In this document: piece after piece, positions 1-64,000 of the stretch | Position numbering within the stretch: position 1 is the first letter of the stretch | Layout: each line of letters opens with the position of its first letter | Assembly (NCBI GenBank): GCA_021234155.1 | Contig: JAJEKV010000071.1 | Coordinates: forward strand, 3,718,483-3,782,482 | DNA: 64,000 bases | Direction: 5' to 3' | Source: Isoetes taiwanensis | Taxonomy: Eukaryota; Streptophyta; Lycopodiopsida; Isoetales; Isoetaceae | Program-made: the position numbers and the translations under genes | Notes under the pieces: generated by a model | Seen by the model: only the letters and a program-made list of their open reading frames with translations | The model's database searches: none | What the model was told of the DNA's origin: nothing

Positions 1-718
1 ATGCCGGATTTCTATGACAAGTATGTAACGCCTGAACATGCTATGCGGTGGTTCAACCAAATGAAGCTGTATTTTGCAGCTACGAAGAAAGGTGAAAATG
101 CCCGACTAATGTATGCCACTCTGAAGTTGAAGGGACCGGCAGCTGCATGGTGGGACATTCACACCGAGAATGGTCAGAAGCTGCGTACTTAGAGGGAATT
201 TTGTCATTTATTCCGACAAGAGCATGCACCTCATTATGACCGGCAACATGCGCTCATACAGCTGAAGGAGCTCACTCAGACAGGGTTTCTGTGGGATTAT
301 GCGACGGAGCTGAGGGCGCTCTTTTCACGATTACCCGAGATTACTGCAGGGATGCGCGTGGATCATTTTATAAATGGTCTACGGGATGCTAGCATTCACA
401 CGCATTTGCTGCAGGCTGAACCTGCTAACTTTGAGTTGGCTGTTGAGATGGCCAGGAAACTGGTGGGTAGGGTAGAATCCAGGAAGGCTCAGAACTTTGC
501 TAATTGGAAGTCAAAGAGGGCCGGGGGAAACTCCCAGGGATCTGCTCCCTCTAAGAAGCAGAAGAATGATTCTAAGGATAAGGCCGCCGAGGGCAAGGCC
601 AAGGAAGATGACGCCAAAACGGATAAGCCTAAGGCGTTATCGTTGTGGGGTGGTCAGACACTTTGCCCGAGAATGTACAAAGTTTCGCAAGAAAATTTTG
701 GCCAGTATTGCAAAGGTA
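1..718 (+). pseudogene. Ty3/gypsy gag (capsid) remnant
   Basis: This is the capsid part of a plant gypsy-type retrotransposon. The translation has a Retrotrans_gag-like pattern, with a tract around AAWWDIHTENG, then FCHLFRQEHAP and a FINGLRDASI block, followed by a basic Lys-rich tail. An in-frame TAG at 190-192 breaks the first 63 codons from the rest; reading resumes in the same frame and stays open to about 720. The start lies at or before base 1, so the 5' end is missing. A degenerate zinc knuckle (RCG..RHFARECTKF, one Cys lost) follows in another frame near 640-690. It belongs with the protease and reverse transcriptase downstream and is clearly inactive. Confidence 0.8.
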
Positions 719-2219
719 AATGATAAGTCGGAGGTAAAGGCATTATCAGTTATCGCTCGAGAAGAGATGGTAAGCCCTACTTCACGTTCTTATGCGAATA
801 AAGTTATAAGATTGTTATGTAGAATCAATGGTAGAAACGTGGTTGTTTTGGTTGATTCTGGAAGCACTCATAACTTTATTTCTGCAGATCTAGCACATGA
901 TCTGGGGCTAGAATTGAACGAGGTGGCTCGTACGTGATCGAGTCTGAGGCCTGGCCACAAACTCAGTATCACAGTGAGCAAGCACGGGGTGTTTGCTTGG
1001 AGTTGTTGGACAAAGAATCCCAGATTGTAACATCTATGTCCATAGATCTAGACATCGCTCAGTTAAAGCGATATGATGTCATTCTAGGGATGAAATGGTT
1101 ACATCATGTTGAGCCACAAATTCTCTGGACAACACACGCCTTGGTTTTGAATTTACCGTCAAGTGAAGCAGTTAGGGTTCAAGGTTTACCACATGTAGAG
1201 CCTAGTAAGCTTATGTCAGCCACTCAGGCTAAAAAAGTTTTCAAAGTTAATACAAATATTTTTTCTTTGATGTACTTGAGAAAAGATGATTTGATTATCA
1301 AATCGTGTAACTCATTGGTGGTTAACACCGGAGTAAACTCTGAGGTAGACCAAAGACTAAAAGATCTTTTGCATACCTTTAAGGATATTTTTCCAAAAGA
1401 GTTACCCGAGGGACCACCACCCTCGCGGGGTGTCGAGCACGAAATTGAGCTTGAACCTGGCGTCAAGCCCATGGCACGTGCTCCCTACCGATTAAGTCCT
1501 CTAGAACTTGAAGAGGTTAAAAAGCAAGTGAGAGAATTATTAAGCAAAGGTTTTGTACGACCCAGTAAATCACCTTTTGCGAGCCCTGTTTTGCTTTTTA
1601 AGAAAAAGGACGGAACTATGCGGATGTGCATAGATTACCGGGCACTTAACAAGGCAACTGTAAAGGATCGATATCCTTTACCCCGGGTCGATGATATTCT
1701 GGATCATCTTGGGGGCGCCAAATGGTTCACTGATAGACCTTCGAAGTGGATATCATCAGATTAAGATTCGGGAAGGGCTGCATTCAGAACTCATCAAGGA
1801 CATTATGAGTTTCTAGTTATGTCGTTTGGGCTTACAAATGCACCCGCAACGTTTATGCGACTAATGAATCAAGTGTTCTCTGAGCATTTGAACAAGTTTG
1901 TCGAGGTCTTTTTAGATGATATTCTCGTCTACTCGCAAACTTTTGAAGAGCATTTCGTTCATTTGGAACACGTTATTCGAATTTTACGGGAACACAAACT
2001 TTATGCAAAGATTTCCAAATGTGATTTCTTTAAGCAGCAAGTGGTTTATTTGGGGCATATCCTGTCTGGTGCCGGTGTCTCCCCAGATCCCGCCAAGGTA
2101 CAAGTGGTACAGCAATGGCTCCCACCAGAAAACGTTTCGGAGTTACGAAGTTTTCTAGGGTTAGCCACGTACTACCGCAAATTTGTACCTAAATTTTCTA
2201 AAGTTGTTGGAATGCCGCT
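719..2219 (+). pseudogene. Ty3/gypsy protease and reverse transcriptase remnant
   Basis: This is the pol part of the same gypsy element. An aspartic protease active site reads VLVDSGSTHNFIS (about 848-890). After a frame change near 935 comes the linker and then the N-terminal reverse transcriptase with [21 protein letters not shown] (about 1606-1665). A second frame change at about 1733 disrupts the usual segment before the catalytic region. RT continues from 1819 with SFGLTNAPATFM and the catalytic FLDDILVYS (about 1909-1935), then YLGHILSGAGV and FLGLATYYRKFV. The match ends abruptly near 2219, so RNase H and integrase are missing. At least two frameshifts are present. Confidence 0.85.
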
Positions 2220-2520
2220 TATGAGAACCGAGGTAATCAGCCTCAGGCTAGTGGTGGAACTCCAGGAAATTGGAATAGACGAGCAGCGAGTACGCAGGGT
2301 GTTACTGGTCCATGAAATGCTCGTACTGAGGAGAGGCCTGCACGGGCCCAAGCCGTTACACTAAAAGTATCAAAAGCGGAACCAGACATGCGCGCCTATG
2401 CTATTGGTGGAGATCCTCCAGAATACCTTGCTACCGACGTTATCCATCTTCCAGGTAGCATTCAAACGCAACCTCTATCAATGGTTTATATGTTTAATGC
2501 TAGTAGCTTAAACAATTATC
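2220..2520 (+). pseudogene. Foreign gag-tail fragment fused to gypsy RT
   Basis: Immediately after the RT match ends, one frame reads a Gly/Asn/Gln-rich stretch (ENRGNQPQASGGTPGNW) and then ARAQAVTLKVSKAEPDMRAY, ending near DVIHLPGSIQTQPLSMVY. This style is typical of the nucleocapsid or linker end of plant gypsy gag, not of the RT-RNase H connection expected here. One TGA interrupts it. I read it as a recombination or nested-insertion junction between two retroelements. The identification rests on composition and word style only. Confidence 0.4.
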
Positions 2521-2610
2521 ATAGCATTGTGACAATGAAAAAAAAAATAATATGAGCTAAAGCAAATGTATAAGGCTAAGTTGAATGATTTATAGTTTGA
2601 AATTGAAAAC

Positions 2611-2622
2611 TGGTATCAGAGC
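2611..2622 (+). other. Retrotransposon primer binding site (tRNA-iMet)
   Basis: TGGTATCAGAGC is the classical primer binding site of plant Ty1/copia elements, complementary to the 3' end of initiator methionine tRNA. It lies 8 bases before the ATG of the copia gag ORF, where a PBS should be. The bases just before it would be the 3' end of the 5' LTR; I could not define the LTR start. Confidence 0.75.
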
Positions 2623-2630
2623 AGGAAATA

Positions 2631-3325
2631 ATGGCAAGCAGATTAGGAGCTTCATTGTTAAATGCAATTGAAGTTTATAAAGGAGGTTCTGGTTTTCAAG
2701 TATGGCAAGAAAAGGTTGAAGAAGTCTTGAAGGTTGAAGGATTATGGGATTTTGTTGAGGAACAAGTCCAAACTGTGGAAGTATCTAACAGAGGGAGAAC
2801 TTATGCAACTGCTGCTGCATCAAGTTCAAACACTAGTCCAACAACTAGAGAAGGAAGTGTGAATGGAGGAGTTGGGGATCTAGCTCCTTAGAGGTAAGGA
2901 GTCCAGATTTGGATGCTGAAAGAAAAGCCAAAGAGCTGGAGGCAAAAGCAGTAATTAAGAGCAAGATAAGCTCTAGTATCTTGCTAAAAATGAGAGGCAT
3001 GTCTCCTAAAGAGATGTGGACCTACATGTTGCAGACTTATCAAGCCAAGACCTCTTCTCAGCTGGATGTCTTGGACAAGGAGCTCAGAGATTTGAGGTTT
3101 AGTGATAAGGATGATGTGAAAGATGTTTTTGAAAAGATTGACAACATTATTGCAGATATGGAAGCATCTGGAGTTCCCATATCAAAGGAGTTTCAAATAA
3201 ATTCCATTGCAAAGGTATTTTCCAAGCATAAACAGCTTGCTAACCTTAGTTACAAATATAGCTAAGAGCAGAGAGGAGGCTGAGAAAATGATAAAAACAG
3301 AAGTAGAACAGCATGAAGTACTTAA
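2631..3325 (+). pseudogene. Ty1/copia gag, 5' part (split by insertion)
   Basis: The gag begins at ATG 2631 just after the PBS and reads MASRLGASLLNAIEVYKG with VWQEKVEEVLKVEGLWDFVE, typical of the UBN2/copia gag family. A stop at 2889-2891 and a frameshift near 3205-3215 (around IAKVF, then INSLLTLVTNIAKSREEAEKM) interrupt it. The frame then runs into the TTAA at 3322-3325, where a 2.65-kb element is inserted. The reading frame resumes at 5979 with DDEEQSEILF. The copy was therefore frame-compatible across the target site when the insertion occurred. Confidence 0.8.
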
Positions 3326-5974
3326 CACTAGAGTTGTCCCGGGGACCATTTCTGGTCCATGGACCAGAAATGGTCCACCATACCCCCTGCCACTTAAACC
3401 GATATATCTCACAAGATAAATTTTAATTTTAAAATATACCACCACTATTTGAGTCTTCACTTGATTCTTAACGACCTGTGAGAATTTCATGACCATTGGA
3501 TACACCTTTATATTGGTATGATTGTTCAAACTTTGAAGAATTTGGCAGTTTTTACAGCACTCTAGAACTGCATTCTTCAATTTTCTAGCATAAAAGTGTC
3601 TAAACCTTGCTAAATATGAAATTAATTGATGTATTATGATAAAACATATCAATTTGCATGTTTCTATGTTTTGCCACTATCATTTGATTTTAATTGAAGT
3701 CGCCAAACCCTATTTTGCTTAAAAATGCTGCATGAGGTTCAAGAATTATTTCTCTCTTATTATTACAAGTTTTGACTTAATTTTTGTGACAATGAGTTCT
3801 TAACTAGGTAACCTATAGTCCAAAGAATTTTTTTTATGTTTATATGTTTTATTAGTATCGTTATTAACTAAAGAAATTATTGTACAGAATTCAAAATAAA
3901 AATATGGGTTAAAGTGCTTCAATAAATCCCATCCATAAGTCTCATAAGGATAGTAAATGATGCATTCTAATCAACTCTATGTAGGAATTTACTTTATCAA
4001 CATAAATATAGTGTAACTAGGGTATAACCATGCATTATCTAGATCTAAACGAGCTCTAATATAATAGGATGAACACAAAGAAAGGTTCCAAAGTGCATTG
4101 ATCATACCTTTATAGGTCTAAAACTCAATAATAATGTAGGTAGTGATAGTTATTAAAGAATAGAGGACAATATCACGAAGTTTAGCCATGACTATAAATA
4201 AATAGATCAAAAGACTTTCCGTACCTGTTTTTCTAGTTCATCTCAAAAATTAACTTATTTCACTATAATTCTTCCATAAGCCTTTGAAGTGGCGCAATGT
4301 ATGATAAAAAGGGATATTGAGATCCTTGTTGTGGTCTTATTAGGAAAAAAAATGAAGAAACCTACTTACTTTCCAATATTATAAAGTTAGACAATGTGTG
4401 GCTGCTCCAAAATGTTGTAGTCTAAGTAGGACCATAGTACATGTAGATCAACTTTTATGATAGGCTATAAATTTTGTAAATTTGAACCTTTTGGCAATAT
4501 ATATCTCAAATTTCATGTTAGGATAATATATTATATACAAGATTTGAATATAAATAAGCATGGACTATGTATAGGTCCAGGATTAAACCAACTGGATTGA
4601 GAAAATTTCTCTATTTATTTGCATTGGCTCTATTCATTTTGTTCCCTACAATGATATTATGATTTCTTGTCGTCTATAAGATAATCTTTGAAAGGTGTAA
4701 GTGGACTTTCTCATACATTCAAAGTAGCCCTTAACTACTTAATTTTTGTGCTCCGATATCACCTTTTAGATAGACAATCCTCCCTAATCAACTAATGTTA
4801 TCATGTATAATGTGATATAAACTATATTCTAAAGAATTGATTAAGATGATGATGTTCTTAACTTTTAAATGAGAGGTCATGTGGACCAATAATTGGCATC
4901 GGCATAGCAGTCTATCTTGATCTTCTTTAGGCATATCTTTTCATATTTTTCCTTGGTTCATCTTGCATTGCTATCTTAACTTTGGAAAGCTTTGAAATAT
5001 GGTGTTTGAAGTTCATTTTCAAGGCACAAATCTAGAGATCAAATATGGAAAATATTTGATGATAACTTGGAACTAATACTAAAAGTTTTAGCCCAAACCT
5101 AGCAATAGATATTTTTTATTGATAGAGGATCTCATGAAATACTAATATCCTAAAATTCGGCTTGAGATCCAATAAGGTAAAGAAGTTATTGATTTAAAAT
5201 GAACACATGTGGACCGATAATGGTCTTATGTACAGAAACCTTTATTGATTTATCATGATCGTGCCTTTTGCTCTTTTTCTTTACTTGTTTTTTCATTGGT
5301 TTCATATCCATACAAGCATTTATATATTATTTTTTCAATGACATACTATTTCAATAAATTTCTTTCAAATATAACAAAATAGACATCAATTAAAAGTTAC
5401 TTAAAAGTGTTATTATAAGTTAAATTTTGAAGCTTCAAATTACTATTTAACAAATATTTTTTATGCATGGAACAATTAGTCAAGTACTTATATACCAAAT
5501 TTGAAGTAAAAAATCATTTTCATGCAAAAGTTATAGAATTTTAAAAAAGAAAACCTTACGGGAACCATTATTGGTCCACGTAGGAAAATGACTTGTTTTG
5601 ACCCTGTCATGTTTGGTGGCTATATCTTCCTTTCTAGACTTCGGATTGGAACAAGGTTTTTTGTGTATTAATCCTTATCTCGTATAGAAAAATACCATTA
5701 TAATGAAAAAAATCAAAAAAATCCTTTTATTGAGACAGTTTTACATTATGTAAACATGAAGCAAACTGGACTTGACCCCCCTTGATTCACCTAAACATAA
5801 CTTTCAATTTTGGGGGTATATGCATTTTTAACTATTTTTCCTGTGCAACATGACTGCCATATATTAACATGTAGAAAGGGTTTAACTGAATTTTATGTCA
5901 TTGATTTTATATGAATTTTAAAGCGAACTGTACAAATGAACCATTTATGGTCCATCAAGGGACAACTCTAGTTG
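3326..5974. mobile_element. TTAA-flanked 2.65-kb non-autonomous DNA transposon
   Basis: A 2,649-bp AT-rich, non-coding segment sits inside the copia gag. It is bounded by TTAA at 3322-3325 and 5975-5978. Its ends are inverted: CACTAGAGTTGTCCC on the left and GGGACAACTCTAGTTG on the right, which match over 14 bp from ACTAGAG. Removing the segment plus one TTAA rejoins the gag frame exactly. A TTAA duplication, with frame restored by precise removal, is the hallmark of piggyBac-type transposition, and some piggyBac ends also begin CACT. Interior near-palindromes of the type GGACCATWWATGGTCC recur. No transposase ORF is visible, so it must be mobilised in trans. A CACTA assignment is less likely because the duplication is 4 bp and palindromic. 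Confidence 0.75.
3343..3376. repeat. 34-bp perfect palindrome in transposon end
   Basis: The segment is identical to its own reverse complement over 34 bp. It is built from two inverted copies of GGACCATTTCTGGTCC around a central CATG. It lies 17 bp inside the left end of the TTAA-flanked element. Single-copy relatives occur at about 4883, 5211, 5561 and 5938. Confidence 0.9.
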
Positions 5975-5978
5975 TTAA

Positions 5979-6512
5979 TGATGATGAAGAACAAAGTGAA
6001 ATTTTATTTGCCTCAAGTGGTAAAGACAAAATTGGTTCATGCTTTAATTGTGATGCCTATGGGCATCTTAAAGCTAATTGTCCAAAGTTAAACAAGAGGA
6101 ACAAATGTTTCAATTGCCAAGGTTTTGGCCATATGGCAAACAATTGCCCCAGTCCCAGGGACAATAAAGGTAGTTTCAAAACTAATGCTGGCAGGGGGGG
6201 AAATTTTAATGGCAAAGGAGGAACTTGAGATGGCAGAAACTATAACACAAAAGGTAGAGGGAAATCTGCAACAGTAAATTTGGATGCTGAGAAAACAGAG
6301 GAAGAAGAGGAAATCCAAGATGAAGATGCTGAGGTAAAATATCCTAAAGCATTATCTGTTAGTTATGATTCAAAACTAAGGAATGATGATCTTTATGTGT
6401 TAGACAGTGGAGCTGAGAGAAGCGTGATCAAGTCACTCACTAAGTTAAGAGGAAAAATCTACAAGACTTTGCAAGCCTTGAACATGATCCTTTCAAGCCT
6501 TGGTAAATCCTA
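5979..6512 (+). pseudogene. Ty1/copia gag 3' part: two zinc knuckles and protease start
   Basis: This is the continuation of the copia gag after the TTAA insertion. Two CCHC zinc knuckles are visible, CFNCDAYGHLKANCP and CFNCQGFGHMANNCP, each spaced C-x2-C-x4-H-x4-C, so both are intact. A TGA at 6226-6228 interrupts a Gly/Asn-rich linker, after which the same frame continues to an acidic segment and the protease motif YVLDSGAERSVIK (about 6394-6432). The coding match ends near 6500; integrase and RT are absent here. Confidence 0.8.
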
Positions 6513-7840
6513 GGACCGTGCCTTAGAATATTCATGGCGGAACCATGCTTTAATCCATAATGGTGTCACTAGCAAAGACTATCGAATATGGGATTCTCTT
6601 GCTTTAGATTTATATTCTTGCTTGTTGGTTAACTATTGTTTGCAATGCTTATTTCGTGCTCTAAAATGGTATTGCCAGTGCTTATTGTTGTGTTGCGACA
6701 TGTGCGTATCTTGCATGGGTACTGTATAGTATTTAAGAATATGGGTTGCATCCATCTTGTGGGGATTTATCTTATGCAAAGGTTCTTAATTGTATGATAT
6801 GGTCTTCTTAATTGTATGACGTGACATCCTGCATTATTTGACAGCCCATCTTCGGAGGGGTGGGGCGGCCATGTGACTCCTTATCCGTGGCAAGAGGGGG
6901 AGGGCTAGACAGATGAGGCCAAGGGGAGAGCCCCCTTGTAATAAGGTCTGTACGTACAGTGAAATGGAATGTATCTCCTTGGGGTCGCGACCCAAGGGGA
7001 AAGTTGGACTGGATCAGAGATCCTAAGCATGTAGTTCTGCATTTAACCTAAGATTGTTTGAGCTTGATCGTCTAACCTCTTGCAGGATAAAAGGAGCGAG
7101 GTAAGCCTCTATTATCATGCATTGGACATAACTAGATATTTCATGATTAGTATGCTTGTTGTTCCCCTACCCTAGTGTTCCCCACTTAGTCCACGTGGAC
7201 TAACCCCTTCTTGCTTGCTGTATGTTTGCTAAAGATGGCACATCCGGATGAGCCAAGCACCACGTTACACTTAGATTCTTTCGTAACGTGGTGGTTTCGA
7301 CAGACTTGGGATGAGTTAGAGTTGGTGTCGAAGCACTGGATCTATGAGCTGTTGACTGATCTCTTCAGACAGATTTATTATGAGCAGAGGCAACTGAAGG
7401 TTGACCTCTTGGACGGAGAGTCTGGAGATGAGCCTTCAGAAGAGTCTGGGTTTACTGGGCCCTCTTCACTCACCTCGGATGGAGGATCTGAGTGAACCTG
7501 CTATGTTTTATTGTACAGTCTGTTGTTATCTTTTGGACATGCTGTTAGCATATCTTTTGTATCATCTATGAGACTATGTGTTAGGTGATATCATATGGCG
7601 TGATGGGATCTTTTTAATGTGTGTGCCTAAGTTACTGTATTTTGGGATTACATGAATATGATATGGAGATTTGGCAGATCTTGTATGATTCGTATTGTTA
7701 CTATAGTTAGGCTACCTTGTTTTAAGTATAGTTATGTTGTAACGCGGCCGACAGCCCATGCCAAGAGGTTTGGGTCCGTCTCACACTGCTACCAAGGTAT
7801 GGCATTCTTTGTTGCAATAATAATAAGATAGTTATGTCAG
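6513..7840 (+). other. LTR-like sequence with an 86-residue ORF
   Basis: This is a non-coding stretch of the style seen in plant gypsy LTRs or leaders, with GC-rich blocks (about 6840-6980 and 7740-7795) in AT-rich DNA. It holds one ORF from ATG 7235 to 7495 starting MAHPDEPSTTLHLDSFV and ending in an acidic Ser/Gly-rich tail. I do not recognise the ORF. No clear paired LTR could be identified, so the retroelement reading is inference. Confidence 0.35.
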
Positions 7841-8144
7841 GATATTGGCTTGTGGAATCGTTCAACTTTATATTCGTTGTAGAACTTCTATGCCCTGGAA
7901 TTCTATGGAAATTACAGAAAAAACATTATTGGTTTTTTTTTTTAGATAAAGTCAGAGCTGAATTTGTAGTTAATTCAGATACGAATGACCCAAAAAATGC
8001 TTTGCTATTCCCTTGTGTTTAGATAGGTACTTCATTGGTATCAAGTTAATTCATTCCTTCTGAAACAGAGAGCCTGATGATGCACTAATCAAATTCATCC
8101 CGTAGAGGATATGCCAAGAAAGTGGATACCTTATACCTTCAATC

Positions 8145-8973
8145 ATGGAGAAGAAAAATTCCAAGAACCAGTCTTTTTTGAAGCTGCTGCTAGTAATGCT
8201 TTTTGTGGTGTGCACAGTTGTGACCATTTTGACTGCACCAACATCATCTCTTGCAGATTATGGATTGGAGCCATGCCTGAGAAGTTGAAAGTCAGGTCAT
8301 ATCCTTTGTCATGTCAGTAAGCTAGAGAATGATTCTTAAATTGTGGACTAATAAGCACAGTGTATATCGATTTGTTTTTTGAATGGAAACGAATGATGAA
8401 TGCATTGTGGCAAAATACTACAATGGTTGGAAAGTTTGGAAGCAATCAGGTCACTGCTAGAGAAAAAGAACATGCAACTTCGGCTTGGTTTCTTGGCCTA
8501 GCACCAGACTTTAGAGAATGGGAGAATTTTAGTAATGGGAGGCCTACAATTTTCAAGTTTGATCGTGTCCATTATAGTTTCACATGGTCTGACTTCCTTT
8601 AGAAGGGATTGATGAAGAGAAACCAAGCTGCCCTTTGCTTCCCCTGCCATCCATAACAGAAGATGCTAAGCTTGACCTGGTAATTGCAGCAATGCCGTCC
8701 ACTGGATCTAACTGGGAGAGGACATCTTCAAATACTCCTATCTGCTGCAAAAGTTGTTGGGCAAACTGGAGATCAAAATATGTATGTGGCCTTATGCGGT
8801 TGTTGCAAACCTTTTCTGAACCTCTTCACATGTCATGAGCTTATTGATCATCATGAAAATATCTCGCTTTACAAAGTCGCCCTGAGGAAGACGCAGAAAA
8901 GCATGGTTGTACCTGTTGGGGCTTGCGAACTTTCTGTACCACTGAAGCTAGAAGGTATTAAAATTAATTACCA
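8145..8973 (+). pseudogene. GUX/PGSIP-like GT8 glucuronyltransferase N-terminal remnant
   Basis: Three pieces in order resemble the N-terminal half of plant GUX (PGSIP) proteins, Golgi type II membrane enzymes that add glucuronic acid to xylan. ATG 8145 starts MEKKNSKNQSFLKLLLVMLF, a basic tail plus membrane anchor, and ends at a stop near 8287. An exon-like block at about 8361-8600 ends in FDRVHYSFTWSDFL and then, past a TAG, GIDEEKPSCPLLPLPSI, matching the family's conserved WIDEE...PSCP region. After frameshifts, 8779-8973 reads CCKPFLNLFTCHELIDHHEN with SLYKVALRKTQ and VPVGACELSVPLK, matching the segment before the GT8 domain. It ends at a GTAAAA donor; the catalytic GT8 domain is not seen. 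Stops and frameshifts make it a pseudogene. Confidence 0.6.
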
Positions 8974-9039
8974 GGTAAAACATTGTCACGTCACTATCAG
9001 ATTCTCAAAACAGATAGTTAAGATATGGTCTGAATAAAA

Positions 9040-9814
9040 GGTTGTAACTCATTGAAGATAAATCAGCCTTCTAACTGCACTACGGGGAGTTGTTTTAAAA
9101 AGACTGCAGGATGACATCCTCAACTGATTTACATCAATGCAGGTCCATAGGCTAATGAATGAACGCAGAAAAAGAAGCATATGTATTTATTCTTCATTTT
9201 ACTAAATCTTATCTCTGTGGGGCAATTCACTATTTATACAATTCAGTGCTATTCATTACTAACAGTAATTAACTCAGTGAATTACATCAAGATCACAACA
9301 TTCCCTCAAAATACTCAATAAACAGAATTTTGAAAAGATCACAATTGCATTGATTCCTATCAGAAGTTTACAAAAGGTTGTAAAAGTTTTACCAAAAGCA
9401 ACAAAAAACAGACAAATCTAGAAGTTCACAAAAGCTTGTATTTCTCCCAAATCATTCTTCATCGTATGTTTCATCAACTCACTGAAATTCTGTACTGAAA
9501 TGCTTGGCATCACAATGTTACGGTTCTGGAAGTTGCCACCTGAAATTCCAATCTGTAACTACATACCTAAAGCATGCCTAACAATCGGAGAAATTTTTGC
9601 AAGCACGTCTAGATCATGATTTAGTTGTGCTGCTAAGTCCCTCTTCATCTCAATCTGCCTCATTTTCAGCTACTGTCAAAACAGAAGACGACTCCACAAC
9701 TGGACCAGAATCGACAACAACAGATACTGAACTAACATTTTGAGCAGACTGATCAACAAGATTGATCGCCTTACCACCATAAACCTGACACTCATCAATT
9801 TTCTTGAGCTTGTC
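9040..9814. other. AT-rich spacer, no gene seen
   Basis: No convincing coding signal was found between the GUX-like remnant and the end of the minus-strand recombinase-like gene. The part from about 9400 to 9814 may be the 3' untranslated side of that gene. Confidence 0.5.
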
Positions 9815-11622
9815 CTACAGCACAGAATCATATGTTCTTCTAATCCCATTTTCGTCAAATGAATTCTCAACCAAAGACATTGTACATTTGGTTTGCAACT
9901 GTCTTATCATACCTGCATTCACAGAAAATTTATAAATAAACAAAAAGAAACCAAGTAACAAAAAATTACAAAATGAAATTATAAAATTACCATTGTACGC
10001 TTCATCTGTCCGTTGTCCAGTGGTCTTCTTGCCTACATCTATTGGAACCCTTGCACTAGATATGCGAGCAATCATAGTAGAACGGTCTGATTTACCGGAA
10101 TATTTCCCTTAATGCCAACAGTAGCTAGCATATACTTCACACATTCAGAAAGCTTTCTAGCACTCATCCTATTCACAGAATTATACCATTCATTACTTTT
10201 CGGATTCTGAATTGGCTGCATAAAACAGAATCTAAAGAAACTTCCATCCTTATCAGTTTTTGGCTCAACCAAATGCCTGTCCAGCTGCCTAAAAGTCTTA
10301 CAACATCTGCTTGGTGACATTTCAAAGACATTCTAAACTGTTCTTCATGATAATGACTCATGTCGACATCATAATTCTTGCTCAACCTTTCATTGTACTC
10401 AAGATATTCTGCTCCATTCTCTGAACCAACAATGAAATCTGATATAACTAGCTTATGAAGCTCGTTCATTCCACGAATAGCAAAATCTAGCAACACAATA
10501 ATAGAGAAATCTCCTCTGCAAACTCTTAGCATGATGAATCTGGCGGTCTACACTAGCTAACAATGCCTTCTCATCTGTATACGCTATCTCATCTACCTTT
10601 TTGTGCTTCTGACACACACTTGAAGTCCTCCTAGATCTTCTCATAGACACAATGCCGGCTAGGCGGGCTCACTCAAATATCGGACAAACTTTGATATCGA
10701 AAATAGCTTCTGGCATTCCAGAATTTGGAATTTTGACATGCTGGTGTCTTCGTATAATTGCATCAAACTTACGAAACAAAATCTGTAATCTGTACACAAA
10801 TATAGAATTAACTACAGAATTAACACTAGAGTTAACAAAATGAACTAACTATAGAATCAAGTACATAATGAACTAACCTACAACATAAAAGGCTCCAGCA
10901 GAGAGCAAAGCCTACTCCAGGTCCTCAATTTTCTTCTCTAAAGAATGCCCCATAAACTCCCTCCACAAATCAAAAAGTTTTCTGGCCCATAAAAGCTTGG
11001 CAACAGATTTAGAAATACCATCGGGTTCTACTTCCTTCTTGAGCTCCTCATCGAGCTCAACAAAAGGAACTCAAGAACCATCACCCATGAAAGTAGGATT
11101 TGATGGCACAAGGACTACCTCAAGCATTCCAAATGCAGCAATATCTTCCATATACTTAGCTATGACATCCTCCTCAAACTCGGACATACTTTCTGACTCA
11201 AAATCCGTTACAAGTCTCATTAGGTATAAACTAACTATAATCTGCTTCCATTTGCTTTTTCCCTTGGTATCTCCCACAAGAGAATACAAAATCTTCGTGA
11301 TCTTTGCAAGAACAAACCATGAAAAAGCTTAAGACAATAAATAATTAAAAACAAACTGTAAAAACAGAATATACCTTTCTTTGGAGTGTCTTCTTTAAAA
11401 AGATATACATTCTTGATCACCTTACCTTTCTTTGTAGCATTACTAAGGATTAAAGTTTTCAGCATAGGGCACACATATATCCATAACCTATTCACTGACC
11501 AAAGAAATAACTGTTTTTGTATTATCAACTTCAGAATCTTGATAAAGATTACTGAGATCTTTCAGAACTTCTGATTCATTGTCTTCAAGAATGTCCAGCT
11601 CGAAACTAAGAGCCGAATCCAT
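9815..11622 (-). pseudogene. Crypton-like tyrosine recombinase (DUF3504-type), degenerate
   Basis: Read right to left, ATG 11622 starts the acidic MDSALSFELDILEDNESEVL. Around 10540-10330 it reads ELHKLVISDFIVGSENGAEYLEYNERLSK in pieces, then QLDRHLVEPKTDKDGSFFRF, MQPIQNPKSNEWYNSVNRMS and ARKLSECVKYMLATVGIKG, and after a frameshift DRSTMIARISSARVPIDVGK and TTGQRTDEAYN. The order of these blocks (a QPIxNPKSxxWY motif, an NHSxRRT-like arginine box, a TGHR-like box, a final Tyr) matches eukaryotic tyrosine recombinases of the Crypton/DUF3504 type, which cut and rejoin DNA through a tyrosine. The TGHR histidine is Gln here and the NHS histidine is lost, so it is probably dead. An intron (9990-9913) precedes the last exon, which ends at 9815. 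Several frame changes are present. Confidence 0.6.
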
Positions 11623-11629
11623 GTTAACC

Positions 11630-13500
11630 ACTTCAACTCACTGTAACTCAGTAATCACATTGAGATTGAAACAAAAACTACTAAAGCCCAAAGCAATCTT
11701 TGTTTGCTTGCCATCGCACCTTTCAAAAAACAAAGATCCGATACCTGATACACAAAAATGGACAAATCAATAACATGCAACCACATTTTTCCAAAAAATA
11801 TACAAAATCATCAAAATTTACCAAAATCGGTTGCAAAAATGCCATCACTCGTCGCCTTAAGGTTATAAAAATGCCAGAACTTGTTCTAGCGCCATAATCA
11901 CATAAGAAAATGAGAAAACGCGGAGCTACTAGCAAATTTTCTTAAAAAAAGCTAAGATCTAGCTTAGCATGGTGCAGCGCCTCGGATTTGACCTTCAAAA
12001 CTGTCAGCGCCACCGCACAACATCAAAGCACCATCGACAAAGATGAAGCAGCTCATCGGACTTGTAGAAGGAAGGACAAAATTAGACGTTGATGCTTTAG
12101 TCCACATCGACGCCATGTCAGAAAAGGGTCCAGACAACATTCACATTGCACGATTGTCATTTTAGGTGACATTCCAAGAGTCAAAAATGCCTCCGCCTAA
12201 CGACATCGACATTTTTTCCTCCCCAGAACGTTACCTAAAGTGACATTCCTGCATACAGATAGGGTAGAAGCAGCTGCATGGAAAGTGTATACGATTGGAA
12301 AGTATAAGGAATCAAATGCACCCAAATCTAGAGACTGAATCGTATCATAAGTGGAATTATAGCAAATTTTGCCTCTGGGAGCTTGTACAATATGATAAAA
12401 TAATCTTTCTTCATTCAGACTTACTAGCTTTAAAAATTCTGGATTTCCTGTTTAAGATGCCTGAAATTTTTGCAACTATCGACGGTGGGAAGTCTTATTA
12501 ATTCATGTGCATGTTGGCTATGTTTTATGCACTTAAGTGCAACCACAGGGAACAATATCATTAAATTGCAAATTTCAAGTCCTTGTGTTCCAATAGAAAT
12601 CTAAATTAGTTTTGTGGTGTTTTGGTGGGGCTGGTTGGGGGGGAGAACATCAAGGATTAGGTTGCATTTCCATGGGATGCCTCTGGACCCGACCTGCCCC
12701 GGCCATGCGTGCCCAAATCAGGGCCTTTTTTGTGGCCAAGTTATATGGACGCTGTCGATTGGACTTTATTGCATACCCAAAACCGTCCAGGTTCACCTGA
12801 AGACAAAATCGACCACTAGAATAAAAAACACAAAAATTTTAGAATTGATCTATCAGTAACAGTAACAGTCGTGCTGGATCCATTCTTTCTCATTCGGTTT
12901 TGGAAGGGAACAACTCGTTCAAGTTCTATTCACTTTTATAGAGGGGAAGGGCAGTAACAACGATCTTGACAAAAAGGTACAGTTTCCCCCCATTTTTTTA
13001 CAAGAAACTTTAATGTATATCAATTTTCATGCATATGACTTTTTTGTATTTTACCATTTCGCAGCTGCAACATCATTTCAACCAAACTTCTTATTCAATT
13101 TTTTAGGCACAATGGATCAATTGTAGACAATTATGTTTTTGGTGCTCTTGAATTATGTTTTTTTTTATTTGCAACTACTAGAAGGGACGAACACAATTAT
13201 TTAAGAATATGAAGATGTAGATCACATTTTAATTGAACTTCTCCAACAGCCTCTTAGCCAAGCTATCAGTTTTAACCATCATTCATTTAAATTGGATTTA
13301 TGTCTGTTCCAAAAGCATGCCACTTTTGCATACCCTTTTCTCAATATAGTGTTTTGTTGTGTGACATGCTGTTTTGCATTGTTGCAAATTTTTGCATTGT
13401 AGTAGTGGGTGGTTTAACATTTTCTTGTTTTAGTAAGAAGAATGTGGTGTTTCAATAGCATTTGTAGGTAACAACACATCAATATACACAGAACACTTTT
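11630..13500. other. Spacer without supported gene
   Basis: AT-rich DNA with a short GC-rich island near 12600-12760. No ORF here shows a recognisable domain. The segment near 12610-12800 has LTR- or promoter-like composition, but nothing decides what it is. Confidence 0.4.
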
Positions 13501-13531
13501 TACATTGTATTCATTTGATATGAAGATTACA

Positions 13532-13912
13532 TCATGGAGGGACTAGTCCTTTCTTTGTCAAATAACTCTCCAGATAGGGATCCATCTCCTTAGTCCGATC
13601 TAGTTCTGGATGCGTTTTGACAACATCTGATACTGTTTTACCAGAAGCCAAGCCACTCATGATGGACATGAATAATACTAGAAACTCATCTGTTGAGTAA
13701 TCTTGTGGAGTATAAGATGGTGGATTTAGAGCCTGACCTTGATTATAAAAGCACTTAAGAGCATCATCATCTACTATTATGATGTCCTCTTTCTTTTGAA
13801 TGCCAAGCTGATCCATCATAGTACCAAGATGTTTCACGAAGACCAGTTTGCCATCCGGATCTCTTGGATGTGGAAACTTTATACACTTACTTTAGTCCCA
13901 AATCGTCACAAA
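13532..13912 (-). CDS. HAD/FCP1-like phosphatase C-terminal ORF in a mobile-element region
   Basis: The minus strand reads FPHPRDPDGKLVFVKHLGTM, then QLGIQKKEDIIIVDDDALKC, NQGQALNPPSYTPQDYSTDE, and ends KKGLVPP at 13532. The KHLGTMMDQ..x..IIIVDDD...NPPSY order resembles the C-terminal half of FCP1/NLI-interacting (HAD superfamily) phosphatases, where the VDDS/VDDD aspartates bind Mg2+. The catalytic DxDxT/DxNG motif I is not seen here; it may lie in an upstream exon. It is one of two such ORFs in the window, the other at 29.2-29.75 kb inside a complete transposon. The upstream exon junction is uncertain. Confidence 0.5.
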
Positions 13913-13949
13913 GTCTCGATTCATGCACGGTAACACCCTAAGTACTTCA

Positions 13950-15362
13950 TCAACATTTCACGCGTTCCATTGAGGACCCGGATGGCAGCTCGAAACAATC
14001 CGAATGCTCGGGGTCATACCTCCTGCTAACAAGACTTGACTTATGTGATCTCACCAGACGGTCAACATGGATGGGATGTGTAAAAGATTGGCCAAGTGGG
14101 TAGTTGTCTGCATACTTGACTAGCCTACTCATTGCCTCCGGTGCAATTTCTTTTTAGTCATTTTACGCCAAAATGCCATCAAGCTGTTGCGGCGGGGATG
14201 TCCTTTCCTAAGTCCAGCAATCTTAGTACATCCACGATATCATTTTGATGCTTCATCTCCTCCGTGTAGTAACTTGGAGAAGGTCACCATAAAGCTCTCC
14301 TCACCCCGGACACCCCTTCACTAATAGAAACTGGAGTGAGGGCCGGTATTTTGAGGCCATCCGGTACTTGAAACATGACTTCGGCACTCACGTTCTTCTT
14401 CATCGGACCATCTTTGAAAGCGGTTGCCACGGCATGTGTAAATCGGCGAGATCTTTCTTGTGGTTCTTCACAACCTCCACTAGGAGTTGACAACATATGT
14501 CATCTGCTCCTCACAAATGATAAGAATACCTTGTTTCTTCATAAGATCGGTCTCTTTCTTTCTAGAGTGTAATACAAGATCCACCTTACCATTTGTTTTG
14601 CCTACATCAACATACCACTCATAGCTTGTCATCCATCTTCTCCTCGGGGCATGGAGGATGCGTTAATGCCGCCTCGATAATGGATTAGCTATCATCCGAC
14701 AATGCATAGGATCTTTGCGTCCTCATTGGGCTTTCCCTTCTTACGTGAGCTGGGCTCATTTGGAGTATCTTCGAGCCTCTTGCTTTCTTAGGAGGAGGTG
14801 TAGGAGCTACCATTCGGTTTTGTCTCTTCTTCCCGCAAGCGAGGGTGCAATACGCTTAAGCGATTTGGTGGTCATCAAATCCGGCCGGGTTAAAGTCTGA
14901 GAATGGCATCGGTCCCCAATTCTGAGACATGCACTCATAAAGGCGTGCCAATTACGGCATCCGAACGGACACTTTCGAAGGCAGGCCAACTAAACACGGT
15001 CATACTACTTTACAAATTATAGGCGAAGCGGTTAATCTGGCGGGACAATTTAACACGGGAAGGACATTTATTATGCGGATGCAAATACAAGTCAACTGCG
15101 AGAAATGAGCAGCTAAAGAAATGATAGACATGAGTGTGAGCAGCTATAGAAATTTAAGTCGCTTCTTCTGAAATAATAAGCGGAGTATAGGCGGAAGATC
15201 TGAGCAAATACGATAAATCTGATAAATCTGAGCAAACCGCGCACACTAATCGAGCAATGAACAATGAATGAATAATACGAGAATGATGACAATCGCGACC
15301 TTCAACACCTTTCTCTGGCGGCGCGGCACGAGTTTGGAGCGGCCACGACCTTTGGGCGGCAT
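13950..15362 (-). pseudogene. Degenerate minus-strand element gene of unknown function
   Basis: A probable first exon starts at ATG 15362 with MPPKGRGRSKLVPRRQRK and a GTGTTG donor. Further left there are coding-like pieces in changing frames: APTPPPKKARGSKIL (about 14800), then a block ending KVDLVLHSRKKETDLMKKQG (about 14600), STPSGGCEEPQERSRRFTHA (14490), FQVPDGLKIPALTPVSISEG and RLVKYADNYPLGQSFTHPIH (14120). I do not recognise a domain. It reads into the HAD-like ORF at 13.5-13.9 kb and may be one gene with it. The complete element at 24.1-31.9 kb has the same strand order: a basic-start gene, then an HAD ORF. Confidence 0.35.
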
Positions 15363-15532
15363 CTTAGCGATGATCTTGGCGCCTCGGAGTTCTTGAGTTC
15401 TTGGCGCCTCGAAGTTCTTGGCGTCACCGGAACAAGTCGACAATCAAAAAGCAAGAAATGGAATTCAAAAACTTATATAGATTTCCATAAAGGCGATTAG
15501 GTGGTCGGCTTTTCGATCGGCGAGGTTTCATT

Positions 15533-15680
15533 CGGATCGACTTTTGATCGGCCGGTCAGATAGAAGCTGGCGGTTATTAAAATTTGCGGATCGACTTTTA
15601 ATCGGCGGTCAGATAGAAGGGAGCGGATATTTAAATTTCGCGGATCGACTTTTAATCGGCGGTTAGCAATCTTCACGATT
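15533..15680. repeat. 54-bp tandem repeats upstream of minus-strand gene
   Basis: CGGATCGACTTTTRATCGG begins at 15533, 15587 and 15641, an exact 54-bp period, followed by GGTCAGATAGAAG in two of the copies. The repeats sit about 170-320 bp upstream of the basic-start exon at 15362, where a promoter or a transposase-binding array would be. Confidence 0.75.
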
Positions 15681-16085
15681 GGGCCTAATGGGCCGGGGCG
15701 TGATCGTCTGGCGATAAATGGCTCTCTGAGCGCCCGTATTGTCAAATCCCATAATTAGATTTCACTCGGTGGCTAGAAAAGCGGTATAATTAACCGATAA
15801 TTTGAAACTACCACCTAATCTTGCCGCCCGACCTTTCTTGTCATTCGAACTTCGAAGAACTTGGAAAAACAGGGAAGAACTTCGGAAGAACTGGGAAGAA
15901 GTGGCGCTGGCGATGTCGGCGCCTTCATGTAAGTTCATCTACTCTTCCGAACCCAAGCTCCAAATTAATCCCATGATCTTGCGACATTGAGCGGCGTTGG
16001 AGAAGAATGTTACATCTTGACGGCAATTTGAAGAGGAGGGTGGGAAATTGCAAGATAGAATCGGTCGATCGGGAAGCAAATCGCC

Positions 16086-16322
16086 ATGGAGTTTCCTCAC
16101 GGAAATGATCATGTGAAGATTTTAGTAACTAATTGCCATTTCAACGGCGAAGCATTACCCGAAGGCATCATGATGGAGACACGATTGGGTGAAAGCATCG
16201 GAACCTTTGTTGCATGGCCGATAATTAACTTTAAAGAAGGTGAGTTTCATTTTCTTGGAAGACATAGAGGAAGATTGAGTGCTCATACTAAAATGCACAA
16301 GCTGATTACGTCATATGTATGA
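16086..16322 (+). CDS. Transposon-associated exon with a GT-AWP motif
   Basis: ATG 16086 starts MEFPHGNDHVKILVTNCHFN and continues EALPEGIMMETRLGESIGTF followed by VAWPIINFK. A GTxVAWP box after a GxxIG word is common in plant transposon-associated proteins next to the broken transposase-like genes found here. The useful exon probably ends at the GTGAGT donor near 16241; the rest of the ORF is likely intron. Its partner is expected to be the GTIILADP exon at 19008, although the usual order of these two motifs is reversed. Confidence 0.4.
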   Translation: MEFPHGNDHVKILVTNCHFNGEALPEGIMMETRLGESIGTFVAWPIINFKEGEFHFLGRHRGRLSAHTKMHKLITSYV

Positions 16323-16945
16323 AATTAAAACGCTTGCATGCCGGACCATTCATTCAATATTGCAAAACTATAAGGCTGCCGGACGAGCATTGAGAATTTA
16401 AAAACAACGTATTCTTTACATGGATGGGATATTCTTTAAAAAACGCATTCTTTACATTGTTTTAATTACATCGTGTGTTATTGATCTATGTGTTATTCAT
16501 CCGTGTGTTGTTCCTCGGTAGTCTCAAATCTTTGGCACAATAGTCTCAAATCTTTGTTGAAAAAGATAAACCGGCATACAAGATTACGGCAAATAAGATG
16601 GTGCGACTATTGGGATATTACCCAAAAATGGCTTGAGAGGTGCGCAACTCTAGTTATCGACTTAGCATTCTCCATTTCAAGCCCCTCGAGCACGACACTA
16701 CTCATTGAATAAGCTTATGCTTGTAGCCTATCTTTGTACGGGAGGAACCGGTTGAATCTGGCGCCCGGTATGTTGATTGAATCTGGCGCCCGGTAGCGAA
16801 TTCATAAATCTGTAAGTTAGAGAGAAAAAACAAATTAGTGATTTCGCGCCATGAGCTAATACCATTCACTTATAATTTAAATGCCATGCGTGTATCCTTA
16901 TTGTACTTTAAAGCAGTACTATAATTTCTTCAGAAGCTGTATTGT

Positions 16946-17190
16946 AATTTTTAAATTTGAGAGAGCTGAAGTGAAATCACGCCAGGCGCGAAATATGTTT
17001 GTGTGCAAAATGTTTACATTAATGCAGGTCCAATACACGCTGGCGTGAAGCGCATAAAGCTAATTGCGTATGCAATTGGCGCCCGGTGTATTGACTGCTT
17101 GACAATTTAAACATTTTGCGACAAACATATTTAAGCGGGCGTGGCGTGATCGATTCAACTTTCTCAAAACCGAGAATGAAAAGAGCGAAT
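16946..17190. repeat. Long imperfect inverted repeat (foldback)
   Basis: The left arm (about 16946-17038) and the reverse complement of the right arm (about 17086-17187) align over roughly 90-100 bases. Shared words include TTGAGA, ATCACGCCA, AAATATGTTTGT, GCAAAATGTTTA, GCAG and CAATACAC. The 47-base loop itself contains AATTGC-GTAT-GCAATT. Transcribed, it would fold into one long hairpin. It may be two head-to-head transposon ends or a young hairpin-RNA locus. Confidence 0.65.
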
Positions 17191-17440
17191 TCAAAGCGAC
17201 TTACGAAGAAATTACAGTTATGCTTTCAAGTTAGAGTTGACACTAAAGAAACATATTGCAGTCATTAAATCCTTGTATTGCCATTGAAAATTTTTACATT
17301 ATTAGAGTTGCCAGAATTCAAAAGCGACAGCTTCGAAATTACGGTTACGCTTTCAAGTTAGAGTAGAAACTAAAGAAACATATTACAGTCAGTAAATCCT
17401 TGTATTGCCATTGAAAAATTTTACATAAGGCCTTTTATTA
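17181..17440. repeat. Direct duplication of about 125 bp
   Basis: Two adjacent copies share CTTTCAAGTTAGAGT, CTAAAGAAACATATT, CAGTCA, and AAATCCTTGTATTGCC followed by ATTGAAAA and TTACAT. They start near 17181 and 17311. No coding content is seen. Confidence 0.75.
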
Positions 17441-17577
17441 GAGTTGCCCAGCTCTGTGTTACAAAATTACAGAAGTTCTAGGCAGTTTAAGGAGATGCCT
17501 AGCTCCATTCATAATCCTCATTTGAGGCCTTTTTTGGAGATGCCCAGCTCGCTCTTCTGAACCAAAAACTAAATAAC

Positions 17578-17605
<28 letters not shown>
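17578..17605 (+). repeat. Poly(A) run of about 28 A
   Basis: An uninterrupted A run follows a stretch without ORFs and precedes a CTC/TTC-rich tract (17610-17655). It could be a retroposon tail, but no SINE body was identified. Confidence 0.6.
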
Positions 17606-17608
<3 letters not shown>

Positions 17609-17840
17609 GCCCTCTACCTCCTCCTCTTCTTCCTCCTCCTCTTCTTCCTCTCCCGGGGGATTCACCTTTCAATAGCGTATAACCCATGAGAGTTCAACGG
17701 AGGGGTGTTTTTTGGACCATTTGCGTACGTATACATAGGGGTTAGGGGTGTTTTTAGGCACTAATCTGGAGCAATATCTATACACATAGGGGTCAAATTG
17801 CCTTTTACGAATGTGTATACAAGGGGGATTTTTTGCTACC

Positions 17841-18305
17841 CTACGAACGCAGATGCCATACCCCCTTTATGTATAAGTGCATCCCCCGGGCTTCCTCTGA
17901 ACTTTCATCTGCCATCTTCGTCAGGATGTCTTCGGCAGCATCTTCGTCTTCGGAGGAGGAGAGGGCGTCCATAATCAGCTGCTTTTTTTCTTCTTCTAAT
18001 TCTTCCCGCCATATTTCTTCTTCTTTTTCAATGTCGTTCTCCATCTCCTCATCTGAATCAAGGGGAGTATGGGGGGACTCGGGGCTGCTGGCGCTGGTGC
18101 TCAGATAATCTTTTCCCGGGCGGAGCTTGCTCTGCAGAAATAACTCCTCGCAATTATCCGGACTGTGGTGCGGAAGGCAGCCACAGCGGCATCTGCGGGA
18201 GGGGGGAATGGATTTCTTTATCAATTTTTTTATCTGCCTCTTCGCCTCTCGGAGGCAAGTCCGGCGGGATGGAGCGGGACGAGGCCGGGCAGCATGGCTC
18301 ACCAT
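17841..18305 (-). CDS. Acidic transposon-linked ORF
   Basis: From ATG 18305 it reads MVSHAARPRPAPSRRTCLRE, a basic N-terminus, then a Cys/His-containing patch (RRCRCGCLPHHSPDNCEELF), and then a strongly acidic Ser/Asp/Glu tail (SSPESPHTPLDSDEEMENDI and ALSSSEDEDAAEDILTKM). The architecture, basic start then acidic tail, parallels the ORF at 27659 in the complete 7.8-kb element. No domain is recognised. It lies between transposase-related exons at 16.1 and 19.0 kb, on the opposite strand. Confidence 0.4.
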   Translation of the reverse strand: MVSHAARPRPAPSRRTCLREAKRQIKKLIKKSIPPSRRCRCGCLPHHSPDNCEELFLQSKLRPGKDYLSTSASSPESPHTPLDSDEEMENDIEKEEEIWREELEEEKKQLIMDALSSSEDEDAAEDILTKMADESSEEARGMHLYIKGVWHLRS

Positions 18306-18529
18306 GGTAGAAGGCGCTAGAAGGAAGAAAGGATTGGCGGTTGAAGAAAATGGCGCTAGAAGAAAGAAATGGCGGTTGAAGGAATGGAGGGTTTCATGCA
18401 AGATATAGAGTAGTTGCATGCAAGATTTCTTATAGGCGCGGTTGTAATTATGATTCCATCACATCATACAAGATTTATATCATATACGAATTACCTATCA
18501 TTACTTCTATTGAATTAATTACGCCCTAG

Positions 18530-18770
18530 GTTATCATTAATTCTCTATAGAATTACCCACATGTCAGCTATACTTAAAACCTATGTTTTCATTAATTTTG
18601 TATAATTACCTAGACCCCAGCTATACTTACAACCAACTTTGGCCCATCTAGATTTACGACCTATACTTACCTCATTAGTACTACTAGCATACACCCTATG
18701 TTACCATTAATTTTGCAATAATTACCTACACCTAAGCTATACTTACAACCTATTTTTGGCTGCACTTACA
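18530..18770. repeat. Diverged tandem repeats with CAGCTATACTTA words
   Basis: The words CCTATGTT, CATTAATTTTG, AATTACCTA and AGCTATACTTACAACC recur in the same order at about 18530, 18580 and 18700, with one shorter partial copy near 18650. The array lies just before the transposase-like exon at 19008. No coding content. Confidence 0.6.
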
Positions 18771-19007
18771 ACATATATTTGTCCATTTAATGGTTTTTTT
18801 GGTATTTCTTAAAGTTCCCTTTAATCGGTTCTCAAAATTACTTTGTCCTTTTTTCGAACTAATATTAAGACATTTCACTTTATATAGGTGATGCGTGTGG
18901 ATCCTAAAAAGGGTAAAAATGTAATACCTATCCCCCCAACATGTTTCAACATTGTTACCACATGTTCTTATCACATTGTTACCCCATTGTAAACATTGTT
19001 CTTGTAG

Positions 19008-21765
19008 GTCAATGCTGTGGACCACCCAAAGGGTATTGAGGCTATCCTCTACAAAAGGTTGGATTGGAAGAATAAGAAGGTGAAACTGAAGCACCAATGC
19101 AATAAGGAGCTAGTAGGTGAAGGAACTATCATACTAGCTGATCCTATCCAGCCATCAATGATGAAAGGTTAGGAGAGGATAAAGTGGGTGTGGTCATAAC
19201 AAGTTTAAAGGAAAAATGGAAGGAAAAAGGATCAAATCACCGAGGATTGCCTTCGCTTGTATTAAACAATTCGAGAGGTTCCATGCATCATGCCATGGCC
19301 TATAGCCCTTTGCATTGAGTTTATAGGAGAATTCCTTTTACGAGAGCCGAGGTTGTGGATGACACGATTTTCTTAATGCACCTCAATAGCTTCCGGGACC
19401 ACATTTTCGGAGAAGAGGGCACACTCGGTGGTGAAACATTATCCTAGCAAGAGGTCCAAGTCAAGTAGTGATTGTTCGTGAAGCTCGACTAAGGTAAGGG
19501 GAATGGAATGTTGTTGGGCTAATTGTGTTCAGAAGTTTGAAATTGATGAATTGGTGGAAGCAAGAGCCACCTTCAAGAGTATGGACTTACATGTACTCCA
19601 TTCATGAGCTTGCACTTCAAGATGAAAAATTTCCAAAAAAAAAAAAATACCTTTGCTAGGGACATGGATATGTAAAGTTGCATGGATACATATTCATGGC
19701 ATTCCAATTTCATCTTGGCAAAATTGGCAAGCAAGTCATGCAAAGGGGAGTAAAATTGCATTACATGGAAATAATGGCATGTTGAGGCTAACTTCTAGGA
19801 TCTGGCTGCTAGGGAGGTTTTTGAAAAATATGTTGAATTCAATCCGAGAATATGCCACATAAAAGTAGGAAAGATCAACGAGGGAAAAATAGTTGTCGAG
19901 AAGAGATTGCCATCCCATTGTACCCGGAAAGAGCATATTGGAGGAAGTGAATGCTTTGCTTGAGAACTTCTGGTGCACGCAATATCTCAACCCGGCTTGG
20001 TAGACTATGGAGCAAGCACTTCAAGCATGTCACTATAGACACTTGAACAACTTTGCAAAGTGCAACTTGTGTGCTAAGTTGAAAGAGATTCTTGATAAGA
20101 CCAAGCAACCAAGCCAAAGGGCTAAGATAAGGGAGCAAATGAAAGATCACATGGCGGACCAACTATCACGTAGATCCACTTATTGTATGTGGAGAACATT
20201 ATCATGTTTGGAACCCAATAACTATGTTTGTATTATACATGACAAGATGGATCAATCGAAGACTTGTTTTACAAAGTATAGTTACATACCCAAGCAAATC
20301 AATAGAGCTTATCCTTTGCAAGTCTCTCGACAAGTGCAATAGTGCATGGCTGGTTGCCAATTTATTATGGCCATTTTAGTTTGCAATTGTGGAGTGATGG
20401 TCTGATTTTCATATTGGAAGTGTGATGAGGTGCTTGAGGAACTATGAGAGTGGTTATTACGGTGACCTCCACAACCACGGAGGTGGTAGCCAACCACTCT
20501 TGATTGCATTGTTGGATAGAAAGCCTAATAATTTAGAGAAGTTTACTAAGGCAAGGTTTAGGAAGTCGGTGCTTACGAACATGTTGGAGCCTCAAGTTCA
20601 CGTCCCCAACCTCGAGATCTACCACCAAGGTTCCTCCTCCAACTTGACAATTGTCTTTGGACGGAATAAAAGCAGTATATGTTCTCATTCCTATCTTATT
20701 TAACAGCCGTGGGTGTCTTTGAAAGAGTGAATTTAGGGTTCTTAATGCATGGACATACTCATGAGGATGTGGATGCATTGTTTGGGAAATATAGTCTTGC
20801 CAGGTTGAAATCTCAAGCTGTGACCAATCTTCCTAGACTAATGGAAGTTCTTAGTGAATGCATTTCACCTTCTCCTATAGGGTTGATCATACAAGAGGTG
20901 CACGATTGGAAGAATTTTATCGAAGGTTATGCTCTTGATATGGAAGGTCAATCTAGACCTCTTGATTACACTTTTACGGGTCATGGGAAATAAGCCAATC
21001 ATGCAATGGAAGATGAGACCTTAGGATGATAAATGGAGGCCGGATAAGGGAGTACCTATATGGCACGAAGATGAAAATGGTAAACCTAAGATTCCAAGGG
21101 TCAACCAAAAGCTCTTAAGCCTTTTTCGAGAGGTGGATTCATTGCAAAGCCATTGGGCGGCATTTACGAATACATCAAGTATTGGAAAAATAACCCGATG
21201 ATACCAACCTTGCATTGATAGATTATTGGACACGGTACATGGACTATTGGGACAAGTAGACACATCCTCGATGAACTCAAAGATGGATGGCTACCTAAGA
21301 CTAGGTGGAGAGATTTGATAACACCGAGGAAGGCGATGATGTGGTTAGTGGTATTAAAGTCCATGGCTCCTCCAATTCTTGAAAAACACTATGTTGGTCC
21401 TAGGAAAGGAAGGCCTAAATATCTCGGGCTGGAGGATTATGATCCCAAAAAGATGACTTGCTTTGCCATCAATTTGCACTTATATAGTACGAGGCTTAAA
21501 AGAGATATACCTGTGTGGATGGGTTACACCATCTCGAGAGGTTTGCAAAAAAGTAGGTGACCGCAATGTGAACAAAGTTCGTGTGGAGTGGTGGTGTCGG
21601 TGCACCCGTTAAATGCGAAAAAGAGAGGAAGAAAGGTATAGAGATTGTTGGACAAAGAGATGGAAAGAAACCCTATTGAAGGGGATGATTGGGTTGAGTT
21701 AGATACTATTTTGTTTTCATGGACCCCAAAAGGTCATCGAGGGCAAGACCGCTAGGGTTACAATA
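19008..21765 (+). pseudogene. DUF7869-like transposase-type gene, copy B (degenerate)
   Basis: The first exon (19008-19167) sits between AG and GT sites and reads VNAVDHPKGIEAILYKRLDW through EGTIILADPIQPSMMK. Later parts are broken by frameshifts but keep the family order: CNLCAKLKEILDKTKQPSQR and HDKMDQSKTCFTKYSYIPKQ (20241), then MRCLRNYESGYYGDLHNHGG, VHVPNLEIYHQGSSSN, LMHGHTHEDVDALFGKY (about 20740), and C-terminal DDKWRPDKGVPIWHEDENGK (21030). The DGMDQ-KT and GHTHED motifs mark a widespread eukaryotic family of mobile-element proteins, here called DUF7869-like, probably of RNase H/DDE type. That fold is inference. At least six frame changes make it inactive. Confidence 0.6.
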
Positions 21766-22079
21766 CCGTGGAAGTGAGGAAGAAAGCTATGATATCTCTA
21801 GGGGTCACTTCTGAGAAGTAATTGGCAATATGTAACTCGACATGCATATGTGAAATATTTTTAATTTTTAATGCAATCATGTTGTGCTGTTATAAAAAAA
21901 AAGTCACATTCTCGATGCAAATTTACTAACCCGGGAAAAAGTTGCAGTGCCAAAATGGTCCAAAATCCTGACATAAATCCAATTTAAATGAATGATGGTT
22001 TTTTGATGGTCTAAAACAATTGCAGGATGGAAGACTCTGACTTCTTTGACATGACATCTTATATATTTTGACCAGTGTA

Positions 22080-23560
22080 TAAAATGTTGTTACGTCCAAA
22101 GTTTAACATCAAAGTTCCCATAGGATTTTTCCATGGTATCAGGTATCGCGGTTGGTACATCAGATCCCGGTCCACTTATTAATGGCATGTGACATCCCCT
22201 GTCTACGATGCTCCCATTGTATTGGAAGGCGGAGTTCACCCCCCTGCCAACCAAGCTGATAGAGGCCGTCCACCTGACACCAATCCTTTAGCAATGGATC
22301 AATGAGGAAGAATGGACGGGTCATCCGTCCCGTCTTCCCTCGGGACCGTCCTAGCTGCGGAAGCGTAAATAAATGTAAGCACATGATATCAAATGCAAAC
22401 AGAGTCACCTCGAAGGGTGACTAAACCATAGCATACATGTATAAGCACATCCACAACATCATCATCACATGGGAGATCCTACCTGAGACTCAGACTTCAG
22501 GGTATGGACTGACGGCTTGGGTCTCCAGAAACCATTGCAGACAGAATTCATGAGAGTGGATTGGGCTAGCATAGGAACATGGCTGTTGGGTAGTCCTCTC
22601 CATCCGCCCCTCCTGTGTACACTTTGCAGAACAGGTTGAAGAGACTTGGGACTGCACCGTAGCCTACCGGGTGCGTAGCCAGGGGCTACTACAGGGGTTT
22701 CATCTCCCCAGCCCCGATGAGGCAGGAAGGGGATCACCCCCTCCTGAGGCATGCATGCCCATCACAGGCGGCTAGAGGGCCACTGCCCGTCTTCGGCTTG
22801 AACCTCATTGAAGGTGACTCATCACCCAAGAGGTGTCGAGCTCATGCCTTGCCCACACGCAGTGGCAAGCCATTAAGCGTAGCCTGCTAAGATCCCTGAT
22901 AGGCTTTACACACCAGAGGGATCAGTCTGTAATGGGACAAGTCCTCCTTATTCCACTGTTCTAACCCCGCCACTCAAAACCAGACAGTCCCTTGTACACA
23001 GACCGCATTAATTGGGAATTAATGAGGCTATCTAGATGCATCTACTACTGAAGGTTTCAGGGTCTCTACCCCCCTTCCCAATACACAGGAGTGAGCATCG
23101 AATGGAACATCATCATCAAAGAACTGAGATACTGAATAATATCTAATCTTTCTACCTAAACATACATGGTTAAGTTCTTTAGTTAAGGCTTGTGATCTTA
23201 GGATCTATAAGGCTGCTAAAACTAATCTACCATGCTATCCTAGCTCATTGCCCGGCTAAAAGTTGGCATTGCACAACGGATCACAGGTTACCTGATCCCT
23301 GGCTTTCTCCTGCTCCTCGAATCACGTCCATGCCTTCGCTTGGGTTGAAGGCAACTGTTCCTGGAAGATCTGTTGTGCAAAGGCAGCTTGCCGGCGCCTG
23401 GCAATGCGAACTAGCTTCTTGGCTTGGCCGGAATGGCCCAAGGAAGCCAAAATGCGAAAATGGAAAAGGTTTAGAGTTTCCCCTTTTGTTCCTTTTACAT
23501 GAAACAAAGTTTAAATTGAAATGCACTTATTTGCTCCACACGCACTTCAAAAGGAATCTT
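22080..23560 (-). mobile_element. LTR-like segment, probably solo or fragmentary
   Basis: GC-rich, ORF-poor DNA unlike its AT-rich neighbours, with many short CT/GG words in a style common to plant gypsy LTRs, best read on the minus strand. I found no second copy, no clear TG/CA ends and no target duplication, so the call is tentative. The part from 23560 to 23930 is AT-rich with nothing recognisable. Confidence 0.3.
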
Positions 23561-23937
23561 TGAAAGATTCCCTAAAATTCCCTAAAAAAAGTCCATTTTG
23601 AAGGTTTGCTCGTGACAAGTGTGACAATTTAGTTAATTTAGGTACCTTTTTTGAGGGGTTGATTGAACATAGCTTCTATGCAAAAATATTTAACAGCTAT
23701 TTTCATCCTCCTAATTTGGAACAAAAAATAGTTACTTATATGAAGTGTAGCAAAAAAGGGGCAATAAAAAAAACAACAAGGGTAGTAGAGTGGCAAAGAA
23801 GTGATATATTCAAAGCTTGTGAAAATTTTACAAAATTATAAACAAAATTGTCAAAAATATAGGATATTTTGACAAACCCTCATCACCTGCACTTTTTGTT
23901 GTTTACATGTTTGAGTCATCGGACAAACTTACATTTT

Positions 23938-24095
23938 GCAGCAATATCAGGATGCATGTCATCCTCAGACTCATTTAGTCCATGATCAGTAGAGACTTCA
24001 TCCTCACCTTCACTCTCAAAATGGATATACTCGAACGATCTTCTTCCTCAGTGTCTACAAGTGAGTCTTTATCATCATCTTTTTTGGCCGTCTAA
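23938..24095 (-). pseudogene. Acidic exon, probable continuation of gene C beyond the nested element
   Basis: The minus strand reads an acidic segment in two frames (KKDDDKDSLVDTEEEDRSS, then FESEGEDEVSTDHGLNESED and MHPDIAAK), ending at a GTAAGT donor near 23946. It abuts the left end of the 7.8-kb element. On the other side of that element gene C runs up to the identical CTAA site. I infer that both belong to the same older mobile-element gene. Confidence 0.4.
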
Positions 24096-24515
24096 GGGTG
24101 CAAAATCGGTACTGGATAGCAGAATATCACCATCCGGACGCCGCTTACAAGTGCTTAAAATCGGCGTGTTTTAAACACGACGTGCGTGATTGATCAATTG
24201 ACATGTAGGGTGCGCGCCCGTCAAATGACAGGCTGAGAGAATCATGAGCTTGTTTGGTGCCGGAAACATGAATGCCTGTAGCCCGCCATATTCGTGGATG
24301 GCGGGCTAACCCATCTTGAATTCAAGCAAAATGGAGGGACTAATTGTTTCCAAGAATTGCCTGAACCGAAATTCAACAATTTGCCCTCACCCATTTTGCA
24401 AATACCGCAAACAGGGATAGATGAAACCCAATTCCTCTCCCGATCAGCTTTCTGAGCCATTGATGCAGCAAGGAAGAGAGATCGAGGCAAGAGATTGTAT
24501 GCAAAGAAGGTAGCA

Positions 24516-27134
24516 ATGAAGAATAATTCCCCTTCTAAAGATTCGCCTTCAAAGAAGAATAAGAAATTGAGACCGAAAGTGACCCTGAGAATAAGAGAAA
24601 TTTCAGGAGAAATTTATGAAGTATTCAACCAAATTAGTACAAATGTTGATGACAATGACAAAGGTCAGTATCCTTGATGTCTTCTTTGGAGGGCAAAGGG
24701 ATTTACCAATTGCTTCTACAAAGAAATCTAAGGTGTTACTATGGCCGAGCAAATGGTGAAGAATTTGAAGGAAACAATGCAAGAACATAAGTATGAGAGG
24801 AATCATGACATGCTTCGCGTGCAAGGAAGTCCACCCGGATAATGGCAAAGAAGCAGGTACAAATGGTGTCAAGCCATTGAATCAAACAGAAGTGGCAGAT
24901 TGTTTCGGCATCCCGGAAAAACAATTTCAAATGCTTTTCAAAGAAGGGTGCAAGCTAACAAAGGGGAAGGACCTTGGTCAATGTTCAGGAGGAGGAAGCG
25001 GATGGATAACATGTTAGATTACAATAGAGAAGCTGTTATCAAGTTAAGGGCCGAGAAAATACAAGAGTTTCTCCATACAAGAAAAGGCGTGAGGAGGTAT
25101 GTATCGAGAGCAGGAATAAAGATGGAACATCCAATTCACCTTCTTGAAGTCAGCCAAGTAAGTATTCATCCTATATTGTAGGGTTCATTATATGTAGCAT
25201 TTATTTGGCATTCACACGATTTCCCTGCAGTTGCAATTCTACCTCAGGTTTAGAGAGGAGAATCCTCATATCAAAATTGTATTGCAGACTTTTGAGAGGT
25301 TGAAACCGAGTTTTGTAAGGAGGATGCGTGAGAGGCATACATCTTTGTTGCATCTACCACTTGAAATTTGAATACATCATGCGAGGATTGAACGGCTCGA
25401 GAAAATCGGGTGGACTTCATGACAATTGCAACCGCCATTGTGAGATCTGTGGCCCCGCCCGTAATGTGCAGCCAAGGAGCATACAATCAAGTGCACCAGT
25501 GATTTATGGAGACAAGTGGTCCGGCAAAGAAAGGTGATGATGAGGAGTGGTTTGATCATAAGCGCTTGATGTTGGCGTGTAAAAATGTGGGTTGGATAGA
25601 ATTAGAAAATGTCCACAGGAAATGGATGGCACGGGTTCGCATTACTAGTTACTTGGAAGACATTTGAAAAGCAACACGTGGACCGGAGAGAATTCGGGGG
25701 ATCCAAGAAAGGCTTTGAGGTACAAACCTGTCTTGAGATTAGTACAGAAGGAGAGAAGTCCCAAAGAGTTTCAAGAGGATGTGAAGAAGGTAATATCAGA
25801 TTTTGTTCCACACAATTACATAGCACATTGGCAGGCCAATCAGTTTAAGCGTGTGTGTCATCATTTCGGAAGATACAATTGTATACGTTATTGACTTTGC
25901 AAAAAATTCTGACATCAAGATCCGAATGAGCCCCGAGTCAATGCAGCGGCATACAAACCAAGTTTCTATACTTGTTCACATAACATATAGACATGACAAA
26001 AATGCCGATATTCTGTTCCTATCTTGATTTAAGAAGACCGTCAAAAAAAAAAAAAAAGAACGTAAGATTGGAGCAGATCGAGGGAATAGATTCAACAATG
26101 GTAGGAAGATCATAAAAAGAGACTCACTTTTACATTTCGATGATAAAGTGCATGACTCATTATTTGTGGAACACGCCTACAAAAAGCATGTTGCATGGCT
26201 TAGGAGGAATGGGAAATAGAGTATGAGAAGCATTGGGTTTGGAGTGAAAACTTTTTTTTTTCTTAGGCGGTACTTCACAATGAATGACAAAGGAAATAGT
26301 GTGGAACTACTTTACACTTCGCTCATGGTAAAGGTGAACATGATGGTGCAGTCTTTGTTATCAAAAAGGTCGCTAAGTAAGGAACAACTCAAACCCAATG
26401 GTGTGCAAGCGAGGCATGCTAATATTGTAAAATTTACGTGTACATATTTGTGATCTACCGGTTGATGAAACAGATGAGATCAAAAAAGATATTTTTGGGA
26501 AATTGAACTGCTTTGTTGTGGCAAACATGGAAGAATATGAAATTGAAACACTTAAAAGCACAAAGAGGATTCATCGTATCGGACACATCGTGAGGAGTAG
26601 ACCAAAGCGGGCTTGCTCATAGATGCCCTGTCATGTTTCTCGCTTGTTTTGCATGGATCATAATTGGGACTCTGCATCAATACGTAGATTTGGAAAGTGG
26701 GAGGTAAGCTGACTTACAACTGGGGAGTTGAGAAGAAAAAGGAGACTCTTGAACAAGCCAATGAATGGATCAGTAATTTGGTAGAGGTAGGTGACAATTT
26801 TGGCAAAGTGAATCTTTGAGGTAGACAATTCAGGAGGGTGTGGACTTCTACATCCTCAAGTGCTGAGTAACCCAAATGCACACTTGAAGATTCATACAAA
26901 GATGGATAGGGGCAAAAATTTGGAGTGCATGAGGTTATCTTAAGTGGATTGTATTATCAATTCTTGGGTAATTTCAAGTACATGTTGCTCACTAAACAAC
27001 CCGAAGCCTCCGTGCACAGCCATGTGGTAAGATATTCTAAAATTGATATGGACAAAATAGAAGGCACAGACATGTACAAAATTTCACAGGAGACCCATGA
27101 AAAAATTATGGCAAGTCGCCCAATAACATTGTAA
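24516..27134 (+). pseudogene. Transposase-like gene of element A (DUF7869-like family)
   Basis: ATG 24516 starts MKNNSPSKDSPSKKNKKLRP, and exon 1 ends at 24663 (AAAG/GTCAGT). Downstream pieces read YNREAVIKLRAEKIQEFLHT, then an exon after CTGCAG at about 25232 with LQFYLRFREENPHIKIV and RRMRERHTCCCIYHLKFEYI (a Cys-rich box), LVQKERSPKEFQEDVKKVIS, YVIDFAKNSDIKIRMSPESM (about 25880), HGKGEHDGAVFVIKKVA (about 26330) and EQLKPNGVQARHANIVKFTC. The xDFAxN and HGKxxxDG boxes are family hallmarks of these mobile-element proteins, and HGKGxxDG is likely part of the catalytic core (inference). Multiple frameshifts are present. It is the only candidate transposase in the element. Confidence 0.6.
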
Positions 27135-27658
27135 TTCTTTGACACTTAACCAAATTGATGTTATTCTTTTCAAGTGATTTGTTGTTCGAGCACCTAAGCA
27201 CGTAAGCACACATTTGTATATATATTATAATAATAGTGAGGATGCACAAGGGTGGTGTGCATGGACAGGTACTTCGAAATGAAGATTGAATTGTTGTTTA
27301 AGAATGTAGATTTGTGACATTGGAATAAGATTCAATTATTTATTTTGGTACCATCACTATCCCAACATTCTTGGCAAAATTATATTGTCAAGGCATTTCC
27401 TCGATGTGACATGTGTCAATTCGACTGGTCATACGAAATATTTAAGCCTGGTTACGAATTAATTGTTCCGCACGTGTGAGGTTTTTCATACAGCGGCGCC
27501 TAATGCGGGATTTAAGCACTAGGCGCCTAAGCGTAAGCTCTTCTCACAAGCTCACGCTCCACCCATTCCCCGCCCAATTCCTCCGCACTCCTTCCCAATC
27601 CGCCGCACTCCTTCCCAATTCCTCCGCACCCCGCCCAATCCGCACAATCCGCCGAAGC

Positions 27659-28131
27659 ATGAAGCGAAAAGCTAGCGAGGAGCCGGAGGTCACCTCCAAG
27701 AGGCGCTTACTTGGCGTCGAAGAGGTGTTCCCTCCACTCTTCCCATCTTTGCCTGATCTACTTGCCTCCTCTGCTGCCTCCTCTCCTGCCCACTCTACTG
27801 CCTCTCAATTTTCCGATTCCGATTCCAATTCTTCTGATTCCTATGAGGAATCAGAAAATGAGGAATCGGAACTTTCTTCGCAGGAATATGTCACTGCAGT
27901 TCTGCAAGGGTGGATAGAGGAAGAAGAAGAAGAAGACGAGTCTGATGAAGAAGTCCCTGAAGAAGAAGAAGAAGAAGAAGAAGAAGCAGAAATTGAAGAT
28001 GAATCGGCCGACTTTGCAGACTTCATGGCGCTCATAAATGGTATGCATGTTTCATTTGTTTTCTTTAATCAATTTTTCATTTTCATTTGTTTAATCAATT
28101 TTTTGTTATTGGTGTTGCAGATGGAGAATGA
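27659..28131 (+). CDS. Acidic ORF of element A, two exons
   Basis: Exon 1 (27659-28040) starts MKRKASEEPEVTSKRRLLGV, a nuclear-localisation-like basic start, then a Pro/Leu/Ser segment (FPPLFPSLPDLLASSAASSP), and then long Asp/Glu/Ser runs. It ends at a GTATGC donor. Exon 2 begins after GTTGCAG at 28121 and adds three codons before TGA at 28129-28131, giving about 130 residues. No domain is recognised. It resembles the basic-then-acidic ORF at 17.8-18.3 kb. Such ORFs could act as a DNA- or chromatin-binding partner of the transposase, but that is inference. Confidence 0.5.
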
Positions 28132-28187
28132 AGGGCCTCCAGCTTGCCTCCGGCGTTTTTTTTTTTAATTATTCTTGCCTCCAGCAG

Positions 28188-28291
28188 ACACCCCCTGAAG
28201 AAGACACCCCCAAGAAGACACCCCACGAAGACACCCCTCAAGAAGACACCCCCAAGAAGACACCCCCCGAAGACACCCCTGAAGAAGACAT
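28188..28291 (+). repeat. GAAGACACCCC minisatellite
   Basis: About seven imperfect 12-18-bp units built around GAAGACACCCC. Translated in one frame they give TPPEEDTPKKTPHEDTP-type repeats, so they may once have been coding. They directly follow the acidic ORF. Confidence 0.8.
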
Positions 28292-28359
28292 CGGTTCGAG
28301 GGCCAATTTTTTTGTAAAAAAATTTGTTCATATCCTGAAGACACTGGCTTGAGGGCCTT

Positions 28360-29190
28360 TTTTTTGTAAAAAATCTTGTTTATATAAAAAGTTTTTTGTC
28401 TCTATCAAAGTTTTTATTGTCTCTATCAAAGTTTTTTGTTTCTCTATCAAATGTTATTTTTGTCTATCTATCAAATATAGTCCATTCAGATTCTGCTTGA
28501 ATGTAACAGTGCTCTAGCTCTTTAATTAGTTTCAAACACTAAGCATTTTAATTAGTTTGATAGTGCTTGTGAGTAAACCTTTGGAACACACGACACTTAT
28601 GCAATAAACAGCTAGCTTTAAGCAGGTTATATAGCTTAACGTAAGAAAACCTTGCACCTTAAGCGCATGGCGGTAAGCACTTGATGACATTAACACTACG
28701 CTGGCGTTAAGCAACTACATACTTAGTAAGCATCCTTTGCATGACAATAAGCGAAGATTCGCCATTCGGACTCATACCGGACTAGCACTTGCGGGCAATT
28801 TTTTTTTTTAAGCACTTGATAAGTTTTTAAGCATCCCTTGCGGTCGGCATTGAAGTAGATATAAACAATATAGCAAAACTTATAGACAAGTCTGCCTTTG
28901 AACTACATAAACAATATAGCAAAAACATTCTTAAATTAAGATAAAGATGGTACATGAAAAGTGTAGGATTCCTTGGCCTAAATAAATGACAATCAGGCCA
29001 ATAATCATAAATGTCTCAGGCTTAATCACAGCAATGGAGAATGACAATCTTCATCACCATAAACCTTCTTCAATTCCTCCTTCACAAACCTATAGAACTG
29101 CAATTGTTTTCCAGAAAGTCTTTCCAAGCATAGCTTCATAATCTTTCTATCTGTCTTAGGCGGGGCTTGTATCGTGTGTGTTCTTCACCA
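28360..29190. other. AT-rich interior of element A
   Basis: Between the acidic ORF and the HAD ORF there is no supported gene. Short repeats of TCTCTATCAAAGTTTTT (28400-28475) and TAAGCACTTGAT/AAGCATCC words (28610-28840) are seen; the latter resemble the element's subterminal words. Confidence 0.5.
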
Positions 29191-29197
29191 AGTAACT

Positions 29198-29747
29198 TCA
29201 TTTTTTTCCTCGTCTTGGCCTGCGATTATTTCTTCTATCTTTGGGGTGAAATCTTGTTAGCACTTCATCATAGACATCCATCTTGAATGCAGGTACTAGC
29301 GAAGTTTCGAGGGATTTGCTAAGGTAAGACTTGTATATTGAATCATCAAGAAGCAAAGTCTTACCTTTGAATCTTGGGTATGACTCATATACTTTCCCAA
29401 GTGGCTTCATCATGGCCCGGACTGACCCAGGTTTGTTAGGGTGGTGAAAACTGGTCTTCACACATTTTTCCTGTCCCCATACAAATAGAAATCCGTCCCT
29501 CAAATCTGGACATAGTACTTGCAGCACATCTTCCACATTAGAGAGTTGCATTGATGACCATATACCAACACAACTTACAGAACAAAGTCTTCAAGAAGAA
29601 CACCGCTCGGGTGCGAATATCACTTTCTTTTACGCTAGTGTATGTCATTGTCAATCCTGATTCCAAGCGTATGTGTTCATTTGCACCAAATGTTTTTACC
29701 AACACACCATTTAAATCCAAGACAATGAGTTTATCTTTTGCTGCCAA
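29198..29747 (-). pseudogene. HAD/FCP1-like (NIF) phosphatase ORF inside element A
   Basis: From ATG 29747 the minus strand reads MAAKDKLIVLDLNGVLVKTF, the DLNGxLV motif I of plant FCP1/NLI-interacting HAD phosphatases. After a single frameshift near 29575 it continues VGIWSSMQLSNVEDVLQVLC (the xVGIWSS block), LRDGFLFVWGQEKCVKTSF, and YPRFKGKTLLLDDSIYKSYL (the LLLDDS metal-binding block), ending in a basic tail at 29198. Motifs, order and spacing fit the family well. The nucleophile position of motif I is Asp, followed by Leu-Asn. This looks like a captured host gene; its role in the transposon is unknown. Confidence 0.65.
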
Positions 29748-29989
29748 ATCAATATTTAGTGCGTTGGAACATCGAATACCTACACAACAGGAATTACTAC
29801 ATGAATAAATAGATGAAGATGAAAATAAAAATGGGTTGAATGTGGAAACCTTTCAGACATCAGCAGGATTCTCGACCTAACGGAATCAACTGGTAATCCT
29901 ACGATTGAATGCAACAAAAGAAAATCAATAATATTCAATGTTTTAAGCAACACTATTTACGGGCTTGCCAAAGAATGCCCTGACTTTTC

Positions 29990-31720
29990 GGGGTTATTAA
30001 GGGCAGCAATCACTTGTTGAAGATCGGGCTCACCCGAAACTCGAGGGGCGATTCTACATTTTCTTGAGAACACACGCCGATAGGTGTGGTGTCATGATTG
30101 AGGCGCTTCCCGCATCTTTTGCATAGCTACTTCTTGTTCTCTTTCTTGTAGCTTTGAACAACTTCTTTGCTATCCTCTAACTTACCCCTCTTTGTTCTTA
30201 CGCCCTTTCCTTTTGGCAAATATTAAGCCCAAGTTGCCCTCATCCAGATGGAATTACTCCCTCAACTTCCTTAGGTGCTTCGATTGTGTACAATCCGGTC
30301 TATTGTTGTTTTTCCACAACCGGTCTTTGTGTTTATAACCTGGTCTTTGTGTTTACGACTTCTTCTATAGCTTCTTGGACAACTTCTTGGGTGGTGGTGG
30401 TGGTTCTGTTGCATTCAAATCGGATCACAATTGATTTGTACTCCTATAGGACTTTCTTGGTGTTGTGCATCTTCAAATGGCACCATTGTCCTTCTTTGAA
30501 CCCTGAAGGGTGAGACCTCAATTGCAGGACGGATTAACACATCATTTTTTGGTGTACTATTTGAAGCACATGCAACATGGCCAAAACCTAGCTCGTCAAA
30601 TACACCCTCTGGCACCTTTCAGGGCAACCATGAATACATTGTCCTCCTCTCAACAATGAACAACAAGCTATATGATACTCATGTTGGCAATTCGATTGCT
30701 AAACTTAACCTCGTAAGCTTTAGTGAATTCCGGTCCACATCTTTGAACATGTATAAAATGGATCTTCCACTAACAACTTATCTCGTATAATAGTAGAGAT
30801 GCTAAATGTTGCAGGAGTATCCATTTTCAGCTTCCACAAATTGTTTATGTAGAATTGCAGAAGTCTCTGTTCTTCTTCGAGAACTTTTAACTCCTCCTCA
30901 AGTTTGAGTTTACATTTGACCTGCTCATTAACAGATGTAGGGTTCATTGCTTTTTGTACCTTGTTCCTGTGCCAAGTTTCCATCTGGACAGTCTGCTCCA
31001 AATCTTTAATTTACGCCTCCAACTCACGGTTTGGATTAAGCTTGAACTCCTCACGCTTTTTGTAGCCAAATCATTTGTGGCCATCTCTTAAAGCTGTTCT
31101 CGACCTCTTCCAACATCTTTTTCTGTAATTCAGAGGCCTTCTCATTGCCTTTCAGCTCACTTCCTACTGCTTCCAGATTCTTTGTGATAAGTAAAACTGA
31201 TTTTCCAATCTCCTGTACTGCATTCTCTAAGGTTTTTATGTTTTCATCACATGCACTGATCTCATTTGATCCAGCTGCCACCTTTGGCTTTGCCTTCATT
31301 TGATTTTCCTAACATGTGCTACAACATCCGCCTCTGTTTTTACTTGTCTATTGTTGTGGTATCTTTGGCATTGCCACGACAAATGCAGCCCGCTTTTTAC
31401 TTTGTGTTCCTCCTCGGTGCAACTATTGATCTAGTGTAATTTTCAAGCGCCAAAAGCAAGGGCGGTTGCTTTCTTACTTCTTTGTTGGGACAATTCTTGT
31501 AGATTTTTTTTGAGTGTTTGAACTTCTCTTGAAGATGCTCCTTTTTGCGGTGCCATTTTATCTTTCCCTTGTTCAACTTCTTTGTCCAAACAAGATCCCA
31601 ATCTCGATCCGTGACATTATTTTCCAACCAAGTTTCTTCCTCGTAGGGCTTCACCCCCGAATTGCACAGACCTCTGATGCTGTGAAAATCATCCGCGCTC
31701 CATGCCTCCATCATCAACAG
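29990..31720 (-). pseudogene. Coiled-coil gene of element A, degenerate
   Basis: Near the right end the minus strand reads MEAWSADDFHSIRGLCNSGV and ENNVTDRDWDLVWTKKLNKG (31.7-31.5 kb). It continues in changed frames through a Lys/Gln/Ser-rich segment, then EISACDENIKTLENAVQEIG and LLITKNLEAVGSELKGNEKA (31.25 kb), and LKLEEELKVLEEEQRLLQFY (30.9 kb), strong coiled-coil patterns. Further left a CKRCGKRLNHDTTPIGVC patch (about 30.1 kb) could bind zinc. The first segment has the style of transposase-associated DNA-binding proteins. Several frame changes. No known family assigned. Confidence 0.4.
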
Positions 31721-31862
31721 TGAAACACGATCACGAGTTTCGCGCCCGGCGAAAAAGGAGGGAGAAGGGTGTGACCAGACTTCGACGTCCGCGAAGTTTC
31801 AAAAGACTTAAAGTGCTTAAACGCGGCTTAAAAAGTTGTACCCCACTAGCGATTTTACACCC

Positions 31863-34835
31863 CTAATTCACATGCCGACCTTATTAAAGTTTGAGTGATC
31901 GCACGTAACTTTTTAGCAGCAGTCAGAACAAAGTCATATGCAAGAACCTTTACTTCAGCTAGATCTACGATACTAGTGTTTGCTTTAGACTTTGCTCTCC
32001 TTCCCACTCCTGTTTTTACCATTTTTAAACTATAACTTCCACTGAAAGCATTGGCAGCACTTGTTCTCATCCATTGCACTTTTAATTGAGTGGGAATTCC
32101 ATCCTCTCTTGTTACCTCCAATACTTTAGCTAGCCAAAATGGCTTTCCAGTTTCATCATTATCAGCTGGGACAGCTACGACCATTCCTTTTCGAATCTAC
32201 GAGGAGATCGAAACGGATGCAGAAACTTGTTGTGTCGTGCATCTGGGGCCAGTGTACATGACTCTGTCATCTTCATCTGAGCTAGGCATTATCTGTACAT
32301 GTTCTTCTTGATTCTCAACTTGCATAGGCAGAGTTTGCCTAGATGGCCAGTTGAATGTAACTGGTCTTTGACCTTGTAATAAAGCTTGTAACATGTCACG
32401 TTGCCGAGAAAAAAACTGAGGCCACCATAAAGCATCTGCCTCCCCAAAGTGGTTAGAGCATGACTGAATACTTGTCTCAACATAATCCAATGATTTGTTT
32501 GAGTCAAATGCTCTTCCCTCCTTTTTACTCTTTGTGATTTCTTTCAAGCTGTTTAGAGGCATTTGCTCTGCAGAGAGCATAGAAGTAGTATCGGGGATGG
32601 TGTGAATGAATTGAATACCAGCTGCTGGCTGCTACTGCAAGGATGTGGCATATTTCTTTCCTTGTAAGATGGCCTTGCCATCCACAAGTGAGAATTTGAT
32701 CTGATGCTGAAATGTAATGTTTCTCAAGGGCTCAATTGCACAGCGACCCAATTGATCTCTCCGAAAAATCCATTCCTTGAAATCATAAGTTTCTTCCAAT
32801 AACTCGATGTTTGGTCGAGGATTGTAGGAATCTTGGATCCTCAATCATTGCTGGCAGGCTGAGAGCTTTTTTTCGAGCAAGACGTTTAGAGAACCTACTG
32901 AACATCTGATCAATTTGATCGTGTGTATGACCAACAAGCAGGAAACCAATCTTCACCTTCTTGAAGATTTATTTCTCAACTAGCATGGCACAGTAAGCAA
33001 ACAATGCATGATTCTTATTTTCTCTTGTCGTATTGTCTAGCTGAAGATATAAAACTGGTGGTATACGTTCTAGACTGGAAAGAATCTTTTTCAATATTGT
33101 GATAGTGAGATTTGGATTAGCATGAATGTTTGGATAGTTCAAAAATGCCTTGCAAGATAGTTTCCCGTTAAATACCATAGCACCAACGACATTCAGGTGT
33201 ATGAAATCTTCTTCAGGGGCATCCTTAGGCACATTGACAAAGTGTGGTAGGGTGGTCTTCTTCTGGTCCATTCCATCAATAAAAACCGATATGTAGTTGA
33301 GTGGTTGTTCCAGTGCCTTCTTCCTGTGTTTTGTCAATTTTCTCCTTTCCAAAGATTGTTGTTCTCTGTGCTTGTTCAGTTTCTCTTTCAATGCATCTGA
33401 AATGAAAATACGTTCAGGACAAAAACCTACCATTGAGTAGAACTAGGCAAGAGTACGTTGTGGAAGCTTACTTTTAGTGTGAAGTGTCCTTGCATTTTGT
33501 CTCTGAGCTTTTAATTCAGAGCATGTAGCACAAACAGACATCCAGTGCTTTCTAGGAATAGACACGCGGGAAAACTCTTTTTTTCAGAGCACAGTGAAGT
33601 AAGAGTAGCATACATGGCGTTCTCCAGCCTCAACACACATATCCTTATAATTATTGTAGACTTCACGTTTCGTGAAGTTGTCACTCAAGTGGTACATAGG
33701 GCTGTTAGGGAGTTTCTCGCATGACTCCTTGAAGAAACCTTCCATCTAAGAAACACATTGAAGGGCATGAATTCTGGATATACTTCCTGAATGGCAGTAG
33801 TCATTAATGCCTGGATTCTTGTCAAGACTTTTCTTCAGGCGGTGAAGTCGTCTGCTGCCTAAAGCATGAATCAATTTAAAGGCCGTTTGACAGACGCTGT
33901 GGCCACCAGCTGTGTAAGTAAACTTATCACCATAATCTGCCCTAATATTGAAGGCTAAGTAGCCCCTTTGGTCTAACAAAGTCATTGAACTGTAATTATC
34001 ACGAATCAACCTCAATTCCTTTAGTCCAATCTTGAGCAAACAACGTTGAAAACAACAGTGCTTTGTATATGTTGCCCTCAAGTGACCCTCGTCCATAAGT
34101 TTCTTTCTTCTTTGCGATGTACAAGCTTTCTTGTGTAAGTTTCGCTTAAGGTTTTTTCTCGCAGGAGCTTTGAATTCGAACATAGAGTCTTGTGGCTTTG
34201 CTACGTCATCGTCTGAGAGACCAACATGAGGTGTTTCTTCGTCTGGCACGGGAGCAACGGATGGTGTACTAGTAGATGCTGAGAGGTTTGGTGTGGGCAA
34301 GTCTTGGAGGGAGTTGCTTTGCCTTTCTCTGGGAAAAAGTAGTCGAGGTTGGTGACGTAGTTGAGCAGCTCCTGAAATGTCATAGAATACAGGAGTTGCG
34401 TGGCGCTGACTGCTCCCACTTAGTGTAGTATCAAGTAGTGAGATGGATGGAGTTGGAGTGATTTGCCTCCGGGAAGCTATCTACGCTGGACTATGAGACG
34501 GACTAAAACGTAACCGGAGGAGGAGTCGAGCTCGTCTCCTCCCTTCTTTGAGTGAAATGAATGGGTGGAGGAAAGTTTCATTTGTTCCGTGGGCTGCGGT
34601 GGAGTAAAAACGATTGGTGGGGGCAAACGACGTTCAGGAGCAGGCGGTGGTGGAGTAAACTGAACTGGTGGTGGAAGCCGACGTGTACAAATGCCAGGGC
34701 TGGGGCTTTGAATATCAGAGTCAGAAGTTTCGTGGCTACTACCTGGGGACAAGGTGTGAAAACCATTGGAGGAGGGAGCCTGCGAGTAGGACGTGGCGGC
34801 TCTGGAGCTCTTTTCTCTCCAGCCATAGTCGCCAT
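31863..34835 (-). pseudogene. Gene C: DUF7869-like mobile-element protein
   Basis: The start is ATG 34835, MATMAGEKRAPEPPRPTRRL. A disordered N-terminus carries three RRLPPP-x-x-FTP repeats. Then follow KHCCFQRCLLKIGLKELRLI, DKFTYTAGGHSVCQTAFKLI, SVCATCSELKAQRQNA, FIDGMDQKKTTLPHFVNVPK (about 33.27 kb), YLQLDNTTRENKNHALFAYC (33.03 kb), KIGFLLVGHTHDQIDQMFSR (32.92 kb) and a C-terminal region with PFWLAKVLEVTREDG (32.12 kb). The blocks DGMDQxKT, QLDNxxRENKN and GHTHDQID are the family core and are well preserved. A few frameshifts break it, for example near 34752 in a run of C. It is divergent from gene D across the palindrome array. The 3' end runs into the CTAA site of element A, which probably truncated it. 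Confidence 0.65.
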
Positions 34836-34904
34836 TTTTCTTAGAACAAGTAGCGTCTGACTCAGATAAATTTATCGATTACATGTAATCTGACATGAGC
34901 GAAC

Positions 34905-35672
34905 GGTATAACTTTATACAGAGATGGTATAAATTTATACAGAGAAGTATAAATTTATACAGAAACGGTATAAATTTATATGAAAACTTACAAATTTTCG
35001 TATAGGAGACTTTATGGAAAACCCTATACGGAAAGGCACAGAACAGAAGTACTTAAGCCCGGCGGTGGCCGGTCTATTTTCTATATACGTTGTTTGGATT
35101 CGAAGCCGCTCGTGCTCCGCCTTATATACTCACCCCAATTTGCTCTCCCGAACAGCTATAAGCGAATCTATACAGTCATGGCCACGTAAGTCTCTAATCC
35201 GTACCATTCTAGTTCCGCATCTCTTTTAATCTTCTTGCTTTTGTTTTGTCTTGAGTCTTTGGTATAAATTTATACTGAGTCTAAGGTTCCACGGTATAAA
35301 TTTATGCCATTGGAGAACTCCTTCGGTGTAAATTTATACCGCGAGGGTTCTGCAACGGTATAAATTTATATCGCTCGTGCTCAGATGGTATAAATTTATA
35401 CCATTGCAGAACTCTTTTGGTATAAATTTATACCGCGAGAGTTCTGCAACGCTATAAATTTATACCGCTCGTGCTCAGACGGTATAAATTTATACGGTTG
35501 CCGAACTCTTTCGGTATAAGTTTATACCAAGAGACCACAGTCGGTAAAATAAACACAGTTCTTAAACACTGCGGTATAAATTTATACCGTAAGAGTATAA
35601 AATCATACTGCTGTCTTCTCTGTAGGTATAAATTTATACCGGGAGACCAGCTCCTCGGTTTAAATTTAAATC
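34905..35672. repeat. Iteron-like array of 16-bp palindromes
   Basis: Copies of the perfect palindrome GGTATAAATTTATACC and close variants start at 34905, 34926, 34946, 34967, 35261, 35293, 35325, 35357, 35387, 35419, 35451, 35481, 35513, 35573 and 35625. Weaker copies lie at 35543, 35594 and 35657. The copies at 35387, 35419, 35573 and 35625 are exact. From 35261 the spacing is 30 or 32 bp almost throughout, and 20-21 bp in the first group. A 94-bp unit holding three palindromes is tandemly duplicated (35325 and 35419). The array covers the gene C/gene D intergenic region and intron 1 of gene D. Confidence 0.95.
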
Positions 35673-38344
35673 GTGGGTGGAATGTCTAAAGAAAGGTCCG
35701 GAATCATACTTTTTTAATGATAGTGTTGTGTTTTGGAGTCTATTTCCACAGGAAAAGGGTAAAATAGCCCGAAATTGAGGTCCTTTAAGCCATTTTTCTT
35801 AGAACTAAAGTGGTTAAAATTGTGTTAAAAACGGTTTTCGTGATGTAAAATGGGTTTTTTTATGCCTTTTCAGCCCCAAGATTGTCATCAAAGGCAAGGG
35901 ACAACAATCATCGTCGAAGATACAATCTTACGAACTGAAAGATGTGATATGGTACATCCATAGGGGAGCGAGAGAATGCGACCCCACTGATGCGTACCTG
36001 TAGGCTGTACTTATGCAGTAAGACAGGAAGGGGGAAGTTTAGGACGGAGGATTACTACCCCGTCGGTGAAATGACAAGTTCAACAGCTACAGAAAAGGAG
36101 GACGAGCTTCTCATGAACTGCGTGAACGACGACGGGGATGTAGAGTACATTCTGAACAGCAGAATGCTTCGTATCAGCATGTGCAAGCCTAAAGACGTCC
36201 ATGATTACATTTCGGATAATTACAAGCTTGGTTATGTAAGTATGCGCACATCTCTTTGTTCTTTGTGGCTTTACCGTATAAATTTATACCGACAGCTGCC
36301 TAATTTACCCTGCACTACAGGACATAGTGGACATTTTGTCATCAGTGACACTCTGTGACGAGAAGGTTATGGTCAAAGGTCTGTGGTACCCGCGTCCTAA
36401 GGATGACGTGGAGAAAGAAAGCGAACCGGAAGAGGAACAAGAAGAGGAAGAGGAGGAAGTGGTGGTGATGAAAGGAAAGGGCAAGAGACAAGCCTTGGTT
36501 GTAAAAACTCAGGCCAAAAAAAAATCAAGAACCACAAAGGCCTTGACAATAGAGGAATCAGCAGAAGCGCTTCAAAAGGCTCATGAAGCAGATATTGTTT
36601 TGAGGCCCTCAGACAAATTGAGTGCTATTTTAAAAAGGGTTAATGAGACCAAGCTGTTAAAGCAGACTATTTCATTGACACTGAGCACGATCAAGAGGCC
36701 ACCAAAAACTGAAGATGGGGTCAGAGTGCTTCAGGTGAGGAAGTTATACGCGGCACATGTGGCTATCCTAAAGCAGAGAATGCGAAGGAATCCACATGCA
36801 CATGTGTCGCCACTTGTTATGGTTGATAGAAGTTAGATCCAGGAACTAAAGCATTACAGGAAGGCTGACTTCGAGGACTACACGTATTATGTTCTTGGCG
36901 GCACACACAGTTACAAAGCAAGGAAAGAACTATCTAAAGAAGAAAGCCAAAACGAGGTCTGGAAGAGCGTGGAAGCGCACATTTATGTGGGGCTAACAGA
37001 CGAAGAGGCGAAAGTCATTGCCGTGAGCCATAACCTCGACAATGATTTCAGGTTAAAGATGAACCTTATAGACAAAATCCGCTTCATGCACCGAGAGTAT
37101 GTCGAGTTCAAACAAATGCATGGAGAGGAAATTAAAAAACAGAAGAACAAGCTCCAGGAACTTCGCGAAGCCTGTGTGACTGAGTGCTGCCTAAGTTATG
37201 ATTCTGATAAGAAGCCCATCATGGCTGTGAAGCAGTACGACAACTACTTCCAACTTGCTTTCAGAGATGGCCAAGTAAGTACAACTTTTAAATTAGTCTC
37301 TCAATAGTCTGTTAAGCGTGGTTTAAACGATGTAGCAGCCTGGAGCGGTATAAATTTATACCAACCACCGGAAGGGTACCACTGTTTAAATTAATAGCGC
37401 AGCCATGCACGGTATAAATTTATACTGTGCCAAGGCACGGTATAAATTTATACCGTGGCTTAAGCTCTGTCACGCTCTGTTGTTTTACAACCATAGCCAT
37501 TTGCACTAAACTACTTGACTTCGACCTTTAACAGGTGTGGGATCTTCAAGAAAGAATTTTTTGCATGTTCGAGGATGGTGAACTTAAGGAACAAACTGAA
37601 AAAAACCGAAAAAAAACTAGTGAGACAAAGCAAAAGAACATGAACATTGTACCATGGACGCAAGTACAGGGTCTAAAGGGCAAGGAAATTTTTGTGCGTC
37701 TCTTAGAGAAAGTTGTGGCCAAAGAATTCACTCTAGATGAAATGGCTAAGGAGGCTAAGACGTAAGCCTCATTTGCTTCATCGTGTACTTCTTTTTCTTC
37801 ACTTTGAATTACAACTTTTTTCTTCTTCCAGCCAGAAGGACATTGTCACCTCCCAGTCCGAGTTAATGAAGCAACTAAACCTAGAAGACTGGGCGGAGTG
37901 CAAGCTTCTTTACCCAACTTGTACGACAGACATCACAATCAGAGAGCACGCAGTTAACTTCAGTGGCTGGGTGAGTTTTGCAGAAAACATGTTTTGTCTT
38001 TGTGCCTTTGTCTCACTCTTCTCTTACAGAACAAGAAGAAAGGGCTGCCAACAGGCTTTCTGAACCTGGTTCGTAGGGCCAAAGAGGAAAGGCAGAGACT
38101 GAAGGCCATTGAACAGGGAAAAGAAGTCGGCTCTAGCAGTTTTGACAATAGCTACGAAAGATTCACTACATTTGGACAGGATTGCTTGTATAGGGTTGTA
38201 CAGGGTGATTGCACCAGGCTGGCGACAATGGTGGACAAGCAAAACTTCACATTGTGCACAGCCGATATTCCTTATGGATTCAAAATTAAAGATAGCACCA
38301 TTGTGAAACTTCACATTGTGAAAAATGAGATCAAAATTGACTAA
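35178..38344 (+). pseudogene. Gene D: ParB-like domain plus adenine-methyltransferase-type domain
   Basis: Six exons with good GT-AG sites: 35178-35185, 35874-36235, 36321-37274, 37535-37761, 37832-37970 and 38030-38344. Exon 2 starts the reading MATPKIVIKGKGQ. Exon 3 has an acidic and Lys-rich stretch, then a ParB/Srx-like region with YYVLGGTHSYKARKELSKEE (about 36885) and YVGLTDEEAKVIAVSHNLDN. Exon 4 has VRLLEKVVAKEFTLDEMAKE. Exon 6 has YRVVQGDCTRLATMVDKQNF then LCTADIPYGF, the SAM-dependent GDC and (D)IPY motifs of adenine/N4 methyltransferases. A frameshift near 35993, an in-frame TAG at 36834 and loss of everything after the IPY motif make this copy inactive. ParB-methylase fusions are known from phages and bacteria; here the gene has introns. 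It is divergent from gene C. Confidence 0.65.
36275..37454. repeat. Additional palindrome copies in gene D introns
   Basis: The same 16-bp palindrome occurs in intron 2 (36275, one mismatch) and three times in intron 3 (37347 exact, 37411 one mismatch, 37439 exact). None lies within the exons of gene D, which suggests it is tolerated or used only in non-coding parts. Confidence 0.95.
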
Positions 38345-38369
38345 GGTGGCACCATTAATAATTTTTAAA

Positions 38370-38850
38370 CTTTCAGTCATTTGGACTAATGATGGTCTGC
38401 AACTAGACTGCAGATAGCAGTCTATCTTGATTTTTTTATAGTAAAAGTTTTTCATATTTTTCCTTTGTTCTTTTTGCATTGGTTTTTTGACATGAGATAT
38501 TTTGAGGATGTGATTTTGCAAAATCACACCTTATTGCACAAATCTAGAATAAACATGGAAGATATAATATAAAATATAATCGATGCTATCTATTCTAGTA
38601 CAATCCTCAAGATAATGAACAACAAATGTTTTTTGTGAACAAAGTGGTCCAAGAGCTACCCATATCCCAAAATTCAACTTGAAATAGACTAGCATAAGGA
38701 TATTATCAATTTTTAAATGAACTATGGACCAGTAATGGGCATGTACATATATTGTTTTTGATTTTTTTTTTACCATGTCTTTTGCTCTTTCAACGAGCTT
38801 GTTTTTGCATTGGTTTCATATCCTTATAAACTTTCATAACGTGATTTTTT
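38370..38850 (+). mobile_element. Relic related to the TTAA-flanked element
   Basis: The sequence aligns in order with about 4865-5320 of the TTAA-flanked element. Shared words include AGCAGTCTATCTTGAT, TTTTCATATTTTTCCTT, CTTTTGCTCTTT and CATTGGTTTCATATCC, and both contain GGACC-type near-palindromes. Neither element end is present. It begins just after the truncated methyltransferase exon of gene D. Confidence 0.65.
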
Positions 38851-39579
38851 GGAGGACAACCTAGACTCATATATAGCAATGCTATCCATTTGTATAAATT
38901 CCCTAAAATTAAAAATAGAAGTAAAAGCCAAAGCATCAAATTCAAACTCAACAAATATTTTTTTAGGCCGATGACTGGTGTTAGAAGGATTGAATGTACT
39001 TGGAGTATCTTTGCTCGAATTTTTCTCCTGAGCACTTGAATTATCTTTGCTACCATTTCCTTCATTTGCAACAGGGCTGACAGGGTTATCATCTGCAATG
39101 CTTATGAATTCTTCTTCCACAAAAGATATATTTGTTCCAATTGTGTCATAGAAGGCATCCGACATGAATGTGTTTGGGAACATACCAGCATCCTCAAATG
39201 CCGCGGCCCCAAATTCCCCATCATCTCCTGCACCTGGAATGTCCCTTTCATTTGTCACACCATGTTTAAGATCTTCCATAGCTTCAAACCATGGCCAACT
39301 AGATGGCTCAGAGCCTGTTCTTCTTGGAGCCAATTTCTCGGTCCTAGGGGGAACGAAAGGCTTCTTAGCATTCGGCAAAGAGGTTGCCTTCGTCATGTTC
39401 TTGAGACAATTTGTGCCTGATTTATCAAGCAAGAGGTTGCTAAGAATGTGGCTATTACCAAAGCATTTTACAAATTGAAGTAAAGAAATGCAAGAAGTGC
39501 TTATCGGATTGACAATCGGCGCTGAGTGCGATGCTAGGAGGGAAAAATTTTGGAGCTTCGATTCTTGGAGCCCGCCCAC
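38824..39579 (-). CDS. Unknown ORF, acidic Ser/Thr-rich
   Basis: The longest open part starts at 39579; a likely meaningful part is from MTKATSLPNAKKPFVPPRTE (about 39396) through GSEPSSWPWFEAMEDLKHGV, GAGDDGEFGAAAFEDAGMFP and FVEEEFISIADDNPVSPVAN to NSSKDTPSTFNPSNTSHRPK. It is acidic and low in Cys. It reminds me of linker regions of transposase-associated SANT/Myb-like proteins, but no such domain is visible. The last 30 residues run into the transposon relic and are probably not original. Function unknown. Confidence 0.35.
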   Translation of the reverse strand: MGGLQESKLQNFSLLASHSAPIVNPISTSCISLLQFVKCFGNSHILSNLLLDKSGTNCLKNMTKATSLPNAKKPFVPPRTEKLAPRRTGSEPSSWPWFEAMEDLKHGVTNERDIPGAGDDGEFGAAAFEDAGMFPNTFMSDAFYDTIGTNISFVEEEFISIADDNPVSPVANEGNGSKDNSSAQEKNSSKDTPSTFNPSNTSHRPKKIFVEFEFDALAFTSIFNFREFIQMDSIAIYESRLSSKKSRYESL

Positions 39580-39682
39580 CTTGAATAGAGGCTGGAATTA
39601 AGGTCGAAAATTCCGGCCTCCAAATTTTGGCTCCATAAACTTTTCGGGACATTATCCTTAACGGACATCTCATTAATGGAAA

Positions 39683-39706
39683 CGCCCCTAACAGCAGTTA
39701 GGGGCG
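39683..39706. repeat. Perfect 10-bp stem hairpin
   Basis: CGCCCCTAAC, a 4-base AGCA loop, then GTTAGGGGCG. It could be two abutting transposon ends of the form TTAGGGGCG, or a simple hairpin. It lies 55 bp left of the CT microsatellite. Confidence 0.85.
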
Positions 39707-39758
39707 AATTATCTCTAAGTGGACTCTCGCATCTCTCTAATAATCTCTCCTCTCAAAA

Positions 39759-39760
<2 letters not shown>

Positions 39761-39840
<80 letters not shown>
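39761..39840. repeat. (TC)40 microsatellite
   Basis: Eighty bases of uninterrupted TC. On the minus strand this is a GA tract about 180 bp upstream of the ORF at 39579, a position where plant GAGA-type elements occur. Confidence 0.98.
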
Positions 39841-39842
<2 letters not shown>

Positions 39843-39917
39843 ATAATCGAGCTAGTTAGGACCTCTAATAAGAACCAGGATAACTAGGTTGGGTTATGCC
39901 TCCCAAGGTGTCTTTTC

Positions 39918-40040
39918 TCAAGGCTGGTTCCTTTGCAAACTCTGGCCAATGCTCTGGAATTCATAGACAGGGAATTTGAGGTACTTTTTCCCTCTTTGTT
40001 CAACAATAGTGTAGCAAGCATCGCCGTGGTCATCAGACAC
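39918..40040 (-). CDS. Terminal exon of an unidentified gene
   Basis: After CTTTTCAG the minus strand reads VSDDHGDACYTIVEQRGKKY and LKFPVYEFQSIGQSLQRNQP, then a stop at 39918. The composition is coding-like and a strong acceptor precedes it. The upstream exons were not found. The acceptor region is duplicated (see 40038-40121). Confidence 0.35.
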   Translation of the reverse strand: MSDDHGDACYTIVEQRGKKYLKFPVYEFQSIGQSLQRNQP

Positions 40041-40121
40041 CTGAAAAGTGAAGAAGTAACTTGTTTTGCTATACGAAGTCACCTGAAAAGTGAAGAAGTA
40101 ACTTGTTTTGCTATACGAAGT
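40038..40121 (-). repeat. Tandem duplication of a 3' splice site
   Basis: Two perfect 42-bp copies, each carrying on the minus strand a pyrimidine-rich tract ending CTTCACTTTTCAGGTG. The exon that starts at 40040 therefore has two equivalent acceptors 42 bp (14 codons) apart in the same frame. Confidence 0.9.
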
Positions 40122-40133
40122 ACATTGCACTGA

Positions 40134-40460
40134 TGGCCTATAATAAAAAAATAAAAATAGATATTGTTTTGGGTGTGCTATGGGAGTTGTAGTTTGAGTT
40201 GTATACTTAATGGTTCATTTGTTTTTAACTTCTATTCTCATAGTGCCTCATGGAAACCGCATTTTTGTGCGAGTCTCATCTTCTTTAATAGATGTATTTG
40301 CTTTTAACTTCTATTCCCATAGTGCCTCATGGAAACCGCATTTTTGTGCGACTCTTTCTGCCTATTTCTCTGAGAGAAATGATGGCCAATAATAAGAAAA
40401 TAAAAAATAGATATTTTGTTTTGGGTGTGCTATGGGAGTTGTGGTTTCAGTAATGGTTCA
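40134..40460. repeat. Imperfect duplication of about 245 bp
   Basis: The block GATGGCC(T)ATAATAA, ATAGATATT, TTTTGGGTGTGCTATGGGAG occurs at about 40132 and 40380. Inside it a 50-bp word, TTTTTAACTTCTATTC followed by CATAGTGCCTCATGGAAACC, occurs at 40226 and 40303. Confidence 0.8.
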
Positions 40461-40633
40461 TTTGTTATCCATGTTTTTCGAATTCTTATTTAAGTTTCAG
40501 ACAAAAAAAAAAATCTCCAATGTAACACACCAAAACAAAGATTTCAAAACAAAGAAGCGTTCTGTGAAAAAATTCAAAAATTATGGCATATTCTTAAAAG
40601 AAATGAATACTGGTTTGAGCCATGATGAAGAGT

Positions 40634-41139
40634 TTATTCTTCAGGAGCTGGGGCAGGCTCTTCAAGGGTGAGTTCAGCAGCTTTTTCTGTGATTTCAGCA
40701 GCTGGCTCTTCAGCAGCTGGTGTCTCAGCAGCTGGCTCTTCAGCAGCTGGCGGCTCTGTTTCAACAGCCACAGCAGGCTCTTCCACAGCAGGGGTCTCTT
40801 CTACCACAGCTGCCTCCTCAGCAGCTGGAGGTACCTCCTCCACTGGTGCATCTTCAGGCACTGATGCTTCTACTACCTCCTCAACTGGTGCTGCTGCAAC
40901 CTGCACATCACAACAACAGCAAAAATTACACCTCATCCCACATTAAAACCTCCTGATCTGCTCCTCCATACACAAATTTTTATGATCTACACAATCAACT
41001 AAACCAATGCAACCTACATCAATTTATATTCAGTCTAATCATTCGATCATTGATCTAGTAATAAAACATGTACAGAATTGAGATTCAATTTACAAATGGA
41101 AAAACGAAGGCAGATCTTCCTTGCCTCGTCAGAACTCAT
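40634..41139 (-). CDS. Acidic Ala/Glu/Pro-rich protein, GC-AG intron
   Basis: Exon 1 (41139-41125) encodes MSSDE and ends GAG/GCAAGG. Exon 2 (40900-40634) follows GATGTGCAG and reads VAAAPVEEVVEASVPEDAPV, with repeats of PAAEEPAAE and VEETPAVEEPAV, ending LEEPAPAPEE. The total is 93 residues, strongly acidic and probably disordered. The phase-0 junction works only with a GC donor; no GT donor in frame is available nearby. An alternative start in the intron (40936) would give 100 residues with an implausible Cys-rich beginning. The repeat pattern is clean and free of stops, so this looks like a live host gene. Function unknown. Confidence 0.55.
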
Positions 41140-41900
41140 TTTCGATAGAGATCGGATGAAAAAAACTGTCTAAAAAATATGTGAGATAAAGCTAAAGAGT
41201 AAACGGATTTCCGATCAAAGCAAGAGGAAGCTTTAGAAGGTCGGAAAGGGAGGCCCTCGCGCGAGATTAGATGATCGGAACACACATATTTCAGATACAT
41301 ATACCCAGCGGGGAGGGCTGATTCACACCAGGCCGGTGCTAAGAACAGGGAATCAAAGACGAGCGTTCTGGAATCGTTTTTAGCTACGAAAACTCAGAAA
41401 TAAAAATCTGGAAGATAAAACCGGCCCTCTTTGGTCGGGTCCGGCATTACAAGACGGGAATGCGTCATGGTCGGTCCATTGTGGCAGAATTCCGCGCTGG
41501 AAAGTACTTTGCCGGCTGTCAGAAATGAGCGCATGTGATCTGCCCACGTGAGCCTGCAGTGGATCGCAACCGTCCAAAGCATTATCCGTCATTTTTGGCC
41601 ATGTGCGCCAGCACGACGTCTCCATTTTTTTTTGCTTGCTTTTTTTCCTTTTCATCAGTCTCATCCTTGAAGCTCCAGGTATGGGCAGGGCCCTCGCCGG
41701 ATTACAGCTATGGTTAGAGGCTTCCTGTTGCGGCCGGAGCTGAGGAGTTGCATGATCTGAAGGGTAATGAGTTATCTCCGTTATCTTCCTGTCAGCCCTT
41801 TTTTCCTGCCAAAGTTTTTTCTTTACATTATAATTTGTATTATATCCATAATTTGCAATCGATTTAAAGTTTTTTTGTTTCTAATTTCCCATGTTGTTGA
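41140..41900. other. Probable promoter/5' region between divergent genes
   Basis: It lies between the acidic-protein gene (minus) and a possible small plus-strand gene. It is GC-richer than its surroundings from 41220 to 41700 and carries no supported ORF. A bidirectional promoter is plausible but not shown. Confidence 0.35.
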
Positions 41901-41960
41901 TTATTGAAAGAAATATTTGAGTGGAAGAGGGATCTGTGAAGGGTTTTGGACAGAAGATGC

Positions 41961-44738
41961 AGAAGATAAGATCTGTTCTTCCCGAGACAGGTACCTTTTA
42001 ATTCATTTAGATTGATGCCCCATTTGTCCTCGCCAACTGTTTAACGTGAACATAAGTTCGGATTCCTCTTACATAACGGAAGACCTTCGTTAGTCAAAGC
42101 TAGAAATTTAAAACCAAAATGTGCGCCATGCCTTTGGTCTGAAATGAGATTTCCCAAAGGCCACTCCTCCTTGTATGATCTCAACACATATATCAATCTG
42201 GGAAGTAGCGAATCTTGATGGACTTGGATGAATGCATTGCCAGAATTAACCGCAGCCACAGTTTTATAGTTTTGAAGTTAGTTGCCTTCGGCTGGAATTT
42301 AGGCATTACTTTGAACACTGTTAAATGTATAGATTCAGGTCAAACCTTGGATTCACATTAATCGCTTTTTGTATTTTCAGTGGGACTTATATTACCATTT
42401 TTTACTTGCCGTTTGAAGAAAATAGAGAAGGCTATTATTTATATTAAGTTCTGCTCTCATGTAGTAAAAAGTGCTGTTATGCACTGGTGCAAATTTTTTA
42501 TTGAAGGCAAAAGGATCAAAATATGATTGTCTTGATTAATTACCTTCGAAATACAGATATGCACTATCAGTTTGGCGTCATAGAAGTTAAAATTTATGTC
42601 TTATAAATAACTAATAACATTTTTTTAAATAAAGTATATACCTCTCAAGATTGAACCATTTTACAGTGGTTGGAATGTATGAGGTTTTATATGGTCGGCA
42701 ATATATATACTTGGAGATTCAGTTGCTCATGGTTCCAATTGTAAGGTGTCTAGACAAATGAGCACATCGTTTCTAATTGAACTTCCATTGCATGCATATG
42801 GAAGCTGAATATTGTACATGCTTGGTATAAAGCTTCAGTCGAAGCTTGTTTGATGTAACAGCCAGGTTTAGAGGATAGCAAACAATAAACTTATAACTGA
42901 GAAGGATCACCAGAATCTATGCCTCTTTTATGCAGTAGTTTAATACTTTCTATTTGTTTTGGGCATATAAAAACTGCCATGTTCGGAGGTATAAGAGGAG
43001 GTCAATTTGGCCAATTAGCAAAGGAGGACCAATAGTGAACTTCTTCAGTTATCTGATCAGTTGACTGGCTGTTTGAAAATCTCATTTTATTTCTATTGCG
43101 TAGATAATGTTTATTTTGCAGATAATGCACGTCTTGTCAACTGATATGACACAGAGCGTTTGTAAACTACGGAAACAATCAAATTCAAGAAAAATATATT
43201 CAATGGAGTATTAAAGTGGATTTGACAGAGGGGGCAGTATGGACAGATGCTGACCAGTGCCAGTTCTCTTCCTTTATAACTTTTATAAAGTTCTGTTTCT
43301 GTTATGTTTTGCACAGAAAAAGAAATTTGTTACTGGCAATGCTCTCCCTTGGCCTTTAATTTCTGAATTTATCAAGTCCGGTAATGGTGGCTAGATTCTT
43401 AAAGATAGTATCATCAGTTCTAACTATAGAAGGCCATGCGTGGTCTCTGCGGCATGCTTGATGTTAGCAAAGCTGGATTTTGGTTCTGCTAGTGATGAAT
43501 GTTTTCCATTTGGATCCGTAGAACTGCAACTGGTATGCTTGGAATTGGCCTTGTGGAGTATGGGAATTTACATCTTCTGGAGGATCTACCATGATTTAAC
43601 CAAGAGGACTTAGATGAAAGAATTACTATTTGTCACTGTTCGGTTGACACCAAGTCTTTATCCGCCACACTTCTTAGAGCACTATGAAAGGATCTAGGAC
43701 TCCAAAAGTGCAAGGTGGTTCATACTGTTATGTTGCTATACGAATGGAAATAAGATGAACATGTGTAACGAGCAATCAAGAAGAGCAAATCAATAGCCCT
43801 GAGCAATGGTGATATAGAGGATAATGCTGTCTGATGATTGTACAAGATGGCCAGAAATTCAAGAATATAGAAATTTTGGGAGGTTGAGGCACGAGGTGTT
43901 ATGATTGCTGATCCACCTTTCAATGAAGTTTACAAGGGGCCGAGGAAGTATTGATATGAATGTTATGAGAATATAAGTCCTTGTAATATGCATAAGGAGA
44001 CGACATTGTTTTCAGCACACCATTTCAACTGGAGCGTTAAACCCTTTAATATAGCATGCAGCTCTTGTTCGGTTTGGTTTTGAAAACAGTAGTTTGTGTG
44101 TTTTGGGTAATATGGCAGGTACCAAGCTTTTTTGGGTAATATGGCAGGTACCAAGCTTACATTCCAATGCTGTTTTGGATATGATGTTATTACTGTTTCT
44201 CTTTAATCCTTTGGAGTTGCAAGGTGCCGTTGGAATATCAGAAAAAAAGGAATTCTTCTTGAACGAGCCTTCTTGTTGTTCTTGGACGAGCCTTCTTGAA
44301 CTGCCTTCTTAGAAATTTGATGCTGTTAGGATTCAAGATAAGTTTCTAATTGGTCACGAGAACAGTTTTCACCTTGCATGCCATTTTTTTGGAGTTTTTT
44401 TTTGTTTTGAGAGAGATGACAGAAGAGAGAATGCAATAGAAGAGAAAATGAAGTACAAGGACTAGATGAGGCGGAGATAATCTCCCCAAATCCTATCCTT
44501 CTCCTCATCTAGTAATGTAGAAACTTGAAATTATTGTACAGCCCGGACTTAACCCTCCTAGCCTGGCCTTAACCCGCCTGAAGCAATGAAGCAATGAGTG
44601 AGCAGCATAGAACTTTCGTCTAAAGATGAGCTGATTTCTTCTCTTCCAGATGACCCAACAAATGATAGCCCAACAGATATTTCTTCAAGTGAGGCCAATT
44701 TGCAGGAAACAAACCCAATAGCAACTGCTGACTGTTAG
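41961..44738 (+). CDS. Possible small two-exon gene
   Basis: Exon 1 with first ATG at 41958-41960 reads MQKIRSVLPET and ends at ACAG/GTACC near 41990. The next in-frame exon follows CTCTTCCAG at 44650 and reads DDPTNDSPTDISSSEANLQE then TNPIATADC and a stop near 44738. The two join in phase (GAT formed across the junction). Between them is a 2.66-kb AT-rich intron with no other supported coding part. The resulting peptide would be about 40 residues, so upstream exons may be missing. Weak. Confidence 0.25.
44101..44158. repeat. Perfect short tandem duplication
   Basis: TTTTGGGTAATATGGCAGG followed by TACCAAGCTT occurs twice in direct succession (about 28 bp each). Confidence 0.9.
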
Positions 44739-44785
44739 GGCGATGGGGAAATATGCGTCCATTCCCAAATACACTGGATGTCAGT

Positions 44786-44835
44786 TAGATTTACAAACTT
44801 GGCATAAAGGTAGATTTACAAACTTGGCATAAAGG
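44786..44835. repeat. Perfect 25-bp tandem duplication
   Basis: TAGATTTACAAACTTGGC plus ATAAAGG is present twice in succession, at 44786 and 44811. Similar small duplications lie at 45125-45190 and 45208-45248. Confidence 0.9.
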
Positions 44836-45481
44836 GCTAAAGAGTGCACTTTGGCATTCATTCGAAGAGCTCAATGAGCAATGCCAAAGAAGAACCATTT
44901 GCTTTGGGGGGATGCCTTTACGCCAAACAGAACTCCATACCTTTGAAAAATGAGCCTCTTCCATTCTAAGCTGCCAATGTGGAGAGGGCAGTTAAAGTCT
45001 GGATGCTATCAGGGACGGATAACTTTTTTGGATAAATCCTTTACCGAAAGAAATACATGGAGGCAAGTGCTAGATCTTGTGCTCAGCACTGTTAGAAGGC
45101 AAAAAAATATTATCTGCAACAACTGCCTATGAAGAAAAGTTCCATTAGAGTAATGCAACAACTTCCCATGAAGAAAAGTCCCACTAGAGTAAACCAAACG
45201 TCTGCCTAAATCTATCCCAAGAAAGAAGACCTATCCCAAGAAAGAAGACGTCATTCTCATAAAGGGTTAACCCCACAGCTTTCCATCTGCATTGAGTGGC
45301 AGGATATATTATCGCGGTCAAGGGGAGATGGCCTATAGGAACTCACAAAAAAAGCGAAGTGGTCTAGGACCAATTAGTGTGGTGAAATGTGATGAGAGGT
45401 CTAACAACATCCCATGTCTTTAAGTAAGCCCTTCAACAATGGCGAAGCATGTGCAGAAGGAGCAAGAGGATATAGTAGCGC

Positions 45482-46672
45482 TCAAGGTATAGGAGGTTGA
45501 ATGGTTAGCTTACTAAAAGCACGTGAGTGCTGCAACGACTGAGCAATGAGACGTGCTCCAGGAGATCGCAAGTCCGTGCAAAGGACTTGCCAAATAAGCT
45601 TAGAAGCTAGAACCTTTTTATGTATAGCCAAGTCCAGCATTCTTAGGCCACCATGCTTTTTGGGACGGGTGCACTTGCTCCATGCAACTTTAACTATCGC
45701 CCCCAATTCGTTCCCCTTCTATACAAAATTATGCACTAGAGCAGAGATCTCCTTGAACTTGCTAGATGGCGCTAGACGAGTGGAAATTGCATAAACGTGC
45801 ATATTGTAAAACACTGCCTGCTCCTCCAGTAGAGAAGGTCCCTCTAGAGATCCAATAGGATCTGATTGCACGCGTCAGAAATGGAAAAGTCCATGCCAAA
45901 AGGGACCCGGAGCAGACATGTTGGCTCCCCAGATGGTATAACTTTTCATGGGTACGACTACAACCAGGATGGGGGTGGAAGCCCAAACTACGCTGCATTT
46001 TGCCAATTAAGCAAGCACTCCGAGGCCAAAAAGAAGACATCTAACAACTGCTTCGCCACGCCAAGATTCTCATTTGCCCTTAACAAGAGAAATGTGTCAT
46101 CAGCAAATTAATTACAAATAACTTGCGAACCATTGGCCAGCTGTAGGCCCTAAATAAGATGGTCATCTAGAGCGCATCGCAGAAGCTACGTCAACCCTTC
46201 TGCCACAATGGTAAACAGTAATGGAGCTAAGGGATATCCCAACCAACTAAAGATATGCGGGAGGGTTGTCTTTGAAAGAGAACCGATAATATAGCAGAGC
46301 CTAGAAGCTTCCAAAGATGACCCAAAGCCAAGTGTAGGCATGATTCAAAGAAGGAATTCCCAAAAGACACTACCGTATGCTTTGGTGAAATCAAGCTTCA
46401 GGTAAGACACACGTTGCCCCGATGCGCGAGATCAATACATTCCCTCATAAGCTATTGCAACATTATCTAGAACTAGGTAGGAAACCTGTCTGTTCCTCAC
46501 TAATTGAAGCGTCCAGAATGGTCTTGAGCTTCTCAGCATAAGCTTTCGAAATAATCTTATATATAACTGGCAGCAAGGTGAGGGGCCTCCATTCGGAGAT
46601 GGTCCTAGGCTCTTTCACCTTAGGCATGAGAGCTATAAGTCCAGTATTCAAGATTTTATAATAGGAATGCAA
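45482..46672 (-). pseudogene. LINE reverse transcriptase remnant, 5'-truncated
   Basis: From about 46672 leftwards the minus strand reads NTGLIALMPKVKEPRTISEW, RPLTLLPVIYKIISKAYAEK and DASISEEQTGFLPSSR, the classic LINE RT fingers/palm. Next comes YLKLDFTKAYGSVFWEFLL (about 46390), then the catalytic FADDTFLLLRA (46087-46109) and, near 45690, WSKCTRPKKHGGLRMLDLAI, the usual C-terminal WxxC...GGLG-like block. Several stops and frameshifts. The endonuclease domain is missing, as usual for truncated LINEs. Ty1 or Ty3 is excluded by the ISEWRP and GFLPSSR words. Confidence 0.8.
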
Positions 46673-46780
46673 GAGCTTTTGGTATGCATCCCAAAGTAGA
46701 GATGAATAGCCTTTTTATGTAGAGCAAGTTTTTTTCCATAAGAAAAGAAGATAACAAAACGTACTAAATAAAAGTACATG

Positions 46781-46798
46781 CCTATGACGGCATAGGCA
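46781..46798. repeat. GCCTATGACGGCATAGGC imperfect palindrome
   Basis: An 18-bp inverted repeat with a short mismatched centre. Relatives lie at about 51088, 51136 and 51809, often followed by AAAGxxCTTTTT. They may mark the ends of a small dispersed element. Confidence 0.55.
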
Positions 46799-46829
46799 AA
46801 GGCTTTTTAAAGGGGACTAGTAAATGTGT

Positions 46830-49800
46830 AACCGGCGTTGCCGGGCTAATGTCCTGGAATTATGTCCAGTTCATGATGGAACTCTAAATATGCATCTCCA
46901 CATGGCGCACATCACCAAGAGCCTAATGTTGTATTTTTGTGAATGCTTCCGTGATACCTTCACTTCTCCTACAAGTAACATCTTAGTCAGGGTAAAAGTG
47001 AAATGCATGTGCGAGTCATTGATTTGAACTGCCCACGATGTCTCACGATTTATATATGAGATAACTCATCCCAAACGTAGGCTCGTATAATAGAATCAGA
47101 TACCAAAAATAATCTATAGACCCTAAAATATGCTCCATTACATATTCTAGCACAAGTGAATTCCTTTGCTACTAAAACGTCGATTTGCCAGTGCACAGTA
47201 TCGTTTTTCATCTGATAAAGGAGTCAAACAATTGGAGGTTAGTCAAAGCATGTACTCCATCCTCCACCTACCTCACTCAAGGCAGGTTCCCTTGGTTACG
47301 CTTTAACAAATAGAAAGTCATCAATTAGTTGGATGAAGTGCTCCAACTTGACAGTCTCTTCTGTGCGAAATATTTCTTTGACCTTTGCAATGGGCTCCTC
47401 AATTTCCACGCTCGGTACCTCATGCACATGAGTGTAGTATTTTCATTTCCAATCAAAGTGAGGGAGGGAAGAAGGGAAATGAAATGAGATGGATGGTATT
47501 ACAGAGGGAGGGAGGGAGGGAGGGAGGGAGGGAGGGAGGGATTCAACGCACACGTAATGAAACAAAGCTATTTTCTCTAAATTGTATAGCATTGGTCGAA
47601 TCTGGGCAAGGTGAATAGGAAAACCCTCTTCTTAATATCAATATAGGTGAAGCCTTTGTGCAAATTTTCAACATTGACATATGTACCCCTAGGCGTAAAA
47701 GTACAAAGAAAAAGGAATTATTGAACAGGACAATCAACATTACAATGCAAATGTATGCCCAAGTATATGTATCTCGATGGGTTTCTGATATTGATCATTG
47801 GCCTCTTCCCCATCGGCCAAAGAAATTATCCAAAGTTGGAATCTTGCCAGAAGCTCTTTGTAAAATTTGCCCTTGCAGCTGGGTAATCTACTTTGCCCTT
47901 GAAAATCTGACCCCCTCTCCTTTTAGCTCCCTACATTAATGTCCTTTTATATCCATTTCTTATCGTCCTTTTCTTCTCCATTGCCCCAAAATCATCTCAG
48001 CCTTAACATCCTAGAAAATGCATTTGGTCAGCATGCATCAAATCCTACTCTACCGCCTAATCTTCATATGTCTTTCACTTACTTAAATCTTATTAAAACC
48101 CACTCTATCACCCCGTCTTGACACGCTTCACTTACTTATACCTTATTTTAGCCTTTGATATTTTAACGCTTTAACAATTGCACAACATTATAACGCAGAA
48201 ATAAAAAGATTGTGATTTCTTTTAGGAATGTCCTCTAACCCTTCTGATTCTATGCGATACTAATGTAAGGACTAATTTCTTCATATTATATTGCAATGAT
48301 ATAAGCTTCATAATCATTATATGAGTAGTGTAGCAATATCATTTTTGTCATTGATAACATATTGGGGTCATGACTTTTACAATACAATTTAATGCAGTTT
48401 TTCAATTGTTCTATTTGTAGGTGAAGATCTATACATTCAGTAGAAGCTTTAAAGGTGCCATAAAGGAACATTGCACTCTCTGACTGATGGAATAATCTAG
48501 TGTGTTGCATCTATAGAAGGTACAATTCAGGATTCTCAAAATACATTTTCTGTTGCCCTGGCAAGAGATCTGTTGTAAAGAAATTGGCATTTTATGTGCT
48601 TTTTTCACATCTGCATATCGTGTAAAAGTGAGAAGAAATATACATGTCTCATGTATCACTAATGTAAATAGATCATTTTCAGAATAAGCAACAAAAATCA
48701 CAACTCAGCAAAAGAATTGCACGCAGGCATATATATACAATTCAAAGGCACACTTGTGGTGCCCATCATTTATGTAACAATAGGAGAACTGTAGATTGCA
48801 AGAAATCGAACCTTGATATATCATACCAACACAGCAAGCACAAAGAACTCAATAAAACAGAATATATCACTAAGCTTGCACCACTACTTATTGAATTTTG
48901 CTTATACAATACAATGGCAACTAATATCAAATCCTGTTGTGGTCCCCATCTATGCTTATCTGCTAAGAAAAGAACCAATACATTTACATGTAGCAACTTC
49001 TTTGCGGAAATTATATTGCAAAAATTATGAGTAGAGAATATGGAGCACAACTATTACCCAAAATTGCCTACCAGAAAAAATGTTGAATACGTCAAATATG
49101 TAAACCAAAGTTTGCAATAGTCTGCGTGTTTCTTACAGTCTAATCACATCTAGATTAAGTGGATTTCTTTGGGATGTTGAGATATGTAAGGCTTTTCTGA
49201 AAAAGCACATATTTTACCCAAGGTAAAATATGTGGACATATGAGAAGAGCCAAAGATGAGAAACTAATTGACATGTATATGTTCCAGCAGATCTCTGTAG
49301 CCGCACAGCAACAACTTTAGAACCATTGCATATGTGAAAGCAAAAGATGAAAGTAAAGCGAGATGGAATTATAGTCTCATATTAATTTGTACATGAAAAT
49401 CTAAGAGAATAAACCAGGACTTCCAGAGAAATCCTCTGGTTATAAGACATGCCTATTATAACAGCCTATGCATTAAATAGTAAAAAAACCAACCTGATCT
49501 CGTGGCAATTTGATCTCATAGCAACTCAACAACCATAATCATTGGTTACCTTTTTTTATCGTTGGGGCCACATAAAATTTTCCTACAACAAAATAAAGGC
49601 ACAAATATGGAGATATGGAAGAAATCCAGCCAGTTGGCAAGCTATAAAAACAAAAAAACATTGAGGGTTAACCTAATCAGGTATGCATTGACGGAGAAAT
49701 AAAGTAATTTTTAAGAGATTGCATACACAATATGGAAAAAGAACAGCAGCATGGGTGTTTACAATAATGATTTGCCAAACGCATTAACCGGCTTCTGTCA

Positions 49801-50540
49801 TTTTTTGGGCGGTGGAGAAAATGATGGCAATGAGAAAAAATCAGGATGCCCATTCTAGTTTGCATGATTGCTCCCATAGCTAAAACATCCAGTGTGTGAG
49901 GTGAGCAACATGGATACAGTAAATGAAGTATAGAGATTGCAATCATGGTCCACAAGTGCAGAAATAAGTCTCAAACATCACTACAGTTGATGTGTGGCAA
50001 AAGGACGCATCTAGCTTCATTTTGCCAATGCAATAGGCACCAAGTTTATAGGGTGATCGCCATAACAGCCAAAATAATATTAGTCAATACTGATAAATCA
50101 TACAGTTCCCCTTTCTTCAAACTCTAATCAATTGCAGCAGTTGGATTTAAGGAAGCCCAAAAAGAACAAGTCCCAAAGAACAGCATTGATAGGATAATCA
50201 TTTATAGAATACACAGCCCTAAATATTGTGTAGTATGTTGTAATCGTCTCCTTAGGGTTCTGACATGGTTTCAGACAAAACATGCTCTTTTTCTATATGG
50301 TAAGCATCTATCAATATAGTGCCACTCAAAAGCTACGGTTTGTCTGAATTCACATCTTTGAACTAAAAGAACTAACATGTATGTCAATTTTGCAGTAGTA
50401 AACTCATGAATGGCCCAATCTAATCTACCTTCCAGAGATCTTTCAACAACAAATGCATAAATGTAGAGATATACCTCTATCATTGAACTCATGTGGCAGG
50501 GCACTCCTGGTGCATAAAGGTCAAAGATGACATTTATCCT
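46830..50540. other. Gene-poor AT-rich interval
   Basis: No ORF in this 3.7 kb has a recognisable domain or convincing splice context. The only distinct item is a G-rich microsatellite at 47505-47540. Confidence 0.5.
47505..47540 (+). repeat. (AGGG)9 microsatellite
   Basis: Nine uninterrupted AGGG units. The run satisfies the G3 x N1 x G3 pattern for a G-quadruplex. Confidence 0.95.
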
Positions 50541-50544
50541 TCAA

Positions 50545-50800
50545 CTTTGCAGGCATGTCTAACAGAAAATCAAAGAAGCTGCAAAAATGAATCACAAACT
50601 TGGGAGGCTTAGTATCATCTTGCAAATGCACAGTGGCAGAAAGCTTAAACTGATTTGTCCTCATTATTCCGTTCAACACCAAATGAAAGTCCTTGTTTTG
50701 CAACCTTGCCATCAACAAAGGCCCCATTAGAAAAACTTGCCTTGAGCTTCAAATCAACAGTGTGGCCAATGGATTGCGGCCAGAGCTTGGCTAAGGCAAT
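50545..50800 (-). pseudogene. OEP24-like C-terminal fragment
   Basis: The minus strand reads HTVDLKLKASFSNGAFVDGK then AKQGLSFGVERNNEDK. After one frameshift it continues FKLSATVHLQDDTKPPKFVI ending at a Phe-rich stretch. The pattern of a beta-strand pair followed by SRNxxxxxFKxSAxxxLxxxxKxPK resembles the C-terminal strands of plastid outer-envelope channel OEP24. Only about 80 residues are present and the frameshift indicates a pseudogene fragment. Similarity is judged from memory of the family pattern, so it needs a search. Confidence 0.35.
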
Positions 50801-51079
50801 GGGATGTCCAATAGAGGATGTTGTACATGGATAGAATGGCTAACAGAGGTTTCGCCCCAGGCTGCACTGCGCGCAGACAAATATCTGGGGCGAGCGTTAC
50901 AGCGTCGTCAAGAAACGGCTCAAACCCTAGTGCTAAAAAAAAACGTCAAAAAACTTTTCTCGAACCACATCTTTCCGATCCCAAAATAACGCTTTTGGCC
51001 AGAAAATACATTTTTTGCTTCCAAAAGTAACGCCGGAAAAGGGCACACCGGCATCAGCAAAAAACCCAAGAAACTTTTT

Positions 51080-51195
51080 AAGTAAGTAGATTTGCCCATA
51101 ATGGCATAAGCAAAGCACTTTTTGAAAATGGGATTTGCCCATGACAGATGACGGCATAGGAAAAGACCTTTTTTTTGAAACGAGTCACTAAATGG
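51080..51195. repeat. Two diverged ATGGCATAGG-type units
   Basis: TTGCCCATAATGGCATAAGC and CCCATGACAGATGACGGCAT lie about 50 bp apart, each followed by AAAGxxCTTTTT. They relate to the palindrome at 46781. Confidence 0.5.
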
Positions 51196-51395
51196 AGTGC
51201 TTAGGAGCAGCATGGATTTTGCAGTTTGGCGCCCAGGGTTCTTTAGTATCCTGACGATTCTTAAGTCCAATGGTTTTGCAGATCCGATGCCCGGGGTTTT
51301 TTAGAATTCGGATAGTTTTTAAATCTGAATCTCGAATCTGTGAGATTTTGCTTTGCCCAGATGACCTAACTTGTTTTATTTATGTCACTTGACAG

Positions 51396-52891
51396 ATTTA
51401 ACGGAGTGCCATACTGTGCCTAAGGAGCTTGGCAGCTTGTCTCAATATCGTATATGTGTTCAAAGGAGCATGCATAGCCAAAGAGAATTGCAAGAAAGAG
51501 GTATGAAATTTGACTTATTTTATGCAAAATTTATTTGATTTTTGTTTGCTTATGTTGATATTTGTGGAATTTTAAGCTTTGTAATGCTCTTTTTGTTGGA
51601 TTTCTGGCATTAAATTCTATAGTATTCTTGCTCGTTTTTTTTCTTCTGATTTTTGCACATTTCTCTTTAATCATAGGATTTCATGCTCAAGTTCATCTTC
51701 TTTTGTTTTTGTTTTTTGCTCTAGACAATGCACAAACACATAGCAATATTAGTTTGATATTCTTGCCTATGCATTTATAAACAATGATCAATTATATATA
51801 TAGATTGCCTATGACGGCATAAGCATGCAATATTTCTTTTTAAGTCTTTTTTTCATGACCACATAGAGAAAGCATAATTTTTATTGTGTCTTGCCTATGA
51901 GATAGATTACTTTCCTAAGTATTTTGCATATGACAGCTTCCACAAGGAACAAATTTTTATGTTAGTTGCTTATGACTTCTTAGACATCATCAATTTTTTT
52001 AAACCTCTTGCCCATGGGCTTCTGTTCCCATGCCTTTATAAAAATCACTAAATTCTTAGTCTTATTAACTTGTGCATAGGTTGAAGATAATTATCAGTGG
52101 TTGAGGCACTAGATTTGTTAACATTTGGGAGATGCTCCACATGTGTTACTGTAGTTAGATCCCCAGATGTCAACTACAACACAATAAGTATGGACTTTAG
52201 AAATGTTTTTCAGCATCCAACAGTTCCTGCAAAGCTCACAGAATTGTCAATTCTTACTATTCTTACTAGAACTCTCAACGTTTCATTAATCCTTTCATTT
52301 AATATTCTCCCAACTAGGGGATTGGATTGTTGCCTGTGACTGTTCTTCAATATTTGTGAGTAATGTTCTACAATATTTGCTTGGTTTTTGCTTCCAATCA
52401 TTGCGCCTATGTGCCTTGAGAAATGTTCAAGCTATTTTTCCTTGATTAAATCAACTCTTGCCACAAAGACTATTAAATGAAATTGGTTTGTTGGCAGTGC
52501 TTTGTCACTGCATGAGCTTTGTTTGTAGGAGCTCCTCTGCAGTACCTTTTTTGAGGGGACCATCACTGCTTGTGTCAATAGCTCTTCTATAGAATTATCA
52601 CAATGAGCACAATTTACGACAAGAGGTATCCTTATGTCCTTATTATTGACTGTAGCTGGTTTCATGGTACTTCGCAAGTTCATAACCTTCGTTTCCAAAA
52701 TCAACTTTTTGCAACTACTTCTGCTTATTATTTTGCAGGCATTTACTAATTCAAGTGCACTAAAGCTCCTCTCCAGCTTCTTATTTTTGTTTCAGGATGG
52801 AGTGGACTGCATGGCATCAATCAAGCCTGAATGTAGAGCTCAAATTTGGCCTAGATGCCTCCAGGGCTCTAATAATAATTGTTGTGAATAG
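51396..52891 (+). CDS. Possible exons of an unidentified gene
   Basis: A first exon-like block (51396-51500) reads LTECHTVPKELGSLSQYRIC and VQRSMHSQRELQER before GTATGA. A last block after TTTTTGTTTCAG (52796-52891) reads DGVDCMASIKPECRAQIWPR then CLQGSNNNCCE and a stop. Middle exons are uncertain; the open block at 52094-52339 (VVEALDLLTFGRCSTCVTVV) may be one. No domain is recognised. The last exon and its downstream DNA are duplicated at 53.58 kb. Confidence 0.25.
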
Positions 52892-53790
52892 CTAAATGCT
52901 GGACAGAGAATAATTTGGATACTTCCTAAGGATGTGAATAAATGATTTTGGTCTTGAAAGTTGATGTCTAAACCTAAGCTATACTCTATCTAAGTAGGGA
53001 AGGGCTTTTTCCATGTAGAACTAATAAATGATACATGAGGAAAGAGTATGTTGATGCAATAACAAGCCTAGATCCATATTGTTTATACATTTGGGAATAG
53101 ATTTAATCGTCTGACCACTACCTGTTAAATTCTAGTGAATCGCCTGATTAGTTTTTTTAGACTTGATACTGCAGCTCATAATTCTGTGCACAAGGTGGTT
53201 AAATCTTTTGCACAACATCAACTTACAGGGGGCATTCCTCAAAGATTAACTATAGCTTAGAACACAGATTAATCTTTATTTGCTTTGAACTGATACCTCT
53301 TGTCTTGATAGTATTCTCCATATGAGCGATTGCTGGAAGTATATTAGAGCTGAAGGAAGTATATATATGCCTCCCTTAGCATATTTTGCTTTCCAACAAG
53401 AATGCCAGTATCTGTACTTCTTGATTAATGCTCTGCATAACTAATTAAACTACCATGGCCATTCTTGAATATTCTACCTTAGGCTTGATGTAGCAGTGTA
53501 GATGTATTAATAATTTAAGGTGAATCACTTAGTGAAGCATAGCTGATAATTTGGCCTTGCCTTTAGACTGTATGTTATCAATCAAGCCTGAATGTAAAGC
53601 TCAGATTAGATAAATATTGGACAGAAAATAATTTGGATACTTCTTAAGAATGTGAATAAATGGTTTTGGTCTTGAAAGTTGAGCTCTAGACTTGAGCTAT
53701 ACTTTGTCTAAGTAGGAAAGGGTGTTCTCCATATAGAAATTATAGAATGATCACGAGGAAATAGTCTGTTGATGCTTAAATGTGGAGTTG
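52816..53790 (+). repeat. Diverged direct duplication of an exon and its 3' flank
   Basis: About 52816-53050 and 53576-53785 share ATCAATCAAGCCTGAATGTA, ATAATTTGGATACTTC, TTTTGGTCTTGAAAGTTGA and further words in the same order, with small indels. The copies are separated by about 530 bp. Confidence 0.8.
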
Positions 53791-54450
53791 CTTTGTCGAA
53801 AAGTATGTTACTCAATGTAGATGCCTTGTTGGGCGACACACATGACACAACTACATTGTAGATAGTTGTACACAATTGGAATGCTCCCTTGCATTGTAGT
53901 TCTTTCAGAGTGTTATTTAGCTAGATGGTGCTTAACAATTCGATAAGATGAAATCAAGTTAAATTGAAACATACTAGAGCAATACCAGAGAGCTCAATTG
54001 CACATGACAACTAACTTAGAAATGTGAGTTAAATTTATGCTGTGTAGGTTGACATGAAATGTTTTTGCCGCTTCATATTGGTGGAACTGAATGTCTAATT
54101 GAAGGCACTCAACAAACAGTTTAGAGATGTGTATTCGTTATAGTCAAATCTTGCAGACAAATGTTTGGAAACAAACATGAAATTTGCCAATTTAATTCCA
54201 CATATAATATCTTCCTTGAAACATCAAATGCAAAATATTAACATATTATCATCTCCAATATCTATAGTGAATAAGCTTGTTAAGGTTTAAATGCCTAAAC
54301 AAGGAGAAGGTTGCCCAATGTTTTTTTTTGTCACGGTTGCCCTTAGGTTGGGTTTGGAAATTGTAAAATAGGGCACGTGTTTTTTAGCAATGGTGTTCTG
54401 GTTTTGGTTTTTGTGTTGGGCCTTTTTTTTTGCAGTTTTTCTCCTGCTGT
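53790..54450. other. AT-rich spacer before the Rep gene
   Basis: No gene seen. The last 130 bp contain T-rich tracts and end in a strong acceptor-like TTTTTTTTTGCAG at 54434, so the Rep gene may have an upstream non-coding exon. Confidence 0.45.
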
Positions 54451-54459
54451 AACCGCCGG

Positions 54460-56563
54460 ATGGAGGTGCGCCTGTCGGAAATGGGTCTTCTGTGGCTGGC
54501 GAATCCGGACAGGTGGTCGAAGGTACAGCTGGGCTTCCGGGATGTTTGGAGTTGCCATTTGGAGTCTTTTCTTCTGTATCTGTTAGCTGTTGGATGGCGG
54601 AGACGGCTTGTTCAGTTGTGGGATCTTCAGGTAAATGAGATTTTGCTTGCAATTCTGCTTGCCAGTATGATGCTTCGTAGGCTAGCTAGGAACCCAGGGC
54701 CGTTTGGTTGCGTGGATGAGGAGGGCCGTCCTCCAGAGAGCAGCTCCGTTGCTGCTGCTAGAGCAGTGAGACAAGACATTGCATCCCATGGAGATGGGCT
54801 ATTTCACAGATCTATGTTCTGTGAGGTACCTCCTACTGTGGAGGGGCTGTCCATTCTTGCTGATGCTGCCCAGGATATAGCAGGGGCAGGTAGAAAGAAG
54901 GGCCGTCCAAGGAAGGACCCTTTGGAGAAGGAATGGGAGTTATGGTTGAAGGAATTGAACAAGAAAGAGAAGGCTGAATTAAGAGAGAAGGAGAAGAGGG
55001 CAAAGGAGGAGGGGAAAGCAGATAGAAAGAGAGCTAGATTGGAGAAACAGAAGGACAGGTTGGAGAAGGAGGCTGCTGCTAAGGCACAGAAGGAAAAAAA
55101 GAAGGCTGAGGATGCCATGAAAAAGCAAAAGCGAAGTGGTAAGAGAGGAGTTCCGGATGTGGAGAAGTCCACAGTGACAGATTTGAGCGTCACTGTTAGT
55201 GTTGCAGGTGCTGACATTTCAGAAGCTGTGTACATTGGAACCTGCAAGTTCTTGGATGAGTACTGTATTGCCGGCATTGTGGCTCAAGAACGAGGCAGTG
55301 AGTTAGATCATTTGCATATTCAAGCCACCTTCAGAATGGAATTGACGACGCCTACGTCTGTGAATTCTCGTCTGAAGAATTGGCTGGACTGGGCAGATCA
55401 TAGACCACCTGGCAGTGTTATCATGTGCAAAGCTTTAAAGGATACTCGTCTCCACTGCTTCGAAGGCATGGTCGGGTATTGTCTTAAGGATATTGGTAAG
55501 CTACACTTCCGTTATCACATAAAGGAAGTGACTGCGGAGCAGATGGAAAGAGGGAAGAATTTATACGCTTTGTACGGTGCTGGGGAAATCAAAAACACTG
55601 TAGTTCTGGATAATAGAAATCTTATGCAGAGGGCTAAACATTTTATTCTGTACCATGGCCGAAAACAGCGAACTCCATCCCTTTGTTATACTATTGCAAG
55701 AATGTTGAGAACGGGGGGCTTTATTTTGTCGAGTGCTTGGGTGTTGCCGCTAAACGTTGCATACGTGAGATATGAGAGAGTAGAAGCGGCATGGAGGCTG
55801 ACTTTAGATCCATCTCATGCTTCCATTAAAGACGTGAGGTGCGTGATCTATGGTATCCCAGATGGAACCGCTCCTGTAGAGCGTGTCGGTAAGAGGAGAC
55901 GCAGGTTTTGGGACGATTACATTGCCTCCAGAGAGCTCGATGAATTGGATGGTTCTGATAGTATGCTGGATGGTGAGAGTGGAGGAGATGAGGAGGGGGG
56001 AGGTGAAGAGTACAGAGAGGAGACGCCTGGTTTTATTGCTCCTGTGAACGCTGATGTGTTGCCTTTCCAAGATTACATTTCCCTCGATTTAGATGATAAC
56101 ACGCTTGCTATCTCTTGATTGTATGTTCTGCTCTATAGTCGTTTATGTGCGATAGACATTTACTCTTTGATTTGGTGATGCAGATCCTGATGACGATCGT
56201 GAAGGAAGAGTTGCTGAGTTGTTTTCACCGTTTGTTTCTCTAGATAGTGAGTCTGAGGGCACTGATGTGCAGAAGGAAATAGAGGCTGCTGTCCCTCCTG
56301 TGCATGCAGGCCCCTTTTTTGATCCGCAAGAGATGGCTAAGCACACAGCGCGCATAATCCATGACTTGCAGATTGCTCTGACGAATGCTTTTGATATTCT
56401 TGAAGAATGTCTGTGCGCTATGGATTATCCTGGTATTGATGTGTCGCAGAAGGAAAGGAGGATCTTTCGTGCCGAGATGAACCGTGTGTGCGGCCTTCTG
56501 TTGTGGAAGCTTAGGGACTTTGAGTCGCTTGCTCTTGCTCATGAGAGTACCATGCATGCTTAG
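54460..56563 (+). CDS. HUH endonuclease (CRESS/geminivirus Rep-type), replitron-like
   Basis: ATG 54460 opens 552 codons. In order: an N-terminal region; an AT-hook, KKGRPRKDP (about residue 148); a long charged coiled coil (about 158-230); then an HUH domain with HLHIQ (His284 and His286) and YCLKD (Tyr340, Lys343), the motif II and Y-x-x-K motif III of CRESS Rep proteins, which nick and join single-stranded DNA. No Walker A helicase motif follows; the C-terminal half is unassigned and ends acidic. The ORF stops at 56116-56118. A second part after TGATGCAG (56184-56563, PDDDREGRVAELFSPFVSLD) is in phase with the region only if one base were lost near the stop, so exon 2 may have been cut off by an indel. 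The long intact frame suggests a young or maintained gene. Geminivirus origin is unlikely because of the different architecture. Confidence 0.7.
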
Positions 56564-56569
56564 TTGCAT

Positions 56570-58360
56570 GTGTCTCCATATGTGTGCTCTGGTTGGTTTG
56601 GTTTTTGTAGCAGTGTGGTTTTGCTAGCTTCTAGATGAAGCTAGCGTGCCTTTGTAATTATTTGGCTTGTGAATGAAGTTGGGACGTTTGTAATGAATTG
56701 GCATTAATTTCGTAAAGATTTATATGTGTAAGTTATTTTCAATGGTTGTGGGGTTTTTTTAATTTTTTCCTGCTTTGCAACTTTTTTTTTAACATAAGGA
56801 GCCATAAGGAGCCATAAGGATAAACATCTTCATGATTTTCATGTTTAACATTACTAATGTCATTTAAATTCTTATTATTTTAATTTATTTGTCCTTAAAA
56901 TGAAATTAATCTATGTCGCCATGATTTTAATGTAGCCTTTTAATTTAATGGCAAACTTAATGTCTATTAAGCTTTTTTTTTTAATATACGAATGCCTATT
57001 TTTGAATATTCCTTAATGGTTTGTCTCCTACATGCTTTTCTAATGCGAAATTGAATCCAAGCAGCTCCCAATCTACTTTCTTGGGTTTGTAGCATATTGG
57101 ACCGGATCTGTAGCAAGGTGTAGACCATAAGCGCCTGCACTTGCAAATCTTTTCATTTTTCACATTCCGGAAGGAGACTATAAACATTATCTCAGTTGAT
57201 TGAAATATCTTGTTGTTGTATGCGCTCCTTTGCTGCCATGGCTAAATACAACCATCATCCATTAAACTTATGAATCTTATGTTGGACAAGACAATAGAGA
57301 TTGTCAACCCAATAAAGGTCCAAACCTAAGAAATAAAATTACCTCCGCTCATTTCTACATTCCACAATAGACTGACATTTGATTTTAAGTAGATAGCCTT
57401 GTTTTATATGTTGATTTGTCTTCCGTTTCACTCTCATCTGCACACTAATATTTTTCTATTTTTGCACAATAGAATCACGTTACTCTTGCTGGATTTGATC
57501 GGCTTTCAAGTTTTTGATGATCCAATTGTGTGTCTATATAATTTGATTGCAGTAATTCACTGGTTCTCCAATTGCCCCTAAATGAGTTGTTGACATGAAC
57601 CTCTTCTGCTATAAAACATTGAAGATTTAAGGCATAATCAAACTTACTGCAGTGAACCTCTTCTGCTATAAAACATTGAAGATTTAAGGCATGACCGGAC
57701 TTACTGCAGTTTTCTACTAAAGAAACGGTCTCTTACCTGGAAAGCGGAGCTCTTTTCAGATTTTGCTTGTCTCAGCACAAGAATTCAATGAAATTTAATG
57801 GAGCTTTTCTTCTCATTTGACATTTGGGCTTCTGAATAACACTATTTCATCGCACACATCATGTTTTATTTTCTTAAAGTCACGTGTGATCTTATGCCCT
57901 TGCTTCGTAAGTTTTTCAAAGAAGTTGTGCCCTATTTGAAGTTGTCCTTTTCTTTCTGTTGTCTGCCGGATCAGATCAAACCAAATAGGTTAATGGTTGG
58001 ATGGCCGAGTCTCTTGCACATACTATTTCAAAATGTTTTTTATTTCACGCTAGTAAAATAGCTGTTACCCAGTATGTTGTGCATTGCGTGTATTGATTCT
58101 AATGGTGATTCTAATACTACAACATCGTGTATGAGAACATAATGCCGTCCATAAGTATCTAGGAAACAAGGTCATATTCCCAGTCCATAATTAATATTCA
58201 AAAGCTTTCATAAACCACAAGCATTCTTACAACAAAGATACGCCATTTAATTCCTCAAAGCAGTTAACACAAAACTGAAAGTTGGGTGAACCAACCACTA
58301 GCATATGCATACTATGTTGGGACAAGGATTTTCCCAGAAAGAACATACATGATTTGGCAA
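56570..58360. other. Spacer with one tandem duplication
   Basis: AT-rich. CATAAGGAGC is repeated three times at 56794-56823. An exon-like minus-strand ORF (57187-56996, CKCRRLWSTPCYRSGPICYK) has no recognised relatives. Nothing else is supported. Confidence 0.45.
57596..57709. repeat. 57-bp tandem duplication
   Basis: Two copies of a 57-bp sequence beginning TGAACCTCTTCTGCTATAAA and ending TTACTGCAG, differing at about 4 positions. Confidence 0.9.
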
Positions 58361-58367
58361 AGAAAGA

Positions 58368-58956
58368 CTAATCGAACAAACTGAAACCCATATCGTCATC
58401 ACTTTCTTCCTTGGGCTCCTCCTGTAACATAAAAGGCAAAAACTCAAAAACAAAAATTGGATCACAATGGTTCAGAAGGCCTGAATGGCATATTTATACA
58501 CACCTTAGGTTCTTCCTTTGCTGCTTCTGCAGCAGGTGCAGCAGCACCAGCAGCTGGAGCAGCAGCACTAACAGCAATACCACCACCACCACCACCTAAA
58601 TAATCCAGAAGCACAACATAACTTATTTTCTGCCCATCACATAAAAGATAAAATTTACAAATTTGCTGCGTATCATAGCAAGAAAAATTACCAGAGCCTA
58701 TATTCATTATCAGATCATCAACGCTTCTCTTCTCCAAAAGCTTGGCGAACAGACTTGGCCAGTATGATTCGATCTTCACATTTGCAGCCTTAACCAAAGT
58801 ACTAATTTTTTCGGCCTGTTCAATCAGTCTAAGCTTAAATGAGCAAAAACAAATGAAAACAAGAATTTCAAACAAGTAATATCGCACCGTGATAGGAATT
58901 CCATCGTCGTGAAGAATGAGAGAGGCATATGTGCAGGCAAGCTCCCCGGCCGACAT
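58368..58956 (-). CDS. RPP1: 60S acidic ribosomal protein P1
   Basis: This is a component of the ribosomal stalk, forming P1/P2 dimers on P0 and recruiting GTPase translation factors. Four exons with GT-AG sites: 58956-58888, 58815-58692, 58595-58504 and 58421-58368, giving 112 residues, the usual size. Exon 1 encodes [20 protein letters not shown]. Exon 2 has [20 protein letters not shown] then [20 protein letters not shown], the P1 dimerisation domain. Exon 3 is the Gly/Ala/Pro hinge, and exon 4 ends [13 protein letters not shown], the invariant stalk C-terminus. An upstream in-frame ATG at 58986 would add ten residues but the MSAGEL start fits the family. No disruption is seen. Confidence 0.95.
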
Positions 58957-58986
58957 GGCTATGGATCGGATGCGCTGCTCGTTCAA

Positions 58987-59028
58987 AAAACCTAAACCTA
59001 ATTTCTAAACCTAAACCTAACCAAACCG
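58987..59028 (-). promoter_or_regulatory. Telo-box-like repeats upstream of P1
   Basis: On the plus strand AAACCTAAACCTAA occurs at 58991 and again as AAACCTAAACCTAACC at 59008, close variants of the AAACCCTAA telo-box that is common just upstream of plant ribosomal protein genes. They sit 30-70 bases upstream of the P1 start, within the likely 5' untranslated region or promoter. Confidence 0.6.
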
Positions 59029-59039
59029 GAAGGTTGAAA

Positions 59040-60310
59040 TACTTCAAAACAAGGTCCTTTGAATAAAGGTCATATGGAATGCTATATTTAGGTAATAGTG
59101 CAACAACACAATAAAAATTGTAGGCAATGCATCTAGGCATTGCCAGCGGATATGGAATTAATATTCTTATTTGCACCGGAGAGTTATGCTGGGCAGTCGT
59201 CTTGGCAATACTTGATGGTACTTAACTTTCAAGGATTTGGCCCTTCAACTTGCCAACGACAAGGTAGCACTGAAATAGAGCTCCAGCTTTATGCTTTTGC
59301 CAAAGTTTGCCCTCGATCGCACTATCTCCGCCCGATTTGAGTTATTAAACAAATCAATGGAAACCCTTCCTGGCTTCAACATGGAGACACTTTCAAATTT
59401 CCATGAAATTCTGAAGGGTTTCCAATGCTAATCCGGAAGGGTTTCCGCTAAGAATAGAATCAATCTAAATTCTTTGGGTGGAAGAGATCCACCGCTAATT
59501 AATTCTCTGCAATTAATTCTCGCAATTGTTTTTGAAGAGCTTTTTTGAAGGGAAACCTTCTGTTCTTTCCTCCTCCTCAGGTATTACAACCTACCCAAAA
59601 AAAAAAGGACACCCGGTCAAACTAGCTTAGACCTCAGCCATACTAGCCTTGACATCAATCTTAGTCAATCCCTCGATTGTCTTATTACTTTGATCTTGTA
59701 TAGGCCAACAAAATCAGTGCTAACCATCTTCGGTCAGAGACTGTTTTTAAATACTACTCTTTAGCTAAAAAAACAATATATATTATCATCTTATTCATAC
59801 TAGAATAACAATATGTCTTAGATGGAAACTTTGTCATTCAGAGATCATAAAACTACACTGTTAAGTCCCATCTACATTCTAAAACAAAACTGAGAACCTA
59901 TGGTTCATAAATGCATTACTGCTGTATGGGAGTTCAATTAGTTAAACCAGCAATGACCTACTTAAAAGATTTGTTCAATTATCATCTTATTCGTGTATTA
60001 ACACATTTCAAAAGCTTGATGCCATAGATCCAACAGAAGCCCGAGAATAACGTATTTAACTCTGCAAATAAAATATGGGGCAGCATAACACTAGCCAGCA
60101 AACTGCAGAATATCAAGACCAGTGTATCAGTCATGTTAAATGTCTAGGTCCCATTTTCTCGACCTCTAAGCCTGTATGAGGATCAATATTTCAGAATGAA
60201 CATCTACCAAAACTACTTTATCATCCATAAGCATGCATACGACAAACATTTTAGATCTGTATCCCATATTTGGTTTAACATATCATTCATAAAAGATCAA
60301 AATACAAATG
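59040..60310. other. Spacer, no gene supported
   Basis: AT-rich DNA with no recognised coding potential between the P1 promoter and the LINE tail. Confidence 0.5.
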
Positions 60311-60316
60311 CTCTTA

Positions 60317-60381
60317 AATAGAATAGAATAGAATAGAATAGAATAGAATAGAATAGAATAGAATAGAATAGAATAGAATAG
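60317..60381 (-). repeat. (AATAG)13 microsatellite, LINE 3' tail
   Basis: Thirteen AATAG units. On the minus strand these read (CTATT)n and directly follow the LINE C-terminal coding region, where non-LTR elements often carry a simple-repeat tail. Confidence 0.85.
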
Positions 60382-60835
60382 ATTTTTTAACGTCCACGGA
60401 GACCAATAGGTCATGGGACCCATACAATGGGCTAGTACAATCATTACTACTAGGATTAAAAAACCCCTGCCTCGAAAGGTTTTCAAGGGAAAAACCTTTG
60501 CAGTAATGATGATACTAGACAAGCGGAGATAATGACTACTGAGGGCTCAGTAATTGCAGACGTTTATCTAGAACCTCAAGTATGTATAATGCCAAGTCAT
60601 GCACAGATGGTGCTCTGAGAAGTTGTGGAAGCGTGGAATGGAATGCTAAGGTCAAAAAATGATTCTGGACTATCTCAAAAGCAGGGCAACTCAGAAGAGT
60701 ATGGCTTTCATCTTCAATAACCATGTGGCGGCAAATGGGCACATAGTCTAAACTTCGCGGCAATTGTGGCCGCTCCCATCTACCTGTCTCAATCCGTAGC
60801 CTGTGGGACCCCGTGCGAATTGATGCAAAAGTCTT
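60382..60835 (-). pseudogene. LINE C-terminal zinc-binding region, 5'-truncated copy
   Basis: The minus strand reads KTFASIRTGSHRLRIETGRW, ERPQLPRSLDYVPICRHMVI and EDESHTLLSCPAFEIVQNHF, ending LDKRLQLLSPQ at 60536. The words FRTGSHxLRIExGRW and CxxC..EDExHxLxxCP are typical of the C-terminus of many LINE ORF2 proteins. The rest of ORF2 is missing. A 150-bp 3' untranslated part and the simple-repeat tail follow. Confidence 0.75.
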
Positions 60836-60839
60836 ACTT

Positions 60840-61480
60840 GTGCTTCACTGTAATACACAACCAGAATTTAAACAAAATATTGTTTTCCATAGCTATATTG
60901 GCCAAATACTAAAGGTATTTAACTTGCTTATCCAAAATAAAGGAGCCCGCCTTGCCTTTAAGAAGCAACATAAGGCCCTATGTTTTGATTGAAAAATTAA
61001 CAAGAGTGCAAAACACATTTGTAATAGTATCATCTTAAAGCAAAGAAACTGGAACTTGTTACCCTGATATTCTCTTAACGATAATCATTCAACCATATTT
61101 GATATAACAGCAACTTCGCTAGTTTCCACTTTGTCTTCATGTTTTCTATCCTCAAATTCACCACACAACAGCAGCAAGGACAACATAAAGCACAAAGGGA
61201 AGAGATTACCCCTACTTGCATCCAATCAATACAATGTTAGCTAGAATATGGGTGACATTGCAAGGGCCAAAAGGTACCTTGGGTAATCTCGGCTTATGGC
61301 CTGTTACCCCTTGTACCAGTTGTCCAAGCAATGTTAGACTGAAAATTATACTATTCACAAGTAGCATATGGAAATCAGACCTGCGCCCTAAGGCATTCTT
61401 AGATCATTTCATATAAACCTTGTGACCTCCTTCTGATTGTATAATTCTCCCAGAACTAAATTTATTTTACCAAATAGACA
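60840..61480. other. Spacer, no gene supported
   Basis: AT-rich DNA without recognised coding content; part of it is likely an intron or flank of the exon at 61491-61789. Confidence 0.45.
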
Positions 61481-61490
61481 CCAGAATTAC

Positions 61491-61789
61491 CTGTATTTCT
61501 TCTTGTTCAGACTCATAATCATCTTCAGGATGTGTTTCAGGAACAAATGCTTCAGTATCCCTTCTAAAATGTAGCAGATCTGTCTTAGGCATCTTGGCGC
61601 CATAGCTAAATTGTTTATTGCCTCTATGAGCATCAGTTTTACCTCGTTTCTGTCCCATCTCAGAACAAGCCTCTTTATTAAATGTAGGATCACCCAAGTC
61701 TAATTTATCAGGCAGAGATCCAACTCTTCTTCTACGTAGCCATTGGAGTCGGAGCTGAAGGACATACCATCTGTGTCATAATCTGCCAT
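61491..61789 (-). CDS. Unidentified host-like exon
   Basis: ATG 61789 reads MADYDTDGMSFSSDSNGY. After one frame change near 61735 it continues RRRVGSLPDKLDLGDPTFNK, EACSEMGQKRGKTDAHRGNK, KMPKTDLLHFRRDTEAFVPE and THPEDDYESEQEEIQ, ending at a CAG/GTAATT donor (61491). It is acidic and charged with no recognised domain. It is very coding-like, so it may be a real host gene with a single error or recent frameshift, or the exon start may be different. Confidence 0.4.
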
Positions 61790-61989
61790 TTTATTCCTTG
61801 TGATGTATAATCTAAAAGGCAAAAGCCCGAGAACTTTGTATACCCAGAGAGTCTTTTCAGTACTACTCTGTTGTAGCATGCCAAATATCCAGCAGATCTT
61901 AAAGTAAAAACCTTTTTTCCAGCATCCATTCTGCTATAGGAATGAGGCCACAGGTCATGGCCATCTGTTTGCCCTAATTTAAGAAGAGA

Positions 61990-62500
61990 AATATGACTGT
62001 AAAGTTACCCATGAAGCTATCCTCAGCGGACCAGCTGTTTTTGGCTAAATCCTAAAGGACAAGCGCCAAAAATCCTTCTATATCTTAGGTTACCATACTA
62101 AAACGTGTATAGCATAACTAGTTTTGTATAGTTAGGTAGAATATTAAGTATATTGATGTATTCCGAGCCTAAAATCCATCTACATTCATAAATGCAATGT
62201 AAAATACTATCTCCAATTCAGGTATGTAGTCAGTCATATACTCTGGAAATTTAGAGAATATTTTCAACATTATCATTATAAAGATGGCTTATCCCCTATT
62301 AAATACACGTGTCAAGTGGATATTAAGACCTCTGGTATTTAGCAAATATCAAACATAAACCAGTGGTAAACTTCCCCCATTTAGAGAAACTTACATGTTG
62401 CCTAGTCTAAAGAAGTTAAACTCTTAGTAACATTTGAAGTCCTAGGACTTGTCTTATGGATGTGATCCAAAATCTTACTTGAAATATTCTCAATGGTATA
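61990..62500. other. Spacer between host-like exon and copia element
   Basis: AT-rich, no supported features. No LTR of the copia element was identified here; its pol appears truncated at about 62.6 kb. Confidence 0.45.
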
Positions 62501-62599
62501 GCATGTCTTTAAGTAACTATGTCTTTAGCATGTCTTTAGCAGGTCTTCCCTCAACCTTGAGTTCCCAAAACTCCCCACGGACAACCGCAACTAACCCCC

Positions 62600-63960
62600 A
62601 GGCAATGCAACTCATGCTGTCTGAAAACAGTATAGTTGGCCCACCCTGATAAATTTTCAATTCATCTAACAAACGTCTTACCCAAGCTATTACTTTGGTA
62701 GCCAAAGATGTGGAGTTGTATTCTGTCTCTGCTGTAGATATTGTCACACATGATTGTTTTTTGCTTTTCCAAGCAATTGTAGCTCCACCTATCATAAGGC
62801 AGTATCCAGTAGTTGACTTTCTAGAGTCAATGTCACTTCCCCAATCTTCATCGGCATACCCTGTAAGAGTTAAATTGCTATTGCTAAAGGTTAGACCATG
62901 AGTTTGAGTGAATTTCAAATATCTGAGTACCCTTTTTGCTATTGCCCAATGTTGGTACCCTGGATTATTTGTGAATCTGCTGAGAAGGCTCACAGTAAAT
63001 GAAATGTCTGGCCTGGTACTATTTGACACAAAAAGCAAACAACCTATCAACTCTCTATAGGGTACCCTTTCCATTTGTTCCTGCTCTGCCATTGTTTTAA
63101 GGCTCATGTCTGAAGACAATTTAAGTCCTTGTACAATAGGTGTCTTAGACACATTGCAATCTGTCATGTGAAATCTTTTGAGCATACCTTCAATGTTCCC
63201 CTTTTGTGTAATAGTCAGTCTTTTATTGTGCATATCTCTGCTTACTTCCATTCCTAGGAATTTCCTCAACTGCCCTAGATCTGTCATTTGAAACTTGTTT
63301 TCCAGAATTTGCTTGCAATGCTCTAATATTTCTGGATCACTTGGAACCATAATATTGTCATCCACATATAGGGCAATAATGCAGAATTGACTCCCCCTGT
63401 TCAAAATGTAAATATTTCCATCATTTAGAAATTTATTGAAACCTTGTTTTTGCAGATATTGATCAATGCATTTGTACCACATCCTTGGGGATTGTTTTAA
63501 ACCATAGACTGCACGTTTGAGTTTCCACACCATGCCTTCTTGTTTTACTTCAAAACCAGATGCTTGTCTCATGTAAACTTCCTCATCAAGCTCAGCATTT
63601 AAGAATACTGTGCTTACATCCATGTGATGTACTTCCAAGCAGTTTGCATTTGCAAATGTTAGCAGAATTCTTATGCTGGTTAGTTTAACTATTGGTGAGA
63701 ATGTCTCTTCATAATTCATTCCCTTTCTTTGTGTGAATCCCTGTGCCACAAGTTGTGCCTTGAACTTTAGTTCACCATTTAAGCCTGTTTTTAATTTGTA
63801 AATCCATTTGCTGCCTATAACATTTTTATCCTTGGGTTTCACAACTACATCATAGGTGTTTGTTCTAGCAAATGCTTGCATTTCTTCCCATATGGCCTGC
63901 TTCCATTCTTTAGAATATTCAGATTTAATGGCTTCTTCATAACTTAGGGGAATGGTAGGT
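62600..63960 (-). pseudogene. Ty1/copia reverse transcriptase and RNase H
   Basis: The minus strand keeps a single long frame. SKWIYKLKTGLNGELKFKAQ and LVAQGFTQRKGMNYEETFSP open the RT; FLNAELDEEVYMRQ, RAVYGLKQSPRMWY and the catalytic YVDDNIM (about 63360) follow. The RNase H segment includes GYADEDWGSDIDSRKSTTGY and WKSKKQSCVTISTAETEY. The frame leaves the family pattern after FSDSMSCIAW (about 62645), so the end of RNase H is lost. A stop near 63960 lies before the start of RT. Integrase would be to the right of the window. Confidence 0.9.
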
Positions 63961-64000
63961 TAAAGTAAGGCAAGTACATAGTTAATGTCCACTGCCTCAT

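Follow-up and report, generated by a model that had tools for sequence, protein, structure and literature searches.

Phased palindrome arrays in a TIR transposon of Isoetes taiwanensis as candidate parS-like sites

Partition sites, transposase sites, and the locus described here

Phased arrays of palindromes are familiar as plasmid and phage iterons or as partition sites. Proteins of the ParB class read short palindromes, the parS site being 16 bp long, and fusions of ParB with a methylase exist in prokaryotes. Among DNA transposons, CACTA elements have TIRs that start with CACTA, a 3-bp target duplication, and subterminal repeats that are bound by TnpA, and Sola-type transposons are associated with 4-bp target duplications.

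The locus described here lies in a 64-kb window of the Isoetes taiwanensis genome (the window is the whole stretch of DNA that was analyzed) and consists of arrays of the palindrome GGTATAAATTTATACC in and beside gene D, which together with the divergent gene C makes up the only genes identified in a TIR transposon. As in the ParB-parS, Noc-NBS, and KorB-OB systems, the D protein has a ParB-like N domain and a helical part that aligns with HTH domains, both by predicted model, and short palindromes, of 16 bp as in parS, are clustered at or in the gene of the presumed reader. Unlike those systems, the one found here is eukaryotic and intron-bearing, is located within a TIR transposon, includes a methylase part, and has its sites in phased arrays. 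A ParB-like region followed by an N6/N4 methylase (PF01555) recalls the prokaryotic ParB-methylase fusions and the CcrM-like N6-adenine methylases, from which D differs in its extra N-terminal domain, its eukaryotic introns, and its transposon carrier. With CACTA (En/Spm) elements and their TnpA subterminal repeats, the element shares the nature of a plant TIR DNA transposon and a short motif repeated many times in cis; however, it has neither the CACTA terminus nor the 3-bp duplication, its TIR being AACAARGTTTAAAATGAAACGCACT (AACAARG...) and its target duplication 4 bp, and it differs further in its DUF7869 protein and its internal, intronic array. TIRs and a 4-bp duplication are shared with Sola-type and other eukaryotic 4-bp-duplication DNA transposons, in which we know of no ParB-methylase gene. 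In the part of the literature covered by our search, no paper naming DUF7869 was found, nor any plant transposon with a ParB-methylase gene, nor anything relevant to palindrome or subterminal-repeat arrays. A TIR transposon with clustered sites in cis is a known kind of element; here, the probable reader of the sites is of the ParB type.

Arrays and genes in the window

A pattern search of the 64-kb window identified 20 sites of GGTATAAATTTATACC with ≤3 mismatches, compared to a mean of 0.46 expected; none of 100 shuffled sequences reached 20. The sites extend from 34905 to 37454 and, when placed on a gene D model that was read by eye from genomic sequence rather than from a transcript, 4 are intergenic, 12 lie in intron 1, 1 in intron 2, and 3 in intron 3, with none in exons (Table 1). 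A previous sequence-only reading had reported about 18 copies between 34905 and 35672, forming an array between two divergent genes. The count was recovered as 16 sites with ≤3 mismatches plus two weaker copies, at 35594 (4 mismatches) and at 35543 (very weak); the intergenic location applies to four sites only, whereas 12 of the 16 fall within gene D intron 1 (35186-35873). The sites in introns 2 and 3 (36275, 37347, 37411, and 37439) were absent from that reading. The spacings it gave (21, 20, and 21 in the first group, then 32, 32, 32, 30, 32, 32, 30, 32, 30, 30, 21, 31, and 32, where the two consecutive 30s hinge on the weak copy at 35543) were reproduced, as were the tandem 94-bp unit of three palindromes (2.5 copies, 89% matches) and the inverted spacer word GAGTTCTGCAA/TTGCAGAACTC, which has one mismatch in some copies. 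Conversely, a role of the TATA-like core as a promoter element found no support; the GGTATAAATTTATACC word is absent from the nine second-lineage loci described below. A search against Rfam gave no match at gathering scores.

Table 1. Positions of the palindrome groups, genes, and element parts within the 64-kb window
Feature	Position	Strand	Details
Remnant of a second, more distant DUF7869-like gene	20425..21731 (about 20100-21750)	+	34% identity over 76 aa
C-side end of family element with TIR	23502..24089	.	Outer end 23502
Gene C, DUF7869 protein	31858..34835	-	Start by eye; frame-shifted here
Four palindromes (GGTATAAATTTATACC, 1-2 mismatches), intergenic between C and D	34905..34982	.	Spacing 21, 20, 21
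Gene D	35178..38296	+	Exons 35178-35185, 35874-36235, 36321-37274, 37535-37761, 37832-37970, 38030-~38296
Array of intron 1: 12 palindromes (≤3 mismatches) and, in addition, the weak copies 35543 and 35594	35261..35672	.	Mostly 30-32 bp spacing; 94-bp unit of three
Lone palindrome, gene D intron 2 (36236-36320)	36275..36290	.	
Three palindromes plus weak copy 37383, gene D intron 3 (37275-37534)	37347..37454	.	Spacing 36, 28, 28 bp

To describe the phasing, centre spacings of ≤75 bp were pooled from the window and 10 further loci (sites with ≤4 mismatches). The 114 spacings fall into groups at 20-21, 28-32, 40-42, 50-53, and 59-63 bp, with none at 38-39, 43-49, or 54-58 bp, and the best-fitting period is 10.35 bp. 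None of 5000 uniform draws matched the pooled spacings, and a phase test using one modal value per array, with the misfit class included, gave a p value of 0.0002; both results are optimistic, because the copies are related and because the modal values were picked after the data had been seen. In the window's genome, the whole-turn classes are ~21, 31, 42, 52, and 62 bp, compared to 31, 41-42, and 50-52 bp in the second lineage described below, and the main classes match integral numbers of helical turns if one turn is taken as 10.3-10.4 bp. Universal helical phasing is rejected: spacings of 28-29 bp (15/114), mostly from intron 3 and the late group, form a separate, misfitting class, and another 13 of the 114, at 22-27 and 33-37 bp, have a poor helical fit or none. 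The intron-3 sites of the window are out of helical phase (Table 1).

That the flanking genes encode ParB-like and DUF7869-like proteins, as previously proposed, was borne out by model and by profile, respectively. The gene D model was drawn by eye with GT-AG borders, and tblastn matches in two other copies of the element (L075 and L082) are consistent with its exons 2 to 6. The gene encodes an N-terminal part, a ParB-like region, and then the start of an N6/N4 DNA methylase (..TADIPYGF..); in the window it is broken, with a frame break near 36003, a stop at 36834, and the methylase end gone. The structural model of D contains a ParB N-domain fold, and its helical part aligns with the HTH domains of ParB, Noc, and KorB. 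GGSHSAEARR and HNNDNDYR stand at the places read as CTP motifs, their likeness to the canonical motifs not being clear-cut. The PF01555 methylase profile matches D of L042, a second-lineage locus, with 32.8 bits (cut-off 26.7), and the DPPY-like motif DIPYGF is present in D of L042, of L038 (also second lineage), and of the window; a match of the methylase part to the NCBIfam CcrM family (5.4e-5) is far under the cut-off of that family. PDB sequence searches with D returned nothing credible. A short piece of D had no protein matches, and a longer spliced piece matched relatives; relatives of D come from Adiantum, Ceratopteris, and metagenome data. Gene C carries DUF7869 (Pfam PF25273; 72.2 and 59.9 bits for two pieces of the window, cut-off 26), and its protein is a probable transposase, with a predicted model (pLDDT 48) too poor for an RNase H-fold comparison or a fold search. 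The N-terminal part of gene C contains proline-rich repeats, RRLPPPxxFTP (window 34480-34835, minus strand).

The transposon, its copies, and a second lineage

The arrays belong to a TIR DNA transposon. Its D-side end reads AACAAGGTTTAAAATGAAACGCACT and its C-side end AACAAAGTTTAAAATGAAACGCACT, with minor differences between copies. A complete copy (L082 plus L084) is 8601 bp long and is flanked by the 4-bp target duplication ACCC; perfect 4-bp duplications (AAAT, ATAG, TTGA, and ACCC) were found in four of the five two-ended copies, L083 having none. Judging from collinearity with the copy L079, the C-side end in the window probably derives from the same copy as the window genes C and D. Between this end and gene C stands other DNA, ~7.8 kb in length (24090-31862), which is probably a nested insertion. 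The second DUF7869-like remnant of the window has no palindrome with ≤3 mismatches and has its homolog in the sequence flanking L083, a 2.2-kb copy that bears an array, so that the window shows the unoccupied site.

At least 7218 exact copies of the palindrome word are present in the window's genome (1.658 Gb), with none of the reversed pattern. We grouped the matches listed into 10 clusters and took a 10-kb stretch around each (L074-L083). The sequence-only reading had held that a word scattered across the genome with no link to these genes would speak against its proposal; the word is indeed genome-wide, yet all 10 clusters among the matches listed contain parts of a single element family, be it genes or ends. 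C, D, or both are matched beside the array in L075, L079, L080 (C only), and L082, and element ends are defined in L074, L076, L077, L078, L079, L081, L082, and L083. None of the 68 sites with ≤3 mismatches in L075, L079, and L082 overlaps a D exon (exons as found by tblastn, only one of them in L079), and no site was found in the C regions examined (L075, L079, L082, and the window). Introns 1, 2, and 3 each contain sites in L075 and L082, and an extra group in L082 is located between the DIPYG exon and a sequence that weakly matches the methylase exon following it. Viral contigs yielded no relative of C or D; the exact word does occur in 34 viral stretches but was rejected as a real site there, a single copy per stretch pointing to chance.

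Some copies of the element are short. L074, L081, and L083 are 2.2 kb long and mutually 89-91% identical, and L078 is different, at 3.4 kb; these four elements yielded no exon of C or D, the C match of L083 lying outside the element. When L074, L078, and L081, without L083, were compared with complete copies, both ends proved to be shared, over 64-96 bp on the D side and 186-216 bp on the C side, and so did the array. L081 also keeps ~80 bp of the D promoter region at 72%, and L074 just 32 bp of it; none was found in L078. That short copies keep the array favors a function in cis that goes further than autoregulation. This is qualified by the way in which all of these copies were located, by means of the palindrome, so that array-less short copies may exist.

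A scan of bacterial and archaeal genomes identified nine further loci (L035-L043), which belong without exception to a single "Trichormus" metagenome bin (CAKZGI01 contigs). The contigs are taken as fern DNA because the genes bear introns and have fern relatives and because Trichormus is the Azolla symbiont; they are very probably Azolla contamination in a public bacterial assembly. The GGTATAAATTTATACC word with ≤3 mismatches is absent from all nine loci, six of which carry arrays of a different palindrome, GTCGATRCnnnGYATCGAC (copies with ≤3 mismatches: 5 in L035, 10 in L036, 8 in L037, 4 in L039, 15 in L040, and 2 in L042). The word of this lineage that corresponds to GGTATAAATTTATACC is GTCGATGCnnnGCATCGAC. 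In its strict form, the second-lineage word occurs 37 times in the bin, on eight contigs, of which six are the array loci, and the reversed pattern does not occur. By eye, the arrays of L036, L040, and L042 lie in intron 1, between exon 2 and a short first exon that runs from ATG to CCAG before the GT. Spacings are 40-43 bp in L037, L039, and L042 and 50-52 bp in L036 and most of L040, and alternate between 50 and 31 bp in L035; the array ends of L037 and L040 are irregular. L041 has C and D, the start of D missing, and no array; L043, in which the D match is preceded by about 0.5 kb of sequence, has no array; and the contig of L038 starts only ~150 bp before the D coding match. Intact C/D pairs devoid of an array had also been named as evidence against the proposal: four of the five second-lineage loci with both genes have an array, albeit of the different word, and L041 has none. 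Open frames of C, stop to stop, span 873-898 codons in L035, L036, L040, and L042, and the frame is broken in L041. The second-lineage TIRs (~34-36 bp) differ, by eye, from those of the window lineage after the first bases, and the divergence of D between the lineages is not confined to its reading part.

Possible readers of the palindromes

We lean, with modest confidence, toward the palindromes being parS-like sites of this plant TIR transposon that are read by its own ParB-like protein, the product of gene D, and that serve in autoregulation and in marking of the element. This explanation builds on the observed element, its ends, the position of the array, and its recurrence across copies, together with the predicted ParB-like fold and the methylase domain detected by profile. 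The original proposal of a recognition array for a protein of the flanking genes is upheld in that C and D accompany the array in further copies as well as in the second lineage and that D is ParB-like; binding by the encoded protein is what we infer. D dimers would load on the same face of the phased sites, both those of intron 1 and those of the upstream region that D shares with C, and loaded D would control both its own gene and the divergent gene C. It would also mark the element DNA, by bridging or spreading and by adenine or N4-cytosine methylation in cis, and the marked DNA would let the DUF7869 protein, probably the transposase, act on the element. Such marking in cis would explain why gene-less copies keep the array together with the ends. 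A more elaborate version, which we regard as possible but doubtful, is that of a captured eukaryotic ParB-parS-like system in which a ParB-like clamp-methylase loads on intronic phased arrays, spreads or bridges, and writes an adenine or N4-cytosine mark for the transposase, the word and the protein having re-evolved together between plant lineages.

If D is indeed the reader, a plant transposon would be employing a protein of the bacterial partition type that is fused to a DNA methylase, along with parS-like sites. Its lineages would offer a natural series of matched protein/site pairs, in which the words change and the position and phasing are largely kept, making recognition, intron autoregulation, and self-marking by methylation directly testable. 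Even with another binder, intronic phased arrays of a word present in thousands of exact copies would be a strong cis signal for annotation.

Clustered transposase sites occur in other transposons, and the arrays could be bound by the gene C (DUF7869) transposase or a transposase complex, like the TnpA sites of CACTA elements, with D otherwise employed. This is unlikely: the arrays do accompany the ends in short copies, but they are located in D introns and beside the D promoter, away from the TIRs, and it is D, not C, that resembles palindrome readers, the C model being too poor to compare. Many transposons also recruit host factors, and the two genes both start close to the sites, as would suit a host transcription factor that drives or silences the element. 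We consider a host factor improbable, however, given that all 10 clusters among the matches listed are inside the element and that the word is wholly different between the two lineages although its position is kept.

The symmetry of the sites bears on two further explanations. In a set of 139 copies from the window and 10 loci, 130-137 agree at the inner 12 positions, 113 at the next pair, and 77 at the outermost; this constancy is partly a selection effect because sites were picked at ≤3 mismatches. In the window's genome, the flanks beyond the core pair at the level of shuffles, as would be expected of a site for a dimeric protein rather than of a hairpin. Hairpins formed by the D pre-mRNA, with roles in splicing or small RNAs, are accordingly quite improbable, also because four window sites lie upstream of the D start and helical spacing is meaningless for RNA. 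In their favor, intron 1 holds 12 of the 20 window sites and the arrays of the three exon-read second-lineage loci, and in 43 Azolla-type copies, which are related, arm positions 2, 9, 11, 12, and 16 covary, pairing above every one of 300 shuffles, so that in the second lineage symmetry may be under selection or favored by a mutational process. We give equally little credence to a passive minisatellite that grew by slippage, spread by transposition, and has no function. Tandem units of 94 and 103 bp would be expected of it, and between the two full 94-bp units, counted by eye, palindromes (4 of 48) and spacers (5 of 46) diverged alike, which suggests that the dead window copy has been without constraint since that duplication. 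Slippage, though, sits poorly with the same word in introns 2 and 3 amid unrelated flanks, with the avoidance of D exons by all 68 sites in L075, L079, and L082, with the phased spacings, and with a second lineage that has the same layout and another word. Because core constancy arises partly by choice, the co-divergence of D is not specific to its reading part, and five arm positions covary, our confidence in recognition by D is limited, and some weight goes to hairpins and passive repeats.

Finally, the second-lineage arrays show patterns of their own. In L036 (3652-4132), the asymmetric 3-bp centre switches orientation from one palindrome to the next (TAG/CTA, with TAC/GTA in the first pair), somewhat resembling the alternating inverted spacer words of the window array. 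In L040 (6238-6789), palindromes of alternating types have arms of 9-21 bp (≤1 mismatch); the outer arms differ between the types, yet are self-complementary in several.
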